From Acidimicrobiales bacterium (GTDB lineage: Bacteria; Actinomycetota; Acidimicrobiia; Acidimicrobiales; Aldehydirespiratoraceae), in contig JAQWMR010000001.1 of the NCBI GenBank assembly GCA_029246685.1, positions 219,246 through 283,245 of the forward strand: a stretch of 64,000 nt of DNA. Direction: 5' to 3'. Shown one piece after another: positions 1 through 64,000 of the stretch. A program made the translations under genes and the position numbers. Position 1 is the first letter of the stretch. Every line of letters begins with the position of its first letter. The notes under the pieces were generated by a model, which was not told where the DNA came from, did not search any database, and was given only the letters and a program-made list of their open reading frames with translations.

Positions 1-525
1 GGGCCGCTCCTGCGGTCCACCGGCTACGCGTGGGACCTCCGTCGCCACGAGGCCTACCTCGCCTACGACGAGATCGATTTCGACGTGATCGTCGGCACCT
101 ACGGCGACTGCTATGACCGTTACGCGATCCGTCTCAACGAGATCCGCGAGTCGATGAAGATCGTCCGCCAGATCATCGACAAGATGCCCGCCGGCGACTA
201 CCGGGTGCAGGACAAGAAAGTGACGCCGCCGCCTCGCGTCCGCATCGATGAGTCGATGGAAGCGTTGATCCACCACTTCAAGATCTTCACCGAGGGCTAC
301 AAGGTTCCGGTGGGTGAGGCCTACGCCTCGGTCGAGTCGCCCCGCGGCGAGCTCGGTGTCTACATCGTGAGCGACGGCACCTCCACGCCGTACCGCATGC
401 ATGTGCGGGGGCCGTCGTTCATCAACCTGCAGACGATGCCCCACCTGATGAAGGACGGCCTGATCGCCGACGGCGTCGCCATCATCTCGTCGGTCGACCC
501 GATTATGGGGGAGGTGGACCGATGA
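1..525 (+). CDS. nuoD: NADH-quinone oxidoreductase subunit D, 3' part (complex I copy 1)
   Basis: This is the C-terminal 174 residues of NuoD; the 5' end lies outside the window and the frame is open from base 1. The fragment opens with GPLLRSTGYAWDLRR and ends in the family's usual SSVDPIMGEVDR. NuoD is the 49-kDa-type subunit that shapes the quinone pocket with NuoB in the peripheral arm. The stop overlaps the nuoE start as ATGA, so the gene is in the same operon. It is a different gene from the complete nuoD at 22710-23882, whose C-terminus ends [12 protein letters not shown]. Confidence 0.95.
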   Translation, partial: GPLLRSTGYAWDLRRHEAYLAYDEIDFDVIVGTYGDCYDRYAIRLNEIRESMKIVRQIIDKMPAGDYRVQDKKVTPPPRVRIDESMEALIHHFKIFTEGYKVPVGEAYASVESPRGELGVYIVSDGTSTPYRMHVRGPSFINLQTMPHLMKDGLIADGVAIISSVDPIMGEVDR

Positions 526-1178
526 GCCGCTTCAGCGACGCCAACGTGGCGACCGCAGAGGAGATCATCTCCCGCTACCCGGTCAAGAAGTCCGCCCTCA
601 TTCCGCTGCTGCATCTCTCCCAGGAGCAGAACGGTCACGTCACCGACGATGCGATGCGCCACATCGCCGAGCTCACCGACACCACCCCCGCCGAGGTGAA
701 GGGCACCGGGTCGTTCTACGAGATGTTCAAGTTCCATCCCGTGGGCACCTACATGGTCAACGTGTGCACCAACCTCTCCTGCCAACTTCTCGGCGGCGAG
801 GAACTGCTCGACCACGCCGAGAAGTCGCTCGGGGTGAAGGCCGGCGGCACCACCGCCGACGGCATGTTCACGCTCGAAGACGTGGAGTGCATCGCGGCCT
901 GCACCGAGGCGCCCTGTTTGCAGGTCAACTACCGATACCGGCACCGGATCACCACCGATGAGTTCGATCAGATGATCGCCGACCTCCGCAACGGCGGCCT
1001 GGACGACATCCCGTCGCACGGCACGCTTGCGCAGATTCGGCAGACCATCCCCGATGGTATGGGCGCGGGGATCGTGCCGCCCGAGCAGGCGCGCGAAGAA
1101 CCGGTGTGGCTGGCTCGTAATCGCGCCGATGACGTGCCGGGGTCCGTCGCGGGCGGCGACGATGGAGTGGGATCCTGA
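522..1178 (+). CDS. nuoE: NADH-quinone oxidoreductase subunit E
   Basis: NuoE is the 24-kDa-type thioredoxin-fold subunit of the NADH dehydrogenase module and carries one [2Fe-2S] cluster (N1a). The four expected ligands are visible as Cys82, Cys87, Cys123 and Cys127 (C-x4-C and C-x3-C). The protein has 218 residues; about 45 residues after the core are rich in Gly, Asp and Pro and look like a disordered tail. ATG 522 overlaps the nuoD stop (ATGA), and the stop overlaps the nuoF start (TGATG), so translation is probably coupled. This module is absent from the second nuo operon in the window. Confidence 0.96.
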   Translation: MSRFSDANVATAEEIISRYPVKKSALIPLLHLSQEQNGHVTDDAMRHIAELTDTTPAEVKGTGSFYEMFKFHPVGTYMVNVCTNLSCQLLGGEELLDHAEKSLGVKAGGTTADGMFTLEDVECIAACTEAPCLQVNYRYRHRITTDEFDQMIADLRNGGLDDIPSHGTLAQIRQTIPDGMGAGIVPPEQAREEPVWLARNRADDVPGSVAGGDDGVGS

Positions 1179-2590
1179 TGCCGACGCACACCTACGTTCC
1201 CCATGCTCCTGGATACGTCGACAACGACGGGCCCAAGATCGTCACCAGCCGTTTCCCCCACGAGGACTCGTACACACTTGAGCGTTCCGAGGCGACCGGC
1301 GGCTACGATGGGCTGCGCGCCGCGCTGGCCAAGAAGCCGTCCGAGGTGCACGACGAGGTCCGTGAGGCCACCGTGCTCGGTCGCGGCGGCGCCGGCTTTC
1401 CGGCCGGCGTCAAGTGGGGCTTCATGCCTCCCGGCAAGTTCCCGTACTACCTCGTGGTCAACGGCGATGAGTCCGAGCCCGGCACCTACAAGGACCGCCT
1501 CCTCATGGAGCGCGACCCCCACCAGCTGATCGAGGGCTGCCTCATCACCTGCTACGCGCTCGGCCTCGCCCAGTGCTTCCTCTACGTGCGCGGCGAGATG
1601 GCGCTTGCCCAGGAGCGGATCGCCCAGGCCCTCAACGACGCCTACGCCAACGGCTACGTCGGCAAGAACATCTTGGGCACCGACTTCAGCGTCGACATCA
1701 CCCTTACCTGGGGGGCCGGCGCCTACATCGTCGGCGAAGAGACCGCCCTCATCGAGAGCCTCGAGGGCAACCGGGGCATGCCCCGCCTCAAGCCGCCGTA
1801 CTTCCCGGCCGCGATCGGTCTCTACGGCCAGCCCACGATCGTCAACAACGTCGAGACGCTCGCCAACCTGCCATGGCTGATGCTCAACGGCCCGAGCCAG
1901 TACAAGACGTATGGCTCCGACGATTCGCCGGGCACCCGCATGGTCGCGGTCTCGGGTCATCTCAACCGGCCCGGGGTCTACGAGATCGAGCAGGGCGTGA
2001 CGACCTTCCGCGATCTGTTCTACGGCGACAATTTCTGTCAGGGAATCCGCGACGGCCACGAACTCAAGATGTTCGTACCCGGCGGCGGCTCGGCCCCGTG
2101 GTTCTTCCCCGAGCAGGTGGATCTGCCCCTTGAAGCCCGCCCCGTCGGCGCGGCCGGATCGATGCTCGGCTCCGGCGCCATCATGGTGATGGACGAGACC
2201 ACCGACGCGGTGAAGGCCGCTCTCCGGCTCGTTCGGTTCTACGCCCGCGAGTCCTGCGGCAAGTGCACGCCGTGCCGTGAAGGCACCACCTGGGAGGAGC
2301 GCGTACTCCAGCGCATCCTCGACGGCGAGGGTCGCCCCAGCGACATCGACATGCTGCTCGACATCGCCGACAACATCTCGCCTGGTCCCTACCCCAATGC
2401 GGCCTACCCTGATGAGGGACTCGAGGCGATTCCGTTCCCGCCGAAGCAGACCACGATCTGTCCGCTCGGCCCGTCGTCGGTCGCGCCGATCACTTCCACG
2501 ATCCGCCGCTTCCGCCACGAGTACGAAGCGAAGATCACCAAGCGCGACAGCATTCCGGTCACTGCTGCTCCGGTGGAGGGCGAATCATGA
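1178..2590 (+). CDS. nuoF: NADH-quinone oxidoreductase subunit F (NADH- and FMN-binding)
   Basis: NuoF (470 aa) oxidises NADH through FMN and passes electrons to cluster N3. The Gly-rich FMN/NADH segment GRGGAGFPAGVKW is at residues 68-80 and the ESEPGTYKDR region near 98-107. N3 ligands are Cys360, Cys363 and Cys366 in CGKCTPCREGT, plus Cys428 in TTICPLGPS. An extra stretch (about residues 402-422, PGPYPNAAYPDEGLE...) sits just before the fourth ligand. The start overlaps nuoE by one base and the stop overlaps nuoG by four. Full-length family member with all key residues. Confidence 0.97.
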   Translation: MPTHTYVPHAPGYVDNDGPKIVTSRFPHEDSYTLERSEATGGYDGLRAALAKKPSEVHDEVREATVLGRGGAGFPAGVKWGFMPPGKFPYYLVVNGDESEPGTYKDRLLMERDPHQLIEGCLITCYALGLAQCFLYVRGEMALAQERIAQALNDAYANGYVGKNILGTDFSVDITLTWGAGAYIVGEETALIESLEGNRGMPRLKPPYFPAAIGLYGQPTIVNNVETLANLPWLMLNGPSQYKTYGSDDSPGTRMVAVSGHLNRPGVYEIEQGVTTFRDLFYGDNFCQGIRDGHELKMFVPGGGSAPWFFPEQVDLPLEARPVGAAGSMLGSGAIMVMDETTDAVKAALRLVRFYARESCGKCTPCREGTTWEERVLQRILDGEGRPSDIDMLLDIADNISPGPYPNAAYPDEGLEAIPFPPKQTTICPLGPSSVAPITSTIRRFRHEYEAKITKRDSIPVTAAPVEGES

Positions 2591-5070
2591 CCGATACGGA
2601 GAAGCAGCTGTCCACCGTCACCGTGACGATCAACGGCGAAGCCTTCCAGGCTGACCCGAACGACAAGCTCATCGACGCGGCCGAGAAGGCCGGCACCTAC
2701 ATCCCCCGGTTCTGCCATCACTCGCGCATGAACCCGGTGGGCATGTGCCGCATGTGTCTGGTCGAGGTCGATTCGGGCCGCGGCCCCGGTCTCCAGCCGA
2801 GCTGCATGGTCGACTGCTCCGACGGCATGACCGTCGAGACCGAGACCGACGTGGTGAAGAAGGCCCAGGACGGCGTCCTCGAGTTCCTCCTCATCAACCA
2901 CCCGCTGGACTGTCCGGTCTGCGACAAGGGCGGCGAGTGCCCGCTCCAGGATCAGACGGTCGCCTATGGCCCCGCCGAGTCGCGCTTCGTCGAGGAGAAG
3001 CGCCACTACGAGAAGCCGATTCCGATCAGCGACACCGTCTATCTCGACCGAGAACGCTGCATCCTGTGTGACCGCTGCACCCGTTTCGCCGATGAAGTCG
3101 CGGGCGACACGCTGATCCACTTCATGGACCGGGGCAACAACACCGAGGTCAACACGTTCCCGGACGAGCCGTTCGCCTCGTACTTCTCCGGCAACACCGT
3201 GCAGATCTGCCCGGTCGGCGCCCTCACCGCGAAGCCGTATCGCTTCAAGGCTCGCCCGTGGGATCTCGAAGAGACGATCTCAACCGCGTGGACCGACTCG
3301 GTCGGCTCTCGCATTACGGTGCAGTCGAGCCGCAACCAGGTCCTGCGTCTGCTCGGCATCGACGCCGACGCGGTCAACTGGGGCTGGCTCTCCGACAAGG
3401 AGCGCTTCAGCTTCGAGGCGCTCAATTCCGAGGGCCGCTTCATCGCCCCGATGGTTCGCCCGGGTGAGGGCGACGACCTGGTCACCACCGGCTGGGCGGA
3501 TGCCCTCGGCCGAGCGGTCGACGCGCTCACCGACGTCGACCCGAACCGGGTGGCGGTGCTCGGTGGCGCCCGTATGAACAACGAGGCGCAGTACGCCTGG
3601 GCGAAGCTGATGAAGGGTGTTGTCGGCACCGATCATGTCGACGCCCAACTCGGCGACGGCCTCCCAGCGGAGCTCGTGCTCGGCCTGCCCCGGGCGACGA
3701 TCAACGATGCCTGCCGTCCCGGCGGCACGATCCTTCTTGTCGGGTCCGATCCGAAGGAAGAGCTCGGGGCGCTCTTCTTGCGTCTCCGCCACGCCGTGGT
3801 CGAGGACGGCGCCACGCTCATCGAGCTCACGCCGCAGCGTGGTGGGCTCAGCGGCATTGCGGCGCACTCGCTCCACGCCCGTCCGGGCGAAGTCGGCGAT
3901 CTCGCCGCGGCCCTTGTCGCAGCAACTTCCGGTACTGCGGTCGACGCCGGCGGCGTGTCGGCTGATGCCATCGCCGCGGCGGCCGGCGCCATCAGCGGCC
4001 CCGTCACCGTCGTGCTCGGTCGAGGCTCGGTCGCCGAGGCCGCCGACAGCACGGTTGCGGCTGCCCACGCGCTCAACGGCCTCGCCGACGTGTCGTTCTT
4101 GTCGGCGCTGCGACGCGGCAATGTGCACGGCGCGTTGGACAACGGCCTGGCTCCCGGCCTTCTCCCCGGCCGTACCACGCTCGCCGCCGGTGCCTCCCGG
4201 CTCGCCGACGCCTGGCCTTCGGTGCCGTCGTCGCAGGGCAACGACGCCGCAGCCATCCTCGCCGCGGCGAGGGCAGGCGAGCTCGATGTGCTCGTGCTGC
4301 TCAGCTCGGACCCGGTCAACGACTTCCCCGACTACGACCTCGTCTGTGAGGGCTTGAGCAACGTCGGCACGGTCATCGCCGTCGACATGCTGGCGTCGGA
4401 CTCCACCATGGGCTTCGCCGACGTGGTGCTCGCCGCCTCTGCGCCGACCGAGTCCAGCGGCACGTTCACCAACCTCGAAGGTCGGGTGAGCGTGATGGAA
4501 CAGAAGGTCACGCCGGCCGGGACCTCCCGTCCTGACTGGATGATCGCCGCCGAGATCGCGCTGCGTCTCGGGTCCGATCTCCGGGTCGACTCACCCGAAT
4601 CCATCCGCGCTGAACTCGCATCGGTCTCCGCCGTACATGGCGAACTCACCGAGGAGGCGCTCGCCGAAGGCCGCATCGAAGGCGTGCTCATCCCCGGCAG
4701 CGGCGACATCGAGTTGCCGGCGGCGCCCGCGGGCGACGGTCCGGCGAACGACGCCTACTCACTCCGTCTCGTCGCCACTCGCAAGATGTACGACGGCGGC
4801 GTCGCGCTTCGCAACAGCCCCGCCAGCTCCGGACTCGCGGCCGCGATCAAGGTCCGCGTCAACCCCGTCGACTTCGAGAAGCTCGGCGTCGAGGCCCAGG
4901 CACTCGTGAAGATCGTTTCTGGTCGTGGCGAGCTGCTCGCCCCGGTCGAGGCCGATGCCGGCGTCCCGACCGGCACGGCGGCGATCCCGTATTCGGTGGA
5001 CGGCTGGGTGGCCAACCTGCTGATCGACGCCGCGGCGCCGGTCACCGACGTGCGGGTGGAACGACCATGA
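2587..5070 (+). CDS. nuoG: NADH-quinone oxidoreductase subunit G
   Basis: NuoG is the 75-kDa-type subunit that carries iron-sulfur clusters from the NADH module towards the quinone module. Visible ligands are Cys43, Cys54, Cys57 and Cys73 for the plant-ferredoxin-type [2Fe-2S] cluster; His105, Cys109, Cys112 and Cys118 for the His-ligated [4Fe-4S] cluster; and Cys158, Cys161, Cys164 and Cys208 for the next [4Fe-4S] cluster. The rest (about 230-827) is a molybdopterin-oxidoreductase-like fold, Ala/Gly-rich, which in complex I is structural. Length (827 aa) is normal. ATGA overlaps occur at both ends. Confidence 0.96.
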   Translation: MTDTEKQLSTVTVTINGEAFQADPNDKLIDAAEKAGTYIPRFCHHSRMNPVGMCRMCLVEVDSGRGPGLQPSCMVDCSDGMTVETETDVVKKAQDGVLEFLLINHPLDCPVCDKGGECPLQDQTVAYGPAESRFVEEKRHYEKPIPISDTVYLDRERCILCDRCTRFADEVAGDTLIHFMDRGNNTEVNTFPDEPFASYFSGNTVQICPVGALTAKPYRFKARPWDLEETISTAWTDSVGSRITVQSSRNQVLRLLGIDADAVNWGWLSDKERFSFEALNSEGRFIAPMVRPGEGDDLVTTGWADALGRAVDALTDVDPNRVAVLGGARMNNEAQYAWAKLMKGVVGTDHVDAQLGDGLPAELVLGLPRATINDACRPGGTILLVGSDPKEELGALFLRLRHAVVEDGATLIELTPQRGGLSGIAAHSLHARPGEVGDLAAALVAATSGTAVDAGGVSADAIAAAAGAISGPVTVVLGRGSVAEAADSTVAAAHALNGLADVSFLSALRRGNVHGALDNGLAPGLLPGRTTLAAGASRLADAWPSVPSSQGNDAAAILAAARAGELDVLVLLSSDPVNDFPDYDLVCEGLSNVGTVIAVDMLASDSTMGFADVVLAASAPTESSGTFTNLEGRVSVMEQKVTPAGTSRPDWMIAAEIALRLGSDLRVDSPESIRAELASVSAVHGELTEEALAEGRIEGVLIPGSGDIELPAAPAGDGPANDAYSLRLVATRKMYDGGVALRNSPASSGLAAAIKVRVNPVDFEKLGVEAQALVKIVSGRGELLAPVEADAGVPTGTAAIPYSVDGWVANLLIDAAAPVTDVRVERP

Positions 5071-6323
5071 TCCTCGGTCTCGATCCACTCTTCACCGATG
5101 GCGTCGACATCGGCGATGTCGGCTGGGTGCTCGTCAAGGTCATCGTCATCTTCGTGTTCCTGATGGTCGCGGTGATGCTCAACATCTGGTTCCTCCGCAA
5201 GGTCATCGCGGACTTCCAGAACCGCATCGGCCCAAGCGTCGCCGGCAAGTGGGGCATTCTCCAGAGCCTCGCGGACGGCATCAAGCTCTTCATGAAGGAG
5301 GACCTGGTCCCGGAGAAGGCGGACCGGTTCGTCTTCAAGCTCGCGCCCTACCTCTCCCTCGTTCCGGCCTTCCTCGTGTTCGCGATCGTCCCGCTCGGCG
5401 GCGACTTCAACAAGAGCCGCGAGTTGGCCGACGGCACCGTCGAGACCGGCGCCCTGGAATGGGGGGACAACATCACGTACCTCCAGCTCGCCGACCCGCC
5501 GGTGGGCATCCTCTTCTTCCTGGCCATGTCGTCGTTGGCCATCTACGGCATCATGCTCGCCGGCTGGGGCTCAGGCTCGAAGTACCCGCTCCTCGGCTCG
5601 GTCCGGGCGTCCGCCCAGATGGTCTCCTACGAGGCGGCCCTCGGTCTTGCAATCGCGGCTGTCGTGCTCATCAGCGGTTCGCTGTCGACCCACGACATCG
5701 TCGCCCAGCAGGCGGCCGAAGGCTGGTTCGGCATCGTTCCTCGGTGGAACCTGATCGTCACCGCCTTCGTGCCGTTCATCATCTTCCTCATCGCCGGCAC
5801 GGCCGAGCTGAACCACCCGCCATTCGATCTGGTTGAGGCGGAGCAGGAGCTGGTTGGCGGCTTCCACACCGAGTACTCGTCGATTCGATTCGCGCTGTTC
5901 TTCCTCGCCGAGTTCATGAACCAGATCACGATGTCGGCCATCGCGGTCACGCTCTTCCTCGGTGGTCCCGCCGGGCCCGTCTTGTTCGGGCCCGCGTGGA
6001 TCTGGGGGATCATCTGGTTCTTCGCCAAGACGATGTTCTTCCTCTGGGGCCTCGTCTGGGTTCGAGCCACGCTGCCGCGCTTCCGCTACGACCAGCTGAT
6101 GGACCTCGGTTGGAAAGTTCTCATCCCGCTTGCCCTCGCGTGGTTCCTGCTGCTCGCCGGTATCCAGGTCGGTCAGGACCGGGGCTGGGACGGCCAGGAC
6201 GAGATCATCTTCATCGCCGTCTTCGCCGGGGCCTGCCTCCTGATGGGCAGCCTGCTGATGGCGGCCATCAAGACAGCCAGACAGGAACGCCTCGAACGAG
6301 AGGGGGTCGATCAACATGGCTGA
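5067..6323 (+). CDS. nuoH: NADH-quinone oxidoreductase subunit H (copy 1)
   Basis: NuoH (418 aa) is the ND1-type membrane subunit at the junction of the two arms and forms part of the quinone tunnel. Hydrophobic helices fill most of the protein. Family motifs include QNRIGPSVAGKWG near residue 50, KADRF before the second helix, and AGTAELNHPPFDLVEAEQE in the acidic loop. It is about 75 residues longer than the second NuoH in the window (342 aa), the excess being partly a loop at about residues 110-140 and a longer C-terminus. Overlaps nuoG by 4 bp and nuoI by 8 bp. Confidence 0.96.
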   Translation: MILGLDPLFTDGVDIGDVGWVLVKVIVIFVFLMVAVMLNIWFLRKVIADFQNRIGPSVAGKWGILQSLADGIKLFMKEDLVPEKADRFVFKLAPYLSLVPAFLVFAIVPLGGDFNKSRELADGTVETGALEWGDNITYLQLADPPVGILFFLAMSSLAIYGIMLAGWGSGSKYPLLGSVRASAQMVSYEAALGLAIAAVVLISGSLSTHDIVAQQAAEGWFGIVPRWNLIVTAFVPFIIFLIAGTAELNHPPFDLVEAEQELVGGFHTEYSSIRFALFFLAEFMNQITMSAIAVTLFLGGPAGPVLFGPAWIWGIIWFFAKTMFFLWGLVWVRATLPRFRYDQLMDLGWKVLIPLALAWFLLLAGIQVGQDRGWDGQDEIIFIAVFAGACLLMGSLLMAAIKTARQERLEREGVDQHG

Positions 6324-7023
6324 GATTCCGGACTACTTCCGCGGCTTCGCCGTCACCTTCCGCAAGCTCTTCAAGAGCACGGACACCGGCGAAACGCTCA
6401 CGGTCGCCTACCGCGGCGGCAAAGCCCCTGAAGGTGCGCTCGACGAGAAGCGCGTCAAGACCGAGCGGCTTCACGGTCGCCATGTCCTCAACCGCTACGA
6501 GGACGGCATGGAGAAGTGCATCGGCTGCGAGCTGTGCGCCGGTGTCTGCCCCGCCAACTGCATCTACGTCCGCGGCGGCGACAACGACCCCGAGGAGCCC
6601 ACCTCCCCGGGCGAGCGGTTCGGCTACGTCTACGAAATCAACTACCTCCGCTGCATCCACTGCGATCTGTGTGTGGAGGCATGCCCGACCCAAGCGATCA
6701 CCGAGTCGAAGCTCTTCGAATTCTCGTTCACTAACCGGGACGACGCGATCTACACGAAGAAGGAGCTCGTGGTCGGTGACGACGGCAAGCCCCAGAAGCT
6801 GCCGTGGGAGGACTGGCGTCCCGGCGACGACGAGATGACATCCGGCTGGATGCGAGCCACATCATCGTCGGGCGATCACCGCTACGAAGGTGTTGTCCAC
6901 TGGGCCGGCGAGCTGGGCTACGGCGTGCGCGAACCCGAGGTCGGCCAGAGCGGTGCTGGCGAAACGAAGTCCGATCCTTCGGGGTCCGCCGAAAACGGCG
7001 ACAGCAGGGGGAGCGACTCGTGA
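6316..7023 (+). CDS. nuoI: NADH-quinone oxidoreductase subunit I (copy 1)
   Basis: NuoI is the 23-kDa (TYKY-type) subunit with two [4Fe-4S] clusters that hand electrons to NuoB. Ligands are Cys68, Cys71, Cys74, Cys78 and Cys113, Cys116, Cys119, Cys123, in the order expected for two ferredoxin repeats. The core ends near residue 165; the remaining ~70 residues are Gly/Ser/Asp/Glu-rich and look disordered, making this copy (235 aa) longer than the second NuoI (179 aa). The start overlaps nuoH by 8 bp and the stop overlaps the GTG start of nuoJ. Confidence 0.95.
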   Translation: MAEIPDYFRGFAVTFRKLFKSTDTGETLTVAYRGGKAPEGALDEKRVKTERLHGRHVLNRYEDGMEKCIGCELCAGVCPANCIYVRGGDNDPEEPTSPGERFGYVYEINYLRCIHCDLCVEACPTQAITESKLFEFSFTNRDDAIYTKKELVVGDDGKPQKLPWEDWRPGDDEMTSGWMRATSSSGDHRYEGVVHWAGELGYGVREPEVGQSGAGETKSDPSGSAENGDSRGSDS

Positions 7024-7739
7024 ACTACGAGTTCGTCACGTTCGTCGTGTCCGCCATCATCGTCTTGGTCGGCGGTATCGGTGTGGTCGCGTCGCGCAAC
7101 CCCGTGCACTCAGCGCTCTTCCTGATCCAGACCCTGTTCGGCGTCGCCATTCTGTTCGTGGTCAAGGAAGCCCACTTCCTCGCGGCCGTGCAGATCGTCG
7201 TCTACGCCGGAGCGATCGTGATCCTCTTCCTCTTCGTGATCATGCTGCTCGGCGTCGACCAGGCCGAGGAGTGGCATCTCAAGGAGCCGATCGCCGGACA
7301 ACAGCCGTTGGCTGCGATCGTCGGCGCCGCGCTTCTCGGTCTCGTGGTCGTTGTCACCATCGTTGCGACCGACGGACTCACCGGCCAGGTGCAGAGCGCT
7401 GGCGAACGAGCTCTCGACAACGAGTTCACCGACGTCGAGCGCATCGGTCGTGTCCTCTTCAGCGACTACGCGATGTCGTTCGAGATCACCGCCGGGCTAC
7501 TCACGATCGCGGTGATCGGTGCGGTCGTGCTCACCCGCTCGGTGATCCGCGACGAACAGCTCGATGACCTCGAGCCCGCCTCGATGGACCTCCCGCCCGT
7601 CTCCCCCTACGGCGCCAACGACTCGGACCTCGCCCAGTTGAAAGAGGGGTCAGACCCCACCTCTCAACTTGGGGACGACGCCGACGCCGGGGGATCCGGA
7701 CCGGACGTGTCCGGCGAAAGCAGCGAGGGAGGGGAGTGA
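7020..7739 (+). CDS. nuoJ: NADH-quinone oxidoreductase subunit J (copy 1)
   Basis: NuoJ is the ND6-type small membrane subunit. GTG 7020 is chosen because it overlaps the nuoI stop (GTGA), follows a purine-rich GCAGGGGGAG, and places the protein start just before the first helix; upstream in-frame codons lie inside nuoI. The product has 239 aa with about five helices and the typical AVQIVVYAGAIVILFLFVIM stretch. After residue ~185 comes a 55-residue hydrophilic tail, of which residues ~205-218 are encoded by an imperfect palindrome related to two intergenic repeats elsewhere in the window, so that part looks like inserted repeat DNA. Confidence 0.92.
   Translation: MNYEFVTFVVSAIIVLVGGIGVVASRNPVHSALFLIQTLFGVAILFVVKEAHFLAAVQIVVYAGAIVILFLFVIMLLGVDQAEEWHLKEPIAGQQPLAAIVGAALLGLVVVVTIVATDGLTGQVQSAGERALDNEFTDVERIGRVLFSDYAMSFEITAGLLTIAVIGAVVLTRSVIRDEQLDDLEPASMDLPPVSPYGANDSDLAQLKEGSDPTSQLGDDADAGGSGPDVSGESSEGGE
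7633..7672. repeat. Imperfect palindrome with GGGGTCAGACCCC core inside nuoJ
   Basis: The core GGGGTCAGACCCC is flanked by arms that read CAGTTGAAAGA on the left and TCTCAACTTGG on the right, giving a long imperfect inverted repeat. The same core occurs at 17702-17724 and 50283-50309. Here it is translated as part of the NuoJ tail, in a frame free of stops. Confidence 0.75.
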
Positions 7740-8044
7740 TGGAGGTCGGAACTGACTGGTACCTCGTGCTCTCCGCGATCCTCTTCTCGATCGGCGCGGT
7801 CGGGCTGTTGATTCGGCGCAACCCGCTGGTCATGTTCATGTGCGTCGAGTTGATGCTCAACGCCGTCAACGTCTCGTTCGTGGCCATGGGCGCAGAGCTC
7901 AACGACGTGAGCGGCCAGGTCGCCGTCTTCTTCGTGCTCGTGGTGGCGGCCGTGGAAGTGGTTGTCGGTCTGGCGCTCGTTGTGGCCGTCAACCGTCGCC
8001 GCCAGCGCGCCACCGCCGACGACATCTCGGTGCTGAGGGGGTAG
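7739..8044 (+). CDS. nuoK: NADH-quinone oxidoreductase subunit K (copy 1)
   Basis: NuoK (101 aa) is the ND4L-type subunit with three helices that take part in proton translocation. The conserved acidic pair of the family is visible in helices 2 and 3 (MCVELMLNAVNV and AAVEVVVGLALV). ATG 7739 is preferred over the in-frame GTG 7736 because GGGAGGGG lies just upstream and ATG overlaps the nuoJ stop as TGATG. The stop TAG is followed by nuoL after 4 nt. Confidence 0.95.
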   Translation: MEVGTDWYLVLSAILFSIGAVGLLIRRNPLVMFMCVELMLNAVNVSFVAMGAELNDVSGQVAVFFVLVVAAVEVVVGLALVVAVNRRRQRATADDISVLRG

Positions 8045-8048
8045 GGCG

Positions 8049-10382
<2,334 letters not shown>

Positions 10383-11990
10383 ATGCAGTCACTACTCCTC
10401 GCCGCTGAGGGCGGATCCGCGAGCTTCCCGGTGCTTTCCGCGCTCGTGATCCTGCCAGTGATCGGCGCGCTCACGCTGCTGCTCCTGCCCAACAACCGGC
10501 CGGAGAACTTCAAGCAGCTGGCCTTTCTCTTCTCGTCCCTCGTGGGCGCCATGGCGATCTGGATCCTCACGGACTTCGACACCGCCCACGCCGCGGACTT
10601 CCAGCACCAGAACTCCCACACCTGGATCGAGAGCCTCGGCATCTCGTGGCATCTCGGTATCGACGGCATCTCGCTGTGGCTCGTCGTGCTCACTGCCGTG
10701 ATCTTCCCGATCGCCATCATCGCGATCGACGCGGAGCACACGCCGAAGGCGTACTACGCCTGGCTGCTCATTCTCGAGGCCGGTTGCATGGGCGTCTTCC
10801 TCGCCCTCGACCTGTTCGCCTTCTTCGTCTTCTTCGAGATCGTCCTCATACCGATGTACTTCCTCATCGGGCAGTGGGGCCACGGCGAGCGGGCCTACGC
10901 GGCCACGAAGTTCTTCATCTACACGATGTTCGGGTCCGCGTTGATGCTTGTCGGCATCCTGTCGCTCGCGTTCCTCAACCAGGCCGAGACGGGCGTCCTC
11001 ACCTTCAACCTGATCGAACTGGCGGAGTCGCAGGCGATCGCCACCACGACGGCCCGGTGGATCTTCCTGTCGTTCGCGCTCGCGTTCGCAGTGAAGGTCC
11101 CGTTGTTCCCGGTCCACACCTGGCTGCCCGACGCGCACACCAACGCGCCCACGGCCGGCTCGGTCATCCTCGCCGCGGTGATGCTGAAGCTCGGCACCTA
11201 CGGCTTCCTGCGTTTCGGCGTCTACCTGTTCCCGGAAGCGGCGGTCTGGTTCGCTCCTGCGCTCGTCACGCTCGGCACGATCGGCATCATCTATGGCGCC
11301 ATCGCGGCCACGATGCAGCGCGACCTCAAGCGGCTCGTCGCGTATTCGTCTGTCGCCCACCTCGGTTTCATCGTGATCGGTACCTTCGCTCTCAACACCG
11401 AGGGCATCGAGGGCGGCATCCTTCAGATGGTCAACCACGGCCTGTCGACCGGCGCGCTCTTCCTGCTCGTCGGCTGGATCTACGACCGGCGCCACACCCG
11501 CGAGATCAGCGAGCTCGGTGGCCTCCAGAAGCCGGCGCCGTTCTTCGCCGGCGTCTTCATGGTCGTCATGCTCTCGTCGATCGGCCTGCCCGGACTCAAT
11601 GGCTTCGTCGGCGAGTTCCTCACGCTCATCGGTGCCTTCGCCGCCCACCGTTGGTGGGCCGTCGTTGCTGCCAGCGGCGTCATCATCGCGGCCCTCTACC
11701 TGCTCTGGGCCTACCAGCGTGTGTTCCACGGTCCCGCCGAGGGCGAGAACGCGACCATGAAGGACCTCACGTTCAAGGAGGCGCTGATCATGGCGCCGTT
11801 CCTGTTCGGCATCGTGTTCATGGGCGTGTATCCCAAGCCGGTCATCGAACGGATGGAGCCCGCGGTCGAGGCGCTCATCGAGCACGTCGAGTTCCACGTC
11901 GAAGACTTCGAATCCCCGCGGCCGGGTCACCTCGGTCCGGTGGACGACCACGGCGACGACGGCGCCGTGTCTGAAGAGGACGATCACTGA
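10383..11990 (+). CDS. nuoM: NADH-quinone oxidoreductase subunit M (copy 1)
   Basis: NuoM (535 aa) is the ND4-type antiporter-like membrane subunit. The signature VPLFPVHTWLPDAHTNAP is followed by a helix containing VMLKLGTYGFLRF, carrying the key lysine. The start ATG directly abuts the TAG of nuoL (TAGATG). The C-terminus is a His/Asp/Glu-rich hydrophilic tail of about 40 residues. The stop overlaps the nuoN start by one base. Confidence 0.96.
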   Translation: MQSLLLAAEGGSASFPVLSALVILPVIGALTLLLLPNNRPENFKQLAFLFSSLVGAMAIWILTDFDTAHAADFQHQNSHTWIESLGISWHLGIDGISLWLVVLTAVIFPIAIIAIDAEHTPKAYYAWLLILEAGCMGVFLALDLFAFFVFFEIVLIPMYFLIGQWGHGERAYAATKFFIYTMFGSALMLVGILSLAFLNQAETGVLTFNLIELAESQAIATTTARWIFLSFALAFAVKVPLFPVHTWLPDAHTNAPTAGSVILAAVMLKLGTYGFLRFGVYLFPEAAVWFAPALVTLGTIGIIYGAIAATMQRDLKRLVAYSSVAHLGFIVIGTFALNTEGIEGGILQMVNHGLSTGALFLLVGWIYDRRHTREISELGGLQKPAPFFAGVFMVVMLSSIGLPGLNGFVGEFLTLIGAFAAHRWWAVVAASGVIIAALYLLWAYQRVFHGPAEGENATMKDLTFKEALIMAPFLFGIVFMGVYPKPVIERMEPAVEALIEHVEFHVEDFESPRPGHLGPVDDHGDDGAVSEEDDH

Positions 11991-13723
11991 TGCTCGGCCA
12001 GCTCCCCACCCCGCCGGTCGAGACCCCCGATGTCGTCTGGTCCGCGCTCAGCCCGATCCTCGCCCTCGCAGTCGGCGCGATCCTGCTGATCATGTTCCGC
12101 TCGATCGTGAAGCGGATGCCGGAGGAGTACGACGCCACGCTGACCATGCTCGTCGGCCCGGTGACGGTTCTCGCGATGTGGATCGTCGGCGGGCTTGTCG
12201 GCACCGACGTGCCCCTCGCCGACCTGCGAGACGATGTCGGCGAACCCGCCTTCTACATCGGCCTTGCGCTGGTGCTGATCGTCTCCGCCCTGTTCGTCAA
12301 GGCGCTCGAGATCGGGTTCGACGCGGCGTTCACGGTCGGCGTCGGCCTCGTGTCGTTCGCCGCCACTGTCGTTGTCTGGCAACAGCACTTCCGGGCTCAG
12401 CCGATCACCGAGGAGGAGTTCCTCGCCGGCGTCGCGCCGGACTTCGGCGGACCGATTGCTGCGTTCGGCACGCAGTACGGCGTCGACGGGTTCGCGCTCG
12501 TCTTCGGCGGCGTGATCGCACTGGCCGTCGTGCTCAGTGCTCTCCTGTTCGACGATTACCTCCGCCGTGAGGGCATCGACGGCGCGGAGATGTACGTCCT
12601 GCTGATGCTGTCTGCTGCCGGCGGGCTCATCATGGCCGGCTCTAACGATCTCATCGTGCTGTTCCTCGGCCTCGAGACGCTCTCGATCGCTGTCTACGTG
12701 ATGGCAGCCATGCACACGAAGCGGACGGAATCGCTCGAGTCGGGCCTCAAGTACTTCATCCTCGGGGCGTTCTCGTCCGCGTTTCTGCTCTACGGCATGG
12801 CGATGATCTACGGCGCCACGGGATCGCTCAACCTCGTCGGGATCCGGATCTACCTTGAGTCCGTGATCATCCTCGACAACGCGATGCTGCTCGCTGGGTT
12901 CGCGCTGCTCCTCGTCGGCCTCGGGTTCAAGGTGGCCGCCGTGCCGTTCCACGCCTGGACGCCCGACGTCTACCAGGGTGCGCCCACTCCGGTGGTGGCG
13001 TTCATGGCTTCTGCAGTCAAGGCCGCCGCCTTCGCGGCGCTCGTGCGGGTCTTCTATCTCGCCTTCATCGACTTCCGAGACGACTGGCAGCCGGTGATCT
13101 ACGCCATGGCGGTGTTGACGTTGCTCGTCGGCGCCTTCCTGGCAATCGTGCAGCGTGATGCCAAACGCATGCTGGCGTACTCGTCGATCGGCCACGCCGG
13201 CTTCATCCTCGTGGGCGTGCAGGCGGCGACCGAGCGCGGTGTCGCCTCCGTCGTCTTCTACGCCGCGGCCTACACCTTCATGGTCGTCGGCTCGTTCGGC
13301 GTGCTGTCGGTGGTGTCCGGACGGGGCGATCGAGCGTCCAGCCTCGACGATCTCAATGGCCTGAACCGGCGGAGCCCGGTGCTCGCATTCGCGCTGACGC
13401 TCTTCCTCCTGGGTCAGGCCGGTGTGCCGCTCACGACCGGGTTCGTTGCCAAGTTCGAAGTGCTCAGCGCGGCGGTCGACGCCCGCTCGTACTGGCTCGC
13501 GGTCATCGCCATGATCTCCGCAGTCGTGTCCGCTTTCCTCTACCTGCGGATTGTTCTGTCGATGTATCTCGGCACGGTTGATGAGGACGCTGAGCCCATA
13601 TCGGTGCATCCCACCGCGGCCCTTGCCATCGGCGTCGCGCTCGTCCTCACCATCGGCTTCGGCCTGGTTCCGGGGCCGATCGATCAATTGGCCAACGACG
13701 CCATCCTCGCCCTCGCCGGCTGA
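11990..13723 (+). CDS. nuoN: NADH-quinone oxidoreductase subunit N (copy 1)
   Basis: NuoN (577 aa) is the ND2-type antiporter-like subunit and closes this nuo operon. It carries VPFHAWTPDVYQGAPTPVV and the following helix with the conserved lysine (ASAVKAAAFAALV). It has about 14 predicted helices and is some 80 residues longer than the second NuoN. The start overlaps nuoM (TGATG), and a further membrane protein follows after 3 nt, so transcription probably continues. Confidence 0.96.
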   Translation: MLGQLPTPPVETPDVVWSALSPILALAVGAILLIMFRSIVKRMPEEYDATLTMLVGPVTVLAMWIVGGLVGTDVPLADLRDDVGEPAFYIGLALVLIVSALFVKALEIGFDAAFTVGVGLVSFAATVVVWQQHFRAQPITEEEFLAGVAPDFGGPIAAFGTQYGVDGFALVFGGVIALAVVLSALLFDDYLRREGIDGAEMYVLLMLSAAGGLIMAGSNDLIVLFLGLETLSIAVYVMAAMHTKRTESLESGLKYFILGAFSSAFLLYGMAMIYGATGSLNLVGIRIYLESVIILDNAMLLAGFALLLVGLGFKVAAVPFHAWTPDVYQGAPTPVVAFMASAVKAAAFAALVRVFYLAFIDFRDDWQPVIYAMAVLTLLVGAFLAIVQRDAKRMLAYSSIGHAGFILVGVQAATERGVASVVFYAAAYTFMVVGSFGVLSVVSGRGDRASSLDDLNGLNRRSPVLAFALTLFLLGQAGVPLTTGFVAKFEVLSAAVDARSYWLAVIAMISAVVSAFLYLRIVLSMYLGTVDEDAEPISVHPTAALAIGVALVLTIGFGLVPGPIDQLANDAILALAG

Positions 13724-13726
13724 TCG

Positions 13727-14197
13727 ATGGACTCTGCCGGACCGCCCGAGCGAGGTCCGGCCCCTGTCTCCTGGGACGAAGCGCGCGAGGTCGTCTCGCT
13801 TGGGCTGTCGCTGTGTGCTGCGTTGATGGCGCTCGCGCCGATCATCATTCGGCTGATCGATGGTCAGCTCGACCGTTGGGCGTGGAACGGGACGCTCACG
13901 AGTTCGACCCAACCGCTCGTCGGCATCATCATCCTGGGCGCAGCGGTACTTGTCGCCACGACGCCGGCCGTGGATGTGGCGCCCGGTCTGCGCCGAGCAG
14001 TCAACGTGGTCGCCGGGTTCGTGCTCGTGCTGGCTCTCATCCTCATCGTCGATCTGCTGTTCGGCCCGACGGCCGGCGGGGTGCGCAACTTCTTCAAGCG
14101 GTTCCCGACGGTCATGCGGTTCCCGCTCCCGACCGCGCTGATGGCGGGGTTGGCCGGATGGCTCGCCCGCCGCGTCGTACCCTTCCCCAGTGGGTGA
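13727..14197 (+). CDS. Small four-helix membrane protein of unknown function
   Basis: I do not recognise a family. The 156-residue product has a short soluble N-terminus, about four hydrophobic segments (near 24-42, 63-80, 92-112 and 134-150) and a basic patch RNFFKRFP before the last one. It starts 3 nt after nuoN and overlaps the next gene by 8 bp, so it is probably co-transcribed with the complex I operon, but nothing in the sequence shows that it is a complex I component. Confidence 0.75.
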   Translation: MDSAGPPERGPAPVSWDEAREVVSLGLSLCAALMALAPIIIRLIDGQLDRWAWNGTLTSSTQPLVGIIILGAAVLVATTPAVDVAPGLRRAVNVVAGFVLVLALILIVDLLFGPTAGGVRNFFKRFPTVMRFPLPTALMAGLAGWLARRVVPFPSG

Positions 14198-15392
14198 CCT
14201 GCGGCGCGTCCTGGTCGGCGTATTGATCGTCTCGCTGCTGGCGGTGTCGCCCGCAAGCGGGATCGAACCGACCTCGGTGGCCGTGAGCGCCGAGACGTAT
14301 CTCGCGATGTACGACGAGGCCACGCTGCGGGGCGTCGAGCAGCCGCAGGCGGAGGTCTACGACCTCTTCATCGACATCACGGGCAACGAGGAACTCGACC
14401 TCCGGATCCGGGAGATCGCGGAATTCCGCGGCTACATCCGCCAGCCGCTTGCGGCCGCCGAGCTCGTGCCGGTGGACGGACGTCTCCTGCAACCTCCGGC
14501 CGCCGAGGCATGGGAGGCGCTGCAGGCCAATGCCCGCGCCGATGGCGTGGCGCTCAGGATGACGTCCGCGTTTCGTGACCTCCGCGATCAGCAGATTCTC
14601 TTTCGTGGTCGACTCGGCGGGCGGACCTCCGACGCAGCGATCTTCGCGACACTCCGGTTCTCCGCGCCGCCCGGCTACTCGAAGCATCACGGCGGATACG
14701 CGGTCGACATCGGTCAGACCGGTGTGGAACGAGGCGGGTTCATCAACACCCGTGCGTATGCGTGGCTTGCCGCAGACGACTTCGCCCGGCCGAAGGCGCA
14801 CGGCTTCGTGCCGTCGTACCCAGAGGGCGGCGATTTCATGGGCCCCGATCCGGAACCGTGGGAGCTCGTCTGGATCGGGACGGGCCGCATCGCCTGCGGC
14901 CTCGGGGCCAGCTTCCCCTCGGGCTTCTGCGATGTGGGGCCCGGCCCCCGAGCGGCCGACATCGGGTGGCTCGTCGACCGCGGCCTGACCGTCGGCTGTG
15001 CCCCGGGCCGGTTCTGCCCGGACGACCCGATCACCCGCGGCGAGGCCGCGTCGATGTTCTGGCGTCTGCACGAGGCGCCGACCCCGACCGGGGAAGCGCC
15101 GTTCGCTGACGTCTACGCGACCGACCACTTCGCAACGGCCGTCGACTGGCTCTGGAGCGAGGGGCTCACCGAAGGGACGAGCTCGACCACCTTCTCACCC
15201 GATGTGTTCCTGACGCCGGGCGATTCGTTCGCATTCGTGGTCCGCCTCGGCGCCGCCGACCTCCCTCCGCCGATCGGCATGGCGGGCCCGATCCCCGAGT
15301 TCGCGACCGAAGTTGTTGCGCTCGGCGACATCGGATCGCAGCTCAGCCGCGCCGAGTTCGCCTCCATCCTTCGGGCTGCTGCGGTCCGCTGA
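14190..15392 (+). CDS. Exported VanY-like D,D-carboxypeptidase with SLH repeats
   Basis: Residues 1-24 form a signal peptide. A VanY/DacY-type peptidase domain follows (about 100-230), with SKHHGGYAVD at 164-173 matching the family SxHxxGxAxD zinc motif. The downstream motif, normally EPWH and supplying the second His ligand, reads EPWE (222-225) here, so metal binding or activity may be altered. Residues ~245-360 hold two S-layer-homology-like repeats, each with a FCPDDPITRGEA- or FSPDVFLTPGDS-type element, suggesting cell-envelope attachment. GTG 14190 overlaps the upstream gene by 8 bp; it starts directly at the basic MGDLRRV n-region. Confidence 0.85.
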   Translation: MGDLRRVLVGVLIVSLLAVSPASGIEPTSVAVSAETYLAMYDEATLRGVEQPQAEVYDLFIDITGNEELDLRIREIAEFRGYIRQPLAAAELVPVDGRLLQPPAAEAWEALQANARADGVALRMTSAFRDLRDQQILFRGRLGGRTSDAAIFATLRFSAPPGYSKHHGGYAVDIGQTGVERGGFINTRAYAWLAADDFARPKAHGFVPSYPEGGDFMGPDPEPWELVWIGTGRIACGLGASFPSGFCDVGPGPRAADIGWLVDRGLTVGCAPGRFCPDDPITRGEAASMFWRLHEAPTPTGEAPFADVYATDHFATAVDWLWSEGLTEGTSSTTFSPDVFLTPGDSFAFVVRLGAADLPPPIGMAGPIPEFATEVVALGDIGSQLSRAEFASILRAAAVR

Positions 15393-15402
15393 ACCCGCGA
15401 AC

Positions 15403-15435
15403 TAGATTCACCGAGAGCCGAGATCACCCAGGAGT
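15403..15435 (+). promoter_or_regulatory. Probable -10 box and ribosome binding site for the 15440 gene
   Basis: TAGATT at 15403-15408 is a good -10 box. An mRNA starting near 15415 would carry the AGGAG Shine-Dalgarno at 15430-15434, five bases before ATG 15440. This is one of the fewer genes here with a conventional leader. Confidence 0.5.
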
Positions 15436-15439
15436 CGTC

Positions 15440-16522
15440 ATGAGTGAGCTACCCATCTCGCTGTCGGATCTGACGCCGGCGTTCGTGTCCGAACGTCTTG
15501 CGGCCCGAGGCAACGATGTAGAGGTCGCAACGGTCGACGTCACCCCGCTGCCAGGCTTCAGCGGCCTGATGGGGGAGGTGCAGGTGATTGCGCTCACCTA
15601 CGCGGAGGACGCCGACCTGCCGTCCACGATGATCGGCAAATGCCCGCTCGATGACGACATGGCGCGGATGTACAACGAGGTCATGAACTCGTACAAGCGA
15701 GAGAACGGGTTCTACCGGGACCTGTCCGGCCAGGTGCCGATGCGGGTCCCAGAGGTCTTCGTCAACGAATACGACGAGGCCGCGGGCCGTGGCGTGCTGC
15801 TGATCGAGAAGATCGAAGGCGAGGCGGGCGACATTCTGAACGGACCGGACATCGAGATGTTCGACACGCTCGTTCGTCAGCTCGGGACCATGCACGGCGA
15901 GTACTGGCTGAATCCGGCATACGGCGAGCTGGACTGGGCGATCGACTGGACCCTGCCGTCGCTCAAGCTCGGCATCCCGATCATCCAAGGCGCCTGGGTG
16001 CCGATGCGTGCCGCTCGCCCTGACTTGGCGCCCGTCGAGATCCTCGACTTCTTCGAACGCACCTGGATCTTCGACACGGAGACCTGGCTCGAGCGGGTTG
16101 CCGAGCGGCCGTGGACGATGATCCACGGCGACTACGAGTTCGACAACATCTTCTTCGCCGCCGACGGCCCGGTGATCCTCGATTGGCAGACGCTCATGCG
16201 TAGCTTCCCGGGCGGCGATCTCGCCTGGTTCCTAGGCCTCGGAGCGACCGACGAGTCCGTTGCGGAGGAGAGGTCGCTGCTCGACTCCTACCTCGCCGCG
16301 TTCACGGCCGCCGGCGGGCCGGCGTGGTCACGCGACGAACTGATCGACGACATGGCCGCGTCACTGCAGTTCCACTGCACCTCCGCGGTCGCCACGTTGC
16401 AGGGCCTTGTCGAAGCCGGTGTCCCCGAGGAGGACCGAGGCCGTCAGCGCTTCGAGAAGATGACTTCCGGAATGATGGCGTGCGCAGTCCGCTGGAACGT
16501 CCTCGACCGCGTCCAGGAGTAG
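15440..16522 (+). CDS. Aminoglycoside-phosphotransferase/EcKinase-like protein
   Basis: The 360-residue product has the kinase-like phosphotransferase fold of the APH/ecdysteroid-kinase-like group. The catalytic loop is MIHGDYEFDN, about residues 228-237, and the Mg-binding Asp lies in VILDWQ. The N-lobe includes TMIGKCPLDDD, with a candidate ATP-binding lysine. Such proteins phosphorylate small hydroxylated molecules; in actinomycetes they are often found near steroid or xenobiotic catabolic genes, which fits the SDR and amidohydrolase downstream, but the substrate cannot be read from the sequence. Confidence 0.85.
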   Translation: MSELPISLSDLTPAFVSERLAARGNDVEVATVDVTPLPGFSGLMGEVQVIALTYAEDADLPSTMIGKCPLDDDMARMYNEVMNSYKRENGFYRDLSGQVPMRVPEVFVNEYDEAAGRGVLLIEKIEGEAGDILNGPDIEMFDTLVRQLGTMHGEYWLNPAYGELDWAIDWTLPSLKLGIPIIQGAWVPMRAARPDLAPVEILDFFERTWIFDTETWLERVAERPWTMIHGDYEFDNIFFAADGPVILDWQTLMRSFPGGDLAWFLGLGATDESVAEERSLLDSYLAAFTAAGGPAWSRDELIDDMAASLQFHCTSAVATLQGLVEAGVPEEDRGRQRFEKMTSGMMACAVRWNVLDRVQE

Positions 16523-16564
16523 CGGTTTGGACGGGGTTCAGGTCGCGGGAGCAGACTGAACGAC

Positions 16565-17695
16565 ATGCCTCTCAGCCCTGGTGACGACTACCTCATCCAT
16601 CAGTTTCCCGAGCCGATCGACACCGTCTACACCGGTGATCGCCACTTCTACGATCGCTACTACTTCAACATGCACGGGTCGGACGACTCGCTGTTCATGG
16701 TGTTCGGGATGGGCCAGTACCCGAACCTCGGCGTGACCGATGCGTTCGTCACCGTCGCCCACGGCGACCATCAGGTGACGGTTCGTGCCAGCCGCGAGCT
16801 CGGGTCGGACCGGATGAACTCGACCGTCGGCCCGTTGAAGGTCGAGGTCGTCGAGGGCCTCCGCGAGCTTCGTCTCACCTGCGACGAGAACGAGTGGGGG
16901 CTGTCCTGCGACCTCACCTTCCGGGCGATGACGGAGGCGCTCGCCGAGCCGAAGTCCATCACCTACGTCCAGCAGCGCCAGACGCAGGACACCTACCGTC
17001 TCGCCCACGTCGGTTCCTACGAGGGATGGCTCGAGATCGACGGCGTTCGCTACGACATCACGCCGGATCGCTGGATGGGCGCCCGCGACCACAGCTGGGG
17101 TGTGCGCCACGGTGTCGGCGAGCCGGAGCCGAAGGGCATCGGCGCCAAGATCCATCCGGACATGTCGATGGGGTTCTTCCACAACTGGCTGCCGATCCAG
17201 TTCGACGACCACATGGTGAAGATCACGATCGACAACGACCACGCCGGACGGCGAATCCTCGAAGAGGCCGTGAAGCTCTACAACCTCGGCGACGAGCGTG
17301 AACCCGAGCACCTTGGTCGGCCCGAGATCGACATCACCTACTTCTCCGGCACCCGCGAGATCGAGACCGCGACGATCTGGTTCAGCGGCGATGGCGCGTC
17401 GGATCTGTGGATCACGACGACACCGCTCAGGACCGTCTACCTGAAGGCCGGTTCGGGCTACATGAACGACGGCTACTGGGGCCACGGCGTCTGGCAGGGC
17501 GACGAGTTGAAGGTCGAGGGCGTCGACACGCCGATCGGTGAGCCGACCGAACGACTCGACATCGCCTTCCTCAACGAGACGCTCTGCCGCCACGAGACCA
17601 ACGACGGCCGTGTCGGCTACGGCATGCACGAAAACCTCGCCGCCGGCCTCTACATCCCCTTCGGCTGGACCTCCCCCGACGCCGTCGCCGACTGA
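16565..17695 (+). CDS. CrtC/AttH-like lipocalin-type protein of unknown function
   Basis: The 376-residue soluble protein resembles actinobacterial proteins of the AttH/hydroxyneurosporene-synthase-like superfamily. The best marker is GARDHSWGVR at about residues 173-182. No signal peptide or membrane helix is seen. The ATG lies 7 nt after CAGACT (16552-16557), a weak leaderless-type -10, and no Shine-Dalgarno is well placed. It stands between a phosphotransferase and a convergent SDR. Exact function unknown; a role in lipid or steroid metabolism is inference from context. Confidence 0.7.
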   Translation: MPLSPGDDYLIHQFPEPIDTVYTGDRHFYDRYYFNMHGSDDSLFMVFGMGQYPNLGVTDAFVTVAHGDHQVTVRASRELGSDRMNSTVGPLKVEVVEGLRELRLTCDENEWGLSCDLTFRAMTEALAEPKSITYVQQRQTQDTYRLAHVGSYEGWLEIDGVRYDITPDRWMGARDHSWGVRHGVGEPEPKGIGAKIHPDMSMGFFHNWLPIQFDDHMVKITIDNDHAGRRILEEAVKLYNLGDEREPEHLGRPEIDITYFSGTREIETATIWFSGDGASDLWITTTPLRTVYLKAGSGYMNDGYWGHGVWQGDELKVEGVDTPIGEPTERLDIAFLNETLCRHETNDGRVGYGMHENLAAGLYIPFGWTSPDAVAD

Positions 17696-17701
17696 TTACG
17701 T

Positions 17702-17724
17702 AACGGGGGGTCTGACCCCCCGTT
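17702..17724. terminator. Perfect palindrome AACGGGGGGTC-T-GACCCCCCGTT between convergent genes
   Basis: The arms are 11 bp and perfect around a single central base. It lies between the stops of two convergent genes (17695 and 17732), so it could act as a terminator in both directions, although no U-tract follows. It is a close copy of the palindrome at 50283-50309, also between convergent genes, and shares its core with 7633-7672. Confidence 0.6.
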
Positions 17725-17731
17725 GCAGTCG

Positions 17732-18553
17732 CTAGCTCTCGGGGACGACGCCGGCTTCGATGGCGGCCATGATCGCGTCGTGGCGGCGTTGCTCTATGGT
17801 GGCGAAGCCGTACTCGGGGCTCTCAGGGATGCCGGCGAAGACGTAGCGATCGCCGGCCTTGATCGCGTCGATGAGGCGGTCCGCACACGTCGAGGGATCA
17901 AGCCCCACCTTCCCGGCGTACTCCTTGTACGGGTGGTTGCGCTTCTCGCCGAGGTCGGCCGGCCGGTTGCGTTCAGCGTCGGTGATCATCGAGCGAAGCT
18001 GGCCGGGGAACAGTGCCGTGACGCCGATGGGCGAACCGTCGAGTTCGTCGGCGAGCGACTCGGTGAGCGTCAGGATGGCAGCCTTGGACGTGCCATAGAT
18101 GCCGGTCGCGCCGAGCGCCGCGATCGAGGCGGTGTTGACGATGTGACCAGGCTCGCCCCCCTCCTGCATGCGCGGGAGAAACGAGAGCACGCCGTGAATG
18201 GTGCCCATCACGTTCACGCCGTACACCCACTGCCAGTCCTCGAGCGTCGACTCGCCGAACTCAGTGAAGAGCAGGACGCCGGCGTTGTTGCACACGACAT
18301 GAGCCGCGCCGAACTCCGCGTAGACCGCGTCGGCGAGCGCGTCGACGGACGCGGGGTCGGACACGTCGACCCGAACGGCCATCGTCGCCGAACCCTTGCC
18401 TCCAAGACGACCCGCCACCTTCTCGGCATTGTCGATGTCGATGTCTGCCACCACGGTCCGCATACCCGCGGCCGCGAAGCCGTAGACGAGCGCTTCCCCG
18501 ATCCCGCTTGCAGCACCCGTGACAACCGCGACTTTTCCCTGCAGATCTTCCAC
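17732..18553 (-). CDS. Short-chain dehydrogenase/reductase
   Basis: A 273-residue classical SDR. The NAD(P)-binding TGAASGIG is at 12-19, NNAG at 89-92, and the catalytic triad is Ser143, Tyr153 and Lys157. An acidic residue at the end of strand 2 (VADIDID, 35-41) favours NAD(H). The GTG start lies 7 nt downstream of a TACGGT -10 box on the minus strand, consistent with a leaderless mRNA. Divergent from the amidohydrolase. Substrate unknown; similar SDRs act on alcohols, steroids and acyl-CoA derivatives. Confidence 0.92.
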   Translation of the reverse strand: MEDLQGKVAVVTGAASGIGEALVYGFAAAGMRTVVADIDIDNAEKVAGRLGGKGSATMAVRVDVSDPASVDALADAVYAEFGAAHVVCNNAGVLLFTEFGESTLEDWQWVYGVNVMGTIHGVLSFLPRMQEGGEPGHIVNTASIAALGATGIYGTSKAAILTLTESLADELDGSPIGVTALFPGQLRSMITDAERNRPADLGEKRNHPYKEYAGKVGLDPSTCADRLIDAIKAGDRYVFAGIPESPEYGFATIEQRRHDAIMAAIEAGVVPES

Positions 18554-18560
18554 GGCGTTG

Positions 18561-18587
18561 ACCGTAAACCGGCATGACTCCTAGCGT
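18561..18587. promoter_or_regulatory. Divergent leaderless-type -10 boxes
   Basis: ACCGTA at 18561-18566 reads TACGGT on the minus strand, 7 nt before the GTG of the SDR at 18553. TAGCGT at 18582-18587 lies 6 nt before the ATG of the amidohydrolase at 18594. Both spacings put the predicted transcription start at the start codon. Confidence 0.55.
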
Positions 18588-18593
18588 CGACCC

Positions 18594-19886
18594 ATGAGCG
18601 CATCTCAGGAACTGTCCGAGGCGGAGCTCGATCGGCCGACGGTGATCGTGTCGGGCGACAGCCACGTCGGCCCCAGATTGGTGGAGGACCTGCGGCAGTA
18701 CTGTCCGCAGGACTGGCTCGAGGAGTTCGACAACGACGTGTCGAAGCAGAAATACCTTGCCGAGAAGGCCGCGCTGCTCGCGGCCGAATCCCCCGAGGCG
18801 GAGAAAGACCCGCACCCGAACCTCGACCTTCCCGGCCACTACGACCCGGCCGCCAACATCGCCGACATGGACGGCGAGGGCATCGCGACGCAGGTGCTGT
18901 TCCACTTCAGCCAGAACGGCGAGGACATGCCGTGGGTCGGCCACGGGCTCGGCATGGTGTTCGACTATGAGCGCGGTGCCGTTGCCTACGAGATCTACAA
19001 CCGGTGGCTCGCGGACTTCTGCTCCGTCGAACCCGCTCGCCACATCGGGTTGGCCTACCTCCCCACCTGGGACATCGACGCGTCGATCGCGGAGATGCGG
19101 CGCTGCAGCGAGGCCGGTCTGAAGGCAATCAACTTCCCGCCCCCGTCGAGGCCGAACCACATCGCCTACAACGATCCGCGATGGGAGCCCTTCTGGGCCG
19201 CCGCATCCGAGCTCAACATGTCATTGGTGACTCACGCCAGCGGCGCCGCGTTCTTCGACTACCTCGGTGGCCCGTCGGGCACCGCGATCATGATCTTCGA
19301 GAGCGGCGGCTACCTGGCCCGTCGGTCGGTGTGGTGGCTGTCGATGAGTGGCGTCTTCGAACGCCACCCCGGGTTGCGGCTGGTGATCACCGAGCAGTTC
19401 GAGGGGTGGTGGCGCAACACGCTGCACGAGATGGATGTCGTGGGCGGGCGCTTCGGTCCGGACATGCATCTGAAGAAGCCGCCCTCGGAGTACGCCGCGT
19501 CCAACGTGTTCATCGGGGCCAGCTTCCTGTCGCCGGGGATGGCGCGAGATGCCGAGGCGCATGGCTACGACAGCAACGTGGTCTGGGGTTCCGACTACCC
19601 CCATGTGGAGGGCACGTTCCTGCATCTCGACGATGTCGATGCCGAGCCCATCACCCACCTGTCGTTGCGCAACACGTTCGGCGGGGTCGGCCCGGCCGCG
19701 GCGCGCAACATGGTCGGCGAGACCGGCATTCGGGCGTTCGGCCTCGATGCCGACGAACTCCGCTCGGTGGCCGACCGTATCGACGCACCGAGCCTGCGCA
19801 CGCTCACCACCCCACCCGACGCGTTGCCCGACATCCCCGAGGGGTCGATGGCGTTCTCCGGCCAGGTCGGGTTCCTCCCGTCGTGA
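18594..19886 (+). CDS. Amidohydrolase family 2 protein (TIM-barrel metal hydrolase)
   Basis: The 430-residue protein belongs to the Amidohydro_2/COG2159 group, which hydrolyses or decarboxylates cyclic and aromatic acids. Metal-site elements are SGDSHVGP (Asp22, His24), a His in the strand SLVTHASG, and the late Asp in WGSDYPHVEG. The family's usual second N-terminal His (DxHxH) is replaced by Gly/Pro, as is common in actinobacterial members of this subgroup. The TGA overlaps the GTG of the SnoaL-like gene, so the two are probably one operon. Confidence 0.88.
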   Translation: MSASQELSEAELDRPTVIVSGDSHVGPRLVEDLRQYCPQDWLEEFDNDVSKQKYLAEKAALLAAESPEAEKDPHPNLDLPGHYDPAANIADMDGEGIATQVLFHFSQNGEDMPWVGHGLGMVFDYERGAVAYEIYNRWLADFCSVEPARHIGLAYLPTWDIDASIAEMRRCSEAGLKAINFPPPSRPNHIAYNDPRWEPFWAAASELNMSLVTHASGAAFFDYLGGPSGTAIMIFESGGYLARRSVWWLSMSGVFERHPGLRLVITEQFEGWWRNTLHEMDVVGGRFGPDMHLKKPPSEYAASNVFIGASFLSPGMARDAEAHGYDSNVVWGSDYPHVEGTFLHLDDVDAEPITHLSLRNTFGGVGPAAARNMVGETGIRAFGLDADELRSVADRIDAPSLRTLTTPPDALPDIPEGSMAFSGQVGFLPS

Positions 19887-20290
19887 CCGCCGCGGACAAC
19901 CGGGCTGCAGTTGAGCGTTTCTACGCGCTGATGAACGAGCGCCGATTCGTCGAGATGTGGGGGCTGTTCGCTGGCGACGCCACCTGGTCCGGCGGGGGTA
20001 ATCCGCCCGCTAGGACGAATCCGATCGCGGTGATGCAGGAGACGATCGTCGATCCGATGCCGATCTTCGTCACGGGCGGCATCGACTTCACCGTGCATGC
20101 GCTGACCGCGGAGGACGATCGGGTTGCGGCCGAGGTCTCGTCTCACGCCGAGCTGACGACCGGTGCGGTCTATGCCAACCAGTACCACATGCTCTTCGTT
20201 TTCCGGGATGGCCTCATCGTCGAGGTGAAGGAGTACAACGACACGCTCCACGCCCGCGAGGTCTTCGGGTCGCTGCGCCGTCAGGAGTAG
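19883..20290 (+). CDS. SnoaL-like/NTF2-fold protein
   Basis: The 135-residue product has the NTF2/SnoaL pattern: an N-terminal helix with AVERFYALMNERRF, then alternating strands ending in VEVKEYNDTLHARE. GTG 19883 overlaps the amidohydrolase stop (GTGA). Such proteins are polyketide cyclase-, ketosteroid isomerase- or hydratase-like, and activity cannot be assigned from fold alone. Its 3' end overlaps the convergent GNAT gene by 10 bp. Confidence 0.82.
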   Translation: MTAADNRAAVERFYALMNERRFVEMWGLFAGDATWSGGGNPPARTNPIAVMQETIVDPMPIFVTGGIDFTVHALTAEDDRVAAEVSSHAELTTGAVYANQYHMLFVFRDGLIVEVKEYNDTLHAREVFGSLRRQE

Positions 20291-20754
20291 CGGTTCATCC
20301 AGCCGTGTTCGTCGGCGAAACCCACGGACTCGTAGAGCGGGCGGCCGTCATCGGTCGCGTAAAGAGTGAAGCGACGCACGCCTATCGCCTCGCAGCCATC
20401 CATGCACGCGTTCACCAGGAGGCGTCCGATGCCACGGCTTCGATGGGAGGTGTCGACGTGCATGTTGATGATGTAGCCGTCGCGCTCACGGAGCTCCTCC
20501 GGCCGCGGAGGCGCGTCCGACACGACGATCGAGATCACGCCGACGCACTCGTCGCCGGCCTCGGCGATCCACGTGTGAAACGTGCGGCAGTGCGTGCGCT
20601 CGATGAACGCCCGGTTGGCGGCGATGAACGCCGCGGGCATCTCCTCAACCGTCCACCCGCGCGTCTCACAGAAGAACGCGATTCGGCGGTCGATGACCAG
20701 CTCCACGTCGTCGGCGCCGAGCCGGCGGATCGTCACGTCGTTGTCGCCCCGCAT
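20281..20754 (-). CDS. GNAT-family N-acetyltransferase
   Basis: A 157-residue GNAT protein. The acetyl-CoA-binding motif A is RSRGIGRLLVNACMDGCEA, preceded by the strand DGYIINMHVD. The ATG at 20754 is preferred over the in-frame GTG at 20766 because a TAGTGT -10 box (20769-20764 on the minus strand) lies 9 nt upstream and includes that GTG. Substrate unknown. The stop overlaps the convergent SnoaL-like gene. Confidence 0.85.
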   Translation of the reverse strand: MRGDNDVTIRRLGADDVELVIDRRIAFFCETRGWTVEEMPAAFIAANRAFIERTHCRTFHTWIAEAGDECVGVISIVVSDAPPRPEELRERDGYIINMHVDTSHRSRGIGRLLVNACMDGCEAIGVRRFTLYATDDGRPLYESVGFADEHGWMNRYS

Positions 20755-20787
20755 CGCGGTCGACACTAGGACCTGCCGACCCTCGCC

Positions 20788-20930
20788 TCAGGCGGTATCG
20801 CTCCGGTCGATCGCGCGAGGATCGCCGCCGAGGTAGCTGGTGATCACGAGCGGGTTCTCACGGATCTCGCTCGGCGGGCCCTCCGCGATGACCCGGCCGG
20901 CCTCCATGCAGTACACGCGGTCCGTGTGTG
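20788..20930 (-). pseudogene. 3' remnant of a LivG-type branched-chain amino acid ABC transporter ATPase
   Basis: Read on the minus strand, about 46 codons match the C-terminal end of LivG-type ATPases: DRVYCMEAGRVIAEGPPSEI, then RENPLVITSYLGG and a short tail to TGA at 20788. The ATP-binding motifs are absent, and the similarity ends near 20930 where repeats begin. No other transporter gene is adjacent. I read it as what is left after a deletion or rearrangement at the edge of the second nuo operon. The substrate-binding protein at 55841-57244 belongs to the same transporter class but is 35 kb away. Confidence 0.8.
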
Positions 20931-21026
20931 CACACCAGAGATGTAGCAGGTGTCTGGGAACGCTGCGCGTTCCTTGGAACTCGGCTGCGCCGACTTCCCG
21001 ACACCAGATGTAGCGGGATTCTGGCC
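20931..21026. repeat. Two imperfect copies of an ACACCAGA-TGTAGC-TCTGG element
   Basis: Copy one at about 20932-20957 reads ACACCAGAGATGTAGCAGG followed by TGTCTGG; copy two at 21001-21024 reads ACACCAGATGTAGCGGGATT followed by CTGG. Each has weak internal CCAGA/TCTGG symmetry. They bracket two hairpins and begin exactly where the LivG remnant stops. Confidence 0.55.
20957..20993. repeat. Twin short hairpins with TGC loops
   Basis: GGAACGC-TGC-GCGTTCC (20957-20973) and TCGGC-TGC-GCCGA (20981-20993) are perfect inverted repeats with the same loop, seven bases apart. No poly-T follows. They may be a terminator pair for the lost transporter or a REP-like element. Confidence 0.5.
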
Positions 21027-21106
21027 TGTTATCCCGCGGGAATCGAGCCTTGGGCGATAGGTTCTGGCGGCTGGGAACTCTGCCGTTCAGACAATGTTCC
21101 CCGGCT

Positions 21107-21136
21107 TTGTTCTGCCTGAAACACGATCGCTAGGCT
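21107..21136 (+). promoter_or_regulatory. Promoter of the second nuo operon
   Basis: TTGTTC (21107-21112) and TAGGCT (21131-21136) are separated by 18 bp and form a reasonable sigma-A-type promoter. The expected transcription start (about 21143-21145) coincides with GTG 21145, so nuoA would be translated from a leaderless mRNA. Confidence 0.6.
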
Positions 21137-21144
21137 CTTCCTTC

Positions 21145-21510
21145 GTGTCGGATTTTCTTCGTAGTTATCTCACCGTCGGGATCTTCGGTCTCGTGGCCGT
21201 TGTGCTCGTGGGCGTGCTCCTCGGCCTCGGCCGTATTCTGCGACCCTCGAACCCGACCGTGCAGAAGCTCGAGACCTACGAGTCGGGTGTCGACCCGACC
21301 GGCGACATGTGGTCCCAGGCCAACATCCGCTACTACATCTTCGCTCTGCTCTTCGTCATGTTCGACGTCGAGGCCGTGTTCATCTTCCCCTGGGCCATGC
21401 GCCTGGAGGCCTACGCGCTCTTCGGTCTGATCGAAATGGCGATCTTCATCTACATCTTGCTGCTCGGGCTCATCTACGCCTGGCGCAAGGGAATGCTCAG
21501 GTGGGTCTGA
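21145..21510 (+). CDS. nuoA: NADH-quinone oxidoreductase subunit A (copy 2)
   Basis: NuoA (121 aa) is the ND3-type subunit with three helices. The conserved loop [17 protein letters not shown] and the second-helix stretch [15 protein letters not shown] are present. GTG 21145 is chosen over an upstream in-frame ATG (21094) because the upstream extension covers the promoter and is not typical of the family. First gene of the 11-subunit complex I operon; the stop overlaps nuoB (TGATG). Confidence 0.94.
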
Positions 21511-22010
21511 TGGGTCTCGTCGAATCCGGGAAGATCGGTGGCGGCTTGCAGTCGCTGCTCAACATGAGCCGCAAGTACAGCCTCTGGGTGTACCAGTGGG
21601 GTCTCGCCTGCTGCGCGATCGAGATGGGTGCCGCCTTCGGGTCGGCCCGCTACGACGTGATGCGCCTCGGCGTGATTCCGCTGCCGGCCAGCCCTCGCCA
21701 GGCCGACCTCGTGGTCGTTTCCGGCACGGTCACCGACAAGATGGCTCCGGCGATCCGCCGTCTCTACGAGCAGATGCCCGAGCCCAAGTACGTGATCTCC
21801 ATGGGCTCCTGCGCGAACTGCGGTGGTCCCTACTGGGACTCCTACTCCGTCACGAAGGGCGTCGATCAGATCGTCCCGGTCGACGTCTATGTCCCCGGCT
21901 GCCCCCCTCGCCCTGAGGCACTGCTCGAGGGCATCGTGATGCTCCAGGAACGCATCCAGAACGAAGACATGGCCGAGCGTTGGAAGGGTGAGGCAATTGT
22001 TGTCGACTGA
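21510..22010 (+). CDS. nuoB: NADH-quinone oxidoreductase subunit B (copy 2)
   Basis: NuoB (166 aa, PSST-type) holds the terminal cluster N2 that reduces quinone. All four ligands are visible: the tandem Cys34-Cys35 in GLACCAIEM, Cys101 in [10 protein letters not shown] and Cys131 in PGCPPRP. ATG 21510 overlaps the nuoA stop by one base. The frame is open further upstream, but that would run through nuoA. The stop lies inside the start region of nuoC. Confidence 0.96.
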
Positions 22011-22713
22011 CACCCCCACCACCGACGAGGCCACGGAAGAAGAGGCCGCGCCCGAGCCCGACACCGTGCGCGAGGCGACGCTCGACCAGTTGTCGAGTGA
22101 ACTCGGCGACGCCCTCGTCGGCTCGCACCTCGAGCCCGGCATCGACCTCACCGTTCGGGTCACTGCGGAAGCGTGGGCCGACACCGCCGCGTTCCTGAAC
22201 ACGGGCATGGGCTTCGCCTACTTCGGTTTCCTCAGTGCAATCGACTGGATGCCCTCGCCCTTCGGCCGTGACATGGACGCGCAGGTCGACCTTGAGCTCG
22301 GTCTCGACGAGAAGTCCGAGATCGACTCAACGCTCGAACAGGGCCTCGCCGGTGGCGACACCCGGTTCCAGGTGTTCGCTCGGGTCAACGACATCGTCAA
22401 TCACCGCGCGATCACCCTCAAGGCCGACGTGCCCGACGATTCCCTCACCGTGCCCAGCTGGGTCGAGGTCTACGCCGGGGCCAACTGGCACGAGCGTGAG
22501 GCGTGGGAGATGTTCGGCATCTCCTTCGAAGGGCACCCCGGGTTGCGCCACATCTACCTTCCGGGCGAGTTCGAGGGGAACCCGCTCCGCAAGGACTACC
22601 CGCTGCTGGCCCGCCGAGTGAAGCCGTGGCCCGGCATCGTCGACGTCGAGCAGATGCCGGGCGACGAAGACGAAGAAGAAGCAGAAGAGTCGGAAGAGGG
22701 TGCGTCCGAGTGA
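21988..22713 (+). CDS. nuoC: NADH-quinone oxidoreductase subunit C (copy 2)
   Basis: NuoC (30-kDa-type) scaffolds the quinone-module side of the peripheral arm. The signature [20 protein letters not shown] is followed by RKDYPL. The start is uncertain: GTG 21988, TTG 21997 and TTG 22000 are in frame, and the purine-rich GGAAGGGTGAGG fits TTG 22000 best by spacing. About 25 acidic residues precede the core and an acidic [13 protein letters not shown] tail ends the protein. NuoC and NuoD are separate, unlike the fused NuoCD of E. coli. Confidence 0.93.
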
Positions 22714-23882
22714 CGGATATCTCTGATCGCCAACAGCTCTCCTACATCGCGGCGCAGGCTGCCGATGCCCGCGTGAACCTGGAGCTCGAGACCGAGGGCA
22801 TGACCCTCAACATCGGCCCGCAGCATCCCGCGACCCACGGCACCCTCCGCATCGTCGCCAAGCTCGATGGTGAGCAGGTCATCGCCGCCGATCCGGTCAT
22901 GGGCTACATGCACCGTGGCTACGAGAAGCTCTCCGAGGTGCGCACCTACCCGCAGGTGACCACCCTCATCAACCGCATCGACTGGCTCGGCAGCTTCGCC
23001 AACGAGGTGCCGTTCATCCTCGCCGCCGAGCAGCTGATGGAGGTCGAGGCGCCGCCTCGTGCCCAGTGGATTCGCACGATCCTGTTCGAGATGAGCCGCA
23101 TCGCCAACGTGGTGCTGTTCCTCGGCGACATGGCCGTGCAGGTCGGCGCCGTCACCCCGGTGTTCTTTGCCTTCCGCGACCGCGAGCACATCCTCAACCA
23201 GATCGAGGGCGCCACCGGCGGCCGCTTCCACCCGAACTTCGACCGCATCGGTGGCCTCAAGGACGATCTGCCTGCCGGCTGGATCGCCGAGACCAAGCAG
23301 GTCATGAAGAAGATGCGGGCGTTCTGCGACGAGATCGAGACGCTCGTGCTGGGCAACGAGATCTTCCAGGCCCGTACCCGCGGCATCGGCGTGATCCCGG
23401 CCGACGTCGGGCTCAGCTACGGCTTGTCCGGCGCCAACATCCGGGGTTCCGGCGTGGACTGGGACGTCCGTCGCGACAACCCCTGCGGCCTCGTCTACGA
23501 CCAGGTCGACTGGAAGGTGTGGACGCACCCCGACGGCGACTCGTTCAGCCGCTTCTGGGTCCGTCTCCAGGAGACGCGCGAGGCCACCAACATCGTCGAC
23601 CAGCTGCTCGACGACATTCCGGCCGGGCCGATCATGGCCAAGGTGCCCCGCATCATCAAGGTGCCTGCGGGCGAGGCCTACGTCGAGACGGAGAACCCGC
23701 TCGGGGTCATGGGCTACTACGTCGTCTCGAAGGGCGATCTCGTGCCGTACCGGGTGAAGATCCGCTCGGCGTCGTTCAACAACATGTCGATCAGTCCGTG
23801 GTTGCTGAAGGGCGTCTACGTGCCCGACATCATCACGATTCTCGGATCGCTCTACTTCATCCTCGGAGACATCGACCGGTGA
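22710..23882 (+). CDS. nuoD: NADH-quinone oxidoreductase subunit D (copy 2)
   Basis: NuoD (390 aa, 49-kDa-type) forms the quinone pocket with NuoB. GTG 22710 overlaps the nuoC stop (GTGA). The motif LNIGPQHPATHGTLR is at 33-47, and MGYMHRGYEK follows at 64-73. Arg69 (codon 22914-22916) aligns with bovine NDUFS2 Arg85, the residue methylated by NDUFAF7; a gene of that methyltransferase family lies at the end of this operon. The stop overlaps nuoH directly (GTGA), so no nuoE/F/G lie between. The C-terminus [12 protein letters not shown] is intact. Confidence 0.96.
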   Translation: MTDISDRQQLSYIAAQAADARVNLELETEGMTLNIGPQHPATHGTLRIVAKLDGEQVIAADPVMGYMHRGYEKLSEVRTYPQVTTLINRIDWLGSFANEVPFILAAEQLMEVEAPPRAQWIRTILFEMSRIANVVLFLGDMAVQVGAVTPVFFAFRDREHILNQIEGATGGRFHPNFDRIGGLKDDLPAGWIAETKQVMKKMRAFCDEIETLVLGNEIFQARTRGIGVIPADVGLSYGLSGANIRGSGVDWDVRRDNPCGLVYDQVDWKVWTHPDGDSFSRFWVRLQETREATNIVDQLLDDIPAGPIMAKVPRIIKVPAGEAYVETENPLGVMGYYVVSKGDLVPYRVKIRSASFNNMSISPWLLKGVYVPDIITILGSLYFILGDIDR

Positions 23883-24907
23883 GTCTGCTCGCAGAACTTT
23901 CCTACTGGCAGCAGACCAGTATCCGTGTGGGCGCGGGACTCGTCGCAGTCATCCTCGTCGCGGGCACGCTCGTGATGGTCCACCTCTTCAAGCTCGTGTC
24001 GTTCATGCAGAGTCGGCTCGGCCCCATGGAGGCCGGTCCCTTCGGCTCGCTGCAGCTCCTCGCCGAGGTCGGCAAGCACCTCCAGAAGGAAGACATCGTC
24101 CCCCGAAAGGCGGACAAGTTCGTCTTCGCCGCGGCACCGTTCGTGGTGCTGGCATCCACGTTCCTGCTGGTCGTAGTGCTGCCGGGCGGCCCCGACGCCT
24201 GGTTCATCCAGAACGACCTCGGGATCTACCTCGCCATGGCGGTCTCGTCGGTGTCCGTGATCGGCATTCTGATGGCCGGCTGGGGCTCGGCCAATAAATA
24301 CTCCCTGCTCGGCGGTCTTCGCGCCACCGGTCAGCTGATCGCCTACGAGCTGCCACTGATCCTTGCGGTTGTCGGCGTGGTCATCCAGGCCGGCTCGATG
24401 AACCTGCAGACGATCGTCTACGCGCAGGCCAACGGCGAGATCTTCGGCTGGGGCGGCATCGGCAACCCCTACGTCCTCACGCAGGGCATCGCCTTCTTCC
24501 TCTTCCTCACGGCCATGCAGGCGGAACTCACCCAGACCCCGTTCGACATGCCGATCGCCGAGTCCGAGCTCGTCTCGGGTTACATGACCGAGTACTCGGG
24601 CATGCGCTTCCTGCTGTTCTTCATCGCCGAGTTCGCGACTGCCGGTGTGTTCTCCGCAATCGCCGCCGTCCTCTTCCTCGGCGGCTGGTACATCCCGGGC
24701 ATCGATCCGGACGACAACATCATGAACGTCCTCGGACCGCTCGTGATGTTCGTCAAGGTCGTCGGCCTCACGTTCATCGTGTTCTGGGTGCGCTTCAGCT
24801 TCCCCCGATTCCGTGAGGATCAACTCCAGCGGCTCGCCTGGAAGTTCCTCATCCCGCTCGCACTGCTCAACATCGTCGTCACCGCGATCTTCAAGGTCTG
24901 GATCTGA
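23879..24907 (+). CDS. nuoH: NADH-quinone oxidoreductase subunit H (copy 2)
   Basis: NuoH (342 aa, ND1-type). GTG 23879 overlaps the nuoD stop by 4 bp. Recognisable elements are [27 protein letters not shown] before the next helix, and the acidic loop [18 protein letters not shown]. Its length is typical of the family, and it lacks the extra loop and tail of the first NuoH in the window. The frame is open far upstream through nuoD, but only this start fits the family. Confidence 0.96.
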
Positions 24908-24908
24908 C

Positions 24909-25448
24909 ATGGGACTCGTACCAGGACTCATCAAAGGGCTCGGCGTCACCGGCGGCACCATGCTGCGGACGATCTTCCCCGACGGGATCAAGAAGCCGAT
25001 CCCGAACCCGGTCAAGGGCGCCGACACCGTCCAGTACCCGCACGAGAAGGAAGCGCCGCCCACCCGCGCCCGTGGTGTCATCGCGCTCCACGAAGAGAAC
25101 TGCACCGCCTGCATGCTGTGCGCCCGCGAGTGCCCCGACTGGTGCATCTACATCGAGGGCCACAAGGAGAAGGCGCCGCCGCGTCGTGCGGGTGGCAAGG
25201 TCCGTCAGCAGAACATCCTCGACCGCTTCGACATCGACTACGCGCTGTGCATGTACTGCGGCATCTGTGTCGAGGTCTGCCCGTTCGAGGCGCTCTTCTG
25301 GAGCCCGGAGTACGAGTTCAGTGAGCCCCGCATCGCCGATCTGCTCCACGACAAGTCGCGTCTGTCGGAGTGGATGGAGACGGTGCCGGACTTCGAGGAC
25401 TACGAGGCCGGCTCGGAGGCAAAGAAGTTGAAGGTGCCGCCCACATGA
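24909..25448 (+). CDS. nuoI: NADH-quinone oxidoreductase subunit I (copy 2)
   Basis: NuoI (179 aa) with two [4Fe-4S] sets: Cys65, Cys68, Cys71, Cys75 and Cys114, Cys117, Cys120, Cys124. ATG 24909 comes one base after the nuoH stop. The segment between the cysteine sets is basic ([17 protein letters not shown]). Because this operon has no nuoE/F/G, NuoI is the outermost encoded iron-sulfur subunit and so the likely entry point for electrons from an unlinked donor module or ferredoxin. That last point is inference from related 11-subunit complexes. Confidence 0.96.
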
Positions 25449-25978
25449 TCGGGAGCATTCTCGCTGCGGAGTTCACCGACACGGAGAAATGGGTCGTCAA
25501 CTCCTTCTGGGGCGTCATCGCTGCGGTGATGATCGTCGCCGCGCTGCGCGTCGTCACCACCAAGAACGTCGTCCATGCCGCCCTGTGGCTGGTCGTTGTG
25601 CTCGCCGGTGTCGCGATTCAGTTCATCTTCCTCGGCTCGGAATTCGTCGCCGTCACCCAGATTCTCGTCTACATCGGCGCCGTCGTCGTGCTGTTCCTCT
25701 TCGGTGTCATGCTCACCCGCGCCTCGATGGGCGACGACGAGTCCGTCGGCGAAGAGAAGCGGACCATGGCCGCCCTCGTCGGCGTCATGCTCGCGGTCGT
25801 CATGGCGGTCGCCCTCGTCGACACCTACGGCGACGACCAGCTGATCATCGACGAGCCCCAGCGCGTTGACGAAGTGAGCGACGCGATCTTCTCGCAGTAC
25901 ATCGTCCCGTTCGAAGCCGTCTCCGTGCTGCTTCTCGCCGCCCTCATCGGCGCCATCGTCGTGGCCAGGAAGGACTGA
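25445..25978 (+). CDS. nuoJ: NADH-quinone oxidoreductase subunit J (copy 2)
   Basis: NuoJ (177 aa, ND6-type) with about five helices and the typical [20 protein letters not shown] stretch. ATG 25445 overlaps the nuoI stop (ATGA). It lacks the 55-residue tail of the first NuoJ. The next gene begins 2 nt after its stop. Confidence 0.95.
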
Positions 25979-25980
25979 GC

Positions 25981-26280
25981 ATGATCCTGAATCAGTTCCT
26001 CCTCCTCGCCGCCGCTCTCTTCTGCATCGGCGTCTACGGGGTGCTCGTTCGCAAGAACGGCATGCTCGTCCTGATGTCGGTCGAGCTCATCCTCAACGCC
26101 GTGAACATCAACCTCGTCGCCTTCGGTGCGCTCACCGACGACGTGGGCGGTGAGGTGTTCGCCCTCTTCACGATCGCCGTCGCCGCCGCCGAGGTGGGCA
26201 TCGGCCTCGCCATTGTCTTGCTCATGTACCGCAACCGCCGAAGCATCGACCTCTCCGAGGCCGATCTCATGAAGGGATGA
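25981..26280 (+). CDS. nuoK: NADH-quinone oxidoreductase subunit K (copy 2)
   Basis: NuoK (99 aa, ND4L-type), three helices, with the membrane-embedded glutamates in [11 protein letters not shown] and [12 protein letters not shown]. Two bases separate it from nuoJ and four from nuoL, so the operon continues. Confidence 0.96.
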
Positions 26281-26284
26281 CAGC

Positions 26285-28720
<2,436 letters not shown>

Positions 28721-28734
28721 GGAAACACTGAACC

Positions 28735-30306
28735 ATGGAACCCATCGCTGATCTCGACTGGCTGTTGACCGCTCTGGTCTTCGCGCCGCTCGCCGGTGCG
28801 CTGCTGATGGCGCTCATCCCCCAAGAGGAGGAGGAGCTCCACAAGCGTCTCGCAATCGCGGTGTCGCTCATCACGCTCGGCCTCGGCGTCTACCTCTTCG
28901 CCATCTTCGACTACGACCAGGCCGGCGCACTCCAGCAGTTCGTGGACTGGGACTGGATCGAGGTCATCGGGGCCGGCTACACGATGGGCGTCGACGGCAT
29001 GTCGCTGCCGCTCATCGGGCTCACCGTGCTGGTGATGCCGCTCGTCTTCATCTACTCGTGGAATCACATCCCGAGCCCGGGCAACGCCAAGGCGTTCCTC
29101 ATGCTGATGCTCATCCTCGAGACCGGCATGATCGGCACCTTCGTGGCGCAGGACCTCATCCTGTTCTTCGTCTTCTTCGAGGTCGTCCTGCTCCCGATGT
29201 TCTTCATGATCGCGGTGTGGGGTGGCGAGGATCGCCGCTACGCCTCACTGAAGTTCTTCCTCTACACGCTCTTCGGCTCGGCGCTCATGCTCCTGTCGTT
29301 CCTGGCGCTGTTCTTCCTGACGACGGACCCGGCCACGGGCGAGCACACCTTCAACATGCTGGTGCTCTCCGACGCCGCCGGTGACGACATCGTTCGATCC
29401 ACCCAGCTGATCATCTTCGGCGGCATGTTCATCGGCTTCGGAGTCAAGGTGCCGATGTTCCCGTTCCACACCTGGCTGCCCGACGCCCACACGCAAGCGC
29501 CCACCCAGGGCTCGGTCATCCTGGCCGCAGTGCTGCTGAAGCTCGGTACCTACGGCTTCATCCGCATCGCCATCCCGATGCTTCCCGAGGCCGCCGAAGC
29601 ATGGGCTCCCTGGATCGGCCTCTTCGCCGTGATCGGCATCATCTACGGCGCGCTCGGCTGTCTGGCTCAGACCGACATGAAGCGGCTGATCGCCTTCTCG
29701 TCGGTGGCCCACATGGGCTTCGTGATGCTCGGCATCGCCACGCTGACGGACTTCGGCATCAACGCTGCGATCTTCGGCATGGTCGCTCACGGCCTCATCA
29801 CCGGCATGCTCTTCTTCATCGCCGGATCGGTGAAGGAGCGATACCACACCCTCGAGATCGACCGCCTCGGCGGCATGCTCGTGCAGGCCCCGAAGCTCGG
29901 CTGGATCCTCGGCTTCTGCGCCATGGCCTCGCTCGGCCTTCCTGGCCTCGCCGGGTTCTGGGGCGAGTTCCCCGCCATCCTCTCCGCCTACAACCCGGCC
30001 GCCGGCATTCCGGAGGAGACCTTCCGGGGCTACATGGTGGTTGCTGCGATCGGCACCGTTCTCGCCGCCGGCTATCTGCTCTGGCTGCTCCAGCGCACCG
30101 CCATGGGCGAACCGCCGGAAGAATTCGCCGACGATCCCGAGATCACCGACGTCAGCGCCATCGAGTGGATTGCGTGGACACCGTTCCTGTTCCTGATCGT
30201 CCTCTTCGGTGTCGCCCCCGGCCTGATCTTCGAGATCACGGATCCCGCGGTGGTCGAATCTTTGAACAACTGCATCCAGGTCGGCTGCGAGACAGCCGGA
30301 GGCTGA
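28735..30306 (+). CDS. nuoM: NADH-quinone oxidoreductase subunit M (copy 2)
   Basis: NuoM (523 aa, ND4-type). It contains VPMFPFHTWLPDAHTQAP and the lysine helix AAVLLKLGTYGFIRI. The start ATG lies 14 nt after the nuoL stop, the largest gap in this operon. The C-terminus after the last helix is short (about 20 residues, two Cys) and unlike the long tail of the first NuoM. Confidence 0.96.
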   Translation: MEPIADLDWLLTALVFAPLAGALLMALIPQEEEELHKRLAIAVSLITLGLGVYLFAIFDYDQAGALQQFVDWDWIEVIGAGYTMGVDGMSLPLIGLTVLVMPLVFIYSWNHIPSPGNAKAFLMLMLILETGMIGTFVAQDLILFFVFFEVVLLPMFFMIAVWGGEDRRYASLKFFLYTLFGSALMLLSFLALFFLTTDPATGEHTFNMLVLSDAAGDDIVRSTQLIIFGGMFIGFGVKVPMFPFHTWLPDAHTQAPTQGSVILAAVLLKLGTYGFIRIAIPMLPEAAEAWAPWIGLFAVIGIIYGALGCLAQTDMKRLIAFSSVAHMGFVMLGIATLTDFGINAAIFGMVAHGLITGMLFFIAGSVKERYHTLEIDRLGGMLVQAPKLGWILGFCAMASLGLPGLAGFWGEFPAILSAYNPAAGIPEETFRGYMVVAAIGTVLAAGYLLWLLQRTAMGEPPEEFADDPEITDVSAIEWIAWTPFLFLIVLFGVAPGLIFEITDPAVVESLNNCIQVGCETAGG

Positions 30307-30310
30307 TCTG

Positions 30311-31807
30311 ATGTCGTCCCTGCTCGCCGCTTCGGAGTTCGTCCGCCCGCCGATCGACTGGCACGCAGCCGCGCCCGAACTGACCTTGCTCATCTTCGGT
30401 GCTGTCATCACGATGATGGACATCGGCTGGCTCGAGCGAGGCCGCAAGACTGCGTCTGCGATCGCGTCGATCGCGCTGCTGGCCACGATGATTCCGATCG
30501 TCACACTGGCGGTGGATGGCTCCGACCGGTCCATGTTCGGCGGCGCCTTCGTCGTCGACAACTACAGCCTCATCATGAAGGCGATGTTCGTGCTGGCCGG
30601 CTACATCGTCGTCCTGCTCTCCACGAACTACATCGCGGAGGGCGACTACTGGGAGAACGAGTACTACGGCCTTCTGCTGAGTTCGATCCTCGGCATGGTC
30701 CTCATGGCGTCGGCTCGTGACCTGATCACGATCTTCGTCGCCCTCGAGCTGCTGTCCATCCCGGCCTACATGCTCGCCACCTGGCGCAAGCGGGACCTCA
30801 AGAGCAACGAGGCGGGCCTGAAATACTACCTGATGGGCGTCTTCGCCTCCGCGGTGATGCTCTACGGCATGTCGCTGCTCTACGGCGAGTCAGGGTCCAC
30901 CCTGCTGGTCGACATCAATGCCGCCCTCGGTGCGGCGAGCGAGCCCTCCGCTGTTGTCGTGCTCGGTGCGATCTTCGTGGTCGTAGGTTTCGCCTTCAAG
31001 GTCTCGGCCTTCCCGTTCCACACCTGGGCGCCCGACACCTACGAGGGTGCGCCCACGCCGGTCACGGCGTTCCTGTCGGTTGCGTCGAAGGCCGCGGGTT
31101 TTGTCGCGCTGATGAACATCGTGTTCGTCGCCCTCCTCGGCCGTGACGACATCATTGAGCCGCTGATGTGGGTCCTCGCCGCCGCGTCGATGACCGTCGG
31201 CAACCTCATCGCACTCCGCCAGACCAACATCGTCCGCATGCTCGCCTACTCCGGCGTCGCCCAGGCGGGCTATATGCTGGCGCCGTTGGCCGTCTACGGC
31301 GACGTGCCCGACACGGCGCTCGGCGCTGTCGTCACCTATCTCGTCATCTATGCCGCGATGAACCTCGGCGCATTCGCCGTGGTGATGGCCGTCGCTCGCA
31401 AGACTCGCTCGGCCGAGATCAGCGACTACCGCGGGCTGTTCCACTACGCCCCGGGTCTCACCGTCGCCATGACGATCTTCCTGTTCTCGCTGGCCGGTAT
31501 CCCACCGCTCGGTGGCTGGTTCGCCAAGTTCCGCGTGATCGAAGCCCTGATCGATGCCAACAACGCATCTGGCGTGGTGCTCGGTATGGTCGTGGCCGTC
31601 AACTCGGTGATCGCTCTCTACTACTACGCCAAGATCGGGCTCGCGATGTGGGGCGAAGAGACGCCCGACGGCGACCTCAGCAAGGTCGATGTGCCGGTCT
31701 CGCTCGTGGCTGCGATCGGCATCACGGCGATCGTCACGATCGCCTTCGGGCTCGGCGTGGTCGTCGGTGACTTCACCGACGTGAGCCTCCTGGCCTCCGG
31801 CGGCTGA
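30311..31807 (+). CDS. nuoN: NADH-quinone oxidoreductase subunit N (copy 2)
   Basis: NuoN (498 aa, ND2-type) with AFPFHTWAPDTYEGAPTPV and the following lysine-bearing helix (SVASKAAGFVALM). Four bases separate it from nuoM, and the methyltransferase gene begins 7 nt after its stop, so that gene is probably part of the same transcript. Confidence 0.96.
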   Translation: MSSLLAASEFVRPPIDWHAAAPELTLLIFGAVITMMDIGWLERGRKTASAIASIALLATMIPIVTLAVDGSDRSMFGGAFVVDNYSLIMKAMFVLAGYIVVLLSTNYIAEGDYWENEYYGLLLSSILGMVLMASARDLITIFVALELLSIPAYMLATWRKRDLKSNEAGLKYYLMGVFASAVMLYGMSLLYGESGSTLLVDINAALGAASEPSAVVVLGAIFVVVGFAFKVSAFPFHTWAPDTYEGAPTPVTAFLSVASKAAGFVALMNIVFVALLGRDDIIEPLMWVLAAASMTVGNLIALRQTNIVRMLAYSGVAQAGYMLAPLAVYGDVPDTALGAVVTYLVIYAAMNLGAFAVVMAVARKTRSAEISDYRGLFHYAPGLTVAMTIFLFSLAGIPPLGGWFAKFRVIEALIDANNASGVVLGMVVAVNSVIALYYYAKIGLAMWGEETPDGDLSKVDVPVSLVAAIGITAIVTIAFGLGVVVGDFTDVSLLASGG

Positions 31808-31814
31808 GCGACGC

Positions 31815-32864
31815 ATGGCCGCCGAGTCGCTCGCCGACCGGCTCGATCAACTCATCGCCGATATCGGCCCCATCCCCGTCTCGGTCTATGTGGAAGCTGC
31901 GCTCTACGACGCCGACGCCGGCTTCTACACAGCGGGCGGCGGCCAGGCCGGTCGTCGCGGCGACTTTCTGACGGCACCCGAAGTCGGGCCGCTGTTCGGC
32001 CATGTGATCGGCCGCGCCCTCGACTCCTGGTGGCGCGATGCCGGCGAGCCGGACTCCTTCATCGTCCACGAGTGGGGGGCGGGTCCGGGAACCCTCGCTC
32101 GATCGGTGATCGATGGCGAGCCCGAGGTCCTCGTCTCCGGCGCGCTGCAATGGGTCGCCATCGAGCGGTCGGACCCGCAGCGCGACCGGCATCCGGAACA
32201 CCCGGCGGTGCGTTCCGCGGCCACGCTTCCGGCGACCAGCCCGAACGTGGTCCTTGCCAACGAGCTCGTCGACAACCTGCCGTTCGACATCCACGAGCGA
32301 ACCGCCGAGGGCTGGTGCCAGCTGCTGGTGGACGAGCGTGGTGATGACGGCCGATTCACGGAGGTCCACGACGAGGTCGACCCGGCGGCGAACCTTCCCG
32401 ACCTGGCGACACGCGCACGGGTGCCGGTGATCAACGCGGGTCGCGAATGGCTCGCCGACGTGTTGGCGACCCTGCAGGGCGGTGGCCGTGTCGTGGTGTT
32501 CGACTACGGCGCGGACACAGCCGTGCTCGCGGCTCGGGGCCTCGGCTGGCTCCGTACGCACGTGGCGCACGGCGGCGAATCAGACTGGCTCGTCGCGCCC
32601 GGCTCCTGCGATATCACCACCGACGTTCCGTTCGACCAGCTGACCTCCCTTCGAGATCCGGTCGCTCGGTCGCGACAAGACGATTGGCTGCGGAGGCATG
32701 GCATCGACGAGTTGGTCGAGGCCGGGCGTCGGCAGTGGGAGGAGTCGGCATCTGTCGGCGACCTCGCCGCGCTGAAGGCTCGTAGTCGGGTACGCGAGGC
32801 CGACGCGCTCCTCGATCCCGACGGGATGGGCCAGTTCGAGGTTCTCGAGTGGCTCGCCGAGTGA
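31815..32864 (+). CDS. MidA/NDUFAF7-family SAM-dependent methyltransferase
   Basis: The 349-residue protein matches the MidA/DUF185 family, whose mitochondrial member NDUFAF7 dimethylates an arginine of the NuoD homologue NDUFS2 and is needed for complex I assembly. Family markers are GPIPVSVYVEAALYDADAGF near the N-terminus, RRGDFLTAPEVGPLFGHVIG (47-66), the SAM-binding HEWGAGPGTLA (85-95) and NELVDNLPF. It starts 7 nt after nuoN of the second operon, and NuoD of that operon keeps the target-type arginine (Arg69). The proposed substrate is inference; the family assignment is from motifs. Confidence 0.88.
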   Translation: MAAESLADRLDQLIADIGPIPVSVYVEAALYDADAGFYTAGGGQAGRRGDFLTAPEVGPLFGHVIGRALDSWWRDAGEPDSFIVHEWGAGPGTLARSVIDGEPEVLVSGALQWVAIERSDPQRDRHPEHPAVRSAATLPATSPNVVLANELVDNLPFDIHERTAEGWCQLLVDERGDDGRFTEVHDEVDPAANLPDLATRARVPVINAGREWLADVLATLQGGGRVVVFDYGADTAVLAARGLGWLRTHVAHGGESDWLVAPGSCDITTDVPFDQLTSLRDPVARSRQDDWLRRHGIDELVEAGRRQWEESASVGDLAALKARSRVREADALLDPDGMGQFEVLEWLAE

Positions 32865-32977
32865 GCCGACCGGGATGAACGGACCGAACGGGCTACCGTC
32901 GTAGGAGGCGCTTTGGGGACGCCGACCACGTGGGGCCCGAACCGTGAGGTGACGCCAGGGCCCGACTCTCGAGCCCG

Positions 32978-34138
32978 ATGGTAGTCAGCGCCATCGCGTC
33001 GCTGGCTGCCGGCGTGGTCCACGCCGTCGCGATCGGCATCTACGTGGACTCGCGCCAGGCGTCCCTCGTCTTCGTCGCGATGGCCATCTTCCAGGTCGGC
33101 TGGGCGGTCACGGTCCTTGCCGCGCCGCTCACCCGAACCGAGCGGGTCACGGTGGTCGCTGCCGGTGCCCTCGGCAACGCGGCTCTGGCCGTCGGCTGGT
33201 TCATGGCCACTGGCGGCAGCGTCTCCTTCATCGACGGTCTCGAGATCAGCCACGGCGTCACCACCTCCGACGCGGTCGCGGCTGCGCTCGCCACGATGAG
33301 CACGCTCACCGCAGCAATCGGCCTCGTGGGCGAACGAGCCGCCGCCCGCCGCCATGTCAGCGCCCGACCAGTCGATGCGCTGCGCGCCGGCCTCATCGTC
33401 GCAGTAATCGGCGTCGTCGCGATTCCTGGGCTCGTCGCGGCCTCTGATCACGCGGCCCACGACCACGGTGAGGTCGTCGAGGCGGCCGACGGCACGGTGG
33501 TGGACGACGGACATGACCACGCTCCGGCGGTGAGAGAGGAAGGCACCGGCACGGTCTTCGAAGTCGTCCCGATCGTCGAGTCCGCGCCATATCCCCCGGA
33601 CCTGCCCATCAACCTCGGCGGCATGCCGGGCGTCTCGCCGGAGCAGCAGGCGCGGGCCGAGAACCTCGTGGCCGTCTCCCTCGCCCGCCTGCCGCAGTGC
33701 ATGGATCCAGCCGACGCGGTCGCGGACGGCTACTACTCATTCGGTGATGGCGTCACCGGCCACGAGCATTACCTCAACTGGGACCTCATCGACGACGGTC
33801 GGATCCTCGATCCGGACTATCCCGAGTCGCTCGTCTACGCGATGTTCATGCTCGACAGCGCGGACACCCTCGACACGGTGCCCGACGTGGGCAGCGAACT
33901 CATGTAGTGGCGCGTCCACCAGGACATCTGCATGACCACCGGGAACCAGCCCACGTTGGCCGGGCTCCGGTCGATCGGGGGCGAGTGTGGTAGCGGCGTG
34001 GGGTTCCCGCTCATTCCGATGATCCATGTGTGGATCGAGCCGAACGAGTGCGGCCCCTTTGCGGCCCTGAAGGGCATCGGCGCCGGTCAGGTGGCCGAGG
34101 GCGAGGACACGCTCTGCGACCATGCCCACGGGCACTGA
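32978..34138 (+). pseudogene. Membrane protein gene interrupted by one in-frame TAG
   Basis: Reading from ATG 32978 gives four to five helices, a His-rich linker (AAHDHGEVVEAADG) and an extracytoplasmic domain up to ELM, then TAG at 33905-33907. The same frame continues as WRVHQDICMTTGNQPTLAG through to HAHGH and TGA at 34138. The two parts read as one domain: similar actinobacterial proteins have a Gln before the Trp, so CAG to TAG is the simplest explanation. Function unknown. Sequencing error or readthrough cannot be excluded. Confidence 0.7.
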
Positions 34139-34257
34139 CGAGCCGGACTGGGTCATTCGGCCTATCTGGGGCCCGCAGGCTTGGCCGTGTCAGAGTTCGC
34201 CCAAATGAGCCGAGCGCCTCAGGCTCAGCGCCCCTGATTCCGATTCCCTGGATCCTC

Positions 34258-34461
34258 GTGGCCCTTACAGAGCCCCAAGACGCAATCGGCGGCGGTCATT
34301 CGCTGCATGTCGACCACTTCGGCCTGAGCATCGGCTGGGTGTCCGTCGGCTTTCCCCTCACCTGCACCGTCGACGATGTGTACCGGCGCTACCTCGATCT
34401 GCTGCGCATCATCCGGCGCGGCCCCGTGAACCTCATCAACGCACCGATCGATGATCTTTAG
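34258..34461 (+). CDS. Doubtful 67-residue ORF
   Basis: GTG 34258 opens a 67-residue frame ending VNLINAPIDDL. Codon use from about 34300 on looks coding (VDDVYRRYLDLLRIIRRG), but I recognise no family and find no Shine-Dalgarno or -10 box. It may be a remnant. Confidence 0.25.
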   Translation: MALTEPQDAIGGGHSLHVDHFGLSIGWVSVGFPLTCTVDDVYRRYLDLLRIIRRGPVNLINAPIDDL

Positions 34462-34554
34462 GCGCTGTCAACCCCAACCGGCACGGACAGAGCCTTTGTC
34501 GCTCGTCGTCTCGCTGCCCTCCAGGTCGGCTGACCCGTGCGGCCCGCGGCCGCC

Positions 34555-34560
34555 TAGTCT
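34555..34560 (+). promoter_or_regulatory. Leaderless-type -10 box of the TetR gene
   Basis: TAGTCT lies 8 nt before GTG 34569, placing the predicted transcription start at the start codon. No Shine-Dalgarno is present. Confidence 0.5.
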
Positions 34561-34568
34561 GGACGTCT

Positions 34569-35186
34569 GTGACCTTCACGGACCGCCAGCCGCTCACTCG
34601 TGAGCGAGTCGCCACCGCTGCGGTGGCGTTCATCGACGAGCACGGCCTCGATGCGTTGTCGATGCGCAAGCTCGGCGCCGAGCTCGGCGTCGAAGCCATG
34701 TCGCTCTACAACCACGTCGCCAACAAGGCGGATCTACTCGACGCAGTCTCCGACCGGTTGTACACCGACGTGCTTGCCGCCTACGGCGAACCCACAGGAG
34801 ACTGGAAGTTGCACGCCCGGGCGCTCTCACACGCCTATGTCGACGTGGCGGCCGCGCATCCCAAGGCGGTCACGCTGCTGATCCATCCGGCGCGGGAGTC
34901 CGACGCGGCCGAGATCTTTGATCAGCGCATTGTGGAGGCCGCGCAGCTGATGACCGATGATCCGCGTATCGGTGCGCTCGCCTTCGCCACCGTCGCCAGC
35001 TGGGTGATCGGGACGATCGTGAATGAGCACGGCGTGGTGCCGGTCGCCGCCCCGCTGCTCGACGATGGCTGCGAGGATCCGCGCCAGCTCCAGCGAGCCG
35101 CTGACCTTCTCTCGGCTGAAGAGAAGTTCAACGAGGGTCTCGAGGTCGTCCTCGCTGGCCTCGAAGCGCGCTACTTCGCCGATTGA
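34569..35186 (+). CDS. TetR/AcrR-family transcriptional regulator
   Basis: The 205-residue protein has an N-terminal TetR HTH (about 9-56) with the recognition part GVEAMSLYNHVANKADLLDAV. The helical C-terminal domain resembles the TetR_C group, with a conserved EHG in VNEHGVVPVAAPLL. The inducer is unknown. It faces the SnoaL-like gene tail to tail with an 8-bp gap, and its targets are not obvious from position. Confidence 0.9.
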   Translation: MTFTDRQPLTRERVATAAVAFIDEHGLDALSMRKLGAELGVEAMSLYNHVANKADLLDAVSDRLYTDVLAAYGEPTGDWKLHARALSHAYVDVAAAHPKAVTLLIHPARESDAAEIFDQRIVEAAQLMTDDPRIGALAFATVASWVIGTIVNEHGVVPVAAPLLDDGCEDPRQLQRAADLLSAEEKFNEGLEVVLAGLEARYFAD

Positions 35187-35194
35187 GCTCCGGG

Positions 35195-35650
35195 TCAGTC
35201 GATCAGATCCTGCCAACCAGCGGCGATGTGTTCGAGCCACCATTGCGGCGCGTTGTCGATGAGGTTCGACATGTTCGAGTAGTCGTGCCAGCGCTCGATC
35301 TTGCCGTCTTCGGTGAGCTCCATCACCGAGACGAATGGGTGCATCACCCGCTCGCCGGTCCGGAACACCCACTCCTCCTCGTGCTCAGTGACCACTCGGT
35401 GGCCGTCGGCGAGGATCACGGGGTCGTGGTGGATGTGGTCGGGAACGGGCTCCAGACCAAGTCGTAGGCGAGCAACGATCTGCGCGGGCCCGTAGGCGCC
35501 GCCGCCGGACTCACCGATGCCGACGTCGACATAGTTCGCCTCCGGGGTGAAGAACGAGGCGATGCCATCCCAATCGTGGGCGTAGAGCGCATCCCAGTAG
35601 CGCCCGACGATCTCCCTGTTGCGTTCAGCGACCGAGTCGGTGTTCGTCAT
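35195..35650 (-). CDS. SnoaL/limonene-epoxide-hydrolase-like protein
   Basis: A 151-residue NTF2-fold protein. It begins with a helix containing IVGRYWDALYAHDWDGIASF and ends with strands carrying GKIERWHDYSNMSNLI, which resembles the WRDYFD-type strand of limonene-1,2-epoxide hydrolase. The pocket residues fit either a SnoaL-like or an epoxide-hydrolase-like enzyme, and I cannot choose. ATG 35650 lies 8 nt after a TACGCT box on the minus strand. Confidence 0.82.
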   Translation of the reverse strand: MTNTDSVAERNREIVGRYWDALYAHDWDGIASFFTPEANYVDVGIGESGGGAYGPAQIVARLRLGLEPVPDHIHHDPVILADGHRVVTEHEEEWVFRTGERVMHPFVSVMELTEDGKIERWHDYSNMSNLIDNAPQWWLEHIAAGWQDLID

Positions 35651-35658
35651 GGTCGCAA

Positions 35659-35664
35659 AGCGTA
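35659..35664 (-). promoter_or_regulatory. Leaderless-type -10 box of the 35650 gene
   Basis: AGCGTA on the plus strand reads TACGCT on the minus strand, 8 nt upstream of the ATG at 35650. Confidence 0.45.
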
Positions 35665-35790
35665 GACATCGCTCTGTGGATGGGCGAATGCTCCGGCGAC
35701 GTTCGCCTGAGCCACCCGGCCCGCTCCGTCGCCAGGGTGGGCGCGGATGCGGACCGAGTGGCTGCTGGCCCCTCCAGGGGCGATCGTGGG

Positions 35791-37380
35791 TCAGTCGAGT
35801 CGGCCGGCTGCGGCTGCGGCTGCGGGTGGTGGTGGGGGTGTTGGGTTGGTTCGTTGTGAGGCGTTGTAGGCCTCGACGAAGACGTTGCGTTCGGCGACGC
35901 GGCGGCGGTTGGCGGCGATGCCTTTTCGGCCGAGCCAGACGACGAGGATGATGATCGGGATGAACGGGAGAACGCCGCCGAGGACGAGCATCAGGAGGCT
36001 GAGCACGAAGATCATGGCGCTCCAGCCTCCGGAGAAGCTGTCGCCGAAGCCGGGGAGTGGGTCGTCGCGGCCAGCGGAGATGAAGACCGAGTCGGAGCCG
36101 TTGGGTTCGGCGTTGGCGTCGGTTTCGGCGGTTGCGGTGACGTCGATGGTGATTTGGCGGCCGCCGCTGGTGTCGACGCGGTGGATGAAGCCGTCGTCGG
36201 CGTCGAGCACGGCGTAGACGAGGAGGTCGTCGTCGGGGGCCATGCGTTCGAGGGTGGCGTTGCCGGCGTTGACGGTGAAGTCATCGCGGCGCAGCCGGAA
36301 CGCCGGCGCGGTGACGTCGATGTCGGTGAGTGCGTCTTCGCCGGTGTTGCTGATCTGCACACACAGCACGGCGCTGCCGTCGGCCTCGATCGAGAGGTCG
36401 GACACGCCGGGGCAGGCGTCTTCCATGTCCTCGCCGAGCCAGGCGACGACTTCCATGTCGGATCCGAGCCGGTCGGGGTCGGCCTCGATGATCGTGACGG
36501 TGATCGAGGACAGGGTGATCCGGTCGCCGATTGTTTTGCGTTGTCCTCGGAGCCGTTCGAGATCTGCCTGGAGCGACTCGACTTCTTCTTCGAGTTGGAG
36601 GATGAGGTTCAGGTCGGGGGCCTCGTCGAGGCGGTCCTGCACTCGCTGCACCGCGCCCTCGGCGGCGATGATGCGGGCATCGAGATCGACAACGACCTCG
36701 GTGACATCGTCGGTCGTGACCGATTCGGCGATCACGCCGACACCGTTCACGCCGTCGAGACCGGTGAGCGATGCCATCACGTTCGGGAAGTCCTCGGGGG
36801 GAACGCGCACCGTCAACACGGTTCGGGGGTTCGTGCCGCCCTGGCTGTCCTGACCCTAGATCGCGCCGCCGTTGGCGAACACCGCGTTGATCACCGTGTC
36901 CGTCGTCGCCTTCACACCAGGCGACTCCAGCACGACCTCACCCGTGAAAATGATCTGCAACCCGACAAACAACGCAGCCCCCAACGCGTTCTGCTCATCC
37001 GGCGTCGGAAACTCAACCTGCGGCGCTTCGCTCTCGGTCGGGTCGACTTGGTCCGCATCGGCGCCGAATTCGCCGTCGTCGTCGAATGTCAAGTCGGCCG
37101 GCTCGTTCACGGACAGGCGTTCGCCGATGTCGTCGGGTTCGGACACGGGGTCGTCCGAACTGACGCTGTCGCCGTGGTCTGAAGGTCTATCAGTCCCGGC
37201 TCCCCCGCTGATCGCGGAATCGACCTGGTCGAAGCTCGCGTTGCTGTCGTCGTCGCCGCAGGCGGCGCCGACCAGCGCAATGAGCACGAGGAGCGCAAGC
37301 CAGCGGGCTCGGCGCGCCGTGCGTGCGCGTGGATCTCTGATGTCAGAGACGCGGAACCTTGCCTTGTTGAGCATGAACAT
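35791..37380 (-). pseudogene. DUF4349-type lipoprotein gene interrupted by one in-frame TAG
   Basis: From ATG 37380 the frame gives a basic n-region, a hydrophobic segment and AACGDDDS, a lipoprotein-like signal, then an acidic linker and the start of a DUF4349 domain, and stops at TAG 36856-36858. The same frame continues as GQDSQGGTNPRTVLTVRVP, the DUF4349 core (about 36820 to 36500, with a heptad region LEEEVESLQADLERLRGQRK), a beta-rich part, a membrane helix and a Pro/Ala tail, ending at 35791. CAG to TAG is the simplest cause. DUF4349 proteins are cell-surface proteins of unknown function. Confidence 0.75.
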
Positions 37381-37542
37381 GGCGAACCCCCCACGGGTCA
37401 TGATTGCGGAGTCTGACGGATGGTGGGGGCCGCGGTTCCCGAGAACCGGAAATGTGTGCGTTTCGTCACCTCGTCGTAGTGTTCGACATGTCTTGCACGG
37501 CGCACTGAACGGCGTGCGAAACGGTGTGAACAGGGGGATCTG
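37381..37542. promoter_or_regulatory. Divergent region with a possible leaderless six-codon uORF
   Basis: TAGTGT at 37477-37482 lies 5 nt before an ATG (37488) that opens the six-residue frame MSCTAH and then stops at 37508. The molybdopterin oxidoreductase starts 34 nt later, after a GGGGGATC run. The short frame could be a leader peptide or chance. Confidence 0.3.
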
Positions 37543-39777
37543 ATGGCTGGATCGACAATCGAGGGACGGCATATCCACATCCGGACCTGTCATCTCTGCG
37601 AGGCGATGTGTGGGCTGGAAGTCCACGTGGAGACGAACGAGGACGGCGCCGATGAAGTCAAGCTGATCCGGCCCGATCGGGACGACGTGTGGTCGAAGGG
37701 CTACATCTGCCCGAAGGGGACGACCCTCGGTCATCTCCACCACGACCCGGATCGCCTCCGGGTGCCGATGGTGAAGGACGAGAACGGCGTGCACCAGGAG
37801 GCCACCTGGGACGCCGCCTTCGCCCGGGCGGAAGAGCTGATGGCGGGCGTGATCGCCGAGCACGGCAAGGAGGCGCTGACGATCTACATCGGCAACCCCG
37901 CCGCCCACAACTATTCGATCTCTCGCTACACCGGCCTGATGATGGGGCTTGCTGATCTCCCTGGCCCGATCTACTCCGCCGGCACGGTCGACCAGTGGCC
38001 GAAGAACGTCACCTGCTGGACGATGTACGGCAACCAATGGCGCATCCCCGCCCCGGATCTCCCCAACACCAATTTCATCGTCGTGATGGGAGCCAACCCC
38101 CATGCGAGTCAGGGCTCGTTGCTCGCCTGCCCCGACGTGCTCGGCGAGCTCGACAAGGTCCGCGAGCGCGGCAAGGTCGTCGTGATCGATCCCCGCCGCA
38201 CGGGCACCGTCGACCATGCCGATCAGTGGCTCCCGGTCTTCCCTGGTACCGATGCGGCCCTCATGCTGGCGATCGTCCACGTCCTCTACGACGAGGGTCT
38301 CGTCGAACTCGGCCATCTTGCGGACCGGGTCAAGAACCTCGATGTGCTGGAGCGGCTCGCCGCTGAGTTCCCGCCGGAGCGCGTCGCCGCCACGTGCGGC
38401 GTCGCGGCCGACGAGATCCGGACGCTCGCTCAGGAGTTTGCCGCCGCTGACAAGGCCGTCTGGTACGCCCGGATCGGGACATGCAACCAGGAGTTCGGCA
38501 CGCTTGCGTCCTGGCTCCCTGATGCCATCAACATCATCACCGGGAATTTCGACACCGAGGGTGGCTTGATGTGGGGCAAGCCCATCGCGTGGTCGGCCAC
38601 GCTGCAGGATCGGGGCGTGCCGATCGAGTTCGGGCGCTTCCACTCCCGCGTCCGGGGGGCGCCCGAGGTGATGGGTCAGTTCCCGGTGTCGTGCATGGCC
38701 GAGGAGATCGCGACGCCGGGCGACGGTCAGCTGAAAGCGCTCGTGACAGTGGCCGGCAACCCGGTCATCTCGGCGCCCGAAGCCGACCGGCTCGACGACG
38801 CACTGCCGATGCTCGATTGCATGATCTCGATCGACAACGCGTTGAACGAGACCACCCGGCACGCCGACGTCATCTTCCCCGGGCTCTCGCCGCTCGAACA
38901 GCCCCACTACGACGAACTTCTCTGGGCATGGGCGGTTCGTTCCGCCGGCAAGTGGTCGCCGCCGCTCTTCGAGCCTCAGGATGGCCGCCCTGGCGAGTGG
39001 GAAGTGCTCCTTCGGGTCGGCGCGATGATGGGCGGGATCCCCCAGGAGCACGTCGACGTCAAGGCGATCGACGATGGGTTCTTCGCCGCCTTCGCCGAGA
39101 TGGGCGGCGCCGATCCGGCAGTCGCCCTCGAGGCCTGCCCTGCGCCCGGACCCGAGCGGCTCAACGACAACGCGATCCGCACCGGTCCGTGGGGTGACAG
39201 ATACGGCGAGAATCCCGACGGTCTCACCCTGGAGAGCTTCAAGGACGCCCCGCACGGCATCGACATGGGGCCGATGGTTCCCCGGATCGATGAGATGATC
39301 GGCCACACCGACGGCATGATCGACATCGCCCCGCCCTATGTGGTCGCTGACGTTCCCCGGCTGGAGGAGCGCCTCTCCCGGTCGAACGACGGGCTGCTCC
39401 TCACCAGCCGCCGCCACGTGCGATCCAACAACTCGTGGATGCACAACGTGAAGGTGCTCGTGAAGGGCAAGGACCGCTGCACCCTGCTGATCCACCCGGA
39501 TGACGCGGCCGCGAGCGGCGTGGCCGATGGCGCAGTCGCCCGCGTCACGTCCGAAGCCGGAACCCTCGAAGTGCCGGTTGAGGTCAGCGACGAAATGCGC
39601 CCCGGCGTGGTCTCGCTGCCCCACGGCTGGGGCCACGACAAGCCCGGCACCCGCATGTCGGTTGCTCGTGAGCACGCCGGTGTGAACAACAACGTGCTCG
39701 CGCCGGGCACGTTCGTCGACGTCCCGTCGGGCAACGCCGCCGTCAACGGCATCCCCGTCGAGGTCGCGCCCGCCTAG
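37543..39777 (+). CDS. Molybdopterin-dependent oxidoreductase (DMSO reductase family)
   Basis: The 744-residue protein has an N-terminal [4Fe-4S] site: Cys16, Cys19, Cys23 and Cys56 in CHLCEAMCGLEV...GYICPKG. The long molybdopterin-binding domains follow (NFIVVMGANPHASQG; DPRRTGTVDHADQWLPV; ITGNFDTEGG), and a C-terminal dinucleotide-binding domain contains LPHGWGHDKPG. There is no Tat signal, so it is probably cytoplasmic. It is formate-dehydrogenase-like in organisation but has no adjacent partner subunit, so substrate and electron acceptor are unknown. ATG 37543 follows a GGGGGATC run 5 nt upstream. Confidence 0.88.
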   Translation: MAGSTIEGRHIHIRTCHLCEAMCGLEVHVETNEDGADEVKLIRPDRDDVWSKGYICPKGTTLGHLHHDPDRLRVPMVKDENGVHQEATWDAAFARAEELMAGVIAEHGKEALTIYIGNPAAHNYSISRYTGLMMGLADLPGPIYSAGTVDQWPKNVTCWTMYGNQWRIPAPDLPNTNFIVVMGANPHASQGSLLACPDVLGELDKVRERGKVVVIDPRRTGTVDHADQWLPVFPGTDAALMLAIVHVLYDEGLVELGHLADRVKNLDVLERLAAEFPPERVAATCGVAADEIRTLAQEFAAADKAVWYARIGTCNQEFGTLASWLPDAINIITGNFDTEGGLMWGKPIAWSATLQDRGVPIEFGRFHSRVRGAPEVMGQFPVSCMAEEIATPGDGQLKALVTVAGNPVISAPEADRLDDALPMLDCMISIDNALNETTRHADVIFPGLSPLEQPHYDELLWAWAVRSAGKWSPPLFEPQDGRPGEWEVLLRVGAMMGGIPQEHVDVKAIDDGFFAAFAEMGGADPAVALEACPAPGPERLNDNAIRTGPWGDRYGENPDGLTLESFKDAPHGIDMGPMVPRIDEMIGHTDGMIDIAPPYVVADVPRLEERLSRSNDGLLLTSRRHVRSNNSWMHNVKVLVKGKDRCTLLIHPDDAAASGVADGAVARVTSEAGTLEVPVEVSDEMRPGVVSLPHGWGHDKPGTRMSVAREHAGVNNNVLAPGTFVDVPSGNAAVNGIPVEVAPA

Positions 39778-39797
39778 GCATCCTCGACGTCCGGGAC

Positions 39798-40535
39798 CTA
39801 CTCGGTGTGGACGACTCGGAACGACTCGATGGCCCGTCCGTCGTGGCCCGCGGAGGTCGCGTTGACCTGGGCCCACTCGCGGATCATCGTGGGGAGCCCT
39901 TCGGCGCGATCGTCGTTTTGTGAGTGGTGGGCGAGGAGTGCCTCGATCTTGCGATCGATCGCACCGGTGATGTCGACGTGGAGGTTGTGCTCGGTACCGG
40001 CCATGAGCCAGATGCGGGGAACGGCATGGGGTTCGTGCCCCTCGTACAGCAGCTCGGGGAACTAGTGGCCGTTGCGCGCGTCGGGGTAGACCGCGCTGAC
40101 GGCCGCTTCGCCGGTGGCCAGGTGAGCGGCGTAGATGCGGTCGAGGTTGCGCACCGGCGTTTGCGTGATGACCAGGTCGGGCTTCACGATCCGGATCAGG
40201 CGCGAGATCGCCTTGCGAAGTTCGAGGTCGGCCACGAGGTGGCCGCCGGGGAAGTCGAGCCAGTGGAGTTCGGAGACGCCCACGATCGCCGCGGCGTCGG
40301 TCTGTTCCTTCTGGCGCACCTCGCGCAGCTCGTCCGGGCTGAGGTGGGCCGGCTCGCCGGCCTGTCCGCTCGTGACCAGCCCGTAGACGACCTCGACGCC
40401 GTTGTCAGTCACCGGGGCCACGGTGCCCGCCGCACCGAAGTCGATGTCGTCCGGATGAGCGACGATGAGCAGCGTCTTCGAGGGCAGGAAGTCGTCGTCG
40501 GCGTGGATCAGATCGGCGAGGGCCCTCGGGGCAGG
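39798..40535 (-). pseudogene. PIG-L/LmbE-family deacetylase gene, start lost and one in-frame TAG
   Basis: The minus-strand frame shows the family's zinc motif in LLIVAHPDDIDFGAAG (about 40470), then VTSGQAGEPAHLSPDELREV and LHWLDFPGGHL, up to RNGH and TAG at 40062-40064. It continues in the same frame as FPELLYEGHEPHAVPRIWL to HTE and a stop at 39798. Upstream there is no ATG, GTG or TTG between an in-frame TAG (40536-40538) and the HPDD motif, so the start also seems lost. Such enzymes remove acetyl from N-acetylglucosamine-type sugars, as in mycothiol synthesis or recycling. Confidence 0.75.
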
Positions 40536-40547
40536 CTACGGACCGGA

Positions 40548-41336
40548 TCAGACGTCGGGGATTCCCATGTCGAGGTTCGAGCCGGTGATGCCGCCGTCGA
40601 CCCCGACGAACTGGCCGGTGGTGTACGCCGAGATCGGCGCAGCGAGGTAGAGCGCCGCGCCGGCGATCTCTTCGGGCCGCCCGAGCCGCCCGAGCGGAGT
40701 GGCGTCGTTCATCGACTGTTCGAGCTCCGGGGTCTGGAGGACGATGTCGAGTGCGGATGTGGCGATCGAGCCCGGGCACACTGCGTTGACGCGGATCTTC
40801 GGCGCGAGGTCTTGAGCTAGGGCCCGGGTGAGGTGGATCAGCGCCGCCTTCGCCGTGCCGTAGGCGGAGAATCCACGGCTGGCGAACAGGCCGGCCGTGG
40901 ACGCAATGTTGACCACGTTCGCACCGGGTCTATCAACCATGTGCGGCACCGCCAGCTGGGTGAGATTGAACGCTGTCGTCACGTTCCAGCGCATCGCACC
41001 GTCGAAGGCCTTCTCACTGGTGTCCATGAACGCCTGGGGCATCGAGCCTCCGACGTTGTTGACGACCACATCGATCCCGCCTAACTCCGCGACCGCCGTA
41101 TCGACGAGCCCTGACAGGCCGTCGCGAGTTGAGAGATCCCCGGCGACGACAACCGCGCGTCGCCCGTGGTCCTCGATGACCGACGCGACTTCTGTGAGTT
41201 GCTCCTCGGTTCGCGCGCCGATCACGACGTCGGCACCGGCCTCCGCGAACATCACCGCGGTCGCTGCACCGATACCGCGGCCGGCACCGGTGACAATGGC
41301 GACTTTGTCGTCGAGTCGAAATTGGTCGAGTCCCAT
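40548..41336 (-). CDS. Short-chain dehydrogenase/reductase
   Basis: A 262-residue classical SDR. TGAGRGIG lies at 16-23, the NNAG motif is altered to NNVG (93-96), and the catalytic Ser146, Tyr159 and Lys163 are intact. Arg42 after strand 2 (IGART) favours NADP(H). ATG 41336 lies 8 nt downstream of a TACGGT box. The open frame extends upstream, but only this start fits the family. Divergent from the HD-domain gene. Confidence 0.92.
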   Translation of the reverse strand: MGLDQFRLDDKVAIVTGAGRGIGAATAVMFAEAGADVVIGARTEEQLTEVASVIEDHGRRAVVVAGDLSTRDGLSGLVDTAVAELGGIDVVVNNVGGSMPQAFMDTSEKAFDGAMRWNVTTAFNLTQLAVPHMVDRPGANVVNIASTAGLFASRGFSAYGTAKAALIHLTRALAQDLAPKIRVNAVCPGSIATSALDIVLQTPELEQSMNDATPLGRLGRPEEIAGAALYLAAPISAYTTGQFVGVDGGITGSNLDMGIPDV

Positions 41337-41344
41337 GACCAGCG

Positions 41345-41354
41345 ACCGTAGACT
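41345..41354. promoter_or_regulatory. Overlapping divergent -10 boxes, ACCGTAGACT
   Basis: On the plus strand TAGACT (41349-41354) lies 9 nt before GTG 41364. On the minus strand TACGGT (41350-41345) lies 8 nt before ATG 41336. The two boxes share the central TA, so RNA polymerase should be able to open the DNA for only one direction at a time. Confidence 0.55.
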
Positions 41355-41363
41355 TTCGACGCT

Positions 41364-42164
41364 GTGGAAACGACTTCGACTGAACTCTCTGACGCCGACG
41401 CGCTGAACGCCATCATGATGGCGGACGACGTCTCGGGCGCGCTCTGGTCGGCGGTCGACTCCGGGCGGATCGAAGAGCTCGTTCCCGAGCTTCCCGCACT
41501 GCGCATGGAGCAGGACCCGATCCACCGGCACAAGGATGTCCTCTCCCACACCATCGCCGTGGTGGCGAAGACACCGGACGACGTGATCGTGCGCCTGGCC
41601 GCGCTGTTCCACGACATCGCGAAGCCCCGCACTCGCAGCTTCGAGCACGGCGGCGTCACGTTCCGTCACCACGAGGTGGTCGGCGCTCGCATGACGAGGA
41701 AGCGGATGACCTCCCTCGGCTACGACGAACAGGTGGTCGACGACGTGAGTGAGCTCGTGCGCCTCAGCGGCCGGTTCAAGGGCTACGCCGACGGCTGGTC
41801 CGATAGTGCGGTTCGCCGGTATGCCCGCGACGCCGGACCTCTCCTCGGGCGACTCAACGCGCTCATCCGCAGCGACTGCACCACGCGCAACAAGCAGAAG
41901 GCCGCCGATCTGCAGTCCGCCATCGATGACCTCGAGCACCGCATCGCCGACCTCGCGGAGGACGAGCGCCGCGCGGCCGAGCGTCCCCAGGTGGACGGCG
42001 ACGCGGTGATGTCGCACCTCGGCACCGCGGGCGGCCGCCACGTCGGCGACATCCTGAAGATGCTGCTCGAGGTCAAGCGCACGGAGGGCGATCTTCCGGA
42101 GGACGAGATCTACAGCCGGGTCGACGCCTGGTGGGCGGGCAACCGCGACCGCTACGACCTCTAG
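41364..42164 (+). CDS. HD-domain half of a CCA tRNA nucleotidyltransferase-like protein
   Basis: The 266 residues match the C-terminal half of actinobacterial CCA-adding enzymes: ELPALRMEQDPIHRHKDVLSH, the HD motif RLAALFHDIAKPRTRSF, HHEVVGARMTRKRM and RADCTT-like IRSDCTTRNKQKA. The polymerase-beta-type catalytic head that normally precedes this part is absent, and the gene has its own leaderless-type promoter, so it is expressed as a separate HD protein. It may be a phosphohydrolase or a split/decayed paralogue. Whether a full CCA enzyme exists elsewhere cannot be seen here. Confidence 0.82.
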   Translation: METTSTELSDADALNAIMMADDVSGALWSAVDSGRIEELVPELPALRMEQDPIHRHKDVLSHTIAVVAKTPDDVIVRLAALFHDIAKPRTRSFEHGGVTFRHHEVVGARMTRKRMTSLGYDEQVVDDVSELVRLSGRFKGYADGWSDSAVRRYARDAGPLLGRLNALIRSDCTTRNKQKAADLQSAIDDLEHRIADLAEDERRAAERPQVDGDAVMSHLGTAGGRHVGDILKMLLEVKRTEGDLPEDEIYSRVDAWWAGNRDRYDL

Positions 42165-42263
42165 GTCGGGCCCGCTTCACCGCGTTCCGTCCCGGCCGAA
42201 TCGCTCAGCCCACCACGCGCTCCGCCGACAGGAGCGATCACGACTCCTCGTGAGGTGTAACTG

Positions 42264-43220
42264 ATGGCCGCAGTCGCGATGCCCGTGCTCGATGAGCACA
42301 CGACACACACGCCGCAGACGATCAGCGTGATCGTCTGCGCGGACACCGATGAGCGGTGGGACGACATCGTGGCGGGCATCGAGTCGTTGGAGGCGCAGAC
42401 GCGCCGCCCCGACCAGATCGTGCTCGTCATCGATCACGACGACGAGCTTCTCGAACGGGCCGCGGACTTCATGGCCGACCGACGAAGCCACATCCGAATC
42501 GATGTCGTCACGAACCTGGAGAAGCCAGGCCTATCCGGCGCCCGCGACACCAGCGTCACGTGGAGCGACGGCGATGTCCTCGCCTTCCTGGACGACGACA
42601 CCTGCGCCGGCGACGTCTACTGGATCGCCACGATGATAGAGGACTACCTCGACCCGGTGGTCGCGGGCGTGGGTGGCGGTGCCACACCGAACTGGGATGG
42701 GGTTGAGGCGCCGAAGTGGTTCCCGCCGGAGTTCGGCTGGGTCATCGGCTGCTCCTACATCGGGCTACCGACGGACGCTGAGGAGGTGCGAAACTTCATC
42801 GGCTGCAACATGTCGTTCTGCCGCGAGGTCTTCGATGAGCTCGGCGGGTTCTGTGACGGCACCGAGTTCCGCATCCGTCTTCAGCAGCAATTCGATCACG
42901 CCCGGCTGGTCTTCGATCCGGATCTCGACGTCTCACACCGGGTGTCGCCTGATCGCCTTGGCTTCACGTACTTCCGGGCCCAGTGCTGGAGCGAGGGTCT
43001 GTCGAAGGCGGTCGCGTCCCGTCGATGCGGCGCTCAGGACAGGGTCGCCTCCGAACGGGCCTACACGACCAAGGTGCTGCCGCTCGGCGTGCTCCGTGGG
43101 ATCGGCGATGGCTTCCGGGGCCGCGTGGGCGGGTTCCAGCGAGCCGGGGCGATCGTGATCGGCCTGCTCTGGACGGCTGGAGGCTATGCCCGCGGGCGCG
43201 CCGCCCGCACGGGCGTCTGA
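42264..43220 (+). CDS. Family 2 glycosyltransferase
   Basis: The 318-residue GT-A enzyme opens with TISVIVCADTDERWDDIVAG and has GLSGARDTSV followed by the metal-binding DDD in LAFLDDDTC (about residue 108). The acceptor-side loop is GCNMSFCREVFDELGGF. A C-terminal amphipathic/hydrophobic segment (AIVIGLLWTAGGYARG) suggests membrane association. Donor and acceptor are unknown. Its stop abuts the convergent gene at 43221. Confidence 0.88.
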   Translation: MAAVAMPVLDEHTTHTPQTISVIVCADTDERWDDIVAGIESLEAQTRRPDQIVLVIDHDDELLERAADFMADRRSHIRIDVVTNLEKPGLSGARDTSVTWSDGDVLAFLDDDTCAGDVYWIATMIEDYLDPVVAGVGGGATPNWDGVEAPKWFPPEFGWVIGCSYIGLPTDAEEVRNFIGCNMSFCREVFDELGGFCDGTEFRIRLQQQFDHARLVFDPDLDVSHRVSPDRLGFTYFRAQCWSEGLSKAVASRRCGAQDRVASERAYTTKVLPLGVLRGIGDGFRGRVGGFQRAGAIVIGLLWTAGGYARGRAARTGV

Positions 43221-44090
43221 TCAACCCACGGCGGTCTCGACTCGCCACGTTGCGGCGCCCTGGACGATGCGCAGCCCATCGGTGCGAAACCCGGCGAAGG
43301 TGCCATCGCTCGTCATACACAGGAACGGCCGTTCGTGTGCGTGGTCGGTGCGGTCACAGCTCTCGGGAATCGCGTGGAAGCGGACCGGGACGGAGGCGCC
43401 GTTCAGGTCCCATTGGTCCTCGACCGGTTCGCCGGTTTCGTCTCGCCACCACACCCAGACCTGTTCATCGTTGAGGTAGGCGTTGCCGGCGTCGTCGACC
43501 CATCCCGGGACGTCACCGAGCCGCTGCGTCGACTTCGTCTCGAGGTCGAACAGCGAGAGGCTCCAGCGTTTCGTGACGCGATCCTGGCCGGCCCACAAGA
43601 CTGTTCGATGGCCGTCCAGAACGGCGACGTCGAGCAAGGTCGGTCGACTGAGACCATCGCTCGGAACCATGTCGGTCCGCGTGGGTGTCGTGATGCGGAT
43701 CATGATGGACTCGACGTCGAACTCGGGCTGATGAACGATGACCGGCCCGTCGAAGCCGAACGCCAGCCGGCTTGCGGGGCCGGCAAGATCAACATTGTCG
43801 CGATCTTCGTCGAGGCGGACGAGACGGATTCCCGACGGCGTAGCCTCGACCAGATCAAAGTCGACGCCCGCTGGTGGCTGCTCGGTCTCCCACGCGGCGC
43901 GATCAGACGACCCGTCACCGGCGCCGGAACCGTCGTTGCCGCCGGAACTGGCCACAGTCACCGCCGCGACGATGACCGCGAGAACTATGAGCATCGACAT
44001 CGCCATCGCGACTTCGCAGCCGGCGAGCGGAGGGTCACCGGGTGGGGGATCGGACGGATCAGCGACGTCGAGAATCTCGATGGTGGTCAC
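43221..44090 (-). CDS. Single-helix membrane-anchored protein, unknown function
   Basis: The 289-residue product has a short cytoplasmic MTTIEILDVADPSDPPPG leader, one helix (about 28-48), a Gly/Ser linker and an extracytoplasmic domain of repeated strands with many Trp (VWVWWRDETGE). I recognise no family. The first 9 codons and a TGTAGCGCGA element exactly 27 nt upstream of the GTG are shared with the small gene at 44791-44994, so the two 5' ends are probably duplicates. Confidence 0.65.
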   Translation of the reverse strand: MTTIEILDVADPSDPPPGDPPLAGCEVAMAMSMLIVLAVIVAAVTVASSGGNDGSGAGDGSSDRAAWETEQPPAGVDFDLVEATPSGIRLVRLDEDRDNVDLAGPASRLAFGFDGPVIVHQPEFDVESIMIRITTPTRTDMVPSDGLSRPTLLDVAVLDGHRTVLWAGQDRVTKRWSLSLFDLETKSTQRLGDVPGWVDDAGNAYLNDEQVWVWWRDETGEPVEDQWDLNGASVPVRFHAIPESCDRTDHAHERPFLCMTSDGTFAGFRTDGLRIVQGAATWRVETAVG

Positions 44091-44130
44091 ACCAAGGTGG
44101 ACCGTGGAGCGGCCCTCTCGCGCTACAGGT

Positions 44131-44766
44131 TCACTCGGAAATGCTCACGGACCCGTCGTCGCTCGCGACCGCATCGGGTTGTGTCGTGGTGGTGTCCGTC
44201 GACTCCTTGAGCTCGGAGTAGCTCTGCGTGACGGTGACGTAACCGTCGGAGCCGATGCCCGTCTGCATCATGCCGGACCACGCCGGGTTGGTCGGGTCGG
44301 TCAGGTTCATGACGGTCGACTCGCCGGCGGGGAACTCGTTCGTCTCGATGCCCATGTCGGCGAAGTAGCCGCGTTAGAAGACGAGCACCTCGTCGACGCT
44401 CAGGCTCATCGTCTGGAACGACGCGAACTCGCTCTACTGGAACTCGTCATCGATGAGTTGGTACGGGAGAAACTCCTCGAACTCCCCCGGAGGGAGCCCC
44501 CAGACGGACATCGCGCCGTTGTTGTCAGAACCGACGCTGCTCGACCCGTTGCTGTTCCCACCATCGTTGTCGTCCGAGGACCCGTCGTTGTCGTCCGATC
44601 CGATGCCGTCGCCACTGGATCCGCCGTCGTCCGTTCCGCCATCGCCTCCGGAGCTCGGATCGCCAATCGTGTCGTCCGAGTCGCTTCCGCCGTCGTCGCT
44701 GCATCCCGTGAAGATGAGTGCGAGAGTAAGGAGAACTGCCGTACTGAACTGTGTTTTCCGCCGCAT
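44131..44766 (-). pseudogene. Lipoprotein gene interrupted by TAG and TAA
   Basis: From ATG 44766 the frame encodes a lipoprotein signal ending LIFTGCSDDGG, then a long Asp/Gly/Ser-rich linker and GEFEEFLPYQLIDDEFQ, and stops at TAG 44434-44436. The frame resumes SEFASFQTMSLSVDEVLVF, stops at TAA 44374-44376, and continues to SISE at 44131. Both stops are one C-to-T change from Gln codons. The product would be a surface lipoprotein of unknown function in an operon with its two neighbours. Confidence 0.65.
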
Positions 44767-44790
44767 CGGGCCAGTGTGACAGCCGCCGGG

Positions 44791-46133
<1,343 letters not shown>

Positions 46134-46134
46134 G

Positions 46135-46497
46135 TCGTCGTTCGACGATGTCCGTTCGCTGGCGGCTACTGAGCAGGGCCTGTGCGTCGTCGGCGTGGTC
46201 CGCACCGATGGGTCGGTCCACAGCTCTGTCGTCAACGCCGGTCCGATCGCTCACCCGGTCTCCGGCAAGGACTCGCTCACGTTCCGCCGCGGCTGGCAGT
46301 GGGCGGGCGTCGAAGGCCCCGCGTCGATCGTCGACTCCGACGCTGACGCCGGAGAGTCGTCTCTGGCTGCCGTTCTCCGCGACGTGTTCGCCGCTGCGGG
46401 CGGAACGTACGACGACTGGGACGAGTACGACCGCGTTATGGCCTCTGAAGGCCGCGTGGCGATCTTCGTCGAGCCGTCGCGAGTCCTCGGCAACTAG
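46135..46497 (+). pseudogene. PPOX-class (F420-type) protein remnant with internal deletion
   Basis: The frame reads FDDVRSLAATEQGLCVVGVV, then RTDGSVHSSVVNAGPIAHP, up to DSLTF, and goes directly to RRGWQWAGVEGPASIV and WDEYDRVMASEGRVAIFVEP. In related PPOX/F420 proteins about 25 residues (the strand and helix with the RK-x-NL-x-x-D motif) lie between those two parts, so this copy has an in-frame deletion. There is no ATG, GTG or TTG at the expected start; the first is GTG 46195. I read it as decayed. Its stop overlaps the convergent MazG-like stop in a shared CTAG. Confidence 0.65.
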
Positions 46498-46745
46498 GGC
46501 GGGTCGGTTACATAGCGGTGCATCGCCTCGTCGAGGCTGATGTCGAGCTGGTTGGCCAACGACGCGAGCCAGGCGAGCACGTCCCCGAATTCGTGGAGCT
46601 GCTGCTCTCGGGTGCCCTTGCGCACCGCTTGCGCCAGCTCGCCGAGCTCCTCGCAGAGCCAGGCCACCGTCGACGGGATGCCCCGCTCCGTGTCAGCCGC
46701 TCCGTAGAGCTCGTCCATCAGCCGCTGCAACTCAGCCAGGTCCAT
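46494..46745 (-). CDS. MazG-like nucleotide pyrophosphohydrolase
   Basis: The compact 83-residue protein has the all-alpha NTP-PPase metal motif: EELGE (about 32-36) and, after a spacer, EFGD (52-55). Such enzymes hydrolyse non-canonical or excess NTPs to NMP and PPi. Its length fits the short actinobacterial members. It starts 10 nt after the oxygenase stop, so it is likely second in that operon. Confidence 0.88.
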   Translation of the reverse strand: MDLAELQRLMDELYGAADTERGIPSTVAWLCEELGELAQAVRKGTREQQLHEFGDVLAWLASLANQLDISLDEAMHRYVTDPP

Positions 46746-46755
46746 TCCGTCGACC

Positions 46756-47625
46756 CTAGGGGTTCTGGTGAGGAGGGTCCCCGAGTGCCCAGCCGAGCGT
46801 GCGCATCAGCGCGGTCGCTGCGGGCCGGATCGCGAGCGGCTCGACCAGCGGGGCGACCGGCAGGCGGAGCTTCCAGCGGACCTCGCGCGGGAGCATCGCG
46901 ACAGCCGCGGCGAAGACGAGCGCGTAGCTGGGCCGGGCCGCGAGCGGGAGCGGGGGCCAGGCGAGGAACCGCACGGTGTCGCGGGCTTGGCTCCCGATGT
47001 GGTGCTCCTCGTGGTACGCGTCGAGTACTGCGGTGAGCTCCACACGGTCTCGAGGCGCCCGTAGGACGCCGAGCTTTTCGGCGACGACGGCCATCTCCTC
47101 GACGTACCGATCGGCCGCGCCGTACGACAGAGGAGATGTCCCGTAGCGCTCGCGCGCACGAAGGAAGCTGTCCACCTCCGTGCAGTGAACGAACTGCAGC
47201 AGGTGCGGGTCGGTTGCCGCATACGGGCGACCGTCGGGCGCGTGCCCGGTGACCCGCTCGTGGATCCGGCGAACCATCCGGATCGCCCGTTCTGCCTCGT
47301 CGGTGGTGCCGAAGGTGGTGGTTCGGACGAACCCGCCGGTGCGGTGCAACCGGCCGAGAGGGTCGGACTTGTAGTTGGAATGGTCGGTCACCCCGGCCAT
47401 GGCGAGCGGATGCATGGCCTGCAGCAGGAGCGCTCGTACGCCGCCGATGATCATCGCTGGGTCGCCGTGGACCTCCCACGTCGCGCTGTCCGGACCGAAG
47501 AGGCCGGGATCGTCGGTGAATGATGCCGGCCGTTCGGGCATCTCCGCCGTTCCGGCTAGGACGCGGCGGATCTCGTTGCCGAAGCGAGTTCGGAGATCAC
47601 CGAGCGGTTCCGAGGCGGGGGTCAC
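46756..47625 (-). CDS. MpaB/rubber-oxygenase-like protein (DUF2236)
   Basis: The 289-residue helical protein belongs to the DUF2236 group, which includes latex-clearing protein and MpaB and binds a b-type haem. Recognisable elements are LLLQAMHPLAMAGVTDHSNY, DPLGRLHRTGGF, and TDPHLLQFVHCTEVDSF, which contains candidate haem-axial His. Substrate unknown. The GTG at 47625 lies 9 nt after a TACGCT box (47640-47635, minus strand). Confidence 0.88.
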   Translation of the reverse strand: MTPASEPLGDLRTRFGNEIRRVLAGTAEMPERPASFTDDPGLFGPDSATWEVHGDPAMIIGGVRALLLQAMHPLAMAGVTDHSNYKSDPLGRLHRTGGFVRTTTFGTTDEAERAIRMVRRIHERVTGHAPDGRPYAATDPHLLQFVHCTEVDSFLRARERYGTSPLSYGAADRYVEEMAVVAEKLGVLRAPRDRVELTAVLDAYHEEHHIGSQARDTVRFLAWPPLPLAARPSYALVFAAAVAMLPREVRWKLRLPVAPLVEPLAIRPAATALMRTLGWALGDPPHQNP

Positions 47626-47634
47626 GCAGTCCCC

Positions 47635-47640
47635 AGCGTA
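47635..47640 (-). promoter_or_regulatory. Leaderless-type -10 box of the MpaB-like gene
   Basis: The minus strand reads TACGCT, 9 nt before GTG 47625, with no Shine-Dalgarno between. Confidence 0.4.
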
Positions 47641-47691
47641 CGAGCGTGACCCCCGCCGGTCATGTGGGGTGTCAACGACGCCCAGGGTTCA

Positions 47692-47711
47692 CCCGACGCG
47701 GAGGCGTCGGG
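47692..47711. terminator. Stem-loop CCCGACGC-GGAG-GCGTCGGG
   Basis: A perfect 8-bp stem with a 4-base loop, lying downstream (minus strand) of a 20-codon ORF and upstream of the oxygenase promoter. There is no U-tract, so it is a terminator by position only. Confidence 0.45.
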
Positions 47712-47752
47712 CGCGGGGCCGGCCGGGTGGACCGGGTGTGGCGAGGTAGTTC

Positions 47753-47815
47753 TCACCACTTGGGGTTGGTCGCGCGATCGTGAAGGATCGCGAGAACGAT
47801 GAGTTCATGCATCAT
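47753..47815 (-). CDS. Possible 20-residue peptide
   Basis: ATG 47815 lies 5 nt after GAGAGG and opens MMHELIVLAILHDRATNPKW followed by TGA. Codons for AILHDRA contain the inverted repeat CGCGATC...GATCGCG. The frame is open upstream to ATG 47890, which has no Shine-Dalgarno. Function unknown; it could be a leader peptide. Confidence 0.35.
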   Translation of the reverse strand: MMHELIVLAILHDRATNPKW

Positions 47816-47933
47816 GAGTGCCTCTCGAGAGCGAACATCCGAACGGGACGGGCGACGGGCGGACAGGCGGCGTCGAACGACACGGGTCATCGACGCGCAA
47901 GGTGGCGTCGTCGCGGGGACTCGACGAGGAGCG

Positions 47934-48029
47934 CTAGGCGAGCGAGCGCACTCGGCCGGCGGTGAGACACCAGCCGGGGCGCACATCGGTGGCCACAGCG
48001 TTTTCGTCGATCAACGAATTTGTGAACAT
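47934..48029 (-). CDS. Possible 31-residue peptide with strong Shine-Dalgarno
   Basis: ATG 48029 follows AAAGGAG with a 5-nt spacer, the best ribosome binding site in this part of the window. The frame reads MFTNSLIDENAVATDVRPGW, then CLTAGRVRSLA and TAG. Upstream are a stem-loop (48051-48069, GAGCGGC/GCCGCTC) and an AT-rich AATAAT (minus strand, near 48115) that could be a -10 box. Perhaps a small gene or leader; no family recognised. Confidence 0.4.
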   Translation of the reverse strand: MFTNSLIDENAVATDVRPGWCLTAGRVRSLA

Positions 48030-48129
48030 CGGTGCTCCTTTCCCGAAACGAGCGGCTCATCGCCGCTCACTGAAGAAGCACCCCACGAAAACGGACGACG
48101 TCCGTCGAACGAATTATTGGATCAGAGGT

Positions 48130-48333
48130 CTACGGGCGACCGGCGAAGAAGTGGCGCAGTGGCGCTGGTTCGCGGCGTCCCGCCGTGACGGGTTCACGCT
48201 CGGGATCCTCGAACACACGGCAGTCACACCACATGCATGCCTGGTTGCTGAAACCGTGGCAGTGCGAGCCTTCGTGATGGCCGCAGGAGCAATGGCGCTC
48301 GGGTTCGAAGAGTGTGTCGATGAAGCTGGACAC
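48130..48333 (-). CDS. Small Cys/His-rich, zinc-ribbon-like protein
   Basis: The 67-residue frame has CSCGHHEGSHCHGF followed by ACMWCDCRVFEDPE. That spacing (C-x-C-G-H ... C-x-x-C-x-C-x-x-F) recalls small actinobacterial zinc-binding proteins. The GTG start has no clear Shine-Dalgarno. It lies 39 nt after the hydrolase gene on the same strand. Role unknown. Confidence 0.45.
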   Translation of the reverse strand: MSSFIDTLFEPERHCSCGHHEGSHCHGFSNQACMWCDCRVFEDPEREPVTAGRREPAPLRHFFAGRP

Positions 48334-48372
48334 CCGAATCCATCGGCGCCGCGATTCACGAGTTGAGGTGTG

Positions 48373-49530
48373 TCAGCTGCTTTCGACCGTGATCCCGTCG
48401 ACCGTGAATTCGTCGAGACCGAGCGGCTTCGGATCGACGCCGAACACCCACAGGAAGAAGCCCGTGGTCGCCTGGTGGATCGCCGGCCAGACCTCCTTGA
48501 CCGGACGGTTCGGCGGCTCGCATCCGTCGGAACCAAGGCGGCGAATGCCGTCAGTGAGGAAGTCGCCAAGTCCCGCAGCTTCCGCGAGGCCGATCAGGTT
48601 CGCATCGCCGTCGCCGACGACGCAGAGATCGGAGAACGCGAGATGTCCGCTGTCGGCGAACTCCAGGTACCAGCTCGGCGCCGGTGCCCGGTCGAACGCG
48701 TGGCGTGTCCGGTCTGGCGGAACGATCGTGTCGATCGATCCGGCCATGAACAGCGACGGCACGTCGGGGAGGTCACCGTCGGCAGAGGCGGCCGAGGCGT
48801 AGCTGACGTAGCCGTCGATGTCGCCCTGCGCGGCGACTGCGAGCGTGGTGCCACCGCCGGCGCTGTGGCCCGAGATGCCGATGCGCTCGGCATCGATCAT
48901 CGCCGCAAGTGTCTCGTCCGTGAAGAGGATGAGCGCGGCTTCGTCGATGTCGTCCACCGAGGACGGGAGCCCGTCGGGTCGACCGAGCATGCCGGGGAGC
49001 GAACGCGACACGTGGTCCACCGAGGCGACGACCATGCCCCACGAGGCGAGGTGGTGCGTGAGCGTCGTCGACTGGAAGCGGAACGACGTCGAACCGTGGC
49101 TGAAGTAGACGAGGGGGAAGGGGCCGACCGGCGACGCGCTCGCGTCGCGTCCGGCGTTCACGGTGAAGCGATCGTTGGTCCCCTCGGGCACGAGCACGCG
49201 CATGACCTCTGGCGTGAAGTCGCGCACCGAGTAGGTGTCCGTCTGGTCGATGGCATCGGGCCCGGACGGATACCAGACCTCCATCCGGGTTCCGCTCGGG
49301 AGCGTCCGGGTCGTCACGCCGACGGGGTACGGCCCGATCTCTGCGTAGTCGAGACCCGTGACCTCGGGTGGTGCCTCTGTCGTTGTTGTTGTTGTGCTCG
49401 TCATGGCCGGCGCCTCGGTGGTGGTCGGCACAGTTGTGGTCGTGGTGGCGGTGTCCGCCGCGTCGGAATCGTCTCCGCAGGCGGCGGCGAGGAGTCCGAG
49501 TGACAAAACGATGGCGAGAAGGCGGCGCAT
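48373..49530 (-). CDS. Lipoprotein alpha/beta hydrolase (PAF-acetylhydrolase/lipase-like)
   Basis: The 385-residue product starts MRRLLAIVLSLGLLAAACGDD, a lipoprotein signal, followed by a Thr-rich linker. The hydrolase domain has the oxyanion region PLVYFSHGSTSF, the nucleophile Ser223 in GISGHSAGGG, the Asp region AGSIDTIVPPD and the His in FADSGHLAFSD. It is probably an outer-surface esterase or lipase. ATG 49530 is chosen over an upstream in-frame start because it begins the signal peptide and follows a TAGGGT box by 7 nt. Confidence 0.88.
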   Translation of the reverse strand: MRRLLAIVLSLGLLAAACGDDSDAADTATTTTTVPTTTEAPAMTSTTTTTTEAPPEVTGLDYAEIGPYPVGVTTRTLPSGTRMEVWYPSGPDAIDQTDTYSVRDFTPEVMRVLVPEGTNDRFTVNAGRDASASPVGPFPLVYFSHGSTSFRFQSTTLTHHLASWGMVVASVDHVSRSLPGMLGRPDGLPSSVDDIDEAALILFTDETLAAMIDAERIGISGHSAGGGTTLAVAAQGDIDGYVSYASAASADGDLPDVPSLFMAGSIDTIVPPDRTRHAFDRAPAPSWYLEFADSGHLAFSDLCVVGDGDANLIGLAEAAGLGDFLTDGIRRLGSDGCEPPNRPVKEVWPAIHQATTGFFLWVFGVDPKPLGLDEFTVDGITVESS

Positions 49531-49537
49531 GGCGTCG

Positions 49538-49543
49538 ACCCTA
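49538..49543 (-). promoter_or_regulatory. Leaderless-type -10 box of the lipoprotein hydrolase
   Basis: ACCCTA on the plus strand reads TAGGGT on the minus strand, 7 nt before ATG 49530. Confidence 0.45.
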
Positions 49544-49619
49544 CGACGACGGCAATCTCGTCTCGCAATCGCCGGTTCGGATGTGGTCGACTGCTGCCAG
49601 CCACCGAGGAGACACAACG

Positions 49620-50267
49620 ATGGACATCAGGGAAGCGCTCTACACAACCCGAGCGATGCGGCGAGTGAAGCCGGATCCCGTCCCCGACGACGTCCAGGCC
49701 CGCATCATCGATGCGGCGATCCGGGCGCCGAGCGGCGGCAACACGCAGGGCTGGCGCTTCGTGATGGTCGACGACAAGGGGCAGATCGCGAAGATCGGCG
49801 AGCTCATGGCCGAGTCCATCGACATGCTCTTCTCGACGATCTACAAGGAGCAGGCCGAGTACGCGCAGACCTCGGACGATCCCGAAGCGAAGCAGTTCAA
49901 GGCGATCATGAACTCAGTCCACTGGGCCCGCGACAACTTCGCCGAGTATCCGTTGCTGTTGTTCGCGTTCGATCAGTTCGACACCAGTGGTGGCTCGATC
50001 TTCCCGGCGGTGTGGAACGCGATGCTCCAGGCGCGCGCCGACGGTGTCGGCTCGTCACTCACGAGTGTCCTGCTGTTCAAGGGCGAAGAGCCGCTCGACG
50101 TGCTGGGCGTCCCGAAGGAAGAAGGTTGGCGCATGGCCTGCTGTGTCCCGATGGGGTACCCGCTCGGCAAGTGGGGCGTCGCCAAGCGCAACCCGGCCCA
50201 CGAGGTGGCCTACCGCAACACCTGGGGCAACCCGATCGACCCGATCCCCGAGCCCCTCTGGCCCTAG
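49620..50267 (+). CDS. Nitroreductase-family flavoprotein
   Basis: The 215-residue protein has the FMN-binding start MDIREALYTTRAMRRVKPDP and the APSGGNTQGWRF segment, plus the later AKRNPAHEVAYRNTWG near the C-terminus. Family members reduce nitro, quinone or enone groups, or remove halogens, with NAD(P)H. GAGGAG (49605-49610) lies 9 nt upstream of the ATG. Single gene ending before the palindrome at 50283. Confidence 0.88.
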   Translation: MDIREALYTTRAMRRVKPDPVPDDVQARIIDAAIRAPSGGNTQGWRFVMVDDKGQIAKIGELMAESIDMLFSTIYKEQAEYAQTSDDPEAKQFKAIMNSVHWARDNFAEYPLLLFAFDQFDTSGGSIFPAVWNAMLQARADGVGSSLTSVLLFKGEEPLDVLGVPKEEGWRMACCVPMGYPLGKWGVAKRNPAHEVAYRNTWGNPIDPIPEPLWP

Positions 50268-50282
50268 CGGCCAGCCAGTTGT

Positions 50283-50309
50283 GTAACGGGGGGTCAGACC
50301 CCCCGTTAC
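50283..50309. terminator. Perfect 27-bp palindrome with GGGGTCAGACCCC core
   Basis: GTAACGGGGGGTC-A-GACCCCCCGTTAC has 13-bp perfect arms. It lies between convergent genes, 15 nt after the nitroreductase stop and 5 nt before the stop of the PPOX pseudogene. It is nearly identical to 17702-17724 in inverted orientation, so it is a dispersed repeat that may serve as a bidirectional terminator. Confidence 0.65.
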
Positions 50310-50313
50310 GTTG

Positions 50314-50829
50314 TCAGTCCCAGGTCCACTTGGTGGCGCAGGGGCCGAACTCTTCGGGGGTCTCGATCATGCCGAACGCCCGCTCCGGGGTGATCTCGTA
50401 TGCGGCGTTCTGGCCGAGGAATTCGATGACGCCGTCGACGTCGTCGAATCCTTCTTCTGCCGCGTACTTGGCCTGGTAGGCGCGGCCCGTCGCGGTGACA
50501 TGGTCACGGTCGTCATCGATGCGTTTCGCCCGGCCCTCGATCGAGACCACGTTGACCGCGTCGTCGTTGGTGACGACGACTTGATCGTTGGCCGCGAGGT
50601 TGCGGACCTTGCGGGCCTTCGGTGAGCAGCTGAAGCCATACGTTTCGCTCTTCGGTATCTAGACGCCCCACACAGGCATCGCGTGGGGCCGGCCGTTGCC
50701 GTCGGCGGTGACCAGCCAGAAGTTGCGTGACTCGGCGAGTCGTTCCTCTGCCCAGCTCCACGGAAGGGTGCCCTCGAGCTCTTCCGGGACGCCGTAGTCG
50801 GTCATGTGAGGGCGGGTGATGCGAGGCAT
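50314..50829 (-). pseudogene. PPOX-class flavin/F420-binding protein gene with one in-frame TAG
   Basis: From ATG 50829 the frame encodes MPRITRPHMTDYGVPEE through ESRNFWLVTADGNGRPHAMP to VWGV, then TAG at 50659-50661. It continues in frame as IPKSETYGFSCSPKARKVRN, then LAANDQVVVTNDDAVNVVSI to KWTWD. Homologues read VWGVW at the break, so TGG to TAG is likely. All other conserved parts of the split-barrel oxidoreductase are present, which suggests recent inactivation, an assembly error or readthrough. Confidence 0.78.
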
Positions 50830-50835
50830 GAGCGG

Positions 50836-50845
50836 ATCGTAGGTG
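50836..50845. promoter_or_regulatory. Overlapping divergent -10 boxes, ATCGTAGGTG
   Basis: TACGAT (minus strand, 50841-50836) lies 6 nt before ATG 50829. TAGGTG (plus strand, 50840-50845) lies 12 nt before ATG 50858. They share the central TA, as at 41345 and 54844. Confidence 0.5.
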
Positions 50846-50857
50846 CAGAATGAGTCG

Positions 50858-52861
50858 ATGTCCGAGGGTCGCACGGTCTTCGTCGGTGTCGACACCGGCG
50901 GCACCTACACCGACGCGGTCGTCTATGACGATGCTGCCGGCGCGGTCATCGCGAAGGCGAAGGCGCCCACCACGCCCGACGATCTTGCAATCGGAATCGG
51001 TTCGGCGCTGGATCGGGTGCTGCAGACGGCCGCCGTCGATGGGGCGGCCATCGGCCTCGTCTCGTTGTCCACCACGCTGGCGACGAATGCTCTCGTTGAG
51101 GGCGTCGGCCGACCCGCCTGCCTCGTCATGATCGGGTTCGAGGCTGAGGCCGTCACGCGCGGTGGACTGGCGGAGGCGATCGGCTCCGACACGGTGATCT
51201 CGATCGCCGGAGGTCATACGCCCCACGGTGGCGCCCAAGCAGACCTCGATCTCGCCGCGTTGCGCTCCGCCCTCGCCGAGCTGAGCGATGAAGTCGAAGG
51301 ATTCGCGGTGACGGGTCAGTTCGGCGTGCGCAATCCTGAACACGAGATCGCGGCCCGCGACCTCATCCGGGAGACGACCGGGCTTCCCGTCACGTGCAGC
51401 CACGAACTGTGCGACGGCCTGAACGGGCCGAAGCGCTCCGTCACAGCGCTGCTCAACGCCCGTCTCATCGCGATGATCGAGGAGCTCGTTTCCACCACAG
51501 CCGAGATCCTGACCGAGCGGTCCATCGACGCGCCGATCATGGTGGTGCGGGGCAACGGGTCGCTCGTGTCGAGCGACTTCGTGCGCGATCGTCCGGTCGA
51601 GACGATTCTGTCCGGCCCGGCTGCCAGCCTCATCGGCGCGGCTCACCTCGCGGCCGCCGACGATGCGATCATCTCCGACATCGGCGGCACGACCACTGAC
51701 ATCGCTGTTCTGCGCGGCGGGCTCCCGGAGTTCGGTGCCCAAGGCGCAACGGTCGGTGGGCATCAGACGATGGTCGAGGCGGTGCTGATGCACACGCACG
51801 GTCTCGGCGGTGACAGCGAGATCGGTCTGGTTGATCGTGCCGTCGGGGCCCAGCTCCTGGTCGGGCCGCGTCGGGTGGTGCCGATTGTCGTCGCGGCCGA
51901 GACCGACGCAGCCGCCATCGAACAGGCGATCATTCGCCAGCGCAACGCGGAGACCCCACCGTCGGAGTGGTCTGGGATGTTCGTCCGGGCCACGACGCGC
52001 GTCGACGGCGCGAACCTCGATCGCAACGAAGTGGCCGTGCTCGAGGGGATCGGTGACGGGTTGACTGCGGTCGACGTCGTGGTCGGCACAAGCCTTCAGA
52101 CGCGTGCGCTACGACGCCTCGTGACGCGCGGACTCATCCGAATGTGCGGATTCACGCCGACCGACGCGAGCCACGTGCTGGGCACACAAGACACACACGA
52201 GCCGGAGCTGGCCATCGCTGCTGCGGACCTCTTCGCGCAGCGTCGCGACCGCTACGGCAACCCGATCGCCGGCTCGGCGACCGAACTCGCCGAAGCGGTT
52301 GTCGAAGCGCTCACCCGACGTTCGGCCGAGGCACTGCTGGAAGCCGCACTCATTCGAGACGGCCTCTCGGGCGACACAGTCCGGTCTGAACTGGTCGATG
52401 CCGCACTCGATCGCACCGCTGAGACCGCTCGGGCCGATATCGGCCTTGCTGTCCCGCTCGTCGGCCTCGGTGCGCCTGCCGCGAACTACTACCCGGCAAT
52501 CGCCGAGCTTCTCGGCACCGACATCGTTGTGCCGGAGCACGCCGACGTCGCGAACGCGATTGGCGCGGTCGTCGGCAAGGTGCGCATCCGGCGCCAGGTC
52601 ACCGTCACGGCCCCGCGGCGCGGCATCTTCCGTGTCCACGCCGGAGGCGATCCGGAGACGTGCTACGAGAAGGACGACGCGCAGGCCCGCGCGTTCGAAG
52701 TGGCGACCGCGACCGTCCGCTCGGAGATGGTCGATGCCGGCGCGGCCGAGTGTGAGCTCGAGACGTTCTGGAGCGAGCGCTCCGCCGATGTGGAGGGCCG
52801 GGAGATGTTCGTCGAGGGCACGGCGACCGTGATCGGCAGCGGCCGACCGAAGCTCGATTGA
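50858..52861 (+). CDS. Hydantoinase/oxoprolinase family protein (HyuA-type)
   Basis: The 667-residue protein has the ASKHA ATP-binding fold of HyuA/oxoprolinase A subunits: FVGVDTGGTYTDAVVYD at the N-terminus and SDIGGTTTDIAVLRGG about residue 275, with GLNGPKRSVTALLNARLI between. Such enzymes hydrolyse cyclic amides with ATP, or are acetone/acetophenone carboxylase subunits. No HyuB-like partner is adjacent, so the reaction is undefined. ATG 50858 is preferred over GTG 50843, which overlaps the -10 box. Confidence 0.87.
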   Translation: MSEGRTVFVGVDTGGTYTDAVVYDDAAGAVIAKAKAPTTPDDLAIGIGSALDRVLQTAAVDGAAIGLVSLSTTLATNALVEGVGRPACLVMIGFEAEAVTRGGLAEAIGSDTVISIAGGHTPHGGAQADLDLAALRSALAELSDEVEGFAVTGQFGVRNPEHEIAARDLIRETTGLPVTCSHELCDGLNGPKRSVTALLNARLIAMIEELVSTTAEILTERSIDAPIMVVRGNGSLVSSDFVRDRPVETILSGPAASLIGAAHLAAADDAIISDIGGTTTDIAVLRGGLPEFGAQGATVGGHQTMVEAVLMHTHGLGGDSEIGLVDRAVGAQLLVGPRRVVPIVVAAETDAAAIEQAIIRQRNAETPPSEWSGMFVRATTRVDGANLDRNEVAVLEGIGDGLTAVDVVVGTSLQTRALRRLVTRGLIRMCGFTPTDASHVLGTQDTHEPELAIAAADLFAQRRDRYGNPIAGSATELAEAVVEALTRRSAEALLEAALIRDGLSGDTVRSELVDAALDRTAETARADIGLAVPLVGLGAPAANYYPAIAELLGTDIVVPEHADVANAIGAVVGKVRIRRQVTVTAPRRGIFRVHAGGDPETCYEKDDAQARAFEVATATVRSEMVDAGAAECELETFWSERSADVEGREMFVEGTATVIGSGRPKLD

Positions 52862-52870
52862 CCTGACGGC

Positions 52871-52967
52871 TACGGTCGCCGCGATGGCGACGGACGGTAC
52901 TACGGCATCGACGTGGTGGGGGAGGGCAGGACCCCGCGGAACAGACGGGACATTCGACGAACTATGA
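52871..52967 (+). CDS. Possible leaderless 27-residue peptide upstream of the cupin gene
   Basis: TACGGT (52871-52876) lies 7 nt before ATG 52884, the same spacing seen at other leaderless starts here. The frame reads MATDGTTASTWWGRAGPRG to FDEL and stops at 52967, 15 nt before the cupin ATG, and its end contains that gene's ribosome binding site. It may be a leader peptide that couples translation to the cupin. No homologue recognised. Confidence 0.35.
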
Positions 52968-52982
52968 GGTACGAAGGTGAAC

Positions 52983-53333
52983 ATGGAACTCACTGTTCAA
53001 CACGACGTCTTCACCACCGAGGACGAGGCGACTGCGCTTGCCGAAGCAGAGGGGCTCCACGCGGTTCCGGTCGATTTCGAGGTTGTCGAGCCGCATGAGC
53101 ATTGGCACGACTTCGAGGCGGCCACGTACATCGTGTCCGGCGAACTCTCCATCACGGTCTCGGAAACCGGCGAGACGTGCACGCTCGTGCCCGGCAGTGT
53201 GATCACCGCGCCGGCCCGAATGTTGCACCGCGAGGCCTCCGACGGCTTCCGGGCGATCGTGGGGCTCATGCAGGAACCGAGCACCATCGAGCTGCCGGTC
53301 GGACGGCGCCCGGAGGATCTGCCCACATCGTGA
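52983..53333 (+). CDS. Cupin-domain protein
   Basis: The 116-residue single cupin has the metal-binding first motif VEPHEHWHDFEAATYIVSGE and the second motif LVPGSVITAPARMLHRE. His residues HEHxH and the late His can hold Fe, Mn or Zn. ATG 52983 has an ACGAAGG ribosome site at 5 nt and is preferred over GTG 52977. Sensor or small dioxygenase/isomerase roles are both possible. Confidence 0.82.
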   Translation: MELTVQHDVFTTEDEATALAEAEGLHAVPVDFEVVEPHEHWHDFEAATYIVSGELSITVSETGETCTLVPGSVITAPARMLHREASDGFRAIVGLMQEPSTIELPVGRRPEDLPTS

Positions 53334-53392
53334 GCATCGACCCGGACCGTCTCGGCGGGGTCGCCTGACCCGAGCGGACGGGGGGCGCGCTC

Positions 53393-54073
53393 ATGGGTAA
53401 GGAGAAGCGCCGTCTGGTCCGCGAAGTCCTTCGAGGCCAGAGCGCATCGGTGGCGAGACGCATCGCACTCATGCTCGGCCGCCGGCCCGACGGACCGATG
53501 GATGTTCCGACTTCACCGGACTCGGCGCTCGCGAAAGAGGCCGAGGAGGCAGCGGCGCAACAGTCACCCGCTGTCGTCGGGCACTCGTATCGCACCTGGG
53601 CTTTCGGACGGGCGCTCGCCTCGATCGACGGCGAGTCGGTCGATGAGGAACTGTCCTACGTCGCCTCACTCCTGCACGACGCCGGTATCGAGCAGCCCGT
53701 CGAGAACGAGGACTTCACCATTCGCTCCGGTGACGCTGCCGTCGTTGCGTCGCATCGCGGCGATGACGGCGAGGCGTGCGTGCGCAACGCGATCGCCGCC
53801 CACGTCACGCCCGGGGCCTCGATCGCGGCCGACGGCGCCGAGGGCTTCTACACCCAGGCCGGCGCGGTGCTCGACCTCGGAGGGCTCCGGCTCAACGAGC
53901 TCAGCGCCGACCTCGTCGATGCCGTGAACGACGCCCACTCACGAGAGTCCGTGTTCCGGGAGTTCTCCTCGTTCATCAAGGCGGAGGCCAAGGCGGTACC
54001 GGACGGGCGTTTCGCGCTTCTGAAGAAGAGCGGATTCATCCTCGCCCTGCGGACATCGCCGCTTCCGAAGTAG
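53393..54073 (+). CDS. HD-domain phosphohydrolase
   Basis: The 226-residue protein has a basic N-terminus, then VVGHSYRTWAFGRAL and the HD pair in VASLLHDAGIEQP (about 100), with later His in IAAHVTPGAS. This arrangement fits metal-dependent HD hydrolases of the cyanamide-hydratase/phosphohydrolase type. No Shine-Dalgarno is evident before ATG. Neighbour genes give no substrate clue. Confidence 0.8.
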   Translation: MGKEKRRLVREVLRGQSASVARRIALMLGRRPDGPMDVPTSPDSALAKEAEEAAAQQSPAVVGHSYRTWAFGRALASIDGESVDEELSYVASLLHDAGIEQPVENEDFTIRSGDAAVVASHRGDDGEACVRNAIAAHVTPGASIAADGAEGFYTQAGAVLDLGGLRLNELSADLVDAVNDAHSRESVFREFSSFIKAEAKAVPDGRFALLKKSGFILALRTSPLPK

Positions 54074-54078
54074 CGCAG

Positions 54079-54837
54079 CTAGAACGCGGTGTAGCCACCG
54101 TCCACACACACTTCCTGGCCGGTGTGGAACGTCTGGGACGGATCGGCGAGCCAGGCGCCGACCTCACGGAACTCGCTCGGGTCGGCCCAGCGGCGAACGG
54201 GCGTGCGTTTGGTCGTCACGTCGCGGAATCGGTCGTTCGCATAGGGCGCGGCCGCGAGTTCGGTGATGGTCCAGCCGGGGAGCAGTGAGTTGACCCGGAT
54301 CTGGTGGCGGGCCAGCTCGACGGCCAATGCTCGCATCAGGCCGTTCAGCGCGGTCTTCGACGTGCCGTAGGCCTGATTGCCGGCGGCGCCGTGGATCGAC
54401 GAGGTGGAGGAGATCGTCACCAGGCTGCCGCCCTCGCCCTGGTCGACGAGGTGGCGAGCGGCCTCGCGCAAGGTCGCGAATGCGCCATCGAGGTTGACCG
54501 ACATCACGGTGCGCCAGTCGTCCATCGTGAGATCGAGGATCGACTTCGCGATGCCGCCGTGGCCCGCGTTGGCGAAGCAACCGTCGAGCCGCCCGAAGTC
54601 CTCCCGCGAGCGGTTCATCGTTTCGACGACGGCCTCCTCATCGGCCACGTCGCACACGTAGCTGCGCGCGGTGCCGCCGAGGGCCTCCAGGGCGGCGACG
54701 GCCTCGGTGTTCTTGGCTTCCTTGCGGCCCCAGATCGCCACCGAACCGCCGGCCAGCACGATGCCCTCGGCCATGCCGAGGCCGATGCCGCCGTTACCAC
54801 CCGTGATGACGAACACCTTGCCGCTGAGATCGACCAT
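54079..54837 (-). CDS. Short-chain dehydrogenase/reductase
   Basis: A 252-residue classical SDR. TGGNGGIG lies at 12-19, FANAGHGG at 88-95, and Tyr157 and Lys161 sit in YGTSK. It ends HTGQEVCVDGGYTAF, the usual SDR C-terminus. Trp36-Gly-Arg38 after strand 2 favours NADP(H). ATG 54837 lies 6 nt after TACAGT on the minus strand. Convergent with the HD gene and divergent from the quinone oxidoreductase. Confidence 0.92.
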   Translation of the reverse strand: MVDLSGKVFVITGGNGGIGLGMAEGIVLAGGSVAIWGRKEAKNTEAVAALEALGGTARSYVCDVADEEAVVETMNRSREDFGRLDGCFANAGHGGIAKSILDLTMDDWRTVMSVNLDGAFATLREAARHLVDQGEGGSLVTISSTSSIHGAAGNQAYGTSKTALNGLMRALAVELARHQIRVNSLLPGWTITELAAAPYANDRFRDVTTKRTPVRRWADPSEFREVGAWLADPSQTFHTGQEVCVDGGYTAF

Positions 54838-54843
54838 GACCGA

Positions 54844-54855
54844 ACTGTAGAGGAG
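54844..54855. promoter_or_regulatory. Overlapping divergent -10 boxes and ribosome binding site
   Basis: On the minus strand TACAGT (54849-54844) serves the SDR. On the plus strand TAGAGG (54848-54853) shares the same TA, and AGGAG (54851-54855) lies 9 nt before ATG 54865, so the plus-strand gene could instead use an upstream start site and this Shine-Dalgarno. Confidence 0.45.
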
Positions 54856-54864
54856 ACTCCTGGC

Positions 54865-55851
54865 ATGCGTGCATGGTGTGTGACAGGAACCGGTGAGCCC
54901 GTCGACGTGCTCGAACTGCGGGAGATCGATCCTCCCGAGCCAGGCCCCGGCATGGTGCGACTCCGGGTGGACGCCGCAGCCGTTGGCTTCCCGGACGTCC
55001 TGATGTGTGGAGGGTCGTACCTCTTCACACCGGAGCTGCCCTTCACGCCGGGCCAGGAGGTCGTCGGCACGGTCGACGCGGTCGGCGACGGGGTGGACGG
55101 GGCACTCGTCGGCACGCGCCAGATGGGCGTGACGGCGTTCTACCTGGGTGCGGGCGGCTTCGCGGAGTTCTGCCTCGCCGCGGCCAACACGATCTTCCCC
55201 GCTCCGCCGGAGTTCGATGACGTCACCGCCGCCGGCTTCCACATTCCCTACGTGACCGCCTGGAACGGTCTCGTCGATCGTGCCGCTCTGCAGCCGGAAG
55301 AGACCCTCGTGGTGCTGGGCGCCGCAGGCGGAAGCGGGTCGGCCGCGGTCCTGTTGGGCGCAAGCCTCGGAGCTCGCGTCGTCGCGGTCGCGGGTGGCGC
55401 CGAGAAGGCCGCGTTCTGCCGAGCGCTCGGTGCCGACGATGTGATCGACCACCGCGAGACGCCCGATGTGGCGGCGGCGATCAGCGAGCTGACGGGCGGC
55501 GCGGGGGCTGACGCCATCTTCGATCCCGTTGGCGGCGAGAGCGCGGAGTCTGTGGCCGCGGCGATGGCCAACCACGGTCGGTTCATGCTCGTTGGCTTCG
55601 CCTCGGGCCGCTGGCCGCAGCTCGACCCACGAAGGCTGGTCACCGGCAACTTCTCCGCCATGGGCGTCTATGCGGGTGCCTACGCCCGGCCCCACGTCGA
55701 GGGAATCTACGAGCAGCTCGCGGCTCGGCGCGCAGTCGGGAATCTGCGCTCGATCCCAACGCAAACCTTCGCGTTCTCGGATGTGCCGCTGGCGTTGACG
55801 TCGCTCGCGGACCGCTCGGCTCTCGGGAAGACCGTCGTCGTCAGCGGCTGA
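54865..55851 (+). CDS. NADPH:quinone oxidoreductase-like MDR enzyme
   Basis: The 328-residue zinc-free medium-chain reductase has an N-terminal GroES-like domain with FTPGQEVVGTVDAVGDGVDG, then the nucleotide-binding LVVLGAAGGSGSAAVLLGASL (the AxxGxxG form typical of quinone reductases) and GADAIFDPVGGE. No catalytic- or structural-zinc cysteine set is seen. The substrate could be a quinone or an enoyl compound. Its 3' end overlaps the convergent binding-protein gene by 11 bp. Confidence 0.9.
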   Translation: MRAWCVTGTGEPVDVLELREIDPPEPGPGMVRLRVDAAAVGFPDVLMCGGSYLFTPELPFTPGQEVVGTVDAVGDGVDGALVGTRQMGVTAFYLGAGGFAEFCLAAANTIFPAPPEFDDVTAAGFHIPYVTAWNGLVDRAALQPEETLVVLGAAGGSGSAAVLLGASLGARVVAVAGGAEKAAFCRALGADDVIDHRETPDVAAAISELTGGAGADAIFDPVGGESAESVAAAMANHGRFMLVGFASGRWPQLDPRRLVTGNFSAMGVYAGAYARPHVEGIYEQLAARRAVGNLRSIPTQTFAFSDVPLALTSLADRSALGKTVVVSG

Positions 55852-57244
55852 CGACGATCGGGTCGCTGACCACCTGAATCGAATCCGTCGTGGCGTCGTA
55901 CTCCTGGATGTAGAACTCGTCGAGTCCGTCCCACTTGTCGTCGCTTCGGAACGATCCTTGTCCGTAGCCATAGAGGTCGAACGGTCCAAGCTCGTCGAGC
56001 GCTGCCTTGAACGTGGTGTTGTTCAGCTCGGTGCCGGCGATCACGGCGAGGGCCACGAAGAGTCGAGTTTGATCGCAGGCGATCATGACCGGGTTGATCC
56101 AGTTCGGCTGCCCAGTCGCCTGCTGGTCGCCACTCGGCAGGAACGACAGTTCCTCCGCGAGCTCCGGGTGCGCCTCGCGGACCGGATCCATGCAGTTCGT
56201 GCTGAAGTCTGCGTCGTCGAAGATCGCCTGCTCGTTGATCTCGCCGACCCCGACCGCGCCGGCCATGACCGAGCGGTCGGGTTGCGCGTCAACCGTCGCG
56301 CCGAGGTTCTTGTGGGCGGTCTGGGGCTCGAAGCCGATCTCGGCCCAGAACGTGGGAAGGTTGCCGCCGCCCTGGAGCTCGAAGACGAAATCCACGCCGT
56401 CGGTCTTCCATGCCTCGCCGATCAACTCGGCCTCGTTTCGGTACGCAACCTGGTCGGCCTGGGATTCGGTTGTGACGCGAAGCGACGAACCGCCGAATCC
56501 GAGGTCATCGAGAACGTCCTGAAGCAGTTCGCCCTCCGCCACGCTGTCCTCTCCGGTGATGATGCCAATCGTCTTGCCATCGAGTCGACCGTCGCCCGCG
56601 AGCGTTCGCGCCATGATCGCGGTCTTGGCTTCGTCGACCGCATTGAGCTGCAGCCACAGGGTTTCGCCCGACCGCTCCTGGAGGGTGCTGGTCTGGAAGG
56701 AGCGGGTCATGACCATGGTGTCGCTCAGTTCGGTGAGGCAGAGGTTGCTGTCACCGAGCAGGCCGTAGAGGACGATGAACACTTCGTGGTCGCCGACGAA
56801 CTCTTCACACGCGACGTCTTGCGTTTCCGGTCGAATGAAGTCGAAGCCCACATAGACCGGCTCGATCTGGCGCCCGAGAATGCCGCCCGCGGCGTTGACC
56901 TGGTCGAAGAAGACCTGGAACGCCACGTCGGCGTCGCCCTGGTAGTTGCCGATGCCTGCCGCCTGCAGTGCGTCGAAGTCGGGCACCGCCACGCCGACCT
57001 TGATCGATGTCTCGGTCACACCCGTCCCCACGTCGAGCGGCTCCGGTTCGTCGACGGGCTCGTCTACCGGCTCGTCAACCGGATCGTCATCCATGGGCTC
57101 ATCGATGGGGTCGTCATCCGTCGGCTCCGGGTCCGGTGTGGACGATTCGCCCGATGCGGCCGGCTCGCCGCCATCGTCCCCACACGCGCTGGCCACGAGG
57201 GCCAACGCCAGCAGCACTATCCAGAGACGTAGGAAAACCTTCAT
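55841..57244 (-). CDS. Branched-chain amino acid-type ABC transporter substrate-binding lipoprotein
   Basis: The 467-residue protein begins MKVFLRLWIVLLALALVASACGDD, a lipoprotein signal, followed by an Asp/Pro/Glu-rich linker with repeated DDDPxDEP units. The periplasmic-binding-protein type I (Peripla_BP_6/LivK-like) domain contains ETSIKVGVAVPDFDALQAAG and KTIGIITGEDSVAEGELLQD. AAAGGGG lies 7 nt before ATG 57244. No permease or ATPase gene is adjacent; it may be an orphan binding protein, or a steroid/aromatic-acid importer component as seen in other actinomycetes. Confidence 0.88.
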   Translation of the reverse strand: MKVFLRLWIVLLALALVASACGDDGGEPAASGESSTPDPEPTDDDPIDEPMDDDPVDEPVDEPVDEPEPLDVGTGVTETSIKVGVAVPDFDALQAAGIGNYQGDADVAFQVFFDQVNAAGGILGRQIEPVYVGFDFIRPETQDVACEEFVGDHEVFIVLYGLLGDSNLCLTELSDTMVMTRSFQTSTLQERSGETLWLQLNAVDEAKTAIMARTLAGDGRLDGKTIGIITGEDSVAEGELLQDVLDDLGFGGSSLRVTTESQADQVAYRNEAELIGEAWKTDGVDFVFELQGGGNLPTFWAEIGFEPQTAHKNLGATVDAQPDRSVMAGAVGVGEINEQAIFDDADFSTNCMDPVREAHPELAEELSFLPSGDQQATGQPNWINPVMIACDQTRLFVALAVIAGTELNNTTFKAALDELGPFDLYGYGQGSFRSDDKWDGLDEFYIQEYDATTDSIQVVSDPIVVSR

Positions 57245-57297
57245 CGTGAGACCCCTTTGCGACGCCGTCATCCTTGCATATCGGTGGCTCGAGCGCT

Positions 57298-57303
57298 TAG
57301 AGA
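57298..57303 (+). promoter_or_regulatory. Leaderless-type -10 box of the P450
   Basis: TAGAGA lies 6 nt before ATG 57310. AGAAGG between them is too close to act as a good Shine-Dalgarno. Confidence 0.35.
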
Positions 57304-57309
57304 AGGGCC

Positions 57310-58512
57310 ATGCCGGGAGACCTCTACTACGACCCGTTCGACTTCGGCATCGACATTCGAGCGCACGAGGTGTGGCGGCGCATGCGCGAGGAGGCCCCCC
57401 TCTACCGCAACGACAAGCACAACTTCTACGCGCTGACTCGCTACGACGACGTGCTCGCTTGCCTGCTCGATCCGGAGACCTACATCTCCAGCTATGGCAC
57501 CACGTTGGACCTGATGAGCGACGAGGTGTTCCCGCTCCCGATGTTCATCTTCCGGGATCCGCCGGAACACACACTGCTACGCAAGCTCGTCAGCCGCGCC
57601 TTCACTCCGCGCAAGATCGATGGCCTGGAGACACGAATCGAGCGAGTGTGCGCAGGGCTGCTCGATCCACTCGATGGCATGTCGACGTTCGACTTCGTCG
57701 AGCGATTCTCGTCCCTGGTCCCGCCCACGGTGATCCTTGCCCTACTCGGATTCCCGGAGGGAATGGAGAGCGAAATGCGTGCGTCGGTCGACAACACGAT
57801 GGCGATCGACGAGACGACCGCCGCGACCGGGAGCCGCTCGGTGATCGAGGGCGAGAACATCGGCAGTGTCGTCTTCGAGCTCATTCCTGAGCTCTGTGCG
57901 GAGCGCCGCGCCGAGCCGGCCGACGACCTCATCACGGTGCTCGCCACCCACGAGCGCGAGCTCGAGGACGGCTCCACCCGGCCACTTACCGACGACGAGA
58001 TCATGGGCTATGTCGCGCTCATCGCGGGCGCCGGAAGCGAGACCGTTGCCCGCATGTTGGCGTGGGGCGTCGTGCTGCTCGCAGACCATCCGGAGCAGCT
58101 GCGGGAGCTCGGGGCAAACGAGGGGCTGATCCCGAACGCGATCGAGGAGATCCTCCGGTACGAGGCGCCGTCGCCGGTCCAGGGGCGCCGGGTGACGAAC
58201 GACGTCGAACTCCACGGCGAGACGGTGCCGGCGGGAGCGAACGTGTTGCTCATCAACGGCAGCGGCAACCGCGATGAGCGTCACTTCCCCGACGCCGACC
58301 GGTTCGACATCCATCGCGACATCGATCGCCATCTCTCGTTCGGCTACGGAGCCCACTTCTGCATCGGCGGCGCGCTCGCTCGTCTCGAAGGCCGGATCGG
58401 GCTCGAGCAAATGGTTCGCCGGTTCGGTACGTGGGACGTGGACCACGAGGCGCTCGACTGGGTCCACACCTCCACGGTGCGGGGCTACAAGTCCGTGCCG
58501 CTCACGGTGTGA
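57310..58512 (+). CDS. Cytochrome P450
   Basis: The 400-residue soluble bacterial P450 has the I-helix segment IAGAGSETVARML, the ExxR in IEEILRYEAP, and the haem loop FGYGAHFCIGG with the thiolate ligand Cys351. PPEHTLLRKLVSRAFTP near residue 82 is the usual C-helix region. It needs ferredoxin partners, which are not adjacent. Its substrate is probably hydrophobic. The stop overlaps the convergent sulfatase gene by 11 bp. Confidence 0.94.
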   Translation: MPGDLYYDPFDFGIDIRAHEVWRRMREEAPLYRNDKHNFYALTRYDDVLACLLDPETYISSYGTTLDLMSDEVFPLPMFIFRDPPEHTLLRKLVSRAFTPRKIDGLETRIERVCAGLLDPLDGMSTFDFVERFSSLVPPTVILALLGFPEGMESEMRASVDNTMAIDETTAATGSRSVIEGENIGSVVFELIPELCAERRAEPADDLITVLATHERELEDGSTRPLTDDEIMGYVALIAGAGSETVARMLAWGVVLLADHPEQLRELGANEGLIPNAIEEILRYEAPSPVQGRRVTNDVELHGETVPAGANVLLINGSGNRDERHFPDADRFDIHRDIDRHLSFGYGAHFCIGGALARLEGRIGLEQMVRRFGTWDVDHEALDWVHTSTVRGYKSVPLTV

Positions 58513-59815
58513 CGCCGACGTCGATCTTCCATTCGCGGACGAGCTCCCCGAGCCGGGCAACCTCGTCTGGGTGATCGGCGGCGACGTCGTTTTGTTCGTA
58601 CGGGTCGTCGCCGAGGTGATGGAGCGCGATCGTGTCGTCCGAGCCGTGAGCGGCGACGTACTTCCACGCGCCGTTGCGGACCATCGTGTAGCCGCGGTCC
58701 ATGCCGGTGGCTTCCGCGAACACCGGATGGTGTTCGCCGGCTGATCCGTCGTCGAGCATCGGCACGATCGAACCGCCCGGCAGCGCGGGCTCGGCGTCCG
58801 CGCCGATCCAGTCGAGCACCGTCGGCCAGATGTCGACACCGGCGGCGACCGGGGTTGCGATCCGCGTGCCCGTCGGTGAACCAGGGCTGCGCACCAGGAA
58901 CGGGACCCGAACGGACTCTTCCTGCCACACGTACTTGTTCATCCGGCCGTGACTGCCACCCATCTCGCCGTGATCGCTCGTGAAGATGACGAGCGTGTCG
59001 TCCGCTCGGCCGAGCTCCTGCAACTCGGCGAGGAGGCGGCCGACCTCGTGATCGAGCTGGGTGACCATCGCGGCGTAGAACTGCCAGAAGTCCTCGATCG
59101 AGGCGCCGTAGCGGGCGAAGTTGGGGTCTCCCTCGAAGGGTTGGGGGCTCGGCGGGCTGTACGTCCGAGTGAAGACCTGGTCCGGTTGGGTGACGTTCGG
59201 CCGCAGCGTGATGTCGGCGCCGGCATACATCGCTTCGTACTCGGCGAGCGGCTCGAGCGGGTAGTGCGGGCTGAGGAAGCTGACGAACAATCCGAAGTCC
59301 CGGTCGGCCGGGATCTCCCGTAGCCGTTCGATCGCGATGTCGGCGGTGGCCACGGTGCGATGCCCGCCCACGAACTCGCGACAGGCACCGTCCTCGTCCC
59401 AGAAGCGGATGCCCTCCCGGTAGCTGTTGTAGCTCTGATACCCGTTGAACCGCTCGAACCCGCAGCGCTGTTCAGGGAGCACGGCCATGTCGAAGAACTC
59501 GTACAGGTGCCACTTGCCGACGTAGCTGGTCCAGAGGCCCGCCTCGCTCAGCGCGTCCGCCAGGAAACGGGTCCCGAGATCGGGACCCATGCCGAAGTTC
59601 GTGACGCCGGAGTCCGACGCATAGCGGCCCGTGTTGAGAACGCCGCGGTACTGGGTGCACACGGGGAACTCGACGTAGGCGTCCGTGAAAACGGTGCCGG
59701 TACCGGCGAGCGCGTCCAGGTTTGGCGTGGCGATGTCCGGATGGCCCATGCAGCCGAGCGCCCAGGCCTGGAGTTGGTCGGCCAGGATGAAGAGGACGTT
59801 GCGGCGCTCGGTCAT
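58502..59815 (-). CDS. Sulfatase (S1-type) with variant CTQYR site
   Basis: The 437-residue sulfatase-fold protein carries RNVLFILADQ with N-terminal metal ligands, GKWHL, and the second metal site IFTSDHGEMGGSHG. The active-site Cys53, normally converted to formylglycine, lies in CTQYRGVLNTGR: Cys and Arg are present but the middle Pro/Ala of the C-x-P/A-x-R maturation motif is Gln. The enzyme may still be modified, or may be inactive or a phosphohydrolase. It overlaps the next sulfatase by ATGA and has no signal peptide. Confidence 0.9.
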   Translation of the reverse strand: MTERRNVLFILADQLQAWALGCMGHPDIATPNLDALAGTGTVFTDAYVEFPVCTQYRGVLNTGRYASDSGVTNFGMGPDLGTRFLADALSEAGLWTSYVGKWHLYEFFDMAVLPEQRCGFERFNGYQSYNSYREGIRFWDEDGACREFVGGHRTVATADIAIERLREIPADRDFGLFVSFLSPHYPLEPLAEYEAMYAGADITLRPNVTQPDQVFTRTYSPPSPQPFEGDPNFARYGASIEDFWQFYAAMVTQLDHEVGRLLAELQELGRADDTLVIFTSDHGEMGGSHGRMNKYVWQEESVRVPFLVRSPGSPTGTRIATPVAAGVDIWPTVLDWIGADAEPALPGGSIVPMLDDGSAGEHHPVFAEATGMDRGYTMVRNGAWKYVAAHGSDDTIALHHLGDDPYEQNDVAADHPDEVARLGELVREWKIDVGVTP

Positions 59816-61440
59816 GTGATCGTGAAGGTGGCGGACACCTCGTGGCTCGGCCTGTAGCCGATGCGATGGGTGACGGCTCGTAGTGTGATCGCCTCGCCAG
59901 GCTCCAGTCGGATCGGTTCGTGGTACACAAGCCAGCGGGGTTCGTCGCCGTCTTCGGTGGTCCAGCCGATCGACGCGCCCTGAGTGTCGCAGTGGAGTTG
60001 GAGCAGCACCGGACCAGCGAACTCGCCGCCTTCAGGGCGGTCCTCCCGTCCTGGGTCGGTTTCGCTGTAGATGACGAACTTCGCCGCGTCCGTCGTTGGT
60101 TGCACGCGACCGGGCCACATCATGTCGATCATCACGTTCTCGGTCACGAAGCCGAGATCGCCGACCTCGGTCTGCCAGGCATCGAGCCGGGCCCGGTGCC
60201 GCTCGAGCACCTCGCGGTGGGCGGGGTCGTCGGCCAGGTTGTTGATCTCGTGCGGGTCGGCCTCGGTGTCGTAGAGCTCCTCTTCCGGTCGGGTGGAGGT
60301 CATGAAGCGGGCCTGCGCCTCGTCGAGGTCGCCGGCGACATGGAGCCGCCACAGCTCCTCCATGATCGGATGGTGGTTTCGAAAGCTCACCCACCCCTGG
60401 TACGGATGGTTCGGCATCCAATGGCGGATGTACTTCCAGCGGGTGTCACGGCTCGCCCGCACCATGTCGTAGTGCTGGTCGAACCGGTCTCGCGTGGCGA
60501 AGATGTAGTCGTGGCCATCTCCGGCGGCCGCGCCGAGGAACGGCTTGCCGTGCATGTAGCTCGGCACCGTCACGCCGGCCAGGGACAGGAAGGTGGGCCC
60601 GAGATCCATCACGCTCACGAGCTGGTTCTGCACCGACGCGGCGTCGACGACGCCTGGCCAGCGCACGATCATCGGCGAGTGGATGCCGCTGTCATAGGGC
60701 CAGCGCTTGCCGCGGGGGAGCGGACCGTGGTCGGTCCAGATGAAGACCGCCGTCGAGTTGGTGAGGCCGTCCTCCTCGAGCTGATCGAGCAACTCGCCGA
60801 CGATCCGGTCGTTGTGTTCGATCGACGCGTAGACCCGGCACAGCGAGGCTCGCACCTTCGGCGTGTCGGGGAAGTACGGCGGCACGATCACCGACGCCGG
60901 GTCGATGTCATTGTCGTCGAACTTCGAACCTTCCCAGCCGAGGCTCTCATGCGTGTCGTGCAGATTGAACTGAGCGAGGAACGGCTGGTCCGGGTCCGGT
61001 CGGTTGCGCCAGTGCGCGGTGCCGTCCTCGCCCCACGGATTGCTCGTCTGATCCCAGACCGTGACGGGTGCATTGAACTGATAGTCGTGCTTGCCGTCGT
61101 TCGTACACCAGTAGCCGGCGGCGCGGAGGTACTCGGGGTAACACCGGACGTAGTGGGGCGTGACGGCCTCGTAGCCGGACATCCCCTGGTCGCGGTAGGT
61201 GATCGTCCGCATGTGGTGGGTCCCGATGCTCACGGGGTACATGCCGGTCATGACCGCGCTGCGGGTCGGCGAGCAGACGGGCGCAGGAGTGAAGGCATTC
61301 GGCCACATTGCCCCCTGGCTCGCGAGCCGGTCGACGTTGGGTGTGTTGACGGGGTGGCCGTAGCAACCGAACCACGGCGTGCAGTCCTCGAACGAGATCG
61401 AGAGGATGTTGGGACGCTCGGGGAATGTCGTGTCAGGCAC
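59812..61440 (-). CDS. Sulfatase (S1-type) with standard CSPTR site
   Basis: The 542-residue protein reads RPNILSISFEDCTPWFGCYG at the start and has the complete maturation motif Cys56-Ser-Pro-Thr-Arg60, so a formylglycine is expected. FIWTDHGPLPRGKRWPYDSG supplies the second metal site. About 100 residues after the sulfatase core form an extra beta-rich C-terminal domain ending SATFTIT. No signal peptide, so the substrate is probably imported. Overlaps both neighbouring sulfatases (4 and 8 bp). Confidence 0.93.
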   Translation of the reverse strand: MPDTTFPERPNILSISFEDCTPWFGCYGHPVNTPNVDRLASQGAMWPNAFTPAPVCSPTRSAVMTGMYPVSIGTHHMRTITYRDQGMSGYEAVTPHYVRCYPEYLRAAGYWCTNDGKHDYQFNAPVTVWDQTSNPWGEDGTAHWRNRPDPDQPFLAQFNLHDTHESLGWEGSKFDDNDIDPASVIVPPYFPDTPKVRASLCRVYASIEHNDRIVGELLDQLEEDGLTNSTAVFIWTDHGPLPRGKRWPYDSGIHSPMIVRWPGVVDAASVQNQLVSVMDLGPTFLSLAGVTVPSYMHGKPFLGAAAGDGHDYIFATRDRFDQHYDMVRASRDTRWKYIRHWMPNHPYQGWVSFRNHHPIMEELWRLHVAGDLDEAQARFMTSTRPEEELYDTEADPHEINNLADDPAHREVLERHRARLDAWQTEVGDLGFVTENVMIDMMWPGRVQPTTDAAKFVIYSETDPGREDRPEGGEFAGPVLLQLHCDTQGASIGWTTEDGDEPRWLVYHEPIRLEPGEAITLRAVTHRIGYRPSHEVSATFTIT

Positions 61441-62851
61441 GGGCGGCCATCTCTTCCTCGCCCAGACGGGCGGTCAGATCCGCTTCGAGTTCCGTACGGA
61501 TCGTCGGTTCATCGTCGATCAGGTTCTGTGTCTCGTCCGGATCTGCGGCGAGATCGAACAGCTCGTCGTGGTCGAACCTCGAGTCGACGTAGTGGACGAA
61601 CTTGTGGGTCGCGGTGCGTATCGACCGATAGTGGGACTGCGTGACCACCTGAGCGTCACGGTGCGACGACGCGGGGTTGTCCACACAGGAGAGCAGCGAC
61701 CGGCCGTCGATCGGCGCCAATGGATCCACCGCCGCGACATCCAGAACCGTTGCGCTGACGTCCACCAGTTCGGTGAGGGCATCGCATCGACCGTGTTCGA
61801 TGCCCGGCCCGGCGACGATCAGCGGGATGCGCATCGCCGGCTCGTACGGGACGCTCTTCTGGAAGAGGTGGTGATCGCCGAGCATTTCACCGTGGTCGGC
61901 GCTGAAGATGACGACCGTGTCGTCTGCTGCGCCGACGTCATCGAGTGTGGAGATGATGTCGCCGACGGCGTCGTCGATCGCGGCCAGCGCTGCGGTGTAT
62001 TGCCGACGCGCTGCGATCAGCTCGTCCTCGGTGTTGCCGTACTCCTTGGCGCGGGTTGCAGGGTTGCGGCCCGTGCCGTCATCGAGGATCGGCGCGGGAA
62101 CTGGCGCACCGCGGAAGTGATCGGCGTACTCGGTGGGTGGGTCGAATGGATCGTGCGGCCCGACGAAGCTGACGTAGAGGTGCCACGGGCTCCCATCCGG
62201 CACCGTGCGGAGCCACTCGCACGAGCGGCGGCCGATCCAGAGATCCTCGAATGCGTGGGTCGGAAGTGCGGAATCGTCGAACCAGCGCGTGCCTGCACTC
62301 GGCGGGTCGCCGGGCTCGCGCAGGTACTTGGCGACGATCTCCTCCATACGGAGGGCGTAGTCCGCTCGTAGTGTCTCGAACAGCCCTTGCTCCTGCAGCC
62401 ACACGCCGTACGGTCCATAGGGGTGGCCCGGCGGCGTCATTCCCGCGTGCATCTTCCCCTCCGCCTCGACCGGGTCGGTGAAGCCCCAGCGGTAGGTGTC
62501 GGGCCGAGTGCCGAGTGCGCCGTTGTCCTGTTCGGGCTTGTTGAGGTCGAGTTTCCCGACGCATCCGACTCGGTCCCCGGCGTCACGAAGTGCCTGGTAG
62601 TAGGTCGGCGTTTCCGGCGCGAGGATGTCTTGGTTCGTGAACGCGCCGAGCCGAACGGGAGCGATGCCGCTGGCCAGCCCGATGCGAGCGGGCGCGCACA
62701 CGGTCGTATTCGTCACGTGCTGCGTGAACCACACACCGCGCGCCGCGAGTGCATCGATGTTGGGCGTCTCCACGCCGGGAGTGCCGGCGCACCCGAGCCA
62801 GTCCCAACGGTGCTGGTCGGTGGTGATGACGAGAGTGTTCGGGCGGGTCAC
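61433..62851 (-). CDS. Sulfatase (S1-type) with CAPAR site
   Basis: The 472-residue protein starts MTRPNTLVITTDQHRWDWLG and has the maturation motif Cys52-Ala-Pro-Ala-Arg56. FSADHGEMLGDHHLFQKSVP supplies the second metal site, and SFVGPHDPFDPP is a typical mid-domain strand. The GTG start overlaps an upstream stop (GTGA). Three adjacent sulfatases of different subtypes suggest stepwise desulfation of a polysulfated substrate or of several related ones. Confidence 0.93.
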   Translation of the reverse strand: MTRPNTLVITTDQHRWDWLGCAGTPGVETPNIDALAARGVWFTQHVTNTTVCAPARIGLASGIAPVRLGAFTNQDILAPETPTYYQALRDAGDRVGCVGKLDLNKPEQDNGALGTRPDTYRWGFTDPVEAEGKMHAGMTPPGHPYGPYGVWLQEQGLFETLRADYALRMEEIVAKYLREPGDPPSAGTRWFDDSALPTHAFEDLWIGRRSCEWLRTVPDGSPWHLYVSFVGPHDPFDPPTEYADHFRGAPVPAPILDDGTGRNPATRAKEYGNTEDELIAARRQYTAALAAIDDAVGDIISTLDDVGAADDTVVIFSADHGEMLGDHHLFQKSVPYEPAMRIPLIVAGPGIEHGRCDALTELVDVSATVLDVAAVDPLAPIDGRSLLSCVDNPASSHRDAQVVTQSHYRSIRTATHKFVHYVDSRFDHDELFDLAADPDETQNLIDDEPTIRTELEADLTARLGEEEMAARA

Positions 62852-62967
62852 AACGCGTCACGGTACGGCATCATGCCCGTGCCGGGTCACTGCATCCCCG
62901 GCGCGGCCAAACGAGTGTCGTCCACGTGGAGAACGCCGCCCTCGTGGATGGTCCACGGCCTGGTCAT
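62848..62967 (-). pseudogene. Short coupled ORF with an internal TGA
   Basis: ATG 62967 overlaps the upstream stop (ATGA), and the frame reads MTRPWTIHEGGVLHVDDTRL to GMQ, then TGA at 62887-62889. Twelve more codons in the same frame (PGTGMMPYRDAL) end in a TGA that overlaps the sulfatase GTG (GTGA). Overlaps at both ends suggest a 39-residue coupled gene with CGA changed to TGA, or a 26-residue peptide followed by spacer. No family recognised. Confidence 0.35.
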
Positions 62968-63245
62968 TCCCCGATGTCCACCATCCGCTCGAAGAGGAAC
63001 TCGTAGCGGAGGTACGAGGAGCGTCGCTCCGTGCCTTCGACCGGGTCGTTGAGCGGCGACATCTGAATGAGGCGCCATCCGTCTTCGAGCGCCTGGACGC
63101 CCACGGCATACGGCGGCTCGGAGCTGTTGTCGGGAAGGACCGGCCCGGCCCCGGCGGCGCCGTCGTGAAACGCCCAGGCGATGACCGGGCTCGTGATCGC
63201 CGAGTTCGACATGTAGAGGTGCAGTAGTTGCTGGCGCTGGGTCAC
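62964..63245 (-). CDS. Small protein of unknown function in the sulfatase operon
   Basis: GTG 63245 overlaps the dioxygenase stop (GTGA) and gives 93 residues, MTQRQQLLHLYMSNSAITSP through AWAFHDG and QALEDGWRLIQMSPLNDPVE to MVDIGE. The mix of short strands and the Trp/Arg pattern looks like a compact soluble domain. The frame is open further upstream inside the dioxygenase gene, but the coupled start is more likely. Function unknown. Confidence 0.55.
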   Translation of the reverse strand: MTQRQQLLHLYMSNSAITSPVIAWAFHDGAAGAGPVLPDNSSEPPYAVGVQALEDGWRLIQMSPLNDPVEGTERRSSYLRYEFLFERMVDIGE

Positions 63246-64000
63246 GTCGAGCCCTGCCGGTACTGCGCGGCTCGGCGGTCTGTTCGGGTGTGGTACCAGT
63301 CGACGTCGAAGTCCGGATCGTCGGCGAGGTAGCGCCACAACCGGACTCGGTCGATGGTGTCGAGACGGTCCTGGCCGGCGCGAGTCCACGGATGGCTACG
63401 CCGCATCTGGCCGGCTGCGGTCTCGCCCTCCTCCATGGTGGCGAACATGTGGTCCCAGTTCCCGACGGTGGCCGAGTCGTAGTCGCTCATGTCCCACTTC
63501 CGTACCTGTCGCTCCGACGGGTTGATCCTGACCTTGAACATCCAGCGGTCATCGTCCGACGGGTTGGGTTGGCCGGCGTGCCACAAGCCGTGATGGAAGA
63601 GGAGAACGGTGCCCGCCTTACCGACGAAGAACTGCTCACCGGCGATGTGCTGGTAGCGGGCGACGCTGTTCTCGTGGACCATCCGGAGGTGACTGCCGGG
63701 CACGAACCGCGTCCCGCCCGCGCCGGGTTCGACGTCCTGAGGGAAGTAGAAGACCTGGACGTCGAACGTCGGGTCGAAGCTGTCCACGGCGGCGTCGCAG
63801 TGGAGGTCCTGGAAGCCGGACGAGCCTGCCGGGATGTAGTGGCAGAACTGGTGATCGTAGACAGGGTCGTCGCCGACGAGCGACCGAATCGCGCCGGCGA
63901 GCACTGGCAGGTCGTAGATCTGCCGCAGGGCGCTGTCGGCCGGCCAACAGCCGGCGAGTGGGGTGCCGCTGCGAGGCCGGAACGGGTTGCCTTCGAACGG
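63242..64000 (-). CDS. Phytanoyl-CoA dioxygenase (PhyH) family protein, 5' end beyond window
   Basis: The frame is open to the window edge, giving at least 252 residues. The Fe(II)/2-oxoglutarate facial triad is visible: the H-x-D in FQDLHCDAAVD and the distal His in FHHGLWHAGQPNPSDDDRW, followed by a 2-oxoglutarate-binding Arg region (FKVRINPS). Family members hydroxylate lipid, alkyl or small organic substrates, and some cleave alkyl sulfates oxidatively. It heads an operon with three sulfatases, so a role in opening a sulfated substrate is plausible but inferred. Confidence 0.88.
   Translation of the reverse strand, partial: PFEGNPFRPRSGTPLAGCWPADSALRQIYDLPVLAGAIRSLVGDDPVYDHQFCHYIPAGSSGFQDLHCDAAVDSFDPTFDVQVFYFPQDVEPGAGGTRFVPGSHLRMVHENSVARYQHIAGEQFFVGKAGTVLLFHHGLWHAGQPNPSDDDRWMFKVRINPSERQVRKWDMSDYDSATVGNWDHMFATMEEGETAAGQMRRSHPWTRAGQDRLDTIDRVRLWRYLADDPDFDVDWYHTRTDRRAAQYRQGST

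Follow-up and report, generated by a model that had tools for sequence, protein, structure and literature searches.

A palindromic TA shared by two divergent, predicted leaderless genes: a probable bidirectional promoter core in an Acidimicrobiales genome

The divergent pair at 41345 and the leaderless signal

The window, a stretch of 64,000 nucleotides (G000:C5:219246-283245 of a 3.8 Mb genome with a GC content of approximately 66%), contains three divergent gene pairs for which an earlier note had proposed that two leaderless genes share one TA in overlapping -10 boxes. The three 10-mers and the distances to the start codons on which that proposal was built are all present in the sequence. 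The first pair consists of an SDR family oxidoreductase gene of 262 amino acids (40548 to 41336, minus strand; Pfam PF13561, 7e-61; NCBIfam NF005873, over the cut-off) and a gene for an HD-domain protein of 266 amino acids (41364 to 42164, plus strand; PF01966; TIGR02692 positions 212-466, below the cut-off). Between them lies the putative shared core ACCGTAGACT (41345 to 41354, assigned to no strand), whose central TA (41349-41350) stands as T-12/A-11 in both directions, judging from the sequence and its relatives. Both -10 boxes, likewise read in the sequence and in relatives, are TANNNT hexamers at leaderless distance: TACGGT of the SDR gene (41345 to 41350, minus strand) lies 8 nt before the ATG at 41336, and TAGACT of the HD gene (41349 to 41354, plus strand) lies 9 nt before the GTG at 41364. 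These spacings exceed the commonest 6 to 7 nt, so that leaders of 2 to 3 nt are possible. The HD protein stands alone, and its resemblance to the actinobacterial CCA tRNA nucleotidyltransferase is confined to the C-terminal half of that enzyme. Most relatives encode the catalytic PolyA_pol domain elsewhere; it was not found in this assembly (94% complete).

Genes were called with a purpose-written, simple codon-usage gene finder, and start codons were first picked blind to promoters. The start codons rest on this home-made finder, and choosing starts with the signal in view favours the motif, an effect that was controlled by decoys. With promoter-blind starts (n = 1163), the first T of TANNNT fell at -12, -13, -14 and -15 in 76, 69, 39 and 13 genes, against a background outside -12 to -15 of approximately 3 genes per position. 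Across 2.46 Mb of this genome and its sister G004, the counts at the same positions were 179, 130, 79 and 26, against a background of 7.5. Because TANNNT peaks so sharply 12 to 15 nt before start codons, leaderless transcription looks common in this high-GC Acidimicrobiia genome. The peak agrees with the leaderless signal of Actinobacteria as set out in excerpts of two published accounts (PMC3160421, PMC3898074), namely TANNNT approximately 12 nt 5' of the start codon with no strong -35 element. In the same 2.46 Mb, CANNNT was also enriched at -12 (72 versus 19), as was GANNNT (52 versus 23). Genome-wide, CANNNT leaderless promoters, in which C replaces T at -12, carry G at -14 in 73 to 81% of cases; it looks as though an extended -10 element compensates for the missing T.

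The named relatives of this genome are metagenome assemblies of Acidimicrobiales and Acidimicrobiia. The 10-mer at 41345 is identical in relatives of the same genus, and the 8 nt that separate it from the SDR start vary (gaccagcg, ggggcgcg, ggttcgcg, ggatctcg); in the genus g3 the 10-mer is again identical and the spacer is 7 nt. Of the seven genomes of the genus, five had the full pattern, as did one distant genome; the control gave 0 matches. In four further loci (L018, L023, L025 and L030), the core 5' of the HD gene is ATCATAGGCT, which gives TATGAT in reverse; two of these (L023, L025) also have, further left, a minus-strand ATG preceded by a Shine-Dalgarno-like stretch, and the TA is perhaps shared with one leadered gene.

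Separate boxes at 50836 and 54844

At the other two sites, TANNNT was found 12 to 15 nt before the start codon of the minus-strand gene; among the plus-strand genes of the three sites, only that at 41345 has it. The second pair comprises a pyridoxamine-oxidase-like (PPOX-like) gene (50314 to 50829, minus strand; frame translated) and a hydantoinase/oxoprolinase A gene (50858 to 52861, plus strand; PF05378, PF01968). The former has an in-frame TAG at codon 57, and the frame is open, at 167 to 173 amino acids, in six relatives, which points to a pseudogene or an assembly error. Its predicted -10 box, TACGAT (50836 to 50841, minus strand), lies 6 nt before the ATG at 50829, and TANNNT is kept there in same-genus relatives. 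On the same TA the plus-strand hexamer reads TAGGTG; T is missing at -7, and 12 nt separate the hexamer from the ATG at 50858. The hydantoinase gene appears to have a box of its own, CAGAAT (50846 to 50851, plus strand), 6 nt before that ATG. This assignment draws on the CANNNT enrichment at -12 and on the relatives, in nearly all of which a conserved CANNNT box (CAGACT, CAGAAT or CACAAT) stands just 5' of the ATG.

The third pair is built similarly, from a second SDR gene of 252 amino acids (54079 to 54837, minus strand; PF13561, 7e-59) and a zinc-binding dehydrogenase gene of 328 amino acids (54865 to 55851, plus strand; PF00107, 2e-24). TACAGT (54844 to 54849, minus strand), 6 nt before the ATG at 54837, would serve the SDR gene, and GAGACT (54853 to 54858, plus strand), 6 nt before the ATG at 54865, the dehydrogenase gene, the latter assignment resting on G004 and on the GANNNT enrichment at -12. 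On the supposedly shared TA, the plus-strand hexamer reads TAGAGG, without T at -7, and is separated from the ATG by 11 nt. In G004 the equivalent gap is 53 nt, and there TACGCT stays with the SDR gene and GAGACT with the dehydrogenase gene. The Shine-Dalgarno that had been ascribed to the 54865 gene corresponds to the Shine-Dalgarno-like GAGGAG (54850-54855), which is present here and absent in G004. Elsewhere in the order, in a different family, a homologue of this dehydrogenase gene is itself arranged with a perfect shared TA (G041:C13:333036-333063).

Neither site combines A-11 and T-7 in both directions within one shared element. We therefore rejected a shared TA at both, the plus side lacking T at -7 and the relatives showing separate boxes; 50836 and 54844 are best read as pairs of divergent promoters that abut but are separate, their sharing being only apparent. 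The proposal of one TA serving two divergent leaderless genes thus holds up at 41345, with its two-way TANNNT and conserved 10-mer, and fails at the other two.

Recurrence of the shared TA and its mirror base

The earlier note had suggested searching the genome for a shared TA with start codons on both sides. Among 435 divergent pairs in the 2.46 Mb scanned, 14 had one TA that lies 12 to 15 nt from each start codon and has T at -7 in both directions; pairs with T at -7 in one direction only numbered 0. Twelve decoy motifs run through the same caller gave 0 to 2 pairs; with promoter-blind starts there were 5 pairs, and four decoys run in that way gave 0. Two of the 14 pairs are orthologues of others, and one (C5) has weak ORFs. 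In 61 related genomes, the strict palindromic pattern CATN6ANNNTANNNTN6ATG had 54 matches versus 14 for a reversed control (columns summed by hand), and the core ACCGTAGAGT recurs in g3, in g8 and in a second family. The two-sided shared-TA class exceeds chance genome-wide. At the genome-wide rate, approximately 0.4 shared-TA pairs are expected per 64 kb; therefore, one such pair in the window is ordinary. We do not claim that the palindromic pattern is general across the phylum, where the count (100 versus 62 for the control, summed by hand) is too noisy in AT-rich genomes. Functional coupling of the paired genes was also rejected, the nameable families being unrelated enzymes and transporters. 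The equivalent 18-bp pattern gave 16 matches versus 7 for its control (hand-summed). Divergent pairs with interleaved boxes of this 18-bp type, which is rarer in this genome than the shared-TA type, occur at G000:C18:371180 (gap 17) and C18:200886 (gap 20), with TATTCTA and TACGGTA.

The base that makes such a site two-way is the mirror of T-7, four positions before the first T of TANNNT: A there gives a two-way element in the shared-TA register. Mirror A was found in 18 of 333 genes (5.4%) with codirectional or distant divergent neighbours, and in 10 of 16 for divergent pairs 20 to 29 nt apart (promoter-blind starts), the latter being a per-gene count in which the two sides of one pair are not independent. 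The 5.4% compares with 12.5% for TANNNT anywhere in the genome (binomial p 2e-5), 10% for non-promoter intergenic TANNNT (p 0.03) and 12% (18/147) for C-12/G-12 promoters (p 0.013). These data are suggestive of an approximately two-fold avoidance of mirror A in one-way leaderless promoters. Depletion of A directly after the hexamer (TANNNTA, the 18-bp class) was considered as a second avoidance signal and rejected: it reflects TpA scarcity, because TANNNT anywhere in the genome shows a nearly equally low value (4.6%).

We tentatively hypothesize, while regarding it as somewhat doubtful, that in leaderless-rich bacteria the mirror of T-7 is a single-base switch by which evolution sets promoter direction, with selection acting against A in one-way promoters and head-to-head pairs 22 to 28 nt apart carrying it, so that one substitution would make a promoter of one gene serve two. 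The scarcity of mirror A may instead reflect an intrinsic preference of the polymerase at -16, with no selection for direction, a reading to which we give nearly an even chance. It fits the equal depletion in codirectional genes and in genes with distant divergent neighbours, because of which harm from antisense RNA alone is no explanation. However, the C-12/G-12 promoters, which are unable to read backwards in the shared-TA register, carry A more often than one-way TANNNT promoters, and A is tolerated in the two-sided pairs; both argue against a preference at -16.

The HD gene itself offers a comparison. Mirror A, the reverse T at -7, was present at 11 of 11 loci where an SDR gene lies close by and divergent, and at 0 of 20 with a codirectional neighbour, a contrast for which the gene tree allows only approximately three independent changes and which we therefore rejected as a phylogenetically independent test. 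The neighbour state of L003-L005 and L007 was taken from SDR homology matches, since these loci are truncated and the SDR frame is open at the locus end. This contrast bears on the possibility that 41345 acts as a promoter towards the HD gene alone, with the SDR gene transcribed from another site and the reverse TACGGT a passenger of a conserved GTAGACT box. CCGTAGACT, TAGACT included, is indeed kept 5' of the HD gene at loci that lack an adjacent SDR gene as well, but the reverse T at -7 is precisely the base that goes missing with a codirectional neighbour, and despite the few independent changes we consider a one-way promoter unlikely. Chance combined with TA palindromy, whereby each TANNNT has a TA on the other strand and a nearby divergent start makes the box look shared, accounts for 50836 and 54844, but for 41345 it is already disfavoured, and very improbable, in view of the excess of two-sided pairs over decoys, the excess of pattern matches over the reversed control and the conserved 10-mer.

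A bidirectional core and its known counterparts

The layout, enrichment and conservation observed at 41345 suggest that this site is, in all likelihood, a bidirectional promoter core from which the housekeeping polymerase would transcribe a leaderless or near-leaderless mRNA of the SDR gene or of the HD gene, with 50836 and 54844 as separate abutting promoters. One palindromic TA would supply T-12/A-11 to two opposed -10 boxes (ANNNTANNNT), and the polymerase would bind in either orientation, one at a time. Melting would then open the DNA to the left or to the right of the TA, and an mRNA beginning at or very close to the start codon would be made for one gene or the other. Because the gap is only 22 to 28 nt, any upstream (-35) contacts would, for either direction, have to lie within the opening codons of the opposing gene. 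With sigma70, melting proceeds from -11 downstream. Since the TA is T-12/A-11 on both strands, two bubbles on opposite sides of it would be possible, contrary to the idea in the earlier note that one bubble serves two directions. Polymerase binding is the only step that geometry and general knowledge of sigma70 suggest to be mutually exclusive, and its effect on expression, which the earlier note took to be possibly exclusive or balanced, would depend on activity.

Where genes are leaderless, transcription is expected to begin at the two start codons, and bidirectional promoters may therefore be found by sequence alone, without RNA mapping. Selection on two-way promoters has so far been approached mainly through start-site maps of few species; the present approach opens a test, across many uncultured genomes, of selection for or against them. 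The recurrent shared-TA class and the possible avoidance of the mirror base are the parts most worth following.

The closest known systems are the overlapping -10 bidirectional promoters described by Warman, Grainger and colleagues (PMC12825309, PMC10268837), which, like 41345, have a pseudo-symmetric -10 region. In Escherichia coli, 23 bp is among three preferred start-site separations (PMC12825309). The start codons at 41345 are 28 bp apart, predicting start sites 23 bp apart at 7-nt spacing, and the site has what marks the 23-bp class in sequence, namely two opposed -10 elements with common bases and a spacing that allows starts approximately 23 bp apart. Binding in one orientation excludes the other in those promoters, as in our model. 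In tests of five E. coli bidirectional promoters, base-level activity was too low for the two directions to compete, and competition was seen only upon activation of one of them; abutting separate -10 boxes of the kind at 50836 and 54844 are not counted as bidirectional promoters (PMC12825309). In contrast to the commonest, 18-bp register, in which -11 and -7 pair reciprocally (PMC10268837), sharing at 41345 would run through the palindromic TA, and its predicted bubbles lie on opposite sides of that TA. The shared-TA class differs further in that both products are predicted to be protein-coding leaderless mRNAs, both start codons are tied in position to the promoter, and the mere 22 to 28 nt between the genes amount to the promoter core alone. 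The excerpted accounts of leaderless TANNNT promoters in Actinobacteria note closely juxtaposed divergent promoters as common in Mycobacterium tuberculosis and, within those excerpts, do not describe one TA common to two leaderless genes (PMC3160421, PMC3898074). Taken together, these comparisons suggest that 41345 is an ordinary-looking member of a known promoter type, the 23-bp class, in an unusually compact, predicted leaderless form.
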